Source: Capitulum mitella (taxonomy: Eukaryota > Arthropoda > Thecostraca > Pollicipedomorpha > Pollicipedidae). From it: a stretch of DNA of 64,000 nt. Shown here in pieces: positions 1-64,000 of the stretch (positions within the stretch are counted from its first letter, which is position 1; every line of letters starts with the position of its first letter). The stretch spans positions 7,251,432-7,315,431 of the forward strand of contig CP099846.1 in assembly GCA_030062745.1 (NCBI GenBank), given 5' to 3'. The notes under the pieces are model-generated. The model had not been told where the DNA came from. It did no database searches and saw nothing but the letters and a program-made list of their open reading frames with translations. A program made the position numbers and the translations under genes.

Positions 1-224
1 GCATTCCGGGCAGTAAACCGTGCTTTTGGAGCGATCCGGCTTTAAAAGTAATGGATCGAGATCAGTGACCATTTTCTCTCAAGTTGAAGGTCAGATGTAT
101 GAAAGGCTGAATTTTTAAAGCTCGGATTTTGTTGCTAGTACCCCACAATATGAGCTTCGATTATTACAGACAAAATTTCTGAACAGTGGTAAAGATAAAT
201 ATCATTGTTATAGAAATCGGCAAT

Positions 225-490
225 AAAAATGCCCTATGACCGGCTTACAGTCTTTTTAATGTCATATGTAGTCAGTAACCCACATCAGCTTGGAAAGGTC
301 CTACACCTTTTAAACTCCGATATGTTCATTTGTCCAAAAAGTCTGGTATCGAAAACTGAGTCAAAGTCTCGTCAAACCACTGAGGAAGAAGCCAAATGTG
401 GCTCAGATCTAAAACAGAAATGGCTTGCAAGCCCTCAAGAGCAAGTCATGATTCAGTGACCTGACATGACCAGGTAATAAGATTTTAAGG
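225..490 (+). repeat. Dispersed repeat F, copy 1
   Basis: This stretch is similar in order and spacing to 55240-55580. Shared blocks include 'tcgaaaactga', a 'gaagaa.cc.aaat.tg.' segment, 'ttgcaagccctca' and a 'cc.ggtaata' block. Both copies are diverged and carry no convincing protein. It is most likely an old interspersed repeat of unknown class. Nothing else was recognised in 1-224. Confidence 0.5.
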
Positions 491-2280
491 CCAGCTATCG
501 CATATCTCATTTAAGCCAGCTTGTGCATGACGCAGGCCGTTCATCGGGAATCTAAGAAAAACCTCATGGAGGATGACAACCATTTCCGTCCCGGCGAGGG
601 CTAAATTTAGCTCGCGAGAATTGCTTCAATTCAACCTTTTATTCCACTTTTGGCATAGGTTCTCCACAGCAATAATAGGATTTAACAAGCGTTTAGATAA
701 AGAAAACCATATCAGAAGAAACAGGAAAGTGGTCCGTCCTCCTGAATTCCTTCAGTTTCATTAGATAAAAGTTGTGACGTTGCATTTAATGAATCTCCCC
801 GAAATTTCCCCGAAAATCCCCGATTTTTTTTCCATTTACGACTATTCCAACATTATTTCCAAATATCGATCCCTGTGTTTCTCCGTCTCAATAAAGCTAT
901 TACCGCAAGCAGGTTTAAATATTCTCTATCAAAGGAAGTAAATAAGTGTAAGTAATAAACAAAATCCTCTATGTAACGTCTACTTTTAAAACGTCAGCAG
1001 TTACTAAAAGAAACAACACGTCACACTTCGCGTAGACGATGAGGTAAGCCTGACCTGAGACGGTTCTAAATCTAGATATTGGTTTATTTGGTGAATGGAA
1101 GCATTCAATGACCCTGATAAGAAACTGTTGCCAGTCACATTGTCAAGTAACTTTTCTACGAATCGGCCGGCTGATGTAAAATCTTGCCAGTGTATATCTG
1201 GAGCCCGTGCCTAATGAATGCTCAAATATAATTTGGAATATGTCAATTAAGTGATTTTTCATGGATCTTAATGAGAACACTTCAAGTACCCCGGTGGGGA
1301 AGCTACTAGATTACCTTCAGCTACCGGCGTTACCAACCCGGCTGCTACCATGGCTTCAGGAAAAAACTTTTTAGAAAGTCGCGTGGTTTGCTACGCTCTT
1401 CCACTTTTTCGACGCATCATTACGAATTTTCTACGCAGGAAACTTCACTTTGCTTGAAATTTTCGTGCAATGTGCTAGAGAATTAGGAAAATTCACAAAC
1501 TTTCAGCGTTATACTGCTAATAGTTTGGCATCTGAAAGCTGCTGGGGGGGGGGGGGGGGGGAACAGAATGTCCTCTCGCATTAAAACGCGGTTAAGTACT
1601 GAATGCTATTTTACCAACCACAAAACAACGAAAAGCACTACCCGTGACCGAATCAGAAAGACACAGAGAAGCCCTTACAAAGAAAGCAGGTGCTTACAAG
1701 CTCACGTAGGTTTCCTAGGTGTTACCAAAGCTGGTGGTGAGATTGCAATGAATAACGCAGTATATCTAGATGCAATAAAAAAGTGTCAGTAAATGTAGTA
1801 TATTGCAAATATGGAGGTATGAAGACGACTGTCAGAATTTCGTATTGTAGCGAAGCCGAGTCTCTCTGAGAGACAATGCTATGGCTGGCAGTGTCCAGGG
1901 GTGGTGCTTAAGAGTCTCTTCACCACATTCAATGAAGGTTAGGAGGCTAAGTTGGACGCACGTCTCGACGAAATGTTGAGGAAGAACATCAAAGGTCCAA
2001 ACAGGGGCACCTGGAGAAAAACGGTGTATGACGTAACAATGCGTAATGCATCCGATGGACAGCGACGTGTTGTCCTCTTTATCAGCTGACACCCTGCACA
2101 CGACTATGAGGTGATAACACTGCGAAACCCGCACTGCATAACGATAAATCAAGGTGAATCAATGTGCGTTCATATGAAGTTTAATCAATTTCTCTTCACC
2201 TGTTACCCGCACGAGCCGTCGGTAGCAGATTTAGCAGGTGTGGTAATTTGGCGGTCTGACGCCAGGTTCTTCCACAAAAA
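491..2280. other. Non-coding stretch, no gene recognised
   Basis: A+T-rich sequence without a recognisable exon. It includes an 18-base uninterrupted G run at 1544-1561, which can fold as a G-quadruplex or be an assembly weak point. The small open frames here lack codon bias or known motifs. Confidence 0.5.
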
Positions 2281-2507
2281 CACAACACAGAGGTTGTCAG
2301 CGGCAGCAGCGGACGCACGCACCCAGCCGGCCGGCGCTGCGTGCGGGCTGGCCGGTTTCCGGGAACGGCGGCACGGGCGCCCTCCAGCGGCAGCCGGCAC
2401 CGCTGAGTCACCGTCACTAACGACTAGCAGCGCCGCGCCGGCGGCCAGCCAGTCGCCGGCGACAGCTCGTCCCCGGAGGACGGTGGCCCGACAGCACGGC
2501 AGCGGAC

Positions 2508-2598
2508 ATGGCGGCTCTGGCTCTCCTGGTGCTCGGTGCCGTGCTGGGCGTGCAGCAGAGCGGCTCGGCGCCGCTGGGAGACGCACCTGTCGAGGCGG
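2508..2598 (+). CDS. Mmp: Matrix metalloproteinase, signal-peptide exon (exon 1)
   Basis: The ATG at 2508 opens 30 codons that read as a secretory signal peptide: a short start, a hydrophobic core (ALALLVLGAVLG) and a small-residue cleavage zone (QSGSAP). In-frame stops follow immediately, and a GTTAAG donor lies at 2599, so this looks like a first coding exon in a local GC-rich island. It is assigned to the MMP because the next recognisable + strand exons (4269, 4639) encode the MMP prodomain, which must follow a signal peptide. One problem remains: this exon ends in phase 1, while the 4269 exon reads from phase 0. Either a small exon between them was missed or this leader belongs to a different transcript. 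Confidence 0.5.
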
Positions 2599-3885
2599 GT
2601 TAAGCTCACCATTTTAGTAGTTTTTCTTTACCTGATACAACTTAAATATGTTGTTTTTACTGCGAAAACAATTTTTTCGGCGTACTGTAATGCTGCAGTC
2701 GGTATGAAGTATCGTTGGGTTTAAATCTTCAAGGTCAGTTGGCCGTTAATTTAGATTTTAATCTTTAACATTTGAGGGGTCCAAATACCTGGGAGGAAAA
2801 GACTGTTTATGTATTCGTCATGAAAATGACTGTTTCTTTTTCTGAGGGGGTCGCAACAGCTTGGTGAGACGTGCCATAAATAAACTTGCCGTACGTCGTG
2901 GATGTAACAGTTTCTGCGTTTCTGGGCAAGGACCTACGAAACGAAAACCCTCCCGTGAAAAAGATATGAAAAAGATATCCCTCTGAAATCTCCCTATTTC
3001 TGATATCTTTGGTATCCCTCTGACGTCTCTCCCTCTGAAAAATACATCCGTCTGGATTCTGAGTCATTGTTTTGTTGCATGCAGGGGTGTAGGACCCTAT
3101 ACAGCAGGGGGGCTTCACTACCCAACTTACAGTTGCCCCCCCCACCAACCTAGCGGCCAGTGCCCCATTTTTAAAAACAAAAACAAAACAAAATGACCCA
3201 AATCCCAGTAGAAATAAGTATTTGGGTTATCCCGGGTTGATCGACTCAGGGCTGAGTCCCCTCCCTCCTCTCAACTGGTTTTGCGATCCTTCACCCCTGG
3301 TTGCATGCCATGGATAGTCGGCCCGTAGATGTTTGGTTTGTGCTATGTTTACCAGCGTTTCCGCTCGACAGACTGCTGTCTTCCCTGGCGTTACATGATT
3401 ATTTGAAAAGATTGCAATGCTCATTGCTCGCAGCTTACACTAGAATGTTCTTATTTAGAACTCATGTTCACCTGCGTGTTTTCGTAATCAGATAAATTTG
3501 TCCTCGCAAAGGGAGCAATACAGATTGTTTTGCAGTTGCAGGTTACAATGGTCCCTCTTCATCTGCTGCCTATAAGAGGCATTGCCCTATGTCCTCATCC
3601 TCACTCCATTCTGGTTCCTGTTTTGCCCATTCTGGCTTCCTGCCTTCTGGTGTGGCACATTTTTCCCGCATTACTATTCCTCCATTGCAGCTCGTTATCC
3701 GCTGACCCTTGGTTTTGTTCTCTTTCACTTTATGTTTAACTGCCCTCTCTACTTTCATGTCTGGTTCTGAGCGTCACGCTCGTCCTCCGTGAGCTTTTTG
3801 TTGTTGGTTCTGTTCAGAGGTCTGCCCCACGAGGAATGCACTGCTTCCGTGAAAGTGGTCGATCGTCGCTGCCGCCGGTCAACGA

Positions 3886-4050
3886 CCGTCCGTTACCGGA
3901 TGTCTGCCCCTGTAACGGCCGTCCGTTACCGAGTAGTCGCCCCTGTCACGCCCATCCATTACCGAGAGGCCGCCCCTGTCACGGCCGTCCGTTACCGGAT
4001 GTCCGCCCCTGTAACGGCCCTCCGTTACTGAGTGGCCGCCCCTGTCACGG
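3886..4050 (+). repeat. 33-bp tandem repeat, about 5 copies
   Basis: A unit of about 33 bp with alternating 'cgttaccg' and 'gtaacgg' cores is repeated about five times. Because the period is divisible by three, it produces an artificial peptide repeat of 11 residues (VRYRMSAPVTA-like). Each unit contains the inverted pair CCGTTAC / GTAACGG and can form a small hairpin. It lies in the presumed first intron of the MMP gene, about 220 bp before exon 2. Confidence 0.8.
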
Positions 4051-4268
4051 TCGTTGCGGGATGACAAGACAAGACGACGCATGTTGTGTGCAGTCGGAGG
4101 CCGAGTCGAACAGGGGACCCACTTCACAGCTCTGACTCGCTCATCTCCACCCGCGGGAAGGGCGGCCATGACCGACAGAGCATCGTCAAGCATTCCCGAG
4201 TAGGACAGAGTCGAGCGATCTGTCTGACTGCCGGCTGCGCTGAGACTGAAAGACTGTTTTTCCGGCAG

Positions 4269-4389
4269 ACGTTCTTGGCCGAGTACGGCTACTTGTCTCC
4301 GGGCAGCACCAGCGACCGGTCCGGCTCTCTGGTGCTGCTCTCAGAAAACATAGCCGCGTTCCAGCGCTTCGCAGGTCTGGAGGTGACAG
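4269..4389 (+). CDS. Mmp: Matrix metalloproteinase, prodomain exon A
   Basis: A 121 bp exon lies between a pyrimidine-rich acceptor (AG at 4267-4268) and a strong donor (GTGAGT at 4390). It encodes TFLAEYGYLSP, then NIAAFQRFAGLEVTG across the splice. This is the N-terminal half of the peptidoglycan-binding-like MMP prodomain: the 'YL.kyGYL' start and the 'i..fQ.faGL.vTG' helix. In the family this domain keeps the secreted zinc protease latent. It ends in phase 1 and joins 4639 exactly, restoring the Gly of 'TGDLNDATL'. The identification rests on motif order and the following cysteine switch. Confidence 0.88.
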
Positions 4390-4638
4390 GTGAGTGACCG
4401 CTGGCTATGCACTGTTGGCCTGTCCTCCGCTGGTGTTGTCTAGTGTGGCAGAGTTCTCTGACCGACCCACAGGAACAGGCGCCACCCAGCTGTTCGGCCA
4501 GTGCCCCACGGCAGACGGCAGACGCTAATGGTATGTCCCATGTGCACTGCCTGAAAACGGGTACCTGGACTTTGTGTGTAGTCCTGGTGTCAGGCTATCT
4601 GTTTCTGCTAACCGAGTTGACTTACGTTCCCGCCGTAG

Positions 4639-4749
4639 GCGATCTCAACGATGCCACGCTAGAGAAGATGCGCCAGCCCCGCTGTGGAGTCAAGGACAAG
4701 CTGGGACCGGCGCACCGTGCCCGCCGCATGAGGCGTTACGCTCTGCAAG
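4639..4749 (+). CDS. Mmp: Matrix metalloproteinase, cysteine-switch exon
   Basis: A 111 bp exon with acceptor AG at 4637-4638 and donor GTGGGT at 4750. It encodes DLNDATLEKM followed by the cysteine switch PRCGVKD, in which the Cys ligates the catalytic zinc in the latent enzyme. The typical family motif is PRCG(V/N)PD, and Lys replaces the Pro here. Arthropod Mmp1 proteins also depart from Pro at this position. Downstream RARRMRR is a furin-type site, then YALQG, the usual start of the mature enzyme. It ends in phase 1, so a catalytic-domain exon should begin with two bases. No zinc-binding HExGHxxGxxH exon was found on either strand of the window, so the gene is partial here: a very long intron, a break, or an assembly gap. 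Confidence 0.9.
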
Positions 4750-5426
4750 GTGGGTGGTCGTCACCGGCGTGGGTGTGAAACACCAGTTTGTACGAGAGGC
4801 TGCGTCGCAGCCGGGCCCGCCCTCAGAGTCGTGCTCGAGCGGTGGCCGCCGCCGCCGCCGCCGCCGAACAGGGTCGTCAGTTCCGGCGGCGATGCCGGCC
4901 TCGCCGGTGTGTTTGCCGCCGCGCTGATGCCGGCCCGGGGGTCGGGCCAGCTCTGGTCGATATTGTGCGCTCGGCACACACAGTTGCGGGCGGCGCCGGT
5001 CGCAAAATGGCGTCAGCTGCGTTGCTGCTGGCATGTGCGACCACGCTGCGACCCGATGTGACCGGTGGCGGACTGGCGCCGCGCCGTTCACCGGGCGGCC
5101 GCAGTTCGACCGATGGCCAGAGAGAGTCGCGGCGGCGGGAAACTGATCGGGGAAACAGGGCCCCTTTTTATAGCACACATCCCGCTGGAATCGTGTGGGT
5201 ACCTGGACGCCATAGGGTTTCGCCAGCGCTCCTGCATTGATGTTTCCTGATGACCGATAAGACGATTATTACGATACGACGATATTTTGAGGGCGGAAAT
5301 GGCCGTAATGACGCTGCCCATGCGCCGTTTGCAGTCTGAGCCGTAAAAGCGGGCCTGTGCGATGGTCGTATAGAATTTTGTTGCGTCACACCTATTATCA
5401 GTAATATGTGGCCGTGTACCGTGTGA
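4750..5426 (+). other. GC-rich start of MMP intron 3
   Basis: GC-rich sequence containing a short CCG-repeat run near 4846-4864. Overlapping open frames on both strands reflect base composition only. No exon boundary pair with family similarity was found. Confidence 0.4.
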
Positions 5427-5481
5427 CACTGTACTGAACTGAGTACGTACAGCCGCTGTACGTACTCAGTTCAGTACAGTG
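5427..5481. repeat. Perfect 26-bp palindrome with 3-nt loop
   Basis: Bases 5427-5452 and 5456-5481 are exact reverse complements of each other, separated by CCG. No mismatch occurs over 26 base pairs and the pairing stops at once outside the arms. A transcript from either strand would fold into a near-ideal hairpin. It sits alone in non-coding DNA, with no flanking duplication seen. Confidence 0.97.
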
Positions 5482-5859
5482 CGAATTATTATGGTTACAT
5501 GTTTATCGAGTCAACTTACGACGTTTGACCTCTAAAGACCTCAGATGATCTCGGAGTTATATGGGATGACCTTGGATTTAATTCATGGTGTTTGAAAACG
5601 TTTCAAATCATTTGAATAGACTACATTTCTAAAACTTTTGTTTATGACCGTCGTGACGTAGGGTACGCACGAGGCCATTTTAGTTGATACCTTCGTGACC
5701 CAGCTCCCTATGGTACTGACGTAATTTGAAAGCAAATAATGAACAGTGTTTTGAGCTACATACATTTCGGATTTTTAATTAAGACAATAGCGTTGAAAAT
5801 ATTTGCATGGAACCAAATTTTGAATTTTGTTCTTGCCCTGCCCTTGTGAAGTAATTTAA

Positions 5860-7063
5860 CCCTATTCCCGGCAGGGGGGGCGGAATCCGCCCCCGTCGGG
5901 TTTTTTGCTTGCCAATTCCAGGCCTTTTAACGCAGCTTCACCAAACTTGGTCACTTTTCCTAGCCATTTTTTCTACGTATCGTGGCAAAATTTCAAAATT
6001 CTACTTTGCTGAGGGGCGGAGCCAGGCAACGTTTTTGGGAGGCACCTCATGCCATTTTCGGCCATGTTAAGGCTAAAAGGAAAATGCCTGCCAAAAACAG
6101 AGTTTTGAACATAGAACTCAAATTTTATATGGATTTATAACTAAATAGTTGGGCCATGTGCAGACGTAACTTTGTTTACCTGAGGTCATTTTACAAGGTC
6201 AGGTCAAGGTCAAAAGTCAAAATTTGTTTTTTTGCAATAATTTCTGCGTCGTTTTTTTAAATGCCAAACTCGGAATATATATGACGTAGAAGGGTGCCTT
6301 CTACTTGTGTACCAAGTTTCAGCTTGATATCAGGTCGGGTCACGGAGCTATAACCTAAAATGTCAGTGCGCGTACCCTATATCGCAATAGCCATAAAATG
6401 ACATTTTTGAAATAGAGAGAATTCAAACAATTGAAAACGTTTAAAGATAATATTAAATGCATAGGAGATCATTCCAAGTGCCCCCAAGGTCACTGTAGGT
6501 CATTTAAGGTCAAAGGTCACAAGTTGATTTGAGAAACGTGTGACCATGACAGTTCCCCCCTTTTTCATGTCCCTGGCACCGTCTATGCTAACATTATACA
6601 AACATTGTAATGCGATTTGTACTTCTTTAGTATAACATGACTAGCAGAAGCCAAAAAAGGGTGTTTGCCTATTTTGTTCATCCAGTTGTTAGAAAACTAA
6701 TCCTCCTATTTTTGAAACCCTTGAAATTTTTGAATTTTCTAAAAATTTCAGATTTGCGGACCCATGGTAAAAGCCCTATTTATAATCTCTCGATTCATGC
6801 CAGTTTCATCGAAATCGGTCGATAAACAACGGAGTTATAAGAAGTCCAAAAGTACCCCCCATTTTGCCCTTTTTGCCCCCCTGTATCCACAAATTTCAAA
6901 ATTTTCAAAATTTCTTTTTATAAACATGCAGTTCACGTCACGGCAAATCGATTGCCGTTTGTTGCGATGAAATCGGATGAGTAGTTCTCGAGATCTCAGG
7001 GGGGGGCCGAATCCGCCCCCCTGCCGGGAATCGGCCATGCCGTCTAGCCTTCCGGGAATAGGG
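5860..7063 (+). mobile_element. Family A TTAA element, copy A1 (piggyBac-like MITE)
   Basis: A 1204 bp unit flanked by TTAA at 5856-5859 and 7064-7067. The terminal inverted repeats begin CCCTATTCCCGG and end CCGGGAATAGGG. Just inside each end is a GC hairpin of the type GGGGGCGGA-A-TCCGCCCCC. TTAA target duplications and CCC ends are characteristic of the piggyBac superfamily. No transposase frame is present, so it is non-autonomous. The sequence matches A3 over its length and A2 and A4 over parts. Confidence 0.85.
6183..6519 (+). promoter_or_regulatory. Cluster of AGGTCA nuclear-receptor half-sites inside A1
   Basis: AGGTCA occurs at 6183, 6196, 6201, 6207, 6487, 6497, 6507 and 6514. The last pair (6507-6519) forms a perfect direct repeat with one-base spacing (DR1), a classic RXR/USP-HNF4-type arrangement. 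Extended TCAAGGTCA monomer sites (FTZ-F1/ERR type) also occur. Copy A3 retains most of them. Binding is an inference from motif match only. Confidence 0.5.
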
Positions 7064-7417
7064 TTAAGGTTAACGAAATATCTTTGGATGTATCTATGCA
7101 TTCATGAAATGTTTTAACCTCCACCTTAAAAAATTGCATTTCGGCAGTCATTTTTCTTTTATCTCCAACAGTACTAAACATGACCTGAAGAGTTTCCCAA
7201 AAATTCCCGTCCCTAAGCAAGAAATGAACATCTGAAGGATATAATAATTTGAAGGGTGAATAGGTAGGAAACGTGCTCAAGTTTCGTGAGGCTGCTTCAA
7301 AAAACCATGGAAATGGCGAACAAAAAGCCGGATGGAGGTTTCTGAGTCCTCCTCCCACTGCCCATACAGGAATATGGTCAACGACCTGTATCTCCTACAA
7401 CAGAGGACATATATTAA

Positions 7418-8400
7418 CCCGTCCTGACTGGGGGGGGCAGTTGGCTGCCCCCCTGAGATTTTTCTGGGATTGCGAGAGAACGAACAGACACAGAGTCATG
7501 AAACCTTGTGTACCTTTTGGTTCATAAATTTTACATGTTGTGTCAAAATTTTGACCTCAGGTCAGGTCAGGTCAGGTGCTTGACTTATGTCAGGTTAAAC
7601 AGACCTATGTCCAAAAAAGTTTAGCGCCATCTAACTTTTTCGCAAAACAAGATATTTCAATAATATTTTCAGGGATTAGTGGTCGTGATAGATGCAACAA
7701 ATCTGTTATCTCAGATTTTTCGGAATTTCCCGGGTCATTGACCTAAAGCAAACCCATTTTTAGGACATGTCGTCGTTTTTTTCGGAAATTGACGAAATAT
7801 TTCATAACATTTTTAGTGTGGAGTGAAGCAGACATCTAGTTGCCGTCACTGCGCAAAGTATCAATGACTTCCAGCCATTTAGCTGAGGTCAGGTCACGAA
7901 TAACTGTAATGAGCCAAAATGTACCACGGTCAAAATCAGCGATGAATTACTCAGAATGGGTAGAAAATGGGAGAATAATCTTGCACAGACGTAAGTAATA
8001 CCAGGAACCTCAAAAAGTTTGAAAAAAATGCATATTTTGGAAATAAACGGGCTCTCGCGATTAAAGCCCCGCCAATTTTGTAAATTGCTAACTAATGAAT
8101 TTTTCCAAAATTTAAGCATGAGAAACCATCACAAGAACCACAAAGATCAATAAAACTGACATGGATCGTCTTTTTCGCGAAAATAAAGGAACGTTAAAAT
8201 TAGTTCCCGTCAATTTGGTACCGCATACGGCAGCGACGCACACCGACAGCTAGCGGGAGAATTGCCGTGTCTTAAATTCAATGTTTCGGCGTATATATTG
8301 AATAAATCTGGGGAAGTTAGACGTGTATCGGCATCCGCGGACCTTTACATGTGCGCTGGTGCCTTTACCTATGCGTTATTAGTCACAGCCCTTGAGATTC
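7418..8400 (+). mobile_element. Family B TTAA element, copy B1 (3'-truncated)
   Basis: It starts after TTAA (7414-7417) with CCCGTCCTGAC and a subterminal hairpin GGGGGCAG-TTGG-CTGCCCCC. It is collinear with B3 (28001 onward) and with the reverse complement of B2 up to the 'cagcccttgagattc' block at 8386-8400. After that the homology stops, so the distal 200 bp or so are missing. It contains an (AGGTC)n run at 7559-7577. No coding capacity. Confidence 0.8.
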
Positions 8401-8454
8401 TGCTTTGACAACGTACAAACACAGAAGAAGTCGACCTGGGCTAATGCAAGGCAG

Positions 8455-8672
8455 ACATGTGCCGGGATCCGGATGGAATGCATGCTATCCTCGTTTTGCG
8501 TCGGATTCTGAGCTGACCAAAATAACTGTTGCGTTAGCTGGGCAGGCACCGCTTTGCTCCGGAGGGACACAACCTTTCCGAGATGACACAGTGACCCGCC
8601 AAGAGGGTTAGCATAAAGAGGGTTAGCATAAAACACGGGATAACCCGCATTCCATCAGGATCGAGACACATA
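8455..8672. mobile_element. Short inverted-repeat MITE, family C copy 1
   Basis: A unit of about 218 bp whose ends are imperfect inverted repeats of about 34 bp ('acatgtgccgggatcc' start, 'ggatcgagacacat' end). It is homologous along its length to 22360-22575, including the internal 'ctcgttttgcgtcggattct' and 'ttccgagatgac' blocks. It lies just beyond the point where element B1 is truncated. Confidence 0.8.
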
Positions 8673-8847
8673 TCTAAACTGCAAGGTACTGGTATTTGTG
8701 GTGCCTGAGGTACAGTCGCTGTTTTCTTTTTTAGTTGAGCTATCAGGTTTTTACAATTTTGTTATGTAGAACAGAAACAATTTAGGTCTCCTCGAATCAG
8801 TTTTTGACTGTGTAACAAACAGCTATAGAAGAGCAGGAAGCTGAAAT

Positions 8848-8910
8848 CGTTCCATGGTTATGATGGCAGATAACCGTTCTGGGTATCACTGGTTCGAATC
8901 CAGGTGTGAG
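8848..8910 (+). other. tRNA-like sequence with perfect T-arm (pseudogene or SINE head)
   Basis: CTGGTTCGAATCCAG at 8889-8903 is an intact T-arm with an ideal box B (GGTTCGAATCC). A box A-like 'tggttatgatggc' lies upstream at proper spacing. The 5' acceptor strand does not pair with the 3' side, so it is not a functional tRNA. A tRNA-derived SINE or tRNA pseudogene is the simplest reading. Confidence 0.45.
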
Positions 8911-9509
8911 CTTACAAATCAACTGAGTTTTTCTCGTGATTCAGTACCTGAAGTGACTGCGAAGGAAAATTGTCATCGTGAGGTACGCCATCGACGGTGG
9001 AAATCGGTCCATGCCGTATTTGCATCGTGGCAAAAAACGCGTATGGTTCCTTCATGCATTCACCCCGACTCCGGCCGATCCCTCCCCCTCATCCTATCCA
9101 CGCCCATCTCGCCACACACAAGACTGGTGACAAAATGCAGTCCACCGCCTCAGGACGGGGACGTCAAGATGTCTTTTTGCCATTTTGTCCCACGACGTAG
9201 TGAGCCAGAGACACGAGACTGTGGAGACGACTTTCATGAGCGGCGCGTGGCGTTCAGCGCGCGACGAGTGGACGACAGGCGGTACAGCTCACTGCTCCGT
9301 CCCTGGGCTGCTCGAGACCGGGGTCAGCGGACGGCCTGGCAGCGGAGCTCACGGCGCGTTCCGCCGCGCGGCTGGCCGGCGTGGTCCCCGGCGACCCCTG
9401 TTGCAGTTATTGCCGCAGTGATGTTACATCGCAATACGGCGCTGGTGCAGCCGCCAACAGCGCAGGACGCAAGGTGGCCTGTGACTCTGGTCAGTCTGCA
9501 CTGGCGCAA

Positions 9510-9959
9510 CATTTATCAGCGGTTATCGATAATCGAGCACAGATCAAAAAGCTCTGGAACAGGGACGGATCCAGGATTTCGCCGGGAGAGGCGAATGGTC
9601 AGTGTGATGCCTCTCTCCCGGCCAGACTCCACCATTTTTTTTGCTCCTATGACAGAAACCCCGTGATGCTCATACAGTGCACATTCGGGGCCCCTCTCCT
9701 GAAGCTCCTTCTCAGACCTCGGGAGAGATTTTCCCATCCCTCCTTGGATCTGCGTCTGCCCTGAAAAGAGGCAGAGGAAGGTTGAGATAGTTGCGCGACA
9801 GCGTAAGAAAAAAGCAGACTCAATAACAATGTATGTGTGAAACAGCATTCATCCTTTGGTTTAAAGCGTGTTCTTGACTTGGCCCATGGTAACTTGTTGA
9901 CCACATTTTGTCGAAATATATCCATCCTGTTCAGACAGTAATGCTGCAAATTTCGGCAT
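9510..9959 (+). repeat. Dispersed repeat E, copy 1 (interrupted)
   Basis: It matches 10881-11125 in order: 'ggttat.gataatcgag', 'agatcaaa.ag', 'agaggaag.ttgagata', 'catcc.tt.gg.tt', 'ctgttcagacag.aatgct'. The copy is interrupted by a 204 bp insertion (9560-9763) that copy 2 lacks. Confidence 0.75.
9560..9763 (+). mobile_element. hAT-like MITE inserted in repeat E
   Basis: A 204 bp insertion bounded by CAGGGACGGATCCAGGA and, inverted, TCCTTGGATC...CCCTG. CAGGG-type termini are typical of hAT elements. Its limits are shown by comparison with the uninterrupted repeat E copy at 10881-11125. No clean 8 bp target duplication is visible, so the hAT assignment is tentative. Confidence 0.6.
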
Positions 9960-10880
9960 GTTTTATGTTATAAATGTTGGACGGAAAGCCAGGGGAGGGG
10001 TAAAAACAATAAACAAAAAACTCGAGCACCAAGCCCATTTTCCGAGCATTCCTGTAGGACTCATGTCGCATTTTCCTCAACTAGGACAACTGTCACCGTT
10101 GCCCCTCCCCTTTCGTTCTTGCCGCCGACGCTGGGAGCCCCTCGTCCCGTGTTGAGGCCGTTCTGTGCCACCTGTCACCCCTGATGTGTCGTTCTGTCGC
10201 TATGTTCCAGCTGGCAGGCTGTCCTCACTGTCTGCCACGACCTGAGGCCGCTGACTACGAGGCCGTCACGATGGCATATTTTCCACCCCGTCTCCGCCTC
10301 GAGGATCCCCACGCTGGAATCATCCCCTTCCAGCGGCGGTTTCGACGTTCGCCCGACTTGCCTGTCATGGCCGGAGATCGCCAGCTGGAAGAGAGACAAG
10401 CGCGATTTCTGCCGAGACCGAGGTCGTGAATCACTGTATCTTGCCCGGAAGGACAGGCAATGTGTGGTAGATGGTGCTGCAAGATTTTTGGCGATGGGAA
10501 CGACGCCAGCAATTTTTTTCCACTCCTATTTCCCTTTTAGCTTTCTCTCTTGCTCCCTGGGAGGTCATTATTGAGTGTGCACGTATAGCGCGAGTCTCGT
10601 GCCTTGAATAAAGATTGTTGTCGGCTCTTTTTGATCTGCCTCATTATGATGCGGCGAGAAGTACTCATGAAGCAACATAATACGTAGAGGGACATTGAGC
10701 GGAAATTCAACGCGTAAATTTACCTCCAGATGAATATCGAGTTAGTCGCAACACCGCAAGGATTGCATTCGATGCCAGCGAAGGACGAACTGTGATCGTC
10801 AAGAATTTCTAGCAGTTCTTTATCTTTAAAGTCGGCGGTGGTCCTGGGTCTTCACGCAACGATTCCCGACTAGACTTTGC

Positions 10881-11125
10881 CAACACTTGTTAGTGGTTAT
10901 TGATAATCGAGCTCAGATCAAAGAGTCCTGGTATGGGGAAGAGGAAGACTGAGATAACAGCGTCACGTTCCTCGAAAACAACACACTCATAATAAATTAT
11001 GTGTGAGACAGCATCCATCTTTTGGCTTGAAAAGTCTTATTGACCTGGCCCGTGATAACTTCCCAAACCACATTTTACCTAAAGGCATCCGCCCTGTTCA
11101 GACAGAAATGCTGAAAAATTCAGGT
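10881..11125 (+). repeat. Dispersed repeat E, copy 2 (empty site)
   Basis: Collinear with 9510-9959 but without the 204 bp insertion, so it preserves the pre-insertion state. The repeat class is unknown and no coding capacity is seen. Confidence 0.75.
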
Positions 11126-13205
11126 GTACATTTTTTACTTGCAATAGCTTTGTATAATTCACCACTGTTACTTGTGAAATGATGATCACTTCACTATGCG
11201 ACGGTCATATCATGGAATGCCCAGCAGGTCATAGGCGTTTCGTGAAAAGATGTGAGTTTGGAAACTTGTTTTTGCCAGTTCAGGCAGTGGGGCGTACATG
11301 CTTCGTTTTTTGATAGTATTTGCGAACATAATGGATGAATTATTTGGATGTATCTAGGAAACGGTGCCAAAAAGGATATACAACCGTGACATGTTAACAT
11401 AAGAGGTCATGCTAGGTCACATGCATGATGGCAATTGGACTGATTCGCGTTGTGCTGGATGGAGTTGTTGCCGTTGACTTTCTCCATCGTTCAAGTCAGA
11501 CAAGCACATCTGTATGTGTTTCTTAGCAAAGTTCATCAAATGCAACGTTGGGTCATGTTAGGTCAGGTCACGTCATAGGTAGATGTCAAAACGAAATGAA
11601 AAACAACATTGTCACTGGAATATCGTTCAGTAGCAGCAGACAGCAGTTATAGTTCCTCGACAGAAAAGGAAAAATGTTTTTTGTCCTGACCTGGCTTGAC
11701 CTTGATCCGATAAAGAGCAGACAGAGCATATTTAAATATCACGAATGCTATTGCAATTCTTTACTTGACGCAGTTCAGAATCGCAGCGAGTAATGCTTGC
11801 TCTTTGTCAAGAAGAATAATGCAATCTTATCTGATCTGGCCTAGGATGACACTGACCTGGTGAAACGCAAATAATGCAAAACTGGTCATAAGAAGGTTTC
11901 ACTTTCATTCGTCTTGTCACGTAGATCAAAACGGTTCCGAGTATCGTTCTTTGGCATGTAAAGTAAAATCAATATTTCGCTTGACCTAGGTTGAACTTGA
12001 CCCGGCATTTTTTACATTTTGGCACGCATTTGATACAGAAGATCGTGACCTTTCATCTGGTATCCAATGGAAGGCTCTAAGACCACTATTACCGATGGTA
12101 TGAGGTACAAACCGACGTCAATTTTTCCGACGTTGTGTTATGCGTTTTGCGTGACCTCTGACGTCATCAGTCATCAGTCATCAGGGAGCACCCTATTTGA
12201 CACGATCAAGGCGGTCGCGGGTACAAAAAACATGCCAGACGGGGCTGGGTTAATTCATATTTACCATTTCAAAGCTAGATAATGAAATTAAATGTGCTTT
12301 ATTCATACAGTTCGAAGTCCATTGTTTCGCACCTTCTACGAGCATAGTTTCTTATAAATTTCCTGTATATAGTTCCTTAATAAAGTGGCTTTCTAGCAAC
12401 TTCATTTAGTACTTGCGGTGAATGACATCGTGCTCACCTGAAAGAGCATTCTTCAGAATTTCTGAAAATATGTAAATGAGATGGCTACGACCATCCAGTG
12501 GAAACATATTGTACAGCAAACACAGGGGTGATATTTTTTAGAATCACCCTGTATTTCAAGGTCATGGCACAGTCTGAAATAAGGAGTCAGCAAGGCAGAT
12601 GGTAAGCACATGCCAAAACAATGAAAAGGATTGAGGTAGAAGAATAAAACCGTGGGGCAAAAGGAAACCTGATCCAATTTTGAAAAGCAAGACTGCTGGT
12701 CCTTAGTCTGGATGCAGGCTGGAAGCAAATGGGAGGAGTGAGAGGAAGAAAAGAGAAGAATGAGCTGACGAAAAGGAGAATGAAAGGCTAGCTACGGACT
12801 GGGTCCGTCATTTCCACCGCGCGTTCTCCAGCGCTCGCTGCGGTTGTCAGAGACCAGCGAACTAATCCGAGAACGGTCAGCCACGAGGGACGGACGCAAT
12901 AACGGACGATGCGCGAGGACATAGCGGGGGCGGCAGGGACGCGCCGGCCGAGGGCTGGCCGTTCCCGCTGTCCACAAGCACTGAGCAGCGTTAAGCTGCC
13001 AGTTGTAGGATGTGTTCGTCCAGTGACCAGGGCTGTGATATTTTTGGTGTGGCGTTTCCTAGATTACCTGCGGTGCCACGAACTAGGTGTAGAATTAAGA
13101 CAAGGCATTCGTTCTTGTGAAAAAGCAATTCCGGGTAGCCATTGGGAAATATAGAAGATTAAATTTTCTTCAGGCCAGGCAGCAAATTATTTTACTTCAA
13201 GCACC
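11126..13205. other. Intergenic or intronic, no gene recognised
   Basis: A+T-rich with scattered AGGTCA/TGACCT motifs. At 12159-12184 there is TGACGTCA followed by overlapping GTCATCA repeats, an ATF/AP-1-like array. A GC-rich patch at 12780-12990 has small open frames on both strands but no supported exon. Confidence 0.45.
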
Positions 13206-13209
13206 TTAA

Positions 13210-14072
13210 CCCTCGCAGGACGTATTTTTCCTTATACGTCAGACAAGGGAGATGGCTATCAACCCCTCCTCTCCTCCCCCGCCCGTTTCGTTCCTAGTTG
13301 AGACAGAACGAAGAAACAAAATAAACTTGAAGCTTTATTCTTTCTGATTCTTAAAATATCTGACCTGACGTGTTCAGGTCACCTAGTGGTCTCTGAGGTT
13401 AATGAGAAAGAGAATACCACTCCGTTTGCCATCCCCATCGTTACTGTAGTAGTTTTATAGCCGAAATGCGCGCAACGACGTACGTGTGATGACTTGGTAT
13501 GAAAACTGATTAGTCCTTACATTCAGTGGTTGTTTTTATTCTTGCAGGCCAAAACCAGGTTAACGAGAGGCTAAATATCATTATATCATCGGTTATTACT
13601 AGGCTAGTGCTACTACTGAACAGTGTTTTGATCATCGACAAGGGTAAAAATAGTTGTCATGACTGGAATCAGCGTGAAAAAAGCTCAAGACTAATTCAAA
13701 TGCATTTTTAGATTAAATAAGACTAATGACCTCATTCGACCTTGGAAAGGTCACTGGTATTTCTCGTGAAGGTACGCTGTCAAACATATGTTAAAACAGC
13801 CATGCATCAAATACTAACCCTGTATCTCTTCGGACTTCTGAGAAAGAATCCATAACGCAGCTCATACCTACCGAATCGGTTTGCAAAGCCACGAGACTGA
13901 TGTAACTCGGCGACTTGACATGGCCCGTTAATTGCTTCTGAGCGGAAAGATGCGGAAAGGATGTTAGGTCAGCCATGGCAAAGTCTAGGTTCGCGATGCG
14001 AGCCATTCGCTGACAGTCCCGGAAAAATAACGTATGTAGAGATGGCAACCATCATCCCTTGCCCTACGAGAG
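13210..14072. mobile_element. Candidate TTAA element, family G
   Basis: TTAA at 13206-13209 is followed by CCCTCGCAGGAC and a GACGTAT/ATACGTC hairpin. At the other end CCCTACGAGAG precedes TTAA at 14073-14076, giving inverted termini that match at about 9 of 12 positions. The 863 bp between have no coding capacity. Only one copy is in the window, so the call rests on the ends alone. Confidence 0.4.
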
Positions 14073-14524
14073 TTAATGTTTTGAATTTTTTGACGCTTGT
14101 GCTCATGTGTTTATGATTTGGAACTAATGCTGATAGTCAGAGCGGGTCACAATAATTCAGTTGTTGACCGCTTTAGGTGGTTCCGGATCTTTCTTTGCGG
14201 CGAGCTAAGCTTTCATAAAAATTGCTGCACCAAATGGAGTCAATGGAACACGTGATAACTTGATGCAAACAGTGCATTTGAAGTACTGACGGTAACAGTG
14301 CAAAACAGCTGTTAAAGTCATCCTGAGGGACGCAAAACCAAGACTGGCAGAGGCCCGCCACGTACGGCTCCATGCAAACAGAATGAAAATGCCGCTATCA
14401 TCTGCATGTGGAGGCGGATTAGGAAATGAACCGCTTGCCCTTGAGGTTGCAGACAGCAGGCTTCATGAATATGAGGCGCGGCGCGGCGTGCTTCGTAGCG
14501 GTGACATTCAGCCCGTCCTTTCAG

Positions 14525-14580
14525 GCGCGCATGCAGAAGCCGCCAGCTCAGCGGCCGCCGCCGCCCGTCACGGGGCCAGG
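14525..14580 (+). CDS. Possible proline-rich exon, unidentified
   Basis: A 56 bp stretch lies between a CTTTCAG acceptor and a GTATGC donor. Phase 0 reads ARMQKPPAQRPPPPVTGPG, compositionally like a protease hinge or extracellular linker. It could belong to the MMP gene, which has a Pro-rich hinge after the catalytic domain, but no catalytic exon lies upstream. Chance in a GC-rich island is equally possible. Confidence 0.2.
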
Positions 14581-17211
14581 GTATGCCGTTACTGCCGCCT
14601 GCGATCTACCGCAGGAGGGCTGTGCGGAATTCCATGATGGGCATCCGCGACAAAGCTCTCGCTTAGAAGCGTCAAAATGATTGACCAGGCACCGACCGCA
14701 ATATTTCGCCTACAGATTGTTCCATTTACTGTCCCACCCTTTGTCTTTCTCGTTAACCAACAGTCTGATTCTGAGGATTAAAGCTGGAATCGATGGCCCG
14801 TCACCATGAAGCTCCAGACATGTCCCATTTGCAGGCCTCGAGGTCACGGATGACGTCGTAGGTCAGGAAAGGCCCTAAAACAAGCAATTTGCTGCTGGCT
14901 TCGCAGGCATATTGACAGGGTGAACATGGTAGGAATGGGCTATATGTATTATCAAATAAATTTGTATTGTGCGCCGGACGTTGTTTTTGTAAAGTCACCT
15001 CAAAGTCAACCGAGGTCACGAAGCCAAATTACGTCCCTTACCTGATTTCTGACCATTACCCAACCACCTTTGAGCATGACCATGCATGTTTCTGATGGAT
15101 TACACGAGAGAATCTCACAACGACTTTTTCTCTACAACTGCCACACTTTAGTTGCTATAGAACCAGATGTGTTTGAGAGAAAAAGTTAAATCGGCACTGC
15201 GACTACTGATCTACGTTGACGTCACTCCATGACGCGTACCACTTGTGTGACTTGATGTTTACTGTGACATTGATCTGGCTACGGTTCGATAAATGTGACC
15301 TGATCACAACGGGTTTGATGGCTGAATCGACGTTAAACATTAAAAATTGCATTTGTACAAAACTTGGCTTGTGATGACCTTTCATGAGGTCATGAGTGGG
15401 GTCCATTTATTTGCCATGGCATTATAACACATGCGGCCAGTATCAGCTATTTTGCAGCGCCAGTGTATTCGATGAAGGTGAAACACACTTGGAGAATGTC
15501 GGTTTCACTGGCGCTTCACCAAAAAGGCGTAATGAATATACCAAGGGTGATGAGAATTTGACGGCGTTGCGCTTCCGGTTATGGTGTTATACAACGCAGA
15601 AAAATACGAGGGCGTCCAACGAACTCTCCCCCTCAGCCTCCTTCCACATCTCCCTCCCCCTGCCTCGCAAATAAATAGTTATGAATCACAAGCGAAGGTG
15701 AGTTGAGCAGTTCTTTTATTACGTGTTAGGTAGTAACAGGTACAGATTATTCATCCAAAGTGCTGCTCTTTTAATATCGTTTAACTTTCGCATTTGGTGG
15801 GTTGCTAAAAATCAATTTTTTTAGCACCTCCGGACAGCCAGCTTAGGCGTATCACGCGTTCGGTGCCTGTTACGCAATCACTTGACGTCGCATGGTGGTA
15901 AAGAATTCATGGCACGTTGAAACTGGGGCTTTACAGAACATGTCGACCATAGTCAAACACGTTCGTACCCCAGAGCTCAATGGAAATTAGTGCATAGGGT
16001 TTTCTTAGATGCTGAACCTAATGGTTAAAATTTTGCTTCGTCAAACCTGCAGTTTGTCTTGTAGATCCAGGAGTTCCTGGTGAGTCACGCGGTGGACGTG
16101 GTTTGTTGGCGAAAATTCGACATACATACTGTTAAAAACCTCTGACAAAGGATGTTTTTGCACTTGCAGTCCATCAATGATTTGACATCTGGCAATGCTT
16201 TCCATATAAAACATTGTTTAAAAAATGGAATGACCTGGTTACCTTAGGCCATCAAGGATTTCAAATCAGAAAAGGTGTTCCGGCTAAGGTATTGCTTTTA
16301 ACAAACCAAATAACTGGCTTAGTGGTAGCTTAGTGCAACCTCTAGGCATCTGAGAATGATTTTTTGGAATCTTTAAAACCACAGACCGATCTTTTATTTG
16401 TGTAACGTACGAATAAAAGCTACATGGTAGTTCTGGTGAGTATGTTTTTGGCATCTTAAAATGGAACGTGGTTTTCAAAAAAAAGAAGACGTTTTTGCAC
16501 GTCTGTCGCACTTCCAATGACGCAAGCTTGTAATGCCACGAAAATGAGAATCGGTGATCCTGGTAACTGGCAGATACATGCACACACGAACGAAAAAGTA
16601 ACCCTAGCGTTTTCATTTCTCTTTTGATTTTACCTGGACCCTTTACTAGACGTCCTTGTCCCTGCACAACGTACGCATTTTCACCGTACCATACATGGGC
16701 AGCATACTGGTATATTGGCCGCGGCACGAAATGCCGATAACTCTGCAGATGGCCGTAGAATGCATCGAAACTGTTGCGGAAATAACTACAAGCGTACGAT
16801 AGCATTTATTGTTCAGCTCGCCAGCCAGCCATAAACTGAAATCCGTCAGGGTTTTTGGTTATTGGTAGGTCACACTACGTAACAGTGACCCATTTACCTA
16901 TTTGCCAGGCCATGGTTGGACTAGATACCAGATAATATAAATGCAGCTAAAGTCATCAAGGTCCGTGAAAACACACACCTTGTTTCCATCTAGCAAGATG
17001 CGACTTACCTTGCCATCTCGCAGCCCACAGCTGACCGTGGTAACTGGCACTACGCCATTGACTGAGGGGGCAAATATACCGCTCCCCCGATGTCTTTTGA
17101 GCTGCTAGACGGATCTGAATGATTCAAACGCTAATCAATATCCCTGTGTGGTATGACCTCGGAACGTTGGAAAAACTTCAGTCCCAGGACAGTAGCGAGA
17201 TCACAGGTGAA
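14581..17211. other. No gene recognised
   Basis: A+T-rich sequence with many TGACCT/AGGTCA motifs. The 173-codon open frame on the minus strand at 16284-16805 shows no domain, repeat or codon signature and is not supported as a gene. Confidence 0.4.
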
Positions 17212-18445
17212 CCCGCGCACGACCGTCGGTCAGTTACGATCATGCGCGATTGCAGGGGGTCAGTTGGCCGCCCCCCTCTGACTCACTAACGGCTGGTCGC
17301 ACGGTAAAAATAAGCACACCGTTGGAAAGCTTGTGACGAGTAGAGCTCGAAACTGGTCTCATTTTTAGTTTTAGATAATGTCTAAGCAATTTACGTCCTA
17401 TAGATGTTTTCTCATAGCCGACTCCATGAGACTGAGAAACGGCCTGAATCTCAAGGGCTGTGACTAATAACGCATAGTTAAAGGCACCAGGGCACAAGTA
17501 AAGGTCCGCAAGTGCCGATACACATCTAATTTCTAGGATTTGTTCAATATATACGCCGAAACGTTGAGTTGAAGACTCACCAGTTTTCGCGCCGGCTGTT
17601 GGCGTGCGGCGCAGCCGTGTGCAGTAAGAAATTAATGGGAACTAATTTTAGCGTTCCTTTATTTTCCCGAGAAAGCCTATCCATGTAAACTTTATGATCC
17701 TAGTGGTTCTTGTGATGGTTTTTCATGCTTAAATTTTGGAAAAAAGTCATTAGTTACCAATCTACAAAATTGGCGGAGCTTTATTCGCGAGAGCCCGTAT
17801 ATTTCCAAAATATGCTATTTTTCAAACTTTTTGAGGTTCCTGGTAATACTTACGTCTGTGCAAGCCAGTTCTGCCGATTTCTACCCATTCGGAGTAATTC
17901 ATCGCTGGTTTTGATGGTGGTACATTTTGGCTCACAACAGTTATTCGTGACCTGACTTCAGGTCAAAGGCTGAAAGTCATTGCTACTTTGCCCGATGGCG
18001 GTAACTGCTCCACTAGAAGATGATCGCTAGATATCTGCTTCACTCCACACTAAAAATGTTACAAAATATTCCCTCAGTTTCCGAGAAAAACGACCTATCT
18101 CAAAAATAGGCTTGGTCTTAGGTCAATGACTCTAGAAATTCCGAAAAATCCGAGATAGCAGATTTGTTGCATCTATCAAGATCTCTAATCTATGAAAGTA
18201 TTGTTTTGATATCTTGTTTTGCGAAAAAGTTACAGGGCGCTAAACGTTTTTGGACATAGGTCTGTTTGACCTGACCTAGATCAAACACCTGACCTGGCGT
18301 GAGGTCAAAACTTCGACACAAGGTGTAAAAGTAATGAAGCAAAAGATGCACAGAGTTTCGTGACTCTGTGTTGGTTCGTTCTATCGCAATCCCAGAAAAA
18401 CCGCAGGGAGGGGCAGTCAACTGCCCACCCCTAGTCGGGAACGGG
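17212..18445 (-). mobile_element. Family B TTAA element, copy B2 (full length, reverse)
   Basis: About 1234 bp. The right end reads ...ggggcagtcaactgcccaccc...CGGG then TTAA at 18446-18449. The left end CCCGCGCACGACCG follows TGAA, a decayed TTAA, at 17208-17211. It is the reverse complement of the B1/B3 consensus, retains the distal 200 bp lost from B1, and carries subterminal GC hairpins at both ends. There is no transposase, and AGGTCA-type sites occur in the middle. Confidence 0.8.
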
Positions 18446-18449
18446 TTAA

Positions 18450-20700
18450 GGTTAAATCCAAAATTAGGGTGTCCTGTGATGATCACCAAAGGAATGCCAT
18501 CAAATTTTATTCACATTCTGTCATAGATTATTTCAGTGCTTCAGGTGTGTCATGCTCATCGACATTGCCGATATTTGTTCAGATTCAGGTCATAGGTCAA
18601 ACAAGGTTAATATCCTATGCAGGGCGGCGACGCACAGTATTGAATGTGGAGGACGGGAGATGGGTCGGGCAAGGCTAACTTCTCCTCCCAAATAAAGAAA
18701 CTCACCAGACTTCGATTAGTTCGTTATTGCTGGCAACCATTATCATCATTTTTGAACTGTCTCCATGACCAGAGGTGGCGTTTTCCCCTTTTCGTCTGAA
18801 GAGTCTGATGTGCTGTCTAAACATGCTGAGGTCTTCGTCGCATTCACATTTTCTCCGTTTCGGTAACAACTGATATTTATGAGCGATTTCGAGCATTTAC
18901 CTTCCTCGCCAGAATGCGCTTTCGTAACAGAATGTAAGTTTACTCCAAGGTAGTGGGGGATAGTCCCCTACACTCTGAAGATTGTAGGGGACGCGCCTCC
19001 TACGTCCTACAAGGTGTTGCCGCTCTTGGTCCCACTGTTTATTATCTCAAAAACTACTGGATCAGTTTGATCAAATGTAACATCAGTCGATAGTCCTTCA
19101 TTAAACCCTCGCCTCAAAATACGTTTTTTTAAAAGAATTAGAATGGGTCTGGTCCAGATGACGTCAGTACGAAACAATTAAAAATCCGTGACCCAAAAAA
19201 TATGACCCCTGATGATTAAGATGAGGACAAAGGTGTTCTGAAATTTCGAGTCATAATGGAGCCGACATGTGGTAGCTCATTTGTACAACATGATGGAAAA
19301 CCTGAAGAAAAGTGCTTTTCAACGGAGTGCAGATTACAAGAAGAGGCTGACTTTGCGAACAATGTCGTCATTTGACATTAACCGGACAACTGAATTATTT
19401 GAGATGTTTAGGCGCATGGTAAAGGAAAACCGCACACATGAGCTGAGAATGATGCCACAGGTTCATGCTGTCACCGAAGGCAAAAAGACACGATGGCAGA
19501 CGAACAGCGGTAGAAAGCCTTCTATGAATCTTACCAAGTAATCCGTATGTGGCCGTGTAAATACGATTGTGATGCAATCCAAGGTGCAAAGGGCAAAATG
19601 TCAGAGTGCAGAAGGGACTACTGCTGGAAATCTGAGAGAATACTTTCAACTGTATGACAAGTACAAGACGATCCCAAGAATCGGGTCTTCCCCATTCGTA
19701 TCTCTGAGACTGATAAACTGTGTATGTCCTAGTAGGAGTCATACAAAAATCTTACGCTCACTGCTTCCGGTGTCCAGGATTTCATTTACCATGGTCTGAC
19801 TGACCACGCTAATTGTGGCTAACAGTCACAACTGAGTGTGACAACTGACCACGTGAACATGGTGTCAAACCCGTGGTGGGCCCGACAGGGTCTCAGTGTG
19901 GTCAGCCCGCTCTGGAGCTCCGTGGTGGGCCCGACAGGGATTCAGTGTGGTCAGTCTGCGCTGGCGCCCAGAACGGGGCCGCTGCTCTGACTCCCTCACA
20001 GACGGCCGCCCGGCTGAAGTCTCCACAGAGGACGGCGACGAACTCTGCCACTGAGGTGCAGCCGCTCAGTGCAAGCGGTGCCAGTCAGGCCAGTTCCGAA
20101 CAAGATCCTCATTGGACTCGCAAATGGCGACGGGCGTCGTCCAGCCTTGGTAGCAACGTCAACGTCATTCCCTGCCTTGTCGGGGGCTCCGCACGCTTCT
20201 CTGAACGTCCAGTGGAAAACATTATAATTTTACTCTAGGCTTTATGGAATGAGATGGCTTAGGAAATGAGATGTTTTCCTCGTCGTAGGGATTTCACCAG
20301 AGGTCCTTGGAACGCCCCAGTCACCTTCTGTGGGACTGCGGCGGCATTAATGCAGCAATGGCAAAGGCTATCAACGGTTATTATTTCCATTCCATGCAAT
20401 GACTATCGCCGCTTTTTACTTTAACCCCCCTCCCCCACCCCCTCGTGATGTTTTAGGTCTCTGAACCGGCAGCACCCGTTCGGTAGCCAATGGCGACGCA
20501 GCCTTTGGAGAGAGGAACTCAGCTCTGTTTTACTGTTTTACTGTCTTCTGTCAGTCGACATTCACAGCAAGGCGCCCCTGCAAGACCCGGGCTTCTTCCG
20601 AAGAATTGGGAGTTAAACGGTGATAGCAGCTACGACCCCTCAAAAGCTAGCAATTCCGAGCATGCGGAGAGGAGAGGCCATCCAGCCGCCTTCTCCATAT
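18450..20700. other. No gene recognised; one local tandem duplication
   Basis: Unique-looking sequence. A hairpin CCCCTACA/TGTAGGGG lies near 18964-18989. At 19872-19968 a 49 bp unit starting 'cgtggtgggcccgacaggg' is present twice in tandem. The GC-rich patch 19860-20200 has an open + frame without recognisable domains. Confidence 0.45.
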
Positions 20701-20732
20701 GCCCGGATTTGGGATACACACCCTCTCGTGAG

Positions 20733-20843
20733 TCATGGAACTCGATGAGCCAAGAAACCCATTCCTTTATAGCCCAAACGGCACTTGCTTGCTTTAAGCT
20801 TTAAGTTGGCTGCCATGATCTTCCGGAAGACCCTTACAAATGC
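20733..20843 (-). pseudogene. Ty3/gypsy-type reverse transcriptase fragment
   Basis: The minus strand reads VFRKIMAANLKLKASKCRLG followed by YKGMGFLAHRV and a stop. This matches the conserved 'vf..l..anLkL..sKC.f....v.flGH.v' block of LTR-retrotransposon reverse transcriptases, just after the palm. Only about 35 residues are preserved. The catalytic YxDD region upstream and RNase H downstream are absent, so it is a dead fragment. Confidence 0.7.
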
Positions 20844-22359
20844 CCGTGTCCATTGTGTCCATATCCTATCACAGAACGATTTCACATGTGCTGTAACAGA
20901 ATGGCGCCTTTTTATCCACGAACAATTGTCCGTGAGTGACTTCCAAGCTCTTATCCGTCCTTGGCGGCTAACGGCGCCAACGGCATGTGGCGCCGTCACT
21001 CGCCGAAGGCGGGCAAGGGCGCCAAAATGTCAAGGAGGGCAAAGCCATCTCGCTCTCCCATTGGGATCAAGGAGGGTGGCTGCCTCGCTCGCTCACACTC
21101 CCCTCCCCCCAGGATCCGTCCCTTCCCGTGCCTGAAATATTCCATTTCCAAGGTGAGCGAATGCGTCATTCGGAGGTTTATAGGGAGGTTGACAGGTGGC
21201 AGCACCATATACAGACAGATGGCGCTGACTCTCGTGGTTCAAGCTATCACAGGCTAGAAATGAGTTTCTCCCTAGGCGAGACCTTAGATATGTCTTTGAA
21301 GTCAATATTTCAGTTGTTTTTACTTTAGCATAGCGCTTCGAGTATGGAAAAGTCGACTAGGCTGACTCCAGTGCGGGGCAGTCGCCCAAGTCCATTTTCG
21401 GGGAAGAGGGGAGGGGGCGACGAAGGCGGTCTCCGATTTGGATTGTTGTATGTTATGTGTTTCGGCAGATATTTTTACCAGGAGTGATGGAGCCTTACTC
21501 GTGCCGTCTCGGCACCTCCATGGGGGCGGGGTTTTCCCAAGCACAAGTACAGACGTCCAGTAGAATATCAGCACTAGCCCCCCCCCCCCCCTCAATAAAA
21601 AGTACATTGTAGGCGAGCCCATTGGACCTCCCATCCGAGTGATGAAATGCCAGCTATGCTGTTAGACCCGGTGAGGCTTCCCTGGGACGCCGCGACGCTG
21701 GACTGTTACCTGGGGTCAGGTTGGTTGTTTCATGTTGAATACTCTGGGTGGTACTTCGCCGCCGGTAGTTCTGCGCTTCAGGCTCAAGGGGACCAGAAGG
21801 AGTTTAGTCTTATGCGGACTCAGATGCTGGCTCCGGCGCTCGGACCACCCGAACGGCCACCTGATGTGTCGTAAATAAATTGCAGTATATGATGATCAGC
21901 GTTCTTCTTGCTTGTGCCTACCGCCCTTGACTCGTTTCCACCAGTTTTGTATTCCAAATATGTGTGAGCTAGGGTAAGGAAACGCCTCGCTTTGCACTCT
22001 GTACCGCTGTGAGTCGATGAGTGACGCAATGAGGCTTCTTCACACAGGACAGTCAGGAACTTTTTGGAGTAAAACTGTCTTGTCTTTCAGACAACCGTGA
22101 GCCGGTTTAATCTAAACTTCGCGCGTTCTCTTGACCTCAACGTGACGTCCATAACCCTGACCTCCGGGCAATGACCCAATTGGTCGGCCCGAGGACAAGA
22201 CAAACTTCATGGCAACTTGACGTCAAATCAAATGTGGCCAAAAATGTCGCATTATAAAAAAGTCACTATAAAAAAGTCATGCAAACATTTATGTGCACCA
22301 TCTTTCAAAACTTTCGGAAACGTTGCAGGGACAAAGTTTTGATCCTAGCTACGTCACAG
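20844..22359. other. No gene recognised
   Basis: Mixed composition with a C run near 21579-21591 and GC-rich patches at 20960-21130 and 21640-21870. Open frames overlap in several frames and none shows a domain. Confidence 0.4.
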
Positions 22360-22575
22360 CCAAACATGTGCCGGGATCCTGATGAAATGCAGGTTATACT
22401 CGTTTTGCGTCGGATTCTAAGTTCACCTGAGAAAGTGTTGCGCCATCTGGGCACTGCTATGCTCTGGAGGAACACAGCTTTTCCGAGATGACGCAATGAC
22501 CCGCCGAAGTCAGCGAAGAATTGAATAAAACACGAAGATAACCTGCGTTCCATCGGGATCCTGGCACATGTTTGG
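22360..22575. mobile_element. Short inverted-repeat MITE, family C copy 2
   Basis: A 216 bp unit beginning CCAAACATGTGCC and ending GGCACATGTTTGG, with the inverted terminal repeat extending about 38 bp with few mismatches. It is homologous to 8455-8672 and better preserved at the ends. No coding capacity; superfamily unknown. Confidence 0.85.
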
Positions 22576-23275
22576 TCTCAGCCACCCTCCTCCGGACAGA
22601 GAGTTCAGATTCCTAGGTTGGTATAAAATGGCCATACTTACTCCCTTTATAATATTTACGCTATTATGGTACCCTTTATACAGATCTTCGTGTTGGTGGT
22701 GCTCATGATCCTTCCTGTTTCATCAAGAACTAAACTTTTCGTTGGAGCGATGAGGAGCTAAATAACGCACGTCACGTGCAACACAAGAGCTGTCCCGAAG
22801 GCAAAAGCTCCTGGCTTTGATTATGAGTCTGGCAGACTGAGACGCTCCGAATTACCGCTACTGAAAGAGAAGAGACTGTCGAAAGTGAGGATCGGCAAGA
22901 GCTATTTGGCACATACATTCGGCAGAAACATTGCTCGTCGGTTTATGTGACACATTCCTTGTCGGAGTTTAGTTCGATATTAATATCTAGATCAGTAGAT
23001 ACCTAGATTATTGCTTGCACAAATCAGAACCATGTAGGGGTCAATAAGGTTTTGAAATGCATGGTGGAAAACAACACAACCCTGAAGTTGAAATGCTTTT
23101 GGAGAGGCATGTGCCTCTCCAATATTTGATTTTTTCTCCCAACAATATCTTTTCTTCTCCCGGTGTTCATGGCTAAAATGAAACAAGAAAAATCCTAGAA
23201 TAGGAGGATTTACGCCTAACAAGGAGTTTGCACCCCTGAGATAAATGATCAAGTTGTCTTTTAAACATGCCTTAA

Positions 23276-23741
23276 CCCGGCATTGACCAGAATATTTCGT
23301 CACCTCCCACTTTGACTGGGGGACGTTTAACGCCCCTCCCCCCACCTTCTGTCTCGAGAACCAATCGTCCGATTCGGCTGATTCAAAAAACAATCGATAG
23401 CGCCGAACCTTGTAATCCTGATAAAGGTACATTTTTTGACTTAGATTTCACTGATGGCGTTACAGGTCAGGTCAAACACGAAAATGTGACCATTTTTCCA
23501 GAGTCACCTAAACGCAATGAAAAACAGGGTGAGGGTAAACATTGCTTGGTAATATGTTTCTGGTAGCTAAATTTCATATTGTAAGTGCCACCTGAGCTAA
23601 GGTCATGCAAGGTCAGGGTTACAGGTCAAGTCGGATCTGACCTCCGTTGTTAAGTGTTATGCGATGTATGTGTCCGGGCCAATTTCATACGGAGATTCTA
23701 AAAATGGGGCTTTCGAAGAGCCTTGGGCGCAGTAAAATCCT
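23276..23741 (+). mobile_element. Family D TTAA element, copy D1 (truncated)
   Basis: TTAA at 23272-23275, then CCCGGCATTGACC and a subterminal GGGG..CGTTTAACG.CCCC hairpin. It is collinear with D2 through 'gtccgattcggctg', 'gatagcgcc', 'actgatggcgt' and 'gagccttgggc'. It then stops at the TTAA (23742-23745) where element A2 begins. Confidence 0.7.
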
Positions 23742-23745
23742 TTAA

Positions 23746-24360
23746 CCCTGTTCCCGGAGGGCTAGCTGTATGGCCGATTCCCAGCAGGGGCGGCGGATTC
23801 GACCCCCCCTCGAGATCTCGAGAACTACTGGTCTGATTTTATCGCAACAAACGGCAATCGATTTGCCATGACGTAAACTACATTTGTATAGAAAGAAGTT
23901 TTCAAATTTTGAAAAGGGTGGATATAGGCGGCAAAAAGTCAAAATTGAGGATATTTTGGACTTCTTATAACCCCGTTGTTAATGGACCGATTTCGATGAA
24001 ATTGGCGTGAATCGAGAGATTATGCATGGGACTTTTACCATTGGTCCATACATTTGAAATTATGAAGAAAAATCATAGGCGTTCACAGGATTTCAAAAAT
24101 AGGAGGATTAGTTTTTCAACAACTGAATGAGAAAAAAAGGCAAAAGCACTTTTTTGGCTTCGGCTAGTCATGTTGTGCTAAAGAAGTACAAACAGTGTTA
24201 CAATATTCGTAAAATGTTAGCATAGGCGGTGCCAGGGACATGAAAAAGGGGGAACTGTTATGGTCACATGTTCTTTAGCTCAACTTTTGAACTTTGACCT
24301 TAAATGACCTTCAGTGACCTTGGAGTCACTTGGAATGATCTGGTGTGCATTTAATATTAT
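23746..24360 (-). mobile_element. Family A TTAA element, copy A2 (truncated, reverse)
   Basis: TTAA 23742-23745, then CCCTGTTCCCGG, the reverse complement of the A1 right end. Homology to A1 continues to 'gcatttaatattat' at 24347-24360 and then ends abruptly against the pogo-like transposase fragment. The other half of the element is missing. Confidence 0.8.
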
Positions 24361-24624
24361 AGGCTGGCGGCCCGCGTGCCCTGGCTGCGGAGGCTGCTCG
24401 TCGTGGTCGGTGACGTAGCTCGAGTTGAACTCATCAGCGAATGCTTCTCTATTTAAGGGATATAAGCCAGCGGCATTGAGCCCATCTGTAATGCTCTTGT
24501 GTGTAATTGCTGAAGAGTTGACGAACTGGTTAATTACGGATGCAATGGAATAAAATTTGAAGGCTTGAGCTATTTTCTGATGAAAATTTCGTGCTTCGAA
24601 ATCCAGTGGCTGCGGAGTTCCCAA
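24361..24624 (-). pseudogene. Pogo/Tigger-like (DDE_1) transposase C-terminal fragment
   Basis: The minus frame contains SITDGLNAAGLYPLNREAF and then DEFNSSYVTD. This resembles the 'i..gF..aGiyP.n...f.de.f.pS.vTd' region after the catalytic domain of DDE_1 transposases. The catalytic part is absent. The frame runs into the A2 element at its 3' side, so the original C-terminus was lost at the junction at 24360/24361. Confidence 0.55.
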
Positions 24625-24776
24625 GAGCGGTAAGGGCCAGTCTGGCGCGGTGCCGGCCGACCGATCAAGTGGATTTTTTTGCTATTTGAAGTACTGCTAC
24701 TCGGCCTTTGGACGCATTTGTGAGAACAACCAGGGCTGTCGATTTGTATTGTTTGAGAGGGCTCTGGTCTACTCAT

Positions 24777-24910
24777 TGTTGATTTGGACCTCTTTCAATA
24801 CTTCGTGCCGTTTTTAAAAGGAAACGAGTGATAATACCGAAAAGGACGACTGCAATAGACAACAGACAGGCGGAAATTAAAGAATAAAGTCCAAAGCAAT
24901 CTATCTGTAT

Positions 24911-24955
<45 letters not shown>

Positions 24956-25240
24956 TGTACATGGAGATAAATGCTCTTTTTCATTTCATAAATAGTAACA
25001 AAAAACTTGTAAATTTCCATTGGCCAAAACTAAAGTGGGCTAAATCCATTCAGAAACCCAGATTTTGGGGAAGATTAGGTTGTCGAGCCCTCGGGTCGGC
25101 CCCCCAATCATTTACAGAAATCGACATTCCTGAAAACATCACATGACTGGCGTGAAGTCTTTATCAGGGCGCAAAAGCGAAACAATGTCATATACTAATA
25201 CGGATTTTTTGCAACACTGTCTATGCATCCCTACGAAGGG
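24777..25240. other. No gene; contains (AT)n microsatellite
   Basis: A+T-rich. An uninterrupted (AT)n tract lies at 24915-24952. Nothing else was recognised. Confidence 0.6.
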
Positions 25241-25244
25241 TTAA

Positions 25245-26444
25245 CCCTATTCCCAGCAAGGGGGGCTGAATTTGCCCCCCCCCCTCGGGTTTTTGCTTGC
25301 CAGTTCCAGGCTTTTTGACGCAGCTTCACGAAACCTCTTCACTTTTCCTAGCTTTTCTTCCTACGTATTGTGACAAAAATTTCGAAATTCTATTCTGCTC
25401 AGAGGTGGAGCCATGCAACGTTTTTGGGAGACACCTCAGGCCAGTCTTGACCCTGTTGAGGGTAAAAGGAAAATGACTGTCAAAACTAGCGTTTTTAAGA
25501 TGAACCTAAAACTTTACATGGATGCATAGCTAAATAGTTGGGCAGCATACAAATGCAATTCTGCTCGTCGGAGATCACTTAACAAGGTCAGGTCAAGGTC
25601 AAAAGTCAAAATTTGGTTTAATAGTAATGATTTCAGTGCTATTTTTTTAAATGCCAAACCCGGATTATATATGACGCAGAACGGTTTCTTCTACTTGTGT
25701 ATCAAGTTTCAGCTTGATATCAGGTCGGGTCATGGAGGAGCTATGACCTAAAATATCGATGTGCGTACTCTATCATAATAGCCATAACACTCAATGTTTT
25801 AAATAGAATGAATTCAAATAATCGAAAACGTTTCCAGATAATAGTATATGCACACGAGATCATTCCAAGTGACTCCAAGGTTACTGGAGGTCATTTAAGG
25901 TCAATGGTCACAAGTTGATCTGAAGAAGATGTGACCATGACAGTTCCCCTTTTTCATGTCCCTGGCACCGCCTATGCTAATATTATACAAACACTGCAAT
26001 ACGATTTGCACTTGCTTAGCATACCATGACTAGCGGAAGCCGAAAAATTGTTTTTGCCTTTTTTATTCATGCGGTTTTTGAAAAACTTATCTTCCTATTT
26101 TCAAAAACCTGTGAACGCTTATGAATTTTCCCAAAATTCCAAATGTGTGCGCCAATGGCAAAAGTCCTATCCATAATAGCTCGATTTATGTAAATTTCGT
26201 CGAAATCGTTCCATAAACAACGGAGTTATAAAGAGTCCAAAAGTACCCCCATTTTGATATTTTTGCCCCCTATATCCACCTCTTTCAAAATTTAGAAAAT
26301 GTCTTTCTTTAAGTGTAGTTAACTTCATGATAAACCGATTGCCGTTTGTTGGGATGAAATCGGATGAGTGGTTCTCGAGATCTCAGGGGGGCGAATCCCC
26401 CCTGCCGGGAATCGGCCATACCGTGTAGCACTCCGGGAATAGGG
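25245..26444 (+). mobile_element. Family A TTAA element, copy A3 (full length)
   Basis: 1200 bp between TTAA at 25241-25244 and 26445-26448. Ends are CCCTATTCCC...GGGAATAGGG, with a GC-rich block inside each end. It is collinear with A1 throughout, including the 'caaggtcaggtcaaggtca' segment near 25583 and the AGGTCA series near 25880-25915. In the latter the DR1 has one substitution (AGGTCAATGGTCA). Confidence 0.87.
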
Positions 26445-26780
26445 TTAAGACTGGAGTTGTTAACTGCCCAGCGTGGCATCCTACTGGATTCTATGTGCAA
26501 AAGGTAAGCGAAATGAGTCGACTTGTGCGGAATTTTGCTCATATCGTCTGTGCCATAACGCCGGCGTACTGTCGTTACCAGATTGCCAAGTTATCGTGCA
26601 CATTTCATCCAGGTGAATTCTTAACCTGGGGGGAGGACGGTGGGATCGTTCTCTGAAATAGCTATGATTCAGTTACTTGTATTTAAAGATAACAGCAATT
26701 CAGGATTTGTCCATACTACGGAATTTTTATGTATCAGAAACCTATTAGCTATGTCATATATGCCCATTCAGTTGACTTAC

Positions 26781-27996
26781 GAGTAACTCGACACTTTCTG
26801 GGGTATTTCGCCACCTTCCATTGACGGGGGTGAGGTGTTAATGCCTCGCTCCCCGTCTATCCCGAGAACCAAACGTCCGATTTAGCTGGTTCAAACGGAA
26901 ATTGATAGCGCCAAACCTTGCGGTCCAGTGCTATGTATTTTGTTATTTTTGGGTCACTGATGGCGTCACATGATGGCTTAACCATGGAAAAGTGACGATT
27001 TTCTCCATTTTCGTCCATTCACAATGAAAAGATGACCAAGACTGAAGCTTGCGTGATGATAGCTTCCTAGCAGCCTAATCACATATTTTAAGTGCCACCT
27101 GGCCCAAGGGCATGAAAGGTCAAGTCTACAGTTTGGGTCAAATTTGGCCTCCGTTATAACGCGTCATGTAATGCAGGTTAAACGGAGACAAAAAAGACTC
27201 TTTCAAAGAGCCTTGGGCACAAATGAGCCTCGAAATGGTCCAAATTATCGTGCATATGCAACATTGCAACATTTTAAGTCTCAAACTCGGAGTAATACGA
27301 ACACGATAGTGACCTCCATCTGACATCTCTGGATGACCCTATAAATCAATTTTTCCTATGTTGAACCATTCCATGAAATGCTGCACAGCATTGCACAGGA
27401 CGGAATCTCCAAACTGGTCATCCAGAACGTCAGACACCTCCACTTTGCTCGCTGAACTGAAATCCGTAGAAAACCACCTAATGTCAAACTGCCAAAAATA
27501 CTGCAATGTGTCAATAAAGTCTTGGGCAAGTTTTACGTGCAGTTTCTTGCAAGAAAATTCAATGCTCTATCTGGCTGTACCCCAAAAAATCGATTCATTT
27601 AGTTCCTTTTCTAAAATGTATTCTTACTGGACCCCGAAAATGAAAATGCATATTTCAATTAGGATGTCCTAGCATGAGGTCACATGTGATCCATATGAAT
27701 TCTCAAGTCATGTTGACATGCAATGCAAGCCAGAGGCACCATACACTGTAAAGGCAGCGACAGTGCGGCAGTAAAATAAAACTGAACGCCGAATGGCGCA
27801 AAATTTGGTCATTTTTCTGACGTCATTGGGGGTGACCTAAGATGACTTCGCTTCCAACTTTTTGTCAGTATGTGCACAACTGATTTATGAAAAGGTACTA
27901 AAAGTCTCATTACGCTACTTCATTTGTCTGGAAGATGTTGAAGGACTGCGCCAGGGAAAGGGGCGGTAAACGCCCCCCTCCTCCGTCATTGGTGGG
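26781..27996 (+). mobile_element. Family D TTAA element, copy D2
   Basis: About 1.2 kb, homologous to D1 on the left. The right end carries a GGGGCG-GTAAA-CGCCCC hairpin and ...GTCATTGGTGGG followed by TTAA at 27997-28000. This mirrors the D1 left end GTCAATGCCGGG when reverse complemented. The left end is decayed (TTAC instead of TTAA). It directly abuts element B3, sharing the TTAA. Confidence 0.65.
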
Positions 27997-28000
27997 TTAA

Positions 28001-29203
28001 CCCGCCCCCCTTGTGTGTGTGAGTGGTGGCTGACCGCCCCCTTACGTTTTTCTGAGATTGCGAGAGAACGAACGAACACGGCGCCATGAAACCTATTCTG
28101 CCTTTTCCTTGATCATTTTTACACCTTGTACCAAAGTTTTGACCTTAGATCAGGTCTGGTGTCTGACCTAGGTCAGGTCAAACGGACCTGTGTCCAAAAA
28201 AGTTTAGCGCCTCGGAAAACAAGATATCACAATAATACTTTCAGGGGTTAGAGATCTTGATAGATGCAACAAATCTGCTATCTCAGATTTTTCGGAATTT
28301 TCCGGGTCATTGACTTAAGGTCAAGCCCATTTTTAAAACATGTCGTCGTTTTTTTCGGAAATTGGTGGAATTTTTCATAACATTTTTAGTGTGGAGTTAA
28401 GCAGACATCTAGTTACCGTCACCGGGCAAAATATCAATGACTTCCAATCTTTGACCTGAGGTCAGGTCACGAATAATTGTTGTGAGCCAAAGTGTACCAC
28501 CGTCAAAATCAGCGAAGCATTACTCACAATGGGTAGAAAATGGCGGGACTGGCTTGCACGGACGCAACTTATACTAGGAACTTTAAAATGTTTTAAATAA
28601 TTGCATATTTTGGAAATAAACGGGGTCTTGCGAATGAAACTCCGCCAATTGTGTAGATTGGTAACTAATTAATTTCCCCAAATTTAAGCATGAAAAACTA
28701 TCACAAGAACTACTAAGATCAGTAAAATTTACATTGATAGGCGTTTTTCGCAAAAATAAAGGAACGCTAAAATTAGTTCCTATTAATTTCTTACTGCGTA
28801 CGGCTACGGCGCACGCCGACAGCCGGTGCGAAAACTGCCGTGTCTTTAACTCAACGTTTCGGCGTATGTATTGAACAAATCTGAGAAATTAGATGTGTAT
28901 CGGCATTTACGGACCTTTGCTTGTGCGCTGGTGCCTTTACCTATGCGTTATTAGTCACAGCCCTTGAGATTCAGGCCGTTTCTCGGCCTCATGCAGTCGG
29001 CTATGAGAAGGCATATATAGGACGTAAATTGCTTACATGTTATTTAAAACCAAAAATGTGACCAGTTCCTTCCTCTACTCGTCACAAGCTTTCGAACGGT
29101 GTGCTTATTTTTTGTCGTGCGATCAACAGTTGATGAATTAGAGGGGACGGTCAATCCCCCCCCCCCCCGGTGTAATCGTCCCCGACCGACGGTCGTGCGC
29201 GGG
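28001..29203 (+). mobile_element. Family B TTAA element, copy B3 (full length)
   Basis: It starts CCCGCCCCCC directly after TTAA at 27997-28000 and ends ...CGTGCGCGGG followed by TCAA, a decayed TTAA. Its 1203 bp are collinear with B1 and inverted B2. No transposase. It keeps the everted AGGTCA pair 'tgacctaggtca' and neighbouring half-sites. Confidence 0.8.
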
Positions 29204-29207
29204 TCAA

Positions 29208-30950
29208 ACTGCCGCCCAGCACTCATCTTTGTTTTTCGCATAAAACAGCAGAAAAAAGTCCTCAGTAACAGCATGTCTGCATTGGAAACTACACGGTTTT
29301 GCAGGTCTCGGTGTCGTCAGTACTTGATGGCCCTGGTAACGATCGACAGACGGAGCGCTGTGATTGGAGCGAAGAGCTCGAAGAGGGTGAAAAGGTACGA
29401 GGAAAGCTGGAAGGGGGCCATTATTGAGGAAAGGGGCGGAGCTTTTTGTTTTTTTTGGGGGGAGACACCTGCTTACCAGTCTTTGATTTTAGTGCATCCT
29501 CATGACAAATTTGCCCTCCAGTGTTCATGGATAAAACGATTATGGATGAAAGCGTTGTCCCCCGTCCTCGCGGTGTTTGGGCCCGTCATTTTTTGGAAAA
29601 AATTCAAAAACGCAATAACGTTTACTGCCTATTGCCTTACGTTGGTCAGTACAAAGTTTACCTAAATATCGAGATAAGGTGTCCCAAATACGGGACTTTT
29701 CCGTCGTTGGGAAGGAAGGGTTCAGTGATCTCCAGCTGGCCACCCCAGTAAAAAAAAAAAACGGCAAAAAACCGGCCCCTCGAAATACTGCATGTTACAG
29801 TACCGAATCATTCGCCCTCAGCTCGTTTCTGCTGGTGTGAAAACACCCTCTCATTCGCGCTCGCCGTCGGGAGAATCTCGCACTTCCCAGAAAAAATAAC
29901 CTTGTACATACAAACCGCTACCTGCAGTGGCGGAGCTTCCAGTACTTTTGGTAGGGCTCACATTAACAACTTTGCTTAAACTAAATGAGCATAATCAATA
30001 AAAGTCCACATATAAGTTAGTTTTATGAATTGTACCCAATGTTATGACAAACACAAAGTTAATTTCAGGACTTGTTTATGCCATCCTGGTTCGAATATTA
30101 GGCAGCGTTAATTGAATAAGCAGTAATATTGCAGCTGAAAATAGGAATAAAGTAGCCTAATCCTCATCATGGAATGAAAAGTCGGGAAAAATGTCTATTT
30201 ATTTCGATCTTCGGCCTTACTCAGTACATACAGGCTTCATTCTGGTTCTGTGTTTGTTTCACATGAACGTCAACTGTATTTAACTAACAGCATGTTGGTC
30301 TTGTTAAAAATGTTAACCTCTATACACCAGTGTGCACCACAGACCCACGTTTTCATTAACAAGTGCACGTATGCCATAAAACACTAAAATGGAACAAACC
30401 GTGGGCCAGCTGATGGGTTAATCATAATAATGAGATGATGGGTTTGTGAACTCGGGATATCTCCAAGCCTGTGGTTGTTTATGAAAAAATGATGCCCATT
30501 TGACCACTTACTTGTTTCAGGCACAAACCTTCAAAGGACCTGAGCACAGATCGGAAGATCTCTTTGTGTCATTTGTTTTTAATGGCCACAATCATTTTCC
30601 AAAGCCATGATTTGCCATACATTCCTGGTGCATAACCTTTAAAAACAAGCTATTCAGACCAGAGGTAACAAACGTAAGGAAAATTTCTATTCATTGCAGA
30701 CGGTCGTATCTGCACATGTAATGATGAAAACGGTAATGGGATGAGAAACCATAAAAATATGAAACTTCTTTGACACTTACAGGTATGTATACTGGTTTTT
30801 ACATTTCTGCATTTTAGCCATTTTAGCATTTAGCAAAGCATAGCATAACATAGCGCATACCAATTTTTTATTGCAAGGATAAGGGGTTCCTGAAATGAAG
30901 TCTGAAATCCGACTTCAAAAATAATGGGGGGCTCCGGTTGGCCGCTGACG
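29208..30950. other. No gene recognised
   Basis: Mostly A+T-rich. A purine-rich patch at 29360-29470 gives an open + frame without domain signatures. Runs of T, G and A near 29446-29465 and 29748-29760 suggest replication slippage or retro-insertion remnants. Confidence 0.4.
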
Positions 30951-30989
30951 ACGTTTCACCTTCGACGAAAATCCGGCTTTAGCCCCACC

Positions 30990-31697
30990 AGCATTTTTTG
31001 TCAAGCTCTACGCATGGCCGTCAGCCGTTATGTCTGTAAACGGTTTGCCAGTCGACACAATTCGCAGTGACTTAGCGGTACATTTGATAAACGTTGCCTC
31101 CGTCTGGCTCAAGAGGCGGTTTAGCCAGAAGACCACATTGCGATCGGCGAGTATACTTCCTATCCAAAAACGGCAGTAACAACTATTGTATGTACTTCTC
31201 TCGGTCTTCTTCGTCATTCGTATTTGCCTCTCTGGAGAAATCGCCGGCTCTGTCAGCTCCCGTGGGCTGAAGGCGATTCCTACCATACACCTTTTTTGGA
31301 AATTTACTTTCAGCCTTGAACTGTACTGCAGGAGGAAACTCACCGCCAGCACTTGCGTAAAATTTGCCGCTTGAGGGCATCGGAACTCGTGTAGGTAAAT
31401 CACGATTCGTCATCCATGACGACTTAACCGACACAGATTTTCTTCAGCTCACGTTTGATTTCATTTCATTTCATTCATTCATTCATTTCACAATTCATTC
31501 TTCATATCACGCATAATAATCTACGAAGTCAGTGGAACCTGGCCTTACTGATAAATTACTTTTGGTGCTTCTGCTCTTTTGCGATACTTCAGGCTAGCCT
31601 TGCGAAGAATCTGATGGACGATGGTTTTTGAAATTCGGAATATCTTGGCCAACTTCCTCGGGGTCATGCCGAGCTCTCCTCGAGCCGCGTGGAGCAA
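30990..31697 (-). pseudogene. Broken Tc1/mariner-family transposase
   Basis: Read 5' to 3' on the minus strand. First comes a helix-turn-helix segment at 31697-31545 (GMTPRKLAKIFRISKTIVHQ) ending in a stop. After a gap containing ATTC-type simple repeat there is VVMDDES followed by an in-frame stop where an aromatic residue normally follows. Next come the family's 'p..gkFY.s' and 'KFPKK' blocks split over two frames, and NVVFWLNRL, matching 'vvFWpDla..HY'. The order equals that of mariner-like DDE transposases (HTH, MDDE-Y, FxKK-mvW, lFWpD). Stops and frameshifts make it inactive. Confidence 0.75.
31459..31490 (+). repeat. ATTC/ATTTC simple repeat
   Basis: Short tract of ATTTC and ATTC units lying between the two halves of the mariner-like pseudogene. 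Confidence 0.9.
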
Positions 31698-31699
31698 CT

Positions 31700-34600
31700 A
31701 CTTTAGTAGGTTGGCAGATTTTTTAACTCCTCCCTTTCCCAGATTGCTGAACATTTCTGTATTCTGATAACTTATCTGTAGTTCTAAAGATAAAAGACTA
31801 GGGTATATTGTGTTTGCTGCAAATGTGTGACAACGCTGTTTTTTTTTCAAAGTCGGTTTTTGTTGTATGAATCCGGCGATGAGATCTTGAATCTGCTGCT
31901 TGCTTTATCTGCTGTTTGGCACCACGCTCCTGACAGTTGCAACATGAAACAAGATTTTTTGTTTGTGCACGTACATGAATACGAACAAGAACGCCACCCC
32001 CTGTTCAGCCCCTGATAGGGAGAGGGGACATCGCCCCTTTGCCCCATTCTTGGCTACGACCATGGGTCGGAGGTATCTTCGTGGTCCCAGGTTTAATTGT
32101 ATAGTTTGAAGTATCAGGGGAAAGCATTTGCGGTTCCCAAACATTTTAAGAAGACGAAATACTTTTAACGAAAGGTAAAGCATTATATGACCGAAATGAA
32201 AAGCAGAATAAATATATCAGCGAAAAAGTAATTAATTCTCTTAACAAACTCAGATACACGCATCATTTGTTTTGCCGAGGCGACTTAAAAACATGCTTCT
32301 ATGATTCGGAGCGATCTAAGTCAGCACCAGACCAGCGTCAGTCAACGTCCGAATCAGCCAGCGCCTGGCTCTGGTCTGCTGTGCCGCTCGGTGTTGCGTG
32401 CCGCCTCCCCGTCCTGCGGCGCCCCGTGCCTCACCCGGCCGCGTCACGTCTGTCCGTGTTCAGCACGCTGGGGGTCGCACATCCCGGCCACGTGACGAGA
32501 CGCGTGAGCACGTGCCAGCCCAGGTGCCGCTTCGATGACGCATCTGAGTCGGGGCTTGTCTGGCACGCGCAAAACCAGGTGACGGAACCGGTTATGCGGT
32601 TGTCGTAGCGCATGCGTTTTCTTTAAGCCGTTGTAAAGGCGAAAGTAGATTTTCTCCTCCCATAGGATGCTTCCGTTTCCTGAGGTGCATTGCGCTTCCT
32701 TGCATGCTGAACGGCAATATTTGCATATGATTCGCATAACGATTTTTTGCTTCTTGCTTCTGGCTAAACTGTGCAGGTTTCGCAGTCCGATCCAGAAGAG
32801 GACGTGACGCAGCTTACTGACGTTTCCAGAAATATCCCCTCGCCTCTGAGGGCTGACTGTCAGTACTTCCCCGACCAGTCTTGAATCTGAGCCACGGTCT
32901 CACTTTTCCCTATAAAAACCCTGCCCAAGACTTCGACTGCGCCATATGACAACGATATCAGTTAGCGCATATTTACGAATTTTCTTTGCAAGCTGCACCA
33001 GTTAGCGGGGCATTAACGCCTTAACTGATCGGTACAGCTTAATCAGCCGGAAAGCAAACGGCAGCTTTTGTGTACCGGTGAGATTGCTAAAAGCTTTGTG
33101 CCATGACGCCGACTTACGCTGATGAAAGTGACAACAGAATACTATGGTAACCTTCAAGAACTCACAAAAGTGAGTTATTGAACAGTGCACTTCCCTTTGT
33201 GAAGTGCATTGTATCAGTCTGTGAACGTAGCCATCACTAACTCTAAGTCATAGTGATCATTCATTCCTGACTTGTTGCCTTTTCGTTACCAAAAATATTA
33301 AAATGCAATGTTTTGTGTAACAAAATGCAAAGCATTGCAAAAGAATGACCCTGCTATTTCGCATTCCGGGACCATCAGTGGGTCGTGAACGGATGGTTCT
33401 CGGTGCCGTTCTCAAACCTTATGAGAATGATGGGCCGCGTCAATGTATGACGGACAGACTTCACCCCGCTCTCGGCCCCAGGTTCACTCAGTCAATGTCT
33501 ACACCCTCAGAGTCTGCGCACCTATGCCAGCCATAGCCTACATGAGACCTCCAGTCCCTGTGTCCGTCCATTTAAGCCTTACATAAAGGCTTCCGGACCC
33601 TGTGGCCCCTCCGTTCATAGCCTACATGAGGGACAGGAGTATGGTATCATGACAAGATATTTAAGGTACACTGGTTAGCTCGGAACCAACAACATCCACG
33701 GACAAAGTAATAAAAATTTTGCCGAAAGCGAAGCAGGATGAGATCAATGGACATGCTGGGAGTATTTTTTTGCCACTGGAAGCACTGAAAGGAAAGTCGT
33801 TTCGACCATGGCACGATTCACACGTCGCACCCGTGTGTGCGACGCTGCGGCTGAGAAAATTCATAGGAATGGAGGACACTATAAAGATATTTGTCTGCGC
33901 GCGTTTAGTCACATTCTGAAAGCCATGTAGTAGGGACAATAACCGCAGACCAAGGTCTTTTCATCGAAATGGCCAATTAGAATGGTGGACAAGCTGCTCG
34001 AAGAAACCTAGCCAGCTCGCAAGCCGGTCAGATGCCAGCCTTTGTATTAATGAAGAGGCGCAACGTTACTTACGCCCACTTCCACGTTGGCCATGTCCTA
34101 ATTAAGCTGCGCTCCGTTGGCTGGCGCGGCCGGGATCGACTGCGGTAACGGCTGCCCCGGCGTCGCGGCGGTAACCCGGGAGTGCGGTGCAGCCTCTCTG
34201 GCCGAGGTGGCCGGCGGCGGGCCTGGACTGACGCTAATGACGTGTTTTTACCGCCGCCTGATTCACTGCGGCGTCGGAGGCGGAGCTGGTTCCCGACCGG
34301 CTGTTATTCCACTCGGCTCCGGGCTCGGATAAGTGGCTTGAACACACGCCTGAAAATGTCAGGGCCACGGCCACCCCCGCGACACGGCGCTGCCTGAAAC
34401 CTTGCAGAAGCAACAGGAATTCGGTGCCGGATGATTGTTTCTGAAAATGTCGCGCCTACCCGGGCGGCGTTAACGGAGTGGCCCACTGCGGGACCCAGCA
34501 GCGGGCAGCTGACGCTAAATCACGCACAGGCGAGTCGAGCTCTGCACGTCCGGACTCCAGGGTTCCTCATCTGAGCCCCAGGTTCTGAGCCCCAGATCTT

Positions 34601-35070
34601 TCTTTCTGTTTTTCCGTCTAGTGCGAAATGTAGCAATACCTCGTTACGTTACATAATGATCAAAGTCGTCCAAAGTGGTGCTTCTTTTACGAACTTTTAT
34701 AGGCTTCGCGTAAATGACTCCTCATCTGAGCCCCACCTTTCCGCAGTACCGAACCTGTCCATACCCTGCGTCTGTTCCACGCTGCGGGAACTACCCGAGA
34801 CGCAATTCTCGGTAGTGGACCTGCCCGACGCCGCTTTCCCGGGGCTGTCCTAAGTTCCGTCTGAGCCGGCTGGGCACGAGGGAAACCGCAGGTGTGGTCC
34901 GTGACCAGGTCTCAGGAACGGTGGGCGTGGCCCGTGCTCCTTGGCGGGGCCCCGGGGAAGGTGGGCGATCTCCGCGGTGCGTGGCCGGGTGCTCGGGAGG
35001 ATGGGCGTGGTCGGTGGCTGAGGCGCCGCGTTAATAAGCGGCGCAGTCGAATGTCTTCGGCTGCTCCGGG
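31700..35070. other. No supported gene; GC content rises rightward
   Basis: 31.7-33.9 kb is mixed sequence, with a 15-base direct repeat 'catagcctacatgag' near 33534 and 33617. From about 34.1 kb the sequence becomes GC-rich and open in many frames. No splice-bounded exon with domain similarity was found. Confidence 0.4.
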
Positions 35071-35310
35071 TGCCCAGACTGGACTGGTCTCCGGCCGGTG
35101 TGCCGGTCCGGGTGCCCAGACTGGACTGTCTCCGGCCGGTGTGCCGGTCCGGGTGCCCAGACTGGACTGTCTCCGTGACTGTCTCCGCCCGGTGTGCCGG
35201 TCCGGGTGCCCAGACCGGACTGGTCTCCGGCCGGTGAGCCGGTCTGGGTGCCCAGACTGGACTGGTCTCCGGCCGGTGTGCCGGTCCGGCTCCCGGTGCC
35301 CAGATACTGC
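35071..35310 (+). repeat. 41-42 bp minisatellite, about 6 copies
   Basis: Units beginning 'tgcccagactggact' recur at 35071, 35113, 35154, 35207, 35249 and 35297. The longer gap at 35154-35207 reflects a 12 bp internal duplication. The open frames on both strands are repeat artefacts. Confidence 0.85.
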
Positions 35311-36086
35311 ACCGTCACCGCCAACGGCAGTCAAGGCCACGCTCATCAGGAACCTGTCCCCGATCACGAGAACGTGCAGCCGCCTCCCGGCTAGAGGTGC
35401 TTGTGACAACACGGAAGAAAATTAAGTATAAACTCGCTCATGTCGTCTATTTTGTTCTTTACAATATGTCTTGTGCATAAAAAAACGTTTCTTTTCCTGG
35501 GGCTTGTTCCGTGTGTAAAGTTTTTTCCTGGGGCTTGTTCCTGAAACAGTACTTTCCACGTATGCAATAACGTGACCTTGCATGCAATAGGACTGTATTC
35601 TTCTCGCAGCAAGTTTACTCGAAATCAAGGGCTGTGAACAGAAAAATGTGCTTGATTTCCACCTTGCTTGCTAACGTTCCACTGCGCCCCAACACGGTAT
35701 AGGAGTCACCGCTGCTATTTCCACGTGTGGCGCCGCATAGAAGTAGTGAAACTCGTCTCTGACGAAACACGAGACGGGCGGATCCCCCAGGCGAATTAGC
35801 CTCACCCGCTAACGCCAGTGATCATGACACCTGCCCATAACACGCCTGCGATCGACAGGCGACCTCGCACCTCTTTGCCGTTCAGATTCGGAGCCGTGCG
35901 GCTCTCTGAGAGCGAACAGACCGCAGGCGGCGGTCACTCCGGAACTCTGAGCGCAGCTCTGCTTGTGCACGGTCCGCCGGGCCGCCGAACGATCGTCCCG
36001 TGCCGTCCCTGAAGGCCGGGTCAGACAAGGTGGCACGGGAGCGGCCCCCGCCCGGACAGGCCCTGACATCATACACCAGCTGAGGC

Positions 36087-36360
36087 TCCGGGACGGCTGG
36101 GTCCGTGACGGAGGGTCCCAGTCAGCTGGGTCCGTGACGGAGGGTCCCAGTCGGCTGGGTCCGCGACAGAGGGTCTCGTTCGGCTGGGTCCGTGACAGAG
36201 GGTTCAGGGACGGCTGGCGTCGGCGACAGAGGGTCCCATTCGGCTGCGTCCGCGGCAGAGGGCCCCAGTCGGCTGGGTCGGTGATCGAGGATCCCATTCG
36301 GCTGGGTCCGTGGAAGGGGGTCCCAGGACTGCCGGGTCGGTGACAGAGGGTCCGCGCAAC
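36087..36360 (+). repeat. About 29-bp minisatellite, about 9 copies
   Basis: Units of the form 'ctgggtccgtgacggaggg' plus 'tcccagtcgg', with increasing divergence to the right. The long frames here on both strands come from the repeat. Confidence 0.85.
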
Positions 36361-36375
36361 CTGTGTCCGTGACGG

Positions 36376-36424
36376 TGACGTCAGACGCCGCCCAGGCTCC
36401 GGATTGGCCAGGCCGGTGACGTCA
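36376..36424. promoter_or_regulatory. CRE-CCAAT-CRE module
   Basis: TGACGTCA at 36376-36383 and 36417-36424 flank an inverted CCAAT box (ATTGG, 36403-36407). This is a common core arrangement in CpG-rich promoters. No exon could be attached to it on either side. Confidence 0.4.
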
Positions 36425-36674
36425 CAGCGTCTCCGACTCCAGCGGTCCCGGACCGGCAGCGCCCGGCGGTGTCTTGCTCGGTCCCGGACCCGAGTTTGGC
36501 CGGATCCCAGACTCGGATCCGTGTCTAATCGGATCCCGGACTGGACCCGAGGCTGAACAGATCCCGGACCCGGATCGGAGCCCAAGTCGGTGAGCCGGAG
36601 CCGGGCGGCGGGTCTCTCAGAGCCTCCGTGCGAGGAGGCAGCGCCAGCCCCGTCCCGGCCCGCCTCAGATGCAA

Positions 36675-37605
36675 GGGTCGCGAACCTCCGCCCTGCGGCG
36701 ACCCCCGCCTCAGGTGCAGGGGTCGCGAACCTCCGCCCTGCGGCGACCCCCGCCTCAGGTGTGGGGGTCGCGAACCTCCGCCCTGCGGCGACCCCCGCCT
36801 CAGATGCAAGGGTCGCGAACCTCCGCCCTGCGGCGACCCCCGCCTCAGGTGTGGGGGTCGCGAACCTCCGCCCTGCGGCGACCCCCGCCTCAGGTGTGGG
36901 GGTCGCGAACCTGGCACCCCGCCTGTGGCGGACCCCCGCCTAGGTGTGGGGGTCGCGAACCTCCGCCCTGCGGCGACCCCCGCCTCAGGTGTGGGGGTCG
37001 CGAACCTCCGCCCTGCGGCGACCCCCGCCTCAGGTGTGGGGGTCGCGAACCTCCGCCCTGCGGCGACCCCCGCCTCAGGTGTGGGGGTCGCGAACCTCCG
37101 CCCTGCGGCGACCCCCGCCTCAGGTGTGGGGGTCGCGAACCTCCGCCCTGCGGCGACCCCCGCCTCAGGTGTGGGGGTCGCGAACCTCCGCCCTGCGGCG
37201 ACCCCCGCCTCAGGTGTGGGGGTCGCGAACCTCCGCCCTGCGGCGACCCCCACCTCAGGTGTGGGGGTCGCGAACCTCCGCCCTGCGGCGACCCCCGCCT
37301 CAGGTGTGGGGGTCGCGAACCTCCGCCCTGCGGCGACCCCCGCCTCAGGTGTGGGGGTCGCGAACCTCCGCCCTGCGGCGACCCCCGCCTCAGGTGCGGG
37401 GGTCGCGAACCTCCGCCCTGCGGCGACCCCCACCTCAGGTGTGGGGGTCGCGAACCTCCGCCCTGCGGCGACCCCCACCTCAGGTGTGGGGGTCGCGAAC
37501 CTCCGCCCTGCGGCGACCCCCGCCTCAGGTGCAGGGGTCGCGAACCTCCGCCCTGCGGCGACCCCCGCCTCAGGTGTGGGGGTCGCGAGCCTCCGTCCTG
37601 CACAG
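36675..37605 (+). repeat. 45-bp hairpin minisatellite, 21 copies
   Basis: Copies start at 36676 and then every 45 bp, with one variant 50 bp unit (36901-36950) and a partial last copy at 37581. Each unit holds the inverted repeat GGGGGTCGC...GCGACCCCC, nine perfect pairs around a 16-base loop. Copies differ mainly at two positions (gtgtgg, gtgcag, gatgcaa variants and c/t in cgcctcag), so homogenisation is recent. The 45 bp period without stops explains overlapping frames of up to 396 codons on both strands, which encode 15-residue peptide repeats and are not taken as genes. Confidence 0.95.
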
Positions 37606-37699
37606 CAGCCCTGCTGCGACTTTCTGCCTCCCGCCAGCGACCGTGACAGGAGGGCGCGGGCGGTCCAGTGGTCGGCCGTGACCTCCCGATCGTCACTCC

Positions 37700-37995
37700 G
37701 ACTTTACACAGGCTCCCCGCCGGTAACGGATCACGACAATCCGACGTCCTTACACGGACGCCCGGTCGGTAGCGGATCACGACAGTCTGACGCCTTTCCA
37801 CAGGCCCTCCGCCGGTAACGGACCACGATAATCTGACGTCTTGGTTGGTTATTGGGGATTAGGGGTGCACCGACTACAGGGTCATTCGGCGCCCAAATCT
37901 GACGTCTTTACACAGGCCCTCCTCCGGTAACGGATCACGACTAGCTGACACGTTTACACATGCTCCCCTTTGGTAACGGGCCACGAAACTCTGAC
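37700..37995 (+). repeat. 46-bp tandem repeat, 5 copies, with insertion
   Basis: The core 'ggtaacggatcacga' recurs at 37722, 37768, 37814, 37926 and 37972. Spacing is 46 bp except for one gap of 112 bp, caused by 66 unrelated bases near 37842-37907. Each unit carries 'ctgacg.ctttacacaggc'. Confidence 0.85.
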
Positions 37996-38032
37996 GTGCG
38001 CATGCGCGCGACAGAGGCTAACCGGGCTTTAA

Positions 38033-38571
38033 CCCTATTCCCAGCAAAGGGGGGCTAAATCCGCCCCACCGGCCTATGGCACCGCCTATGCTAACATTAC
38101 GCAAACATTGTAATGCGATTTGCACTTCTTTATCATAAAATGACAAGCAGAACCCAAAAAAGTGTTTTTGCCTTTTTTGTTCAATCAGTTGTTGAAAAAC
38201 TAATTCTCCTATTTTGAAAACCCCGTAAACGCCTCTGAATTTTATCAAAATCTGAGATGTGTGTACCAATGGTACAAGTCCTATCCATAATCTCTCGATT
38301 CATGCCAGTTTTATCGAAATCGGTCCATAAACAACGGAGTTAAAAGAAGTCCAAAAATATCCCTAATTTTGACATTTTTGTCCCCGTGTATCCATCCTTT
38401 CAAAATTTTGAAAATTTATTTTTAGAGGAATGTGGTTCACGTCATGGCAAATCGATTGCCGTTTGTTGCGATGAAATCGGATGGGTAGTTCTCGAGATCT
38501 AAGGGGGGGACGAATCTGCCCCCCTCCCGTGCCGGGAATCGACCATACCGTCTAGCGCTCCGGGAATAGGG
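38033..38571 (+). mobile_element. Family A TTAA element, copy A4 (internal deletion)
   Basis: 539 bp with both family A ends: CCCTATTCCCAGC after TTAA at 38029-38032, and CCGGGAATAGGG followed by TTCA. About 660 internal bases are missing, with the junction near 38077 where the left-end sequence jumps to 'ggcaccgcctatgctaac'. This is typical of internally deleted cut-and-paste derivatives. Confidence 0.85.
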
Positions 38572-38574
38572 TTC

Positions 38575-39620
38575 ATAAACTTTCGGAAAGGACACGATAA
38601 TGGTCTTGGATGTACATACTTGAAGAATGGTTTTTGAAGGCAACTGACAAAAAGATAAAGAAGTAAGAACCAAATAAGGATTAAAAAGTAAAATCCAAGA
38701 AAAGCAGTGTATTCTCATTCTCTTACCTTAGAAATCAAACAACAAAGCCATGTTTTTTACGCTAAGAGACGTGCTTCTCATGGAGATTTTTATTCTTTTC
38801 ATCATCAAACATTTTTACTGCAGCGAACTGATGTAGCAACACAACAAATTGCCAACACGCTAAACTTCAGCCTCCAAAAAAATGAACGAACTACCTAGAG
38901 CAACCTAAACCAGCTGTAGTGCAATGTCGAAATAGACCACTGTCAGTATCAACGTCGAAAACGTCCGGCAAACGACGTAATGAAGCTCCGACTTTATGGG
39001 GAGGATCAATAAATTTACGACTACATACGAATATCATTCAAATCCAGCTGGCGTTAAACCAACGGAAATGGTGCAGCTAGTTACATGATCTCCTTAACTT
39101 GTTTGCCACCAAAGACGCATCCAGGGTTACCCGTCCTCCCATTTGCAAGAGAAAAACGGACATCGAGGGGCAGAAATCGCGGGGGGAGGAGCCAGCCTGA
39201 TGAACCTGATGACCTGATAAACTCAGGCAACCCATCGTTCCACTAAGCGCACAACCATAGCCACCTCATTTCATTCCTCACGTGACGAAAACACCAATCA
39301 ACGTACGAATAACCACGGTATTCGCATTAGAAATCGACATTGAACTCATCGTTTACCACCAAGGAGCGCGTAACATTCCCTGTCATTTTCGTCCCAGCTA
39401 GCAATGTTCTTTTCTGGATAAGCCGATTAAAAGTGAAAGGGTGCATCTGGGGTAGTAGGGGTCTTCCGATGCATAACCACTTGTGGATCTGTTTATGGTA
39501 ATATGAATGTCATGCATTGGAACGGCTCTCAACCTTCCGGTACTGATCCATAAGCAGGTGAAAGGGTGTGCGACTACCAATGTTCGCATTCCGGCACGCT
39601 CCCGGAACGCGGCGCAGCGA
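38575..39620. other. No gene recognised
   Basis: A+T-rich, no exon, repeat or RNA gene recognised. Confidence 0.4.
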
Positions 39621-39623
39621 CAT

Positions 39624-39674
39624 GATTGGTCGCTATTGGAGGTCACTGGTGACGTCACTCGTCGGCTGACGTCA
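39624..39674 (+). promoter_or_regulatory. CCAAT plus double CRE promoter-like module
   Basis: An inverted CCAAT box (GATTGG, 39624-39629) is followed by TGACGTCA at 39650-39657 and 39667-39674. A GC-rich island follows. The candidate leader at 39791 lies about 120 bp downstream, a sensible promoter distance. Confidence 0.45.
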
Positions 39675-39790
39675 CGCCCTCGCAGCATCCGCTATCTTCG
39701 GGATGCCCCGCTCTTTAACCTACCTATACCTTACAGTCTCGACAAGGCTGTGCTCGACAATCGACCTTGTCTGTAGCGGATACAAGCCTG

Positions 39791-39977
39791 ATGAAAATCC
39801 CCGTCGTGTTGGTGACCACTGGTCTCGCGTGGTGGGTGTTCTATTCTGACTGGGTCGCAGAAGCACACACTGACGCGCTCTTTGCGGGGGTGCCGGTCAG
39901 ACTGCCGCGACCGGCCGCCATGCCCGCGGCGTCAGCTGGCGCGACCTTGCTCGATCTTCGTAACACAACAGTGGGAG
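39791..39977 (+). CDS. Possible first exon of a secreted protein
   Basis: The ATG at 39791 starts MKIPVVLVTTGLAWWVFYSD, a basic residue plus a long hydrophobic run. It resembles a signal peptide or anchor, then polar sequence. A GTGGGG donor-like site follows GAG at about 39978, and the frame stays open in GC-rich sequence to 40447. The upstream CRE/CCAAT module supports a transcription start. No partner exon or domain was recognised, so it may be chance. Confidence 0.25.
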
Positions 39978-40447
39978 AGGTGGGGGACGGGAAGGGAGGT
40001 TCCCGACCTGTGCGTGCGGTTCGGCCGCCTCGACCGGCACCTCCGTGGCCCGGTCCTGACGTCACGCATGCCGCCGCTAACCAGCGCAGGCGGGGCCGGC
40101 AGCGGCGAGGGAGCATCCCCTGCAGCCGGAGAAACCAGAGGCGGGCCGCAGCCGGCTCCGCCGCCCCGACGCTCCGCGCAGGCCGCGACAAAAGTGCCGC
40201 CGTCGCTGACCGCGGCAAACTCGGCGCCAGTTTGTCATCTCGGGTCGCGCGTGTGCGAGGAGTGCCCGGGGCGAAATACGCAGGAATGGGAAGTCGTCGC
40301 TGCGCACATTCACGGCGAAATCAGGCGTGCTTCGCTTGCCAGTGGCATTCCGCCACTGGTGCATCATCGCAGAGAATGTCACGTGCAACGGGTCAAGTCA
40401 CGACAAACAAGAGCCGTTACGACGGCAGTTTTCGTTTAGATGTTTGA

Positions 40448-42208
40448 GATGCCGCGTTTCAGTGGGACACTCCTCAAGGATTCTCAAAACATTTTCGTTG
40501 TAATTCAAAATCAAAGAACTACTGAAAACTGTTTCACGTCGTTCCGCAAGCTTGGCCGTGTTCAGGATGTGCATACAACGCAGAATATAGCGCGCGCCTT
40601 CCTCATGGCTGTGGCTGCTGAACTGATTAAAGAATCGTCCAATTGGCATGATCATTTGGAATCTTAATCAAATGATAATCCAAAAATAGTAAAAATAATA
40701 AAATCAATTCGAGTGCATCGCAATGATTTTTTTTACATTTCGACAGGTGGATAGTAAACTCACTATGCTATAACTGGACCACTTAAGATACAGGGTTTGG
40801 AGTGCCTATGGACGGACTATAAGTGGTGGAGCACCATACATGAGAATTAAATGCTTGCAAAATATAGCCCATTCAAAGATTGACGATGATTTTCGGAAAG
40901 GAGGTTTAGGCCTTGTACATCTGGGCCCTGGCATTTCCCAAAGAACCAACCAAGGTGGCACTGCGCAGCGATTGTACAGTCTCTGCTTCAGCTTTAGAAA
41001 TTTTATTGTGACCTTTATGCTGTTCAAACTTCAGTCATGCATATCAAAGATCAGCCGCGAGAGTAACAACTGAATCTAGAGGCCGAATCGTCTAGTGTTA
41101 CTGTTTGATACTTTCCAGTGGCAAAGAAAGGCCAATGTTGCGCAAGACCTTCGCATTTTCGTTCTCCTGTACAGTTTGCAGTTTCGAGTGGTCACCTTTT
41201 CAGTGAAGAATTTAACTGGAAGTTTCTTGTTACATTTTGACATCACTGTACCGCCATAACACAAAAAGGAAAATGATCTGCAACGTCGATGTATTCTTCG
41301 ATCGAACTGCAGCTTCAAACATGACAATAAAACGTTGTCGATTCACGCTGGTGACTAGACACCTCGAATGAATATATTACAGAAACACAACATAAATAAA
41401 TCATGAATATAACGCCATGCTGATGCCTAGTCCTTTGCTTGGGAAAGCGACACCATGACAAAATGCAACGTTTAACTAGATTTCCGGTAACGTTAAATAC
41501 TTGAAGATATTGCTTGCGCGCGTACCGTTCGAAGTACACAAAGAAATAATGTAAAGCAGCCATTCCCCGTCGTCACCAAACATCATCCAACAAGCGCCGG
41601 GCTTGGTCAATAGCGAGTTGCACGTTCCGGTGCTGGCTTGATCGGGCCCAGCGCAGGGCTGGGAGCCGGCCTGATCTGAGGAAGGACGCTCTGCCGGGTC
41701 GCGGTCGTTCTGTGGCCAGAGCGACCTGACCAATGCGGCGGCTTGTCAGCCCTTTCCGGGCCCATGTGTCCAGCACACTTCACCGGGCACAGCTCTGCGG
41801 TGAAAAAAAAAATAATCTAGGTCACCTGGGTTGTCTTTTTCAAATACCTAAGCCGATCTCAGACAGGACATTTTACTCTTCCTATAAGCAATGAGTCAAA
41901 GGTGAACGTGTTTGGTTTGCACAAATGATTGTCGTATCACATCTAAGGCCTACCACTGTTCACAAAAATACGCGTGTCAAAGTAATTCAAAGGAATGATT
42001 TTGTAGGCCACACTGCTTGCTTTTATCGACTAAAAACAATGTTTCTTTTGCCATACCTTGTCGTTTAAAGACTGTAGCTACGGATAAGGCAGACGATGTA
42101 AAAAATGCGAAATACCAGGTAACTGATGTCACAGCTATTAGCAGTATTTAAGTTCACGGCTAACCTTTGGTATGGTCGAGGCAGGTGGCAGGTACCGGCA
42201 GCCGGCTC
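40448..42208. other. Mostly non-coding; one coding-like patch
   Basis: Mostly A+T-rich. At 41573-41776 the minus strand has a protein-like frame (VLDTWARKGLTSRRIGQVAL ... AIDQARRLLDDVW) without recognised family. It may be a relic of a mobile element. It lies downstream of the RA gene's stop at 42209. Confidence 0.35.
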
Positions 42209-42343
42209 TCAGATGAAAAATACGTCGTCGCCGTCGCTGTCGGTGGTGACAGACAGGGGCGGCAGAGCGCGCAGACTCCTGGGCTGGCGGGCCTCGGCCG
42301 GCCGCGGCCGCTCCCGACTCCTGCTCCTGCTCCAGCGCACCGA
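42209..42343 (-). CDS. Two-RA-domain protein, terminal exon
   Basis: A 135 bp exon: acceptor GCCGACAG ending at 42344, stop TGA at 42211-42209. It encodes 44 residues: a basic SRSRSRERPRP stretch and the C-terminus TTDSDGDDVFFI. The last four residues fit a class II PDZ ligand (hydrophobic-x-hydrophobic). An acidic DSDGDD run before it resembles casein-kinase-2 targets. Phase 0 at its start joins exactly to the 45111 exon. The stretch starts mid-frame without an ATG, so it shows only as a splice-bounded exon. Confidence 0.75.
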   Translation of the reverse strand, partial: SVRWSRSRSRERPRPAEARQPRSLRALPPLSVTTDSDGDDVFFI

Positions 42344-44102
42344 CTGTCGGCAGAGAACGCCCCCCACTGTGACTGGCAGCCTGGGAGCGGCAAACGTTTC
42401 ATGCTTTGGAACGGAAGGAGCAGGAAAAGTGGCGACAGCCGACTTTCAGTTTAGCATCTGGTCTACGGTGGAGCACGGGAGAAATGCCCTCCAAATCCCT
42501 CCCCCCAGATTTTGAGGAGTTCAGACGTCTCTGCTGACGTCGCTGCACAGCGTCCTCCGCCAGGCACCTCCAGTTCACGGATACTCGAGGCTGTCGCTGT
42601 CATTTATCGGTGACCCTGGCTTTACCATATGTTCCACACTCATGACGCAAGGTGTCCAATGGACGTACATTGAAGCGCGAAGAGGAACTGCTTTAACGAA
42701 GGCCCTGTTCACAAATGCTGTGATGCAAACGCGCTACGAGAATTTGCCACTAAACGCGTGCATATCGGAGTATCGCTTTAATCACGTGGCATGTTTAGAG
42801 TTGTATTTACGGATGTAACTGAGGATGTGTCCAATAACGCAAATAATCCTGCGATGGACTGATCATCTTCATCCTTCCTAAACTGTAGTTAATAGTCCTG
42901 GTTCATCACATGTGGTCTGCTCCGTTTCATGGTTGACGCTTTTCTTTTTAGACCCATGCATGTTCGCTTTCATTACGTAAGCAATGCTCACTTTTTCACA
43001 AAAACTAACGAAAGGGACCAGTATTTCCCTCGTGGAAAAATCTGTAAATCGTACAACTGCAAATGCCTACACTTTTGCTGAATGACACGCCACACGCGTT
43101 GCGCTGCTACACGCTGCAGTTCGTTCGCCGAAACCACTGCCTTCGCCGCCGAGCTGACCCACACCGGCCGGTTCACCCTTCCCACAGCCGGCCGGCCGGA
43201 GCGCCTGAAGGCACGGCACACGCACCAGGAGAAACGGAGCGGCCGGCGCCGGCCTGGCCCAGTTCGGCACGAGCTGGCGGTCATTACGAGCAGCGGCCGC
43301 CAGCTGTGACCCGGCGGCCAGGGCCATTTCCGGCCGCAGACGGCCGTTACAGCGACGGAGCGCGCCGCCGACACCTCACGGCGGGCGCAGACCGACGCGC
43401 CGCAGGAAGTCAGAGACAACGAACACGGACACACTTCCACCGCCAAATTCACCGGGACGGACAATCTGGGAGCGAGTCAGAAACGGACGGACACGGACCC
43501 TCGACACGGACGGACACTAACGGAGAAAACCGGAGGCACTGGAGTCGCACCAGCCGGCACAGGCGGACGTTTCCTCTCGACAGAGATGAACGCCATCCAT
43601 CCAACTGACGACGGCGGATAAAGCTGACCAACACGGCGGGGACGGTCGCACTTCTAAGCCCAGTTCAGAACGAAGGGCACTCCCGGGCGCAGAATGGAAC
43701 AGATAAACGCAGCTAGACACAGATGGAAACAGACGGACCCAACAGCCTGCGGAGATGAGCGTAGACAGGTACACAGCTACACACTGATTTCGCCCCAGGA
43801 ATGCGGAACGCGCAGGGAAGAGTTAAACCATTCGGAATCGGTTTTTGTATCAGTCTGCTGTACGTCAAAGCTACGTCAAAGTTAATCAGGAGAGTTGGTG
43901 GTCATTAACAGCGGAGGTGATCTTAGGAGTCGGAGTCGGAGACCGTGCTAAGCATGACTCGCTCCATAGGCCTCGACCCGTACACCCCGAGCATTTCCAG
44001 ATAACGGCTGACTGTGGCGAAAGTTTAACGTGCCGCCAAGAGTGCAACAGGACAGTACGGTAGCCAGTTTGACTCTCTTTTGGCCAGCTGCCAACTGACC
44101 CG
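42344..44102 (-). other. Last intron of RA gene (distal part)
   Basis: GC-rich patches at 43140-43620 with 'acggacgga'-type short repeats. Frames are open in several phases but not exon-like. No further exon is needed to join 45111 to 42343. Confidence 0.45.
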
Positions 44103-44190
44103 CGGGCCAGATATCGAACGCCGGGCGACCCGAACCCGTCTTGCCAGGACGGGGAGACCAGCGCTCTACCAACTGAGCTGCCGATCACGG
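44103..44190 (-). other. tRNA-like sequence (SINE head or tRNA pseudogene)
   Basis: The minus strand carries CAGCTCAGTTGGTAGAGC, a canonical D-arm and box A. A perfect hairpin CCCGTC-CTGGCAA-GACGGG follows, a seven-base anticodon-like loop with T33 and anticodon GGC. Downstream lies a box B-like GCGTTCGATATCTGG. About ten extra bases lie between D-arm and anticodon arm, and the T-stem has mismatches. It is thus not a normal tRNA and is more likely a tRNA-derived repeat. Confidence 0.5.
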
Positions 44191-44334
44191 CATCGGTAAT
44201 CAAAAAACGATAAGAAACAGACCGAGTGTAAAGTAACTCTCTGGGCACAAGATGACACCATTGAAATCGCCCGCATGAAACGCACATGTTCGCTGTGTGG
44301 CCGATCTCGCGGTAACCTCCGTCCGACAACGCTG

Positions 44335-44957
44335 GCGCACCAGCCGTCTGAGGGGGAGCTCAAGTCCGCTCACCAGCCGTCTGAGGGGGAGCTCAAGTCC
44401 GCTCACCAGCCGTCTGAGGGGGAGCTAAAGTCCGCTCACCAGCCGTCTGAGGGGGAGCTAAAGTCCGCTCACCAGCCGTCCGAGGGGGAGCTCAAGTCCG
44501 CTCACCAGCCGTCTGAGGGGGAGCTCAAGTCCGCTCACCAGCCGTCTGAGGGGGAGCTCAAGTCCGCTCACCAGCCGTCTGAGGGGGAGCTAAAGTCCGC
44601 TCACCAGCCCTCCGAGGGGAACTAAAGTCCGCTCACCAGCCGTCTGAGGGGGAGCTTAAGTCCGCTCACCAGCCGTCTGAGGGGAAACTAAAGTCCGCTC
44701 ACCAGCCTTCCGAGGAGGAGTCAAAATCCGCTCACCAGCCCTCCGAAGGGAACTAAAGTCCGCTCACCAGCCCTCCGAAGGGAACTAAAGTCCGCTCACC
44801 AGCCCTCCAAGGGGAAATGAAGTCCGCTCACCAGCCTTCAGAGGGGAACTAAAGTCCGTTCACCAGCCCTCCGAGGAGGAACTAAAGTCCGCTCACCAGC
44901 CTTCCGAGAGGATCTAAAGTCCGGTCACCAGCTCTCTGAGGGGTACCCAAGTTTGCT
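44335..44957 (-). repeat. 33-bp minisatellite carrying a 5' splice site in each unit, 19 copies
   Basis: Nineteen units of 32-33 bp. The first eight are almost identical and the rest decay toward 44957. On the minus strand, which is the sense strand of the surrounding RA gene, each unit reads ...CCTCAGACGGCTG|GTGAGCGGAC, where the bar marks a consensus-like 5' splice site. The unit is homologous to the last 25 or so bases of the RA2 exon at 45111-45269 plus its donor, so the array seems to derive from that exon-intron junction. Two further homologous units adjoin the exon itself (45068-45110). Confidence 0.9.
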
Positions 44958-45067
44958 ATGTAATGCAAGATGTGTTTTATGTCCTTATGTTGTACTGACT
45001 GGGCCCCAAGAGCCACTGTGTGGAGGAGCCCTTATGAACAAATGCAGAATGATACAGAACACAGGAT

Positions 45068-45110
45068 GGTCCGCTCACCGGCCCTCTGAGGGGAATTTCA
45101 GTCCGCTTAC
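45068..45110 (-). repeat. Minisatellite units touching the RA2 exon donor
   Basis: Directly after the exon end at 45111 comes GTAAGCGGACTGAAATTCCC, then a second CAGAGGGCCG|GTGAGCGGAC. These two units link the real donor to the 19-copy array, with 110 bp of unrelated sequence between (44958-45067). Confidence 0.8.
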
Positions 45111-45269
45111 CAGCCGTCTGGGGGGGAACTCGCGCCCCGTCCTGGGCGTCAGGGCCAGCCTCTTCCTCAGCACGAAACAGCAGTCGGATGGCGAGCTCCA
45201 CTCGCGCTGAACCACCAGCGGGCAGTCGTCCTCCGGCAGTTTACGCTCGTAGTTCAGCGTCCGGCACAC
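45111..45269 (-). CDS. Two-RA-domain protein, exon encoding the end of RA2
   Basis: 159 bp, phase 0 at both ends. The acceptor TTCCAG ends at 45270 and the donor GTAAGC begins at 45110. It encodes VCRTLNYERKLPEDDCPLVV then QREWSSPSDCCFVLRKR and a tail ending EFPPRRL. 'ER.L...dcPL.vq..W......fvLr' is the closing beta-strand/helix signature of a Ras-association (ubiquitin-like) domain, which binds activated Ras/Rap GTPases in related proteins. It completes the domain begun in the two preceding exons. The exon's last bases are homologous to the adjacent 33 bp minisatellite. Confidence 0.85.
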
Positions 45270-45573
45270 CTGGAACACAGCGATTTAAAGACGGGCCGAG
45301 GCAGCGGCGTCCTGTCGCCGGCCAGGCGGCAGCGAAACAGCAGGTTTGTTTACATCTGTCACCAAGATTTTGCATGAGTCATTTCAAGAGTGCTGGAGGA
45401 TCGTACGTATCACTCAATAACGAATAATCCATCGATTCGTTTCTAGTGAACTCGTTATATCAAGTTCCGAAGGCGTACGCCGAAGCCTCTTGCTGCTGCG
45501 ATGCAGCTGTACGGATTCCAGCTAGCCTCGGGCTCGACTCCTGCAGTAACAGCTCGGCTGGGCTTTTGCGTAC

Positions 45574-45687
45574 CTCGTACAGCGAGTAGCCGGCGGCCTT
45601 CTCGGCAGAGCTGTAGCAGTTGAGCAGCAGTTGGATCAGCTCCTGCACCGTGGTCCGCTGCGAGATCAGCAGACTCTTGTACAGAGA
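45574..45687 (-). CDS. Two-RA-domain protein, middle of RA2
   Basis: 114 bp, phase 0 at both ends; acceptor GTTTCAG, donor GTACGC at 45573. It encodes SLYKSLLISQRTTVQELIQL then LLNCYSSAEKAAGYSLYE. This is the core of an RA domain: the second beta strand with the conserved Lys, 'TT..elI..lL..y' helix, and 'ysLYEV' strand completed by the first Val of the next exon. Strong codon bias (mostly G/C at third positions) marks it as genuine. Confidence 0.88.
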
Positions 45688-45994
45688 CTGAAACGGTGGG
45701 CAGTCATATCACTGTTTTCGTCGGAAAGTATGTAAACTGACAAAGGGGCTGTCACGTTTGTTAAAACAATGTTTTCTCGTTCTCATAGATTCTACCTGTT
45801 TACGGAATAGTGTATTGTTTTAAAGCAATAATGATAAAATTAATAGTTATATTCTATTACTCATTTTATAATTAATGAGTCATAAATTATTACTCATTAT
45901 TACCATATCATATCACATCATGCACGGTAATTAATACTCAACCATGACCATATTGGTGATAATTCATCGATTCTGACAATGGGCGTTATCTTAC

Positions 45995-46058
45995 CCCAGC
46001 CATTAGAATGTTGTCATAAACCTTGACCAAGCCACCTTGTCTGCATCGTATGGTAAAT
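45995..46058 (-). CDS. Two-RA-domain protein, small linker exon opening RA2
   Basis: 64 bp; acceptor CTTCGTTTCAG ends at 46059, donor GTAAGA begins at 45994. After one base that completes an Arg codon, it encodes FTIRCRQGGLVKVYDNILMA plus G. The 'GGLvKVYdn.L' strand is a typical RA-domain start and leads straight into SLYKSLL of the next exon. It bridges a phase-2 to phase-0 junction that otherwise would not fit, which supports it strongly despite its size. Confidence 0.85.
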
Positions 46059-46274
46059 CTGAAACGAAGAAAGAGGCAATTCGCCGTCAGCCTTCGACAA
46101 ACGTTTATCACCAAACAGCCACAAATATGTCGATACAGCTGTACTATCCCTTTGATCAACTGGTAGTGAGCACGCTGTGTATGCGTGGAAGAGTGACCAT
46201 TTATGCATGTATGTTAGTCCAGAATTTTCTCCATCATATTCAAAACAGCACAAACACGCACGTTGCCGGAGCTA

Positions 46275-46640
46275 GAACCACAATGTCTTTCAATCACCAC
46301 GCAGCAGCCTCGGGGCGGCGGCGGTCCCCCCCCCCCCGCCCGACAGCCCGGTGGTCAGGGAGGCGGCGGCGGTCCCTCCCCCACCCGACAACCCGTTCAG
46401 GAGACGGCAGCAGTCCCGACTCCTCCCCCCCCCGCCCGACGGCCCCGGTTAGCTGTGTAGGACTGCAGCCGCCTGTTGCCGCACTGCGCTGACTGGACGG
46501 CATTGCTCGCGGCGCGGCCCGGCGGACGCGCGCCGGCCGCGGCAGCGTTTTTGCCGTGAGTCGCGTCTTATCGCGGCGGCGGCGGCAGCGACGACGGGAA
46601 GCGCTCGCTACGACACCACTCACCGCCGGCCGGCGCGGCC
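46275..46640 (-). other. GC/C-run-rich intron
   Basis: Several C runs (46327-46337, 46426-46434) and GGC/CCG-rich sequence. Open frames on both strands are low-complexity. No exon is required here by splice phase. Confidence 0.5.
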
Positions 46641-46653
46641 GCCGAGGACTCAC

Positions 46654-46738
46654 CTGGAGTCGGCGCGCGGGTAGCAGGCCTGCAGCTGAGCCGGACACGA
46701 GTCGTCGTCCAGCACCAGGATCGTCCGCACGGAGGCGC
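46654..46738 (-). CDS. Two-RA-domain protein, end of RA1
   Basis: 85 bp; acceptor CCTCTGACAG ends at 46739, donor GTGAGT begins at 46653. It enters in phase 1 and leaves in phase 2. It encodes ASVRTILVLDDDSCPAQLQA then CYPRADS. 'r.lvLDDD.cPaql' is the characteristic distal segment of an RA domain, as in tandem-RA proteins such as afadin. It joins the 49382 exon through a restored Gly and the 45995 exon through a restored Arg. Confidence 0.82.
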
Positions 46739-47085
46739 CTGTCAGAGGAAAAGCCGGTCAGAGTCGCCGCCGCCGCCGCCCAAAACGTCGCCGGCGTCGA
46801 CGTTTTGGACATGCACAACTGTCGGTCTCCCGCGCCTTGCAGCTGGGGACGCCAGGCATCAGGTAATCAACAACAAAGCCGCGGATCAGTTCAGTCGAGG
46901 ATTCCGCGTTGTCGCGTCGTCCGGAACAAACGTCTGCCGTCGGCGAGAACAGGCCCGCCTGGCGGCCGGGGCATTACGGCCAAAGTGGCGCAGTGCCGCT
47001 CACGGACGGCGGTGGCGGCCGGCACCGGATCGCGCCGCCGCGACCCCGGCGACCCCGACCACGGCATCCAGTCGGCCCGAGCGCG

Positions 47086-47630
47086 ACCCTCACAGAGCCG
47101 GCCCGAGCGCGACCCCCACAGAACCCGGCCCTCACAGAGCCTGGCTCTCACAGAACCCGCACCTCACAGAGCCCGGCCCTCACAGAGCCGGACTCCCACA
47201 GAGCCCGGCCCTCACAGAGCCGGACGTTACAGAGCCCGGCCCTCACAGAGCCGGACCTTACAGAGCCGGCCCTTACAGAGCCGGACCTCACAGAGCCGGA
47301 CCTTACAGAGCCCGGCACTCACAGAGCCGGACCTTACAGAGCTCGGCCCTCACAGAGCCGGACCTTACAGAGCCCGGCCCTCACAGAGCTCGACCCGCAC
47401 AGAGCCCGACTCTCACAGACCAGGCCTTCACAGAGCCCGACCCGCACAGAGCTCTGCCCTCACAGAGCCGGACCTTACAGAGCCAGCCCTCAAAGAGCCG
47501 GACCTCACAAAGCCCGGCCCTCACAGAGCCCAGCCGCCACAGAGCCCGGCCCTCAAAGAGCCGGACCTCACAAAGCCCGGCCCTCACAGAGCCCAGCCGC
47601 CACAGAGCCCGGCTCTCACAGAGCCCGGTC
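47086..47630. repeat. 15-bp minisatellite, about 35 units
   Basis: Units of about 15 bp around CTCACAGAGCC(C)GG with C/T and CA/TA variants fill about 545 bp. The period is a multiple of three, so three frames on the + strand and several on the minus stay open. They encode 'TEPALTEPD'-like peptides regarded as artefacts. It lies in the intron between the two RA1 exons. Confidence 0.9.
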
Positions 47631-47639
47631 CGGCCCACT

Positions 47640-49381
47640 TAAGTGGCCGCGGCGGATGCCGGCAGCGCCTGCTCCGTTTTCCGCGTGCGAAGTCGCCCAC
47701 GTTGGCGCGCTGCACGCCGGGACGCCGCACGGTGCATAAATCACGTTCGCCAAGCCGGTCCGGAATGACTCGGCAGGTGGAGGCGTGGGTGGCGGGCGTG
47801 CCGCGGCGGGAAGTGGCACCCGAAAATCCCAGGAATGCGGGACGGTTTGTGAGGGCCTATGTGGTCTGCAAACAAGGCGCTCTGTAAACAAACTCACAAA
47901 CCATCGCAGTGCTGAACTATGACTCGCGTTACTAAGGTAGCAGGACTGAAGTGTGCGGTTCGTTCTGGGAACGCTTATTTGGGGCAAGCATGGCTGAATC
48001 ACGCCCTGTCGGCATGCGTTTGGGAGAAAACAGGAGCGTTTCTGGACCAGATGTGGTCTGATACACATTTGGCGAAAGGCAACTGGGCAATACGTCAAGC
48101 GCCATTTGTTTTCCGGCCTCCTCGGCATTGAAGTGTTCAACGAAGCATTTCCATTTCCTTGCTTGGGAGGCGCGGAGACCTGGGAATGTGGGAATGCTGA
48201 AGCCTAAAGGTAACCCAGTAAAAGGCGCCAACAATAAATGCCCTCTTACATAACACCCCTTACATTAACACCCTCATGAATACGCCAAAATCCACTTAGC
48301 TCACAATATCGAGCAAGTGCGACAAAGTGTGGCCACCAGACGGGTGCCTGGTTCCGGCTCGCTCTGGTCCAGGACGCCGAGTTAAATCTCCTCGATCCGG
48401 TAGCCTGGGTCCGCTTCGAGCGGCGCTGTCCGAGAGCTCGGCCAGTGCGGTCGGCCACAGACGGAGACACATCCGGCCCGCAAGGCCACACCGCGGCCGC
48501 AGCCCCGCGCCTCGGTCTGGCAGTCCAGCACCACCAGTGACGGCCGGCGCCGTCCCCGGCCGCTCCGCACCGCCGCTCCCCGGCCGCCGCCGGACCAGAG
48601 ACGACCCGAACGGTCCGGGGACGCCGCGCGGTCACTGGTCACGACCGAGTGACCGCCGGCGCGCCGGTCACCTCTCGCCCGTCAGCCGGTCACCCCGGCT
48701 CTGACCGCCGAGCGACGATCGTCGCGGCCCGAACGCCCGTCAGCGCGCCGCAGCCGTGCCGGGCCCCACCCGGGCACGTCCGGCGCCAGCTCCCGGCCGG
48801 CTGGGCAGCGCGCGGCTCCCGGCGGCGAGGCAGGCACCCCAGCCGGGCACCAGGCCCGTCTCTCGGCCGACGTGCGGGGCGAACACGTGCGCCAGATATG
48901 TGGTCCGGCCGCAACTATAGCTCTCACGAGAGAGTACGGGGCTCGTGATCTGGCTCGGAGATGCGTCGTGACACCAAATCATGAGGCTACCTCTGCCACG
49001 ACGAGGGTGAGCGAGTGACGACCGCGCGGCCTCCGTGACCTCAAAATGTGGCCTGCTCCGAACACATTGTTCGCTGGTGGTATCAGTATGCGAATGACGG
49101 CAGCTATGCCATTCGGACGCTGTTCCCCGCGCCACGGCTGCCCAGATTACTGGTCGCGTCTTCCTGTGCACCCAACAAGGAAGATGACCCACAGACCGGC
49201 GGGAGCAATGACAGCCTAATTTTGCACGAGTGTCGCACCCACATCACTGTGGCAGAACAATGGCCTCGGCCGTGGAAGTAGACCAGGTCCGACCGGAGAC
49301 GGGCGAGTTCCTCTCTAGCTAGCAGACCGTCCGGGTCACCGCCGGCGTGACCCGGCGTGGCGGCCACCCCGTTCAACCGAC
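47640..49381 (-). other. Large RA1 intron, GC-rich
   Basis: GC-rich with overlapping frames on both strands (especially 48350-48920). No splice-bounded segment with RA-domain or other similarity was needed or found. The two flanking exons join directly in phase 1. Confidence 0.45.
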
Positions 49382-49559
49382 CTGTGCTCTTGGTGGCCAC
49401 CTCCAGGGTCAGGTAGAACAGGTTCGGGTCGCGGTGCGTCATCCGGTACTTGGTGAGTAGCTGGTGCACCACGTCACGACACGTAGTCGTGTATTTGACG
49501 CACATGGTCTTGTACTCCAGGTCGGCTCGCACGCAGCGCGTGTACAGCCGCAGCGTTGT
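49382..49559 (-). CDS. Two-RA-domain protein, start and core of RA1
   Basis: 178 bp; acceptor CGTTTTCAG ends at 49560, donor GTCGGT begins at 49381, entering in phase 0 and leaving in phase 1. It encodes TTLRLYTRCVRADLEYKTMC, then a strand and helix VKYTTTCRDVVHQLLTKYRM and DPNLFYLTLEV. This is an RA domain N-half: 'LrlY...l....eyKt..v...tT..dVv..lL.Ky.m....FyL..ev'. Together with 46654 it forms RA1. The exact protein family was not resolved. RA tandem proteins known to me include afadin/canoe and phospholipase C-epsilon, but the flanking sequence matches neither clearly. Confidence 0.88.
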
Positions 49560-50790
49560 CTGAAAACGCATCACGCCAACGAATTAAAAGCCTGCTCGTC
49601 ACATGCCGTCGCAATGGTGTTCCGGCTGGGGCGAATGAGTGCACTTAACTAGGAAACTGGAGGCGAAACGTTAGATCTTACGCAGAGATTATAACATTTC
49701 ACATCTCCCAGGCCGCAGCAGGCAGAATTTATAAGCCACCGTGTGTCAAGTGTGCGTCACGCTAAGTTATCCGATTCATCGCTATCGGCGGAGCAACGGC
49801 GTGACCGGCTGCAACTCGATCCGCCGGTTCCGGCTTCCGACACTGGAACCGGCGCATTACGCGTTATCGCGTTGCAAAGCTGCGAAAGGTAGAGAGTGGC
49901 TCGCTACCCCGACGAGTCCGACGGCGGCTGAGTGAACTGCAGAGCAGTTCTGCCGGTCGCGCTCCAACCCTGCCGCCGCCGGGCTGCGAGGGCGGCCGGC
50001 GACACCCGGCCCGCCCGCCTCCCCTCCGGAGTGGCACCCTTTCCCCCGGACAACTCCCACGGGTCCTCAGCCCCCTCCGGCCAGCCACGCGGCGCCCCCA
50101 AACACACGGCGGTGAAATTCCACACCCGATCACCCCGGTCCCGGGAGGCCGACAGTAAGAGAGAACACACGCCCCCACGGCGCGGCGCAGAGCACCGGAG
50201 AACGGAGTCTCACGGACAGCGCTCCGTAAAAAGCAGCGCCACTCTCCACCAAACAGACCCGAAAAAAGGTGGGAACCATAACGACGGACATAAAAACGAG
50301 GATATGAACTGGCGGAGGCAACATACCAATGTGTCCATACATGGAGGAAGATATGAAGGAAGTACAAGATGGGCGCAGATATTGGCCTTGAATGATTTAA
50401 CTGGCGGATAAATGTATGTCTATTTGCTTTCCTTAAATGATTGTTTACAAAGGACGGTTCGTCAATTTTCTCTTCTCGATCCATTTCACTTGCTTAAAAT
50501 GTTAGCTGATATACCAAGCAAATGGCGCGTCAGTTTCTTAGACAGGCCAGATCTAAACACTGACTCATTGCGAAACGCATCACCAACTGAAATCGACTCA
50601 TTTGCAAAGTTGCCACATGCAGTTGTTTCTCCAAAACTGAGAGTTTTTGTGTAAGACGCCCGAATGTCCCCGCTGTCCATTCCTTCGCCGCCAATGATTT
50701 TTTTTTTGCCGACAGTGTTTCGGACAAGTCGACAGTTGGGTTCGGGACCACGTCCCTGTTCTCCTTCCATAGCTGATCCTGAAGTCTTAC

Positions 50791-50995
50791 CGTGGGCGTG
50801 GCCGGCACACTGGCGCTGCCCGTGCTGCTCTGGGTCTCGTTCAGCGATGTGTAGGACGAGGAGCGGGATGACAGAGCCGGCTCGTGCAGCGAGCTGAAGC
50901 TCATCGTCGACGTGATGCTCAGAGTGTCGGCCTTCTGGCCGGACCGCGCCAGGGAGGAGCGCAGCGGGCTCATCTGCACGTGCTTCAGCATGGTC
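50791..50995 (-). CDS. Two-RA-domain protein, Ser-rich linker exon
   Basis: 205 bp; acceptor TTGCAG ends at 50996, donor GTAAGA begins at 50790, entering in phase 2 and leaving in phase 0. It encodes TMLKHVQMSPLRSSLARSGQ, a Ser/Thr-rich stretch (SITSTMSFSSLHEPALSSRS, SYTSLNETQSSTGSASVPAT) and a final PT. It is low in hydrophobics and rich in potential phosphorylation sites. It is probably an unstructured linker before RA1. Codon third positions are strongly G/C. The internal ATG need not be the start, since an upstream exon joins in phase. Confidence 0.82.
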
Positions 50996-50999
50996 CTGC

Positions 51000-52690
51000 A
51001 ACAGACGCTCCTGATAATCGAGGGTGTTTACGTGCTAATGACCCAAATCATCGGCTATAAATACCCCGATCGTTAGGTGATATCATTTTATTTTATGCGA
51101 CTGTCAGACGAGGCAAAGAATGTTACTGGGCAGACCCAGTAATGGGAAGAGTTGCAATTTGAGCAACCGCTGGCACGGCGCCGTGCCTAAGCATAGGCGC
51201 AGCGTGCCTAGAACGGGGCCCGTGCTTAAGCAGACCGTGCCTGTGCCGTGTCTCCAAGGAATGAAAACAAATAATGTATATGAAATATGGAGCCCGTGAC
51301 AATAAAACCTGCGACAAAACAATGACAGTTCATCACTTGGCATGCATATGATGGTTGCTTGCGGCTGTCCCAGTTGTTATGAACTCAGAATTACTGCAGA
51401 TATGCCTGTATGATGGCAGACTATTGGACGGCGACCAGCCGCATCCATATCGGGCCCTGCCGTGTCCGAGCGTGTCCCAGTAGATCTATGCCGTACTGAG
51501 TAGACCCGGTAATGGAGGACCGGTAGCGGGCAGACCCGGTAATGGAGGACCGGCTTCGGGCAGATCCAGTAATGGGGACCGGTAAGTCACTGGAGCGGGC
51601 TTAATATCGGGAACCAATGCCACCAGTTCCCCTACATAACTGACTTAACATTTCTTTATGAGGAACTTATATTAATGGAAGCATGAGTCTGGGGCCTCAA
51701 ACAAAGAGTATGAAAGTATTTCTCAACAGCAAAACCTAAAGACTGAAACAAAGGTTAAATGAAGCCGATAAGAGTCTAGGAATTTATGAAAAGGGATCTG
51801 ACTATCTCTGCACGTCCCCATCGGTTTGTTTTCCGTTTGCAGTCCGTCACGCTCTGGAGATAATATCCGAGGGCAGACAACGGCTCGCCGGCCCTAGGGA
51901 CACGACCTGCGGCACCTTTCCCGCATGAACCTTCCTTCAGCTCATGAGCGCCTCAACACCGACGCCCGTTTGTTCATCCCATGTCGTATTTCATGCAGCG
52001 GACAAAGACAGCTGGAGTTCAGTCAATGTGAGTTCAGCAACGCACAGGCGTTCCTCTCGGTTAGCGTTGCGACACGGTTCGTGTTTTGAAAGCTTGGCGT
52101 AGTGTCGGATCGAGCTCGTGAAAGAGTGCTGACAAAGTGCATCGGTTTCACCAATGTTCCGTGGGATATCACGTTTGCGGACGTTTAACACGGAAAAGTG
52201 ACCCGACCTTCGCATACACGTCACCGTATTTCACCACGTACGCTATCTGAAGCATACGCTTACCTCACGGACACAGCTTAGGGGGAGGTTTACTTGATTT
52301 ATACGGAGACGCCGTCGGAAAGTATCGCAATGAAGCATCATGATAGCGGTCAATGCAACATTGCGGTCACCAATACCAGTCAAGTGGAGCGTTTGAGGTT
52401 GGTATCATGACCGACATGGTAATTCGATACTAAACATATGGTTTCTTGTGCGAGTGAGGCAATGCTACCACATTTCACGCAGCAGTAGGTGCGACTTCGG
52501 CATAAAAAAAATGTCCGCATACACCTGAAACAGATGGAGGGCTGTTTCACACAGAGTACTTCATCCCATGAGTTCGGCTGCAGCCTAACAAAGTAATCAT
52601 CACGGCCGCAGACATTTATTTGTTGGAGTAATATGGGATCCCAAGGATGGGACCAGGAGTCATGAAAATGAGAGAGCGATGATATCCAGC
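51000..52690. other. RA gene intron; short 30-bp tandem repeat
   Basis: Mostly unique sequence. At 51503-51590 a 30 bp unit 'gacccggtaatggaggaccg' plus a ten-base tail is repeated three times. A related 'agacccagtaatgg' occurs singly at 51131. Nothing else was recognised. Confidence 0.5.
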
Positions 52691-52695
52691 CTGCT

Positions 52696-52740
52696 AACAG
52701 ACCAGGTCCTAAATCCGACGGATTTAGGACCTGGTCTGTT
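52696..52740. repeat. Perfect 22-bp palindrome with 1-nt centre
   Basis: Bases 52696-52717 and 52719-52740 are exact reverse complements around a single A. There is no flanking duplication and no obvious gene relation beyond lying in the RA gene's intron. Confidence 0.97.
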
Positions 52741-53805
52741 TGATAAAAAAATAGCTCAGAAAACAAATCATTTGGTGTCATAAACAATTTACCAAAAGCC
52801 GTAAATTAGTGTTTGGCCTAGCGCTGGTTGATGAACTTCCGTTACAGTTACAGGCAAGGAATTTCTCCTGGGTCAGTGGCTTCAGCTGTGCAGGGTGGCC
52901 TAAAATGCCTTAATTTAATCCTCCCTGTTTAAGACGAAGGATCTTTCCTTGCTGCAAAAAACTAACTTCAACAGACGTCTCATTGTCACTAAGGATATTT
53001 TGGCGGTCCGTAGCCGTCGGGTGACATTCCTTGGCGACACATGCATTTCAGATGACAAAGTCAAGTCCGTTGGTCCGTACCTCGGCCGAATTTAAGGGCC
53101 TCAACCCAGCTCGAGCCTAAGAGTCTGTCGCAAACTTTCCGTAGACCGAAAGTGTTGTCTTTCCGAAACATTGCTGTTTGCCTGGCAAAATGCAGTGACG
53201 GAACAAGTGAATCTGGGCGAAGACAAGGTAACGCCATTCCCGGTGTCCTATGAACAGGAATTGTCTTGACCTCGCTTGTAAGATTCTCCACACTTTTCTA
53301 TAGATACAGCAGATATTGTCGCCACGAATCTTATCGTTGTCTCGACGCAAAATTAAGCCGCGTACGCAGGTAGCGAGTTCTATCACATTAAATTTTTAAA
53401 CGATCAGTTCAAATAATATATCTGAAGCACCGAAGCTCCATATCGTTGGTTCCATGCTGACTAAATTAGGCTGAATGTAAATCTGAAATTAAACAATTGT
53501 CTCAAGCTCTGAAAAATAAATGAAACGTATACCTCACCTGAACCTCGACTCCTCTCTTAGGTTGTTGCAGTTCCCGTCTCACGCAAACTGTTGATTCTTC
53601 ACAAGGTCACAAGCTCCTCCGACGAGTGCACTGTTTTCACAGAGACACGCCGCCGTCCACCAGGACCCCGGAGTCTCAGAGTCGTCCCAGCACGACTTCA
53701 CACCCGCTCCTGCGCCCTCACGGAGGGCCCTCGCTCCCGCCGACTGCGGCTGATTCACTGGCCCGGTATCCGCGGAACTGCAGCTGTAGTACTCGCGGCC
53801 TGCCG

Positions 53806-53830
53806 TGACGTCACAGGGGTGAGGCCCAAT
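53806..53830. promoter_or_regulatory. CRE plus CCAAT pair
   Basis: TGACGTCA at 53806-53813 with CCAAT at 53826-53830 in a GC-rich island (53640-53900). It could drive either direction; no first exon was identified with confidence. Confidence 0.35.
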
Positions 53831-54003
53831 CGCGACAGGGATCGGCGCCGCGAGAGGCCCGGCGCAGTCGGGTCGACACCCCACCGCGAGGAGGAGCTGC
53901 GGCTGGCAGAATGTTGCGGCTAATCATCACCACGGTCATCTGCTTACCACCCATGGATGGAGTTCGTTTGCTCGAGGATCCCTGGCAGAGCTGAGTATCC
54001 GGA

Positions 54004-54115
54004 CTCGGGGGACACGAATATTCGGATTCGGCGAATCTTCGGAGCTTGATTTTAAGATTCCAATATTCGGCGAATACTCGGTTAACCGTTTTTTCATCTG
54101 AATGTCAGCCGAATA
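54004..54115. repeat. Degenerate ATTCGGCGAATA motif cluster
   Basis: Four or more variants of 'attcggcgaat' in direct and inverted order within 110 bp. They form imperfect hairpins, possibly the remnant of an inverted-repeat element. Confidence 0.5.
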
Positions 54116-54829
54116 TTCAAATGGCAACCGAGCATTTGAAAACTGTATGTATTTCTCTGCAGAACCTAAATAAACATGCTAGCCAGATCATGCATAATCA
54201 AACGGAATGCCAACGCGGGCATTGTATAGCGTTATTTTGCTTCTATGACGTCACATGATGTACAGAAGCATGGACAAGAGCAATGCTGAAGGTGATAATG
54301 AGATGTGCTTCGCCCGTCCCCACTGGGAACTGATCTGCACATCATATTTCGTGCGGTGATGGGTAGCCTCGACAGTCATCTCGCATTTGTTCCGTGTCTG
54401 GCAACGACGTGCAGATACCGGTTTGGTCATCAGTCATCAGTCATCATTTGGAGAGTGAAGCTGGACGTTACCGTAAAGTGCATTTGAGCTTGTCTGCATA
54501 GCCTTTTTATTTTCGTCTTTTAAGATTAACACAGAGAAATGGCTAATCTCTCAGTAAATTAACTGTCATATTATGCATAATGAGCTTTTACACATGAGCT
54601 GATTTTCCACACTAAAGATGCCTTGCATTCATAAGGACGTCACGACATACACCAGTGCAAAATCGAAGCGAAGACGGCACAGCAGTCCCTCAGAGGGTTA
54701 TCCTGAGGCTAATCATACCGTTTTAACCTACAGCGGACGTCAGGAGTTCCACCGATGTCCCGGACGAGGAGGGGCTGCCGCCCCCAGCCCATTTCGCACA
54801 ATTGAACGGACGTACGCATGGCCCGGTAA

Positions 54830-55380
54830 CTGAGATCTGCCGCATAAAAATGGACATTTTATGGTTTCAAAGCGGGTTTGGTTCCAACGAGCTTCCTCGG
54901 CAACCAAAAAGTCAGAAAGTCTTGAAATGGATATCGTCTCGAAGGAAATAGCCCAATCACATAGCATCATGCAGGTGCAACAGGAGACAGCACTTGCCAC
55001 GTTCAGGGGATTCTACTGTGAAATGCATAAAGGAAAAGTGTTGACAACGAATGGCAACGAACAGCAACGAATGGCAACAACCCATGGAAACGAATTAGGC
55101 CTCGCTCGTCATGCTGTTCTGATCACTGAAAAGGATAAATCACAATTGTCTTCATTGAAATAGAAGAAACCAGTCTGAACTGAAAATTGAGTAAGGTCAC
55201 TAAAATTACGTATGAAATAAAAAACGGCTGCGACCGAACTCCCTTATGATCGGTTAAACAGCATTTCGAGTCTGCGTAATGTCAGTACCTGAGGCCCACT
55301 GCATAAAAATTGGACGTTTTCCGTGTTCAAAACGGTTTTGTTGCTTTAAGCGGTTTCAAGGCCAGTGATCTCAAAAACCT
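54830..55380 (+). repeat. Local duplication of a 'gcataaaaatggac' block
   Basis: 54848-54930 and 55296-55378 share the sequence order 'gcataaaaa.tggac.tttt', 'ttcaaa.cgg.tttg' and 'c.aggc...gt'. The copies are diverged. This is probably part of the same repeat system as the following copy of repeat F. Confidence 0.5.
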
Positions 55381-55580
55381 AGGAAACGCCCTGGCATCTG
55401 AGACCCGATATGCTGCCAGATACATGCCCAAACAGTCCTGCATCGAAAACTGACCCCACCTCAGACTGCTAGAGAAGAAACCGAAATATGATTCAGATTT
55501 AGATAAACGGTTTGCAAGCCCTCAGGAATGACGGTGCGACTTAATAACTCGACTACTGTTCGTGGCCTGGTAATATTTAT
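55240..55580 (+). repeat. Dispersed repeat F, copy 2
   Basis: Homologous to 225-490 (see that entry). Shared landmarks are 'cccttatgatcgg', 'catcgaaaactga', 'tttgcaagccctca' and 'cctggtaat'. Confidence 0.5.
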
Positions 55581-55969
55581 TTTCCTAATGTGCGGAAAGA
55601 TGGTAAGTTCAGCTGTTGCAAACTTCAGGTCTTTTGACGTGGGCCGTACACCAGCAGTCTACGAAAAACTCATGGGGGTAGCCCCCCAGGGGGTTAAAAG
55701 GGTGGTGAGGCTGGTCTGTATCAGGCAGAAACAGTCATTAATGGCCTTAAAACCGCCAGGAAACGTGACTTTACGCTTTGTCGCTGAATGCCTACGTCAA
55801 TTATCGCGCGCAGATTTCCGCTCCAGTACCCGTAATCTATGCCAGCCGTCTCTTCCTTGGTATGAGGAATTACGCGATTATGGAGGGTGAATTACATCCG
55901 ACCAGACCCGACCGATGAGGTGCACATAACAACCATTACGGGCCTGGGGGGTCAGTAGTCACTACCCAC

Positions 55970-56112
55970 CTCTGAACAATATCCGCAAAACCGCCCAGAG
56001 GCGCTTGTTGTAGGTCGTAATCGGCCACCTGGTTGATCGCTGTCTGCGTGTTCCGGTTGCTCTTCGGCGACTGGGCAGGAGGTCCCCGGGGGTTGGCGGT
56101 TCCCGAACTGCT
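55970..56112 (-). CDS. Two-RA-domain protein, upstream linker exon
   Basis: 143 bp; acceptor GGTTCTCAG ends at 56113, donor GTGGGT begins at 55969, entering in phase 0 and leaving in phase 2. It encodes SSSGTANPRGPPAQSPKSNR then NTQTAINQVADYDLQQAPLG and GFADIVQ. The two trailing bases plus the first base of the 50791 exon make Arg, giving ...DIVQR|TMLKH. A polar N-part is followed by a predicted short helix. No known domain was recognised, but the phase fit and composition make it convincing. Confidence 0.72.
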
Positions 56113-56822
56113 CTGAGAACCAGTCCCAGGGTCGATTTATGTCGCGATTCTCCACGGCTTATCGAATCGCAATGGCTTGGGATGGACGTTGCGATGCAGA
56201 GGTGGAATTCTGCAGACGGTCCCGGTCGGGGGTGGCGCTGGACTGGTGTTGTACGTTGGGCAGGGGGAGAACTTCTTTGGCAATGTCAGAAAGTGCATTG
56301 GTGGAGCCGAAACAGGACAGAAGTCGTTTGAAGATCCAACATGGCAATTAACACTCAGGATGTGACAGATCTCCAAAACGTCAGGGGGCAACTTTATTTT
56401 TAGCTTGGAAAATTCGTAAATCAAAAAATGTGATGAACAAACATTGTTTTAATCATTGTTTGGGCCTCATTTGGCCGTGAACAGATGTCGCACTGCGTTG
56501 TGCCGATGAGCACTGTAGCCCACAAGACTGCTATGGCATCGCCAGGCTCAGGTAGGAGCACGGCTCAGACGTCACTCTGGTTTTATGGGTATGGCCTTGT
56601 GGCTAGCGGTACCGGTGCACGAGATGGCTCATGGTGTTTATTCGTTCTTGAATAAAACCTGAACTCAAAATAAAAATAAGATTATCAACGAACGCAGCCG
56701 ACGTCACGGACACTGATGATAAACTGTCATTACAACCGTCGGATCGTTTTCTCAGCGAAGCCGGACCTTCGTGATCCTGAGGCGCAGCTGGTGGCGAGTC
56801 GATCGGTTGAAGGCCGGCTGAC

Positions 56823-56955
56823 CTGACGGCGGCGGATGGCCGGGGTCATGACCCCTAATGCCGGGCCCTGCCACAGGTCCGGCTGCAGCCAGACACGCCG
56901 TCAGGGAGACGGCGGGTTCGGCCACGGCCAGATCACTATCCGTGCCAGACGCCAT
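56823..56955 (-). CDS. Possible initiator exon, alternative start
   Basis: The ATG at 56955 sits in a good arthropod-type context (CCAACATGG) and reads MASGTDSDLAVAEPAVSLTA and on to a CAG|GTCAGC donor after 44 codons. It ends in phase 1, which does not fit the next known exon (phase 0). It would need an intermediate exon or belong to another transcript. Confidence 0.25.
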
Positions 56956-57090
56956 GTTGGCAGGCACGTAGTCAAGTGCCGATCGCCACGACAAGAGTGA
57001 GATCTGTTTTCGAATTTTTATACATGATTTTGATGTGAAAAGAATGAAATGCCAAGCAAAAAGACTATGCAGCTGAGGTGTGAAGATCAA

Positions 57091-57093
<3 letters not shown>

Positions 57094-57149
<56 letters not shown>
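57094..57149. repeat. (TA)n microsatellite
   Basis: Uninterrupted TA dinucleotide tract of 56 bp. Confidence 0.97.
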
Positions 57150-57151
<2 letters not shown>

Positions 57152-57159
57152 ATCATAAG

Positions 57160-58855
57160 GCAATCCCACCCCTTGTCTTCCGTCTTGTTTCATCAGAACA
57201 ATCATGACTGCTTCCCATCTACACAGCTGTATCACACCGACTCGTGCTCTATCGTCTTCTTCATTTTTCAAGGGCATTGTATGATTTGTTTACACGCCCA
57301 CCAGAAAATGTATTTAGTTCTTTTTGGTGCCGGTTCCTTTAACTGACGTCATACAGCGGCCAACCTGCTGGTTTCATCACCGATATCAACAGTTATCTCA
57401 GATTTGTGTGGAGACAGGCATCGTTATGTGCTAGCTGTGCCAGCCAGTGACCACTAGCGAAAATCATATATTGATCTTCCGGCGACAAAAGATGTAGAAT
57501 TAGCACTGTTGTCGAATGGATTTTGATTAAAGCGTTGAAGAGTCGAGAAGGCTACGAGGAACAACGTTTTTCCAGTGAAAAGGTCATATGTTCCTCTCAT
57601 AGGAGCAAATTAAATGACACTATTTACACCAAACTTCTTCTGTAACCGCATCGCAACGTACTCTACCACCAGCCTGCCGCCATTTCCAAACTGTTTCAGG
57701 TCAAACAACGAAATCCACGCGTTATCTACTACTGCGGTTCCACCCATCGCGGCTATTCACTTGGAGCCGGTTCAGCGTGTTACGGGCTGTATTCACCAGG
57801 GTCCAGTATCGATGAAGAATGTCTCACCACTGGGGAAGCTCGTCATTGTGTCCGCGCCAGCGGGCCGCAACTCTCGCCATGATCGTTTTGTGTTTGAACC
57901 CACCTCGTTCCTTGGTCACCGCACCCTCGCGCATTTCACTGTCGATTTGCTTCTGGCCCGTGTTATGCGTAGTTAATGGCTTGTAACCGCCGAGACTCAG
58001 ACGCGCGAGATCAAAGACAGAGCACGTCTGAGCGGTCCGCGCTGAATTCCTCCGACCAGACCTCGTCCCCCCCCCCATGGGAGAGAGCGCGCCTTTGACG
58101 TGCTCGGCTCAGGGAAAGGGTGACAAAGGTCTGGCGGTGCGTCGCAGTCGAGCGACAGAGCGGTCCCAGGCGCCGGTGGACACCCAGCCTGCAGGGAGTG
58201 CTCCGTCGACTCCATCTGACAGTCTGCGGCCGCCGCTGTACACGGCTGTACACCGCCGCACGGGCTACTGACGGCGTGTTCATCGAATGTCATCGCTGAC
58301 GATGACACATCTGTTATTGACCGCTGCCGAGCGGCAGTGAGTAACGCATTTTAAAACCGATGTGCTGATGAAATATCTGGTCACTCATCCTCGATACCCC
58401 AACAGTTCAGTTTTAGGGATAGCAGAAAATGCAAGCCAAGTGCAAGAATGCTGGCGACATGCAAGTCTAAGATTGTTATACTACAGCTACAGTGATACAA
58501 CACATACTACCGTCAACAGTGATACTACAGTAAATACACTGAAAGGTGGTTACTACAGTGAAAGGTGGTTGTTAATCGCCGCACAACGGCAAGCATTTCA
58601 AGAGCAAAGTGATATCGCAAACAAACATAACGTGCATAAGTGAAAAGGAGAAATAGGGAAAATACCTCGAACAATAAAAAAGTCCAGCTTCGGCCTTTAA
58701 CCGGATGGCGGCCAGCCCACTGGACCGCTATAACGCTTAACAAACTGACCAAGATCAACAACTACATCTTCGAAAACTGAACACAACAAATTTCGAAACT
58801 GCACAAACCAGGCACTTCGAGAAACGACGGCCCTATCGGAGACCCGTGTAGGAGA
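57160..58855. other. No supported gene
   Basis: Mixed sequence. 57614-57976 has a 120-codon + frame without domains. A GC-rich island at 58020-58270 is open in several frames. A 'gtgatac.ac.t' short tandem motif occurs at 58491-58530. Confidence 0.4.
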
Positions 58856-58861
58856 TTCCAC

Positions 58862-58989
58862 CTCGAGCTGGTCTCCTCGTCTCTCCCCCGCCGCAGCCGC
58901 CGCGGCCGAGCCCGGGTAGTCGCCGTAGGTCCCGTTATCCAGCAGCCACTGCCACAGTCTTGAGTCAGCAATAGGTGTGCGCAGAGCAG
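58862..58989 (-). CDS. Two-RA-domain protein, probable upstream exon
   Basis: The minus frame reads ALRTPIADSRLWQWLLDNGT then YGDYPGSAAAAAAGERRGDQ and LE, with donor GTGGAA at 58861. It ends in phase 0, matching the phase-0 start of the 55970 exon. The acceptor is uncertain: TGCAG before 58989 or CAAG before 58958. The sequence looks coding (Trp-rich, strong third-position G/C, poly-Ala from GCG/GCC), but no domain was recognised. Confidence 0.42.
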
Positions 58990-59202
58990 CTGCACTGGTG
59001 CGGAGGCGGTCGGTGTCCCGCCTCCAGCTGAAGCGCGTAAAACCGATGGCAGTCTGCGGTAAAGGCACCACTATTCTCGTCAGCTGCACCGATAACGCTG
59101 TACGTCTTCAGCCCCCCCCCCACACGAAAAAAAATGGACGCAGAACTCTCAAGAACCTCACGGCTTACTCGGAGACGTATCACACAGGCAAACCGACTCC
59201 AC

Positions 59203-59245
59203 CTGAATTCCAGCCGCCGCGGAACCCGCAGCAGCATGACGCCAT
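59203..59245 (-). CDS. Possible first coding exon of the RA gene
   Basis: The ATG at 59245 gives MASCCCGFRGGWNS and then a CAG|GTGGAG donor after 43 bp. It ends in phase 1, matching the phase-1 entry of 58989. The Cys cluster would suit palmitoylation. Against it, a CRE/CCAAT pair lies only 7 bases upstream of the ATG, leaving almost no 5' leader. Confidence 0.2.
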
Positions 59246-59251
59246 CGCGAA

Positions 59252-59264
59252 TGACGTCACCAAT
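59252..59264. promoter_or_regulatory. Fused CRE-CCAAT element
   Basis: TGACGTCA at 59252-59259 abuts CCAAT at 59260-59264. A GC-rich area follows on the minus side, upstream of the candidate RA exons. Confidence 0.4.
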
Positions 59265-59299
59265 CGCCGTCCAGCGCGCGGCATGACTCAGAACCGGTT

Positions 59300-60235
59300 A
59301 CGTCATACCTGGAAGTCAGGGCCAAACCGGTCCCAGCTCCGGACAGTCATGGACTTCGCGCGAAGCAGCGGTAGCATTATCGGAAATCACGTGCTTTCGC
59401 AATGATTTGGTATTAGCTGGCAGCTGTTTTTTGTCATTTCATAAGGCTGCCGTCCGACGAGGCGGTCTGTAACGTTATTAGTATGCGGCACACATAATTC
59501 GGGAGAGCTACTGTTCACTGTTCTCGAGAATCAGTTATTTGTCATCATGTATTGTCCATCCATCCATTTTCCGAGTGTGGGAGAGAGAGAGAGAGAGATC
59601 ACTGCCTGGAGTATGCTTGAACGGGGTGGGAACCGGCCGCAGTGAAGTCCCGCCGTTTGGGGCCTCGAAGCATGATGCCCACCCACACAACCCCAGTGCC
59701 AGACCGTCCGGCACCAGTGGACGACTCATCGCTGCTGCCTCAGAACGGCGACTCATCTGTGGCGGCCGCCGACAAGGCACGGCCGGCAACCGTCCATTAC
59801 ACCTGTTAACCGGAATTCAGACAGCGTAGATTAATCCAAGCATCGGGAAACCATTTGGGCTGCTTTTTACGTTCCCTGAACAAAGGTAAACTGAAAGGGG
59901 TTAAGACATCAGAGCACTGTTTCGCTCATTTGCGACCCTCCACATAAGGAGATGACACGCCCGTTCGGTTCATGTTTCGACTGTGGCTACACCGAGACGC
60001 ACCCCTCTCCACCATATAAGTTTACAGATGACTGATGCGCATGCCCTCTGGCGCGCCACCCTAAGAACCAAGGGCGTCATTTTGTATTCTTTTGAGGCGC
60101 ACTTGCCCCTCATTTGATTTCGCACCCCTCATGCCGATTTCAGCTCCCTCAATGTTGAAGTGGGACGCACAGTACTATGCTGGGGCCAATCGTTAAAATG
60201 ACATTTTAATCTGATGTATTGACGGATGCAGGGGA
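59300..60235. other. No gene recognised
   Basis: Contains a (GA)n tract at 59581-59598. No exon, RNA gene or mobile element was recognised. Confidence 0.45.
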
Positions 60236-60439
60236 TGGGGCTATGTGCAGGGGTGCAGTCAGGGGCTCCAGGGGCCCCAAGATCCCCCCTCCCGCCCCGA
60301 AATGTTTGAAGGTGACCGGCCCCATTAAGGGTAGAAAATCACTCCTTTAAAAACCGAGATATCGCCAAAATGCTGTGAGAACGGTATACGAGAGAAAATA
60401 AAAAAGAAAAACATGTTAAAAGTTATAGAGGAGCCACTA

Positions 60440-60930
60440 TCGAACTGAACGGAGCCCCTGTCCGCCTATAGGGGCCTCCTGCCAACCTGTAGGGCCCACT
60501 GCCGGCCTGTAGGGGGTACCTGACAGCTTGTAGGGCCCCTGCTGGCTTGTAGGTGTCCTCTGTCGGTCTTTTGGGCCCCTACTGGCCTGTTGGGACCACC
60601 TGCCGGTCTGTAGGATCCCTGTCAGCCTTCAAAGGATCTCTGCTAGCCTGCTGAGGGAACCCTGCTGTCCTGTGGGGCCGTGCCGGCCTGTGGGGGTCTC
60701 CTGCCGGCCTTTAGGGACCCCCTGCCGACATGTGGGCCCCTGCCAGCCTTCGGAAGACCCATCTGACCTGTCGAGGAGACCTCTGTTGTTCTACGGGGCC
60801 ATGCCGACCTGCAGGGGCCCCCTGCCGGCCTGTGGAGGGGCTCCCTTACGGCATGTGCAGGGGCCCCCTGACGGCCTGAAGAGGAGCCCCCTGGCGGCCT
60901 GCAGTGGTGCCTCCTGACGGTTGTGGAAGG
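60440..60930 (+). repeat. Degenerate 26-30 bp satellite-like repeat
   Basis: Imperfect units of the form 'cctgccggcctgtaggggcc' recur about 17 times with strong divergence. Open frames here are artefacts. Confidence 0.7.
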
Positions 60931-61730
60931 CACAGGTGTGGTTTTCTAAAAATAATTGTGGCTGCCCAAATGCGTGTAATATTTCATGTTTTTGATATAA
61001 ATTTTGCCATCGGCTACGTGACCCCAATGTCTTCGAGACCATTCAAGTGGCTTTTTTGATTGGCGTGATCGACTTTTCGCCCGTAAGGGCTTCTGGATTC
61101 TGTATAAATTTCGTACAGGATATGGGCGGGTAGCACAGGCCGGTTTGGTGCACCTTTGGTAATGTATTTACCTTCGCTCTCAGAAAATTTTGTGGTGCAC
61201 CTCGGTGGACCATATTTTAGGAAATCATTGGTAACATTTTAGGCTGTGGGTGCTCAAGCTGAACTTTGGGTCCCCATTCCAATTTTGTGGGTGCCGGGGC
61301 ACACACAAAGAGATCAGCAGCGTAGCCAGGAAGGTCCTTGGGGTCCTGGAACCCCCTCCCCCCGAAAAAACTGGCATATGAAGAGGCCCATGACATATGC
61401 CTAAAGGGACCCCTGCCCGGGAAAGGCAAACGCACTCCTCCGCAGAGGGTTCCCAGACCCCAGGCAAAGACCTCGCGCAGCGCAGACCAGAAGTCATGCA
61501 CATTAAATTTCCATATGTTTTAGTGCCATCGAGCACTCTCATTGTTAAAGACACTAAAAAATAAATACCAAGTACCCCTAGCGTTCTAGCCCTGGGGGCC
61601 CCATAGTGTTCAAGGGGTCCGATCAGTGCTGGAACCCACTCTCTAGGACCTCCCTCTCCCACGAAAAACAGTCATGGTTATGACCCTGGCGATGGGGGCG
61701 ATCCCCTGGCCCCTAAGGCCTGAGAGGGCC
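60931..61730. other. Spacer between two degenerate repeats
   Basis: Includes 'gtagccaggaaggtccttgg' with a run of C after it near 61324-61366, a style common at DNA-transposon ends. No inverted partner was located. No gene recognised. Confidence 0.35.
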
Positions 61731-62960
61731 CCCTCACACTCAGAAAGGGCCCCGTATGAGTTTCACGAGATCTCTGTAACAACCTGACGGTATTCTGATG
61801 CAGGCAGGTGGCTTCCGGGAAGGCTAGATAGCCCCTGAGACGGATAGAAGAGCCCCTGGGCTGAAACTCCCAAAGGGCCCTTGAGATCGCAAGAGAGCCC
61901 CAACACAGTGGAGTGCCTCTGAGGCTACCAAAAATGTTAAGACTCCTGAGACGGCAAGATGGGCCCCTGCAAAGCAGAGGGTCCCTGAGGCTGCCAGAAA
62001 AGTTGGAGGGATCCCTGCGAGGGTAAAAACGATAAGAAAGCCTCTAAGACAGCATGGTGATCCTGGAAGACCAGAGTGCCCCCAGTGTGTTTGGATGGTT
62101 TCTGGCACGGAAAAGTTCCCTCGAAACTGCCAGTGAGGCCTGAGCAAGAGCAACCAAGAACCCTGAAGCACCAACAAAGGCTCCTGATACGGCTAGAGGG
62201 TCCTTAAGACTGCCAGGTCCCATGTAACAGAGGAAGATCCCTGATATAGTCATGGGGACCAACGGAAACGTTCAGAAGGCCTATGACACTGCACTGGGAC
62301 CCTGAGAGAGTTAAAAAAAATCTTTTGTAACTGCCAGACAGCCCATGAGAGGGCAAAAATGTTTCAGGGACGACAGAAGGGGTTCTGAGAGGATCCCGAG
62401 GTGCCAAACGAAACACACAAACAAAAACTGATGGCAAGAGAGACGTCTAAGACAACAGGGAGTCCACTGAGTCCTTTGAGACTGCTAACCAGCAGTTACT
62501 AGCAATAGGGACCCCTGAGCCGACCAGAGGGTCCTTGGAACTACTAAATCCTGAGACGTCCTGGATGTCCTGTCCTGATGTCCTGGATGTCTTGAGGCCT
62601 GAGAGACCCTGAGACGACGGCGTCTGAAACGGCCAAAGGACCTAGAGGACTGGCAGAGACAACTCTGGCACGGCAGAGAGAGACTTATAGAGGGTCCTTG
62701 TTACTGCCTGAGGATCTCCAAAGACGGTAAAAACGTTCCGGGGACGACAGGAGAGACCCCAAGATGGCCATCCCTGACACTGCCAGATGAGTCCCTGAAA
62801 CTATCCAAGGTGCCCCGAAACTGCCAAAGAGGCGTCTGAGACGTCCCGAGGGACACGTGGAACTGTAAAAAGAACCTGAAACCATTAGAGGGTCCTGACA
62901 CGGCAGACGGCCCGAGACCACCAAAAGTGCCCCTGGAACTGCCGGAGGGAAATCTAACCT
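61730..62960. repeat. Degenerate about 30-bp satellite-like repeat
   Basis: Around 1.2 kb of diverged units resembling 'ccctgagacggcaagagggt'. Orientation appears opposite to the 60.4 kb block. The repetition is clear by eye but the unit boundaries are not. Confidence 0.6.
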
Positions 62961-63436
62961 AAGCCAGCCTAAGCTGATAAAAACGTTCCCAGGAGCTATG
63001 AGGGGGCAGGGGGCTCTAGGCCGCCCCTGGCCAAGTATTTAATAACTGTCAGATACGGAAGCTAGATTTCAGATAGATTGAGGTACGACAGCCGTCTAAA
63101 ATCCCGCCGTTTTTTGTGATATTTTGGCCACTTTGTACGACAACAAAAAGCAAATTTTTCTGAAATAAAATGATGCGCTTGAATTGCTTTCGATACCTTT
63201 ACGTGGTAACGAACACAGAGCTATATCATTTTTCCCTGTCCCTGCGGGATGCAAGTTTTTTAACATCTGAAGAGCAAAAATGGGGGGCATAGGAGGAGTT
63301 CTACGCTGACCAATTCCCCGGCCCTGGCGACATCCTGGACCTACCCCTGACCTGTCAAAACATTTTGAAACTATGTAACATAAACATCTCTAACTTGTAA
63401 CAAACGGCAGTACTGTCCAGTAAGCAAATTCAAGTC
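62961..63436. other. Unique spacer before LINE tail
   Basis: No gene, RNA or repeat recognised. Confidence 0.4.
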
Positions 63437-64000
63437 GTATGTATGTATGTATGTATTGAAGGCGTCCACGACGTGGCTATTCTGCCCTCTCGTCAAAATT
63501 ACAAAAACGATGATACACAATCACTTGTCAGGTGAAGTAAAACGCACTCATTTGAATACGAACGGCAGTCACGGTGTCAGATGTCTCAAATGTTTTAAGA
63601 ACGATGCGCGTGAGGCGGCATTCGAGACTGCCGGAGGCAGGCGGTTCCAAGCCACTGCGGCTCGGTAGGAGAAGAGCAGCTGGGTCGCCGCCAGCCGCAC
63701 GCGAGGCAGGTGTATGGCACCTGTGCCAATAGCAACCGCGCGGGTGCGGCGGCAGCAAACCTGGGCATGCGTAGGGAGCAGAGCACGTATGGCGGACGGG
63801 CACGTGGGGGAGCGCAAAGCGTTGTAGACCTTCAGGAGGTCACGCGTTCTGACCAGGTCCTCCACCCGACTCCACCCCAAGGCTTCCAGTGACGGGGTAA
63901 TGTGGTCCCCGCGTTGCGCCCCGGTCACCAACCTCGCAGCAAAGTTAATCACCTTTTGCACTCTGCTCAGCTGGCAACCGGCGGCTCCTCCCCACGCAGT
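63437..64000 (-). mobile_element. Non-LTR retrotransposon (LINE), 3' end
   Basis: The element runs off the right edge. On the minus strand the protein ends at 63571-63569, followed by a short 3' UTR of about 110 bp and an ATAC-type simple tail (GTAT repeats on + at 63437-63456). A microsatellite instead of poly(A) as tail is seen in several LINE clades. The clade (Jockey, CR1, I or RTE-like) cannot be fixed from the C-terminus. Confidence 0.8.
63569..64000 (-). CDS. LINE reverse transcriptase protein, C-terminal region (partial)
   Basis: 143 codons plus stop, open to the window edge. Landmarks are LSRVQKVINFAARLVTG, DHITPSLEALGWSRV, then RTRDLLKVYNALRS and, near the end, AVAWNRLPPAVSNAASRASF. 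The order 'L..vQ.viNfa.R.vtG', 'Hitp.l..LgWl.v..r', 'WN.LP..v..a.s...Fk..l' is the well-known C-terminal domain after the reverse transcriptase in many arthropod and other invertebrate LINEs. The frame is intact in the visible part. Codon use is GC-rich, unlike the flanking DNA. Confidence 0.85.
   Translation of the reverse strand, partial: TAWGGAAGCQLSRVQKVINFAARLVTGAQRGDHITPSLEALGWSRVEDLVRTRDLLKVYNALRSPTCPSAIRALLPTHAQVCCRRTRAVAIGTGAIHLPRVRLAATQLLFSYRAAVAWNRLPPAVSNAASRASFLKHLRHLTP

Follow-up and report, generated by a model that had tools for sequence, protein, structure and literature searches.

A minisatellite on the minus strand of a Capitulum mitella contig repeats the 3' end of an RA-domain exon together with its 5' splice site, and the same anatomy was found on exons of other genes of this genome. 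The focal array is most probably neutral, a minisatellite grown across an exon-intron boundary with its donor copies as by-products. A piece of ~32 bp, comprising the last ~20 exon bases and the first ~10 intron bases, would have been tandemly duplicated by slippage or unequal exchange, carrying the 5' splice site along, and further rounds of duplication would have built the intronic array. A dispersed repeat would then have come between the second and third units, and the exon-proximal donor at 45110 would be the one used, the donor copies staying intronic and being spliced out with the intron.

Gene model and anatomy of the array

The window, which is the whole 64-kb stretch analysed (G000:C8:7251432-7315431), lies within a 477-Mb genome of 16 contigs; features below are given in window coordinates, lie on the minus strand unless stated otherwise, and have splice junctions marked by a slash. 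The cuticle domain Chitin_bind_4 has 150 scored matches in this genome, from 627 first-look candidates and all above the cut-off, in keeping with an arthropod. Neither a tRNA nor an Rfam family reaching its gathering threshold was found in the window. One RA domain is split across exons A and B (Pfam RA, 2.2e-13, residues 3-75 of a 135-aa peptide made by joining exons A and B and a putative last exon according to predicted splicing). Exon A (SLYKSLL...YSLYE; 45574..45687) has checked boundaries and frame, a GC3 of 0.88 in frame and the donor GAG/GTACGC. Exon B (VCRTLNY...PPRRL; 45111..45269) comprises 53 codons in phase 0 with a GC3 of 0.89 in frame, lies between the acceptor TTCCAG/GTG and the donor CTG/GTAAGC, and reads CAGACGGCTG/GTAAGC at its 3' end. 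The GTAAGC at 45105..45110 (site 45110) is, judging from the sequence, the putative working donor of exon B. Phase 0 from this site enters the predicted last exon (SVRWSR...TTDSDGDDVFFI, stop; 42209..42343) in the frame with a GC3 of 0.85, the other frames having 0.64 and 0.62. The acceptor score of that exon ranks 20/42 against the introns surveyed below, the exon (42343-42209) terminates in VTTDSDGDDVFFI, and its ORF had no match in Pfam. A further RA-domain piece upstream (approximately 49401..49562; Pfam RA, 2.8e-08, residues 8-61 of ORF 49104-49583) probably belongs to the same gene as exons A and B.

The main minisatellite (44338..44943) contains 19 units of 32 or 33 bp, 16 of them with CTG/GTGAGC, and was reported by TRF as 33 bp x 18.5 with a score of 841. 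Donor-like GT dinucleotides run in register through the 19 array units, 32 or 33 bp apart, and through two copies touching the exon, at 45110 and 45078. The second repeat unit (45079..45110) ends at the donor-like site 45078 (CCG/GTGAGC), 32 bp beyond 45110, where an in-frame TGA (45077-45075) overlaps the site. Between these two units and the main array lies a 125-bp dispersed repeat (44944..45068); in a DNA search of the genome it was found as itself and 39 others at 84-93% identity (40 scored of 211 first-look candidates). By its position the dispersed repeat seems to have broken into the row, in which case some or all of the units would predate its insertion.

The last ~20 nt of exon B are themselves repeat-like. 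When the exon end and intron start were aligned to the array, the local score was 31 against a maximum of 19 among 500 dinucleotide shuffles, and the exon part alone scored 20 against a maximum of 19 among 500 shuffles. The coding end of exon B thus resembles the repeat more than chance allows, although the margin is narrow when the exon part is taken alone. A DNA search of the 477-Mb genome gave only the array and the copy at the exon end (45069-45130), in a search that ignores simple repeats and very common words and so does not imply that the array is unique.

These results bear out the first-pass annotation where it described an exon end and its donor multiplied in tandem (TRF, register, and alignment against shuffles) as 19 units plus two copies touching the exon (register of donor-like GTs). 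Its statement that each unit carries the donor boundary goes too far, the exact 20-mer CAGACGGCTGGTGAGCGGAC having only 8 copies on the minus strand of the window; likewise, the donor motif GTGAGC is present in 16 of 19 units, with GTGACC, GTGAAC and GTGCGC once each. The acceptor-like AG that it placed seven bases before each donor, from which it proposed potential 7-nt microexons, occurs at 12 of 21 sites, and GG or TG occupies the other 9. A frame-preserving 33-bp period was not recovered: spacings of 32 and 33 bp are mixed, the first being 32 bp, so that the frame is lost along the array.

Mean identity is 0.89 among the 11 distal units and 0.81 among the 7 nearer ones, and the exon-end unit is closer to the distal units (0.79) than to the near ones (0.62). 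The reverse order of events, in which an intronic minisatellite came first and supplied the exon end and its donor, would accommodate this closeness to distal units and also the position of the repeat-like exon end EFPPRRL outside the RA match. The repeated exon codons of a myosin V array (see below) are, however, conserved in solved myosin V structures, which argues that there the exon preceded the array, and an array-first origin is rather unlikely for exon B. Misassembly must also be considered, since a single assembly was examined and tandem copy numbers are prone to it, but the units differ from one another by the identities given above and a dispersed repeat sits between them, and we regard an artefact as extremely improbable.

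Donor strength and coding consequences

Pairing energies with the U1 5' end were -8.1 kcal/mol for the unit donor and -8.0 kcal/mol for the real donor, against -14.0 kcal/mol for the consensus. Scored with a generic matrix against the donors of surveyed introns, the unit donor ranked 28/42 and the real donor 31/42. With a matrix built from the 42 surveyed donors, a small sample, the unit donor ranked only 7/42, the real donor 4/42 and site 45078 23/42. High score was part of the reason for choosing the surveyed donors, and this lowers all of these ranks. Across these scorings, the units showed no clear disadvantage against the real donor.

The multiplied donors may be bound by U1 and thereby influence splicing, the definition of exons or premature formation of 3' ends, and such a functional decoy or U1 platform would fit both the pairing of unit donors with U1, which is as good as that of the real donor, and the retention of GTGAGC in most units. 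Tandem turnover without selection already predicts the likeness of the units, however, and minisatellites are common in this genome. Moreover, surveyed splice sites lie in arrays more rarely than coverage predicts (1/84 vs 7.3, P 0.006), and comparable arrays in amphioxus were reported, in the excerpts cited, without interference in regular splicing (PMC3087553, PMC3902484). A functional decoy is very improbable.

Reading in frame past 45110 adds VSGLKFPSEGR (11 residues) and then meets the TGA. Twenty donor-like sites lie downstream of 45110; 19 of these, comprising all array sites, are beyond the in-frame TGA, and 45078 shifts the frame, entering the last exon in another frame to give 124 residues counted from the start of exon B. 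Hence the proposal that downstream donors could extend the RA protein by multiples of 11 residues is wrong where this allele is concerned: stepwise in-frame extension is ruled out by the TGA after VSGLKFPSEGR and by the frame shift at 45078, and the frame breaks and the stop together remove coding use of the array.

Some mRNAs might nevertheless use downstream units and thereby carry an altered C-terminus, as in human IFI6 (6-16/G1P3). In that gene a minisatellite has multiple splice donors (Turri 1995), two downstream repeat units being described as used in the excerpt cited (PMC4526556), and this precedent, the shifted-frame reading from 45078 into the last exon and the higher rank of 45078 than of 45110 (23/42 vs 4/42) in the matrix from surveyed donors are all consistent with such use. 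Against it, 19 of the 20 downstream donor-like sites would include the in-frame TGA, and GC3 in the last exon is lower when it is read in the shifted frame (0.64 vs 0.85); alternative donor use of this kind would be quite improbable here. The focal array resembles IFI6 in that a minisatellite furnishes repeated splice donors, and differs in that IFI6 uses its downstream donors whereas in the focal gene all but one of the 20 lie behind an in-frame stop. Retention of the last-exon frame by downstream donors was not found, 19 of 20 sites hitting the TGA and 45078 being shifted.

Likeness to known systems and occurrence on other exons

In the literature found, exon-boundary minisatellites are described in excerpts concerning several amphioxus genes and human genes. 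The amphioxus 'mirages' are minisatellite-like tandem duplications of an intron/exon boundary, reported for Adh3, the globins BflGb6 and BflGb9, TnC and PGBD5; many but not all of their units bear AG/GT signals, and the units measure 10-72 bp (Adh3) to 150-160 bp (BflGb6). According to the same excerpts, mirages appear to leave regular splicing undisturbed, differ in length and may give rise to introns (PMC3087553, PMC3902484). The anatomy of the focal array is that of a mirage: its tandem units span the boundary, containing exon end and intron start (alignment and shuffles), and they bear the splice signal (GTGAGC in 16/19). Unlike the amphioxus mirages, the focal array has an arthropod host and a dispersed repeat within its row of units. 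No arthropod exon-boundary minisatellite was among the matches listed in the open-licence literature, which does not imply that none exists.

Intron gain by tandem genomic duplication (ATP2A1 and potato RdRp, in the excerpt cited; PMC4974935) likewise involves a tandem duplication that copies splice signals, and new introns in human paralogues may, according to the cited excerpt, be caused by variable tandem repeats located where exon meets intron (PMC2812944). The focal array differs from the former in being restricted to the donor side. A unit copy at the acceptor was sought in region 42420-42300, which scored 9 against the array, a value reached by 87/100 shuffles, and the rest of the focal intron scored 17, reached by 34/100. 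Birth of the focal intron by tandem genomic duplication was thus not supported, the acceptor region at 42343 having no unit similarity above shuffles.

The same anatomy was found on three further exons supported by homology. In a sodium/calcium exchanger gene (L015:2227-3219, within G000:C13:3000000-3009999; minus), an exon reading ..ELGGFKP/GTGAGAGTC is followed at its donor, within 2 bases, by an array of 61 bp x 16 (TRF); exon identity is given by PDB (E 4.4e-10 across residues 1-46 of 60 submitted). An IP3 receptor exon near the C-terminus (L047, G000:C1:45427961-45428370; minus) ends in LSDQLAELRDQ, has a PDB match reaching the last residue (E 2.1e-18), and has donor-bearing units downstream. 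A myosin V array, found via the second donor spelling AGGTGGGY (L041:5217-5351, G000:C2), consists of a 45-bp unit in which G-[YF]-P-S codons and AG/GTGGGC recur, with 2.7 copies by TRF and three occurrences of the exon end GATACCCGTCCAG/GTGGGCAGCGG in the fragment examined. Because these repeated codons encode residues conserved among solved myosin V structures, the exon sequence there clearly came first. In the same gene, AG/GTGG would itself encode the conserved R-W, a situation that the duplication model of intron gain describes.

Apart from the focal array, four arrays with GTRAG in many units had their starts inspected by eye. One of the four, that of the sodium/calcium exchanger, begins at an exon donor, and no exon was seen at the array start for window 47105-47628, L010 or L011:7283-7964, which are GT-rich arrays. 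Pfam searches on 6 of 10 flanks of tandem-donor arrays (see below) gave only weak, sub-cut-off matches, namely ERM for L043 (16.7 bits, cut-off 40) and two for L047, and a PDB search with the L043 flank gave no match.

Several other arrays were recorded in passing. In the window, 47073-47628, in the same gene region as the focal array, is a 16/31-bp array with 24 GTRAG motifs on the minus strand, and 36659-37601 is a GC-rich array of 45 bp x 21 with CAGGTGTGGG in several printed units on the plus strand. At L051 (G000:C2:34189097-34189547), a putative exon is seemingly flanked by an acceptor-side array (CTCCTCAG/GTGGTGAGG) upstream and a donor-side array downstream. In a kinesin gene (L035, G000:C16:7104450-7109350; minus), an array of 17 bp x 20 from ~980 lies ~10 bp past an exon's likely donor without including it, and a repeat of 31 bp x 2.5 touches the donor in another intron.

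Frequency of donor-bearing arrays

Minisatellite density was estimated in 264 kb, consisting of 18 arbitrarily placed 10-kb regions, two 10-kb flanks and the window, with a period of at least 10 and at least 3 copies; 43 merged minisatellites were counted by hand. At this density some will touch splice sites, and it is for this reason that a neutral origin is the likeliest for the focal array.

Tandem triples of donor words were searched for in the genome, with reversals, scrambles and an acceptor-like word as controls. AGGTRAGY matched 766 times and its reversal 35 times; for AGGTGGGY, the second donor spelling, the corresponding counts were 313 and 155. Controls and their reversals gave 292 and 289 (AGTGRAGY), 462 and 213 (TGAGRAGY), 277 and 472 (AGGGTGGY), and 861 and 1145 (the acceptor-like CCTGCRRR). 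Expressed per single site, with sites counted outside arrays and the AGGTGGGY and AGGGTGGY quotients calculated by hand, the values were ~32 and ~22 for the two donor spellings and ranged from 1.3 to 47 over the ten controls, the highest control being YGGTGGGA, which contains the donor-like GGTGGGA. Because the controls vary so widely, match counts give no clear donor excess.

Distinct arrays were counted by hand on C1 and C2, giving 19 and 14 for the two donor spellings and 11, 10 and 6 for the scrambles AGTGRAGY, TGAGRAGY and AGGGTGGY, the last being weakly donor-like. Per single site, one donor spelling exceeded two scrambles 2.19-fold (CI 1.00-4.78); for both donor spellings the ratio was 2.40-fold against two scrambles (1.21-4.75) and 2.25-fold against three (1.18-4.29). 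Counted as arrays, the donor spellings thus stand about twofold above scrambles, which fits pure chance less well. The 19 AGGTRAGY arrays on C1 and C2 scale to ~108 genome-wide. Flanks of 10 of these 19, picked before viewing and including that of the IP3 receptor exon, were fetched and scored with a codon model that is above zero for 98% of 42 exon ends and 3% of 318 intron windows. Coding-like sequence was found upstream of 7/10 arrays at threshold 0 and 5/10 at threshold 0.2, compared with 5/24 for single donor motifs whichever threshold was applied (Fisher p 0.015 at threshold 0, 0.12 at threshold 0.2); the focal exon, with a score of 0.13, passes the first threshold and falls below the second.

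Introns were surveyed in 16 kinesin/myosin regions, where 46 were modelled, 4 dropped for poor fit and 42 kept; 12 exon pairs had no splice solution, and pairs with profile gaps >12 were skipped. Arrays cover 8.7% of bases in the 42 surveyed introns and 5.5% of sampled-plus-window bases (score thresholds 45 and 50). Only 1/42 donors and 0/42 acceptors lie inside arrays, with 3.6 expected for each, which for donors and acceptors together is the 1/84 against 7.3 given above; among further exon ends, some of which are only domain ends, 1/36 lies in an array (myosin V). That arrays touch splice sites less often than coverage predicts suggests avoidance of these sites, and that some of the arrays, at least, are selected against.

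The focal array taken alone is ordinary, being of the mirage kind known from amphioxus and similar to that of human IFI6; what is new is the arthropod host and the recurrence on several genes, those of the sodium/calcium exchanger, the IP3 receptor and myosin V, with homology-supported exons. With several genes of one arthropod genome affected, this genome offers a test bed for donor choice among near-identical copies and for arrays seeding introns. The wider question is how frequently splice donors have been multiplied across this genome. That minisatellites arise preferentially at functional 5' splice sites, with donor-copy arrays on roughly a hundred or more genes, is unlikely; if true, decoy and alternative splice sites would be permanently at hand, along with material from which new introns could form.
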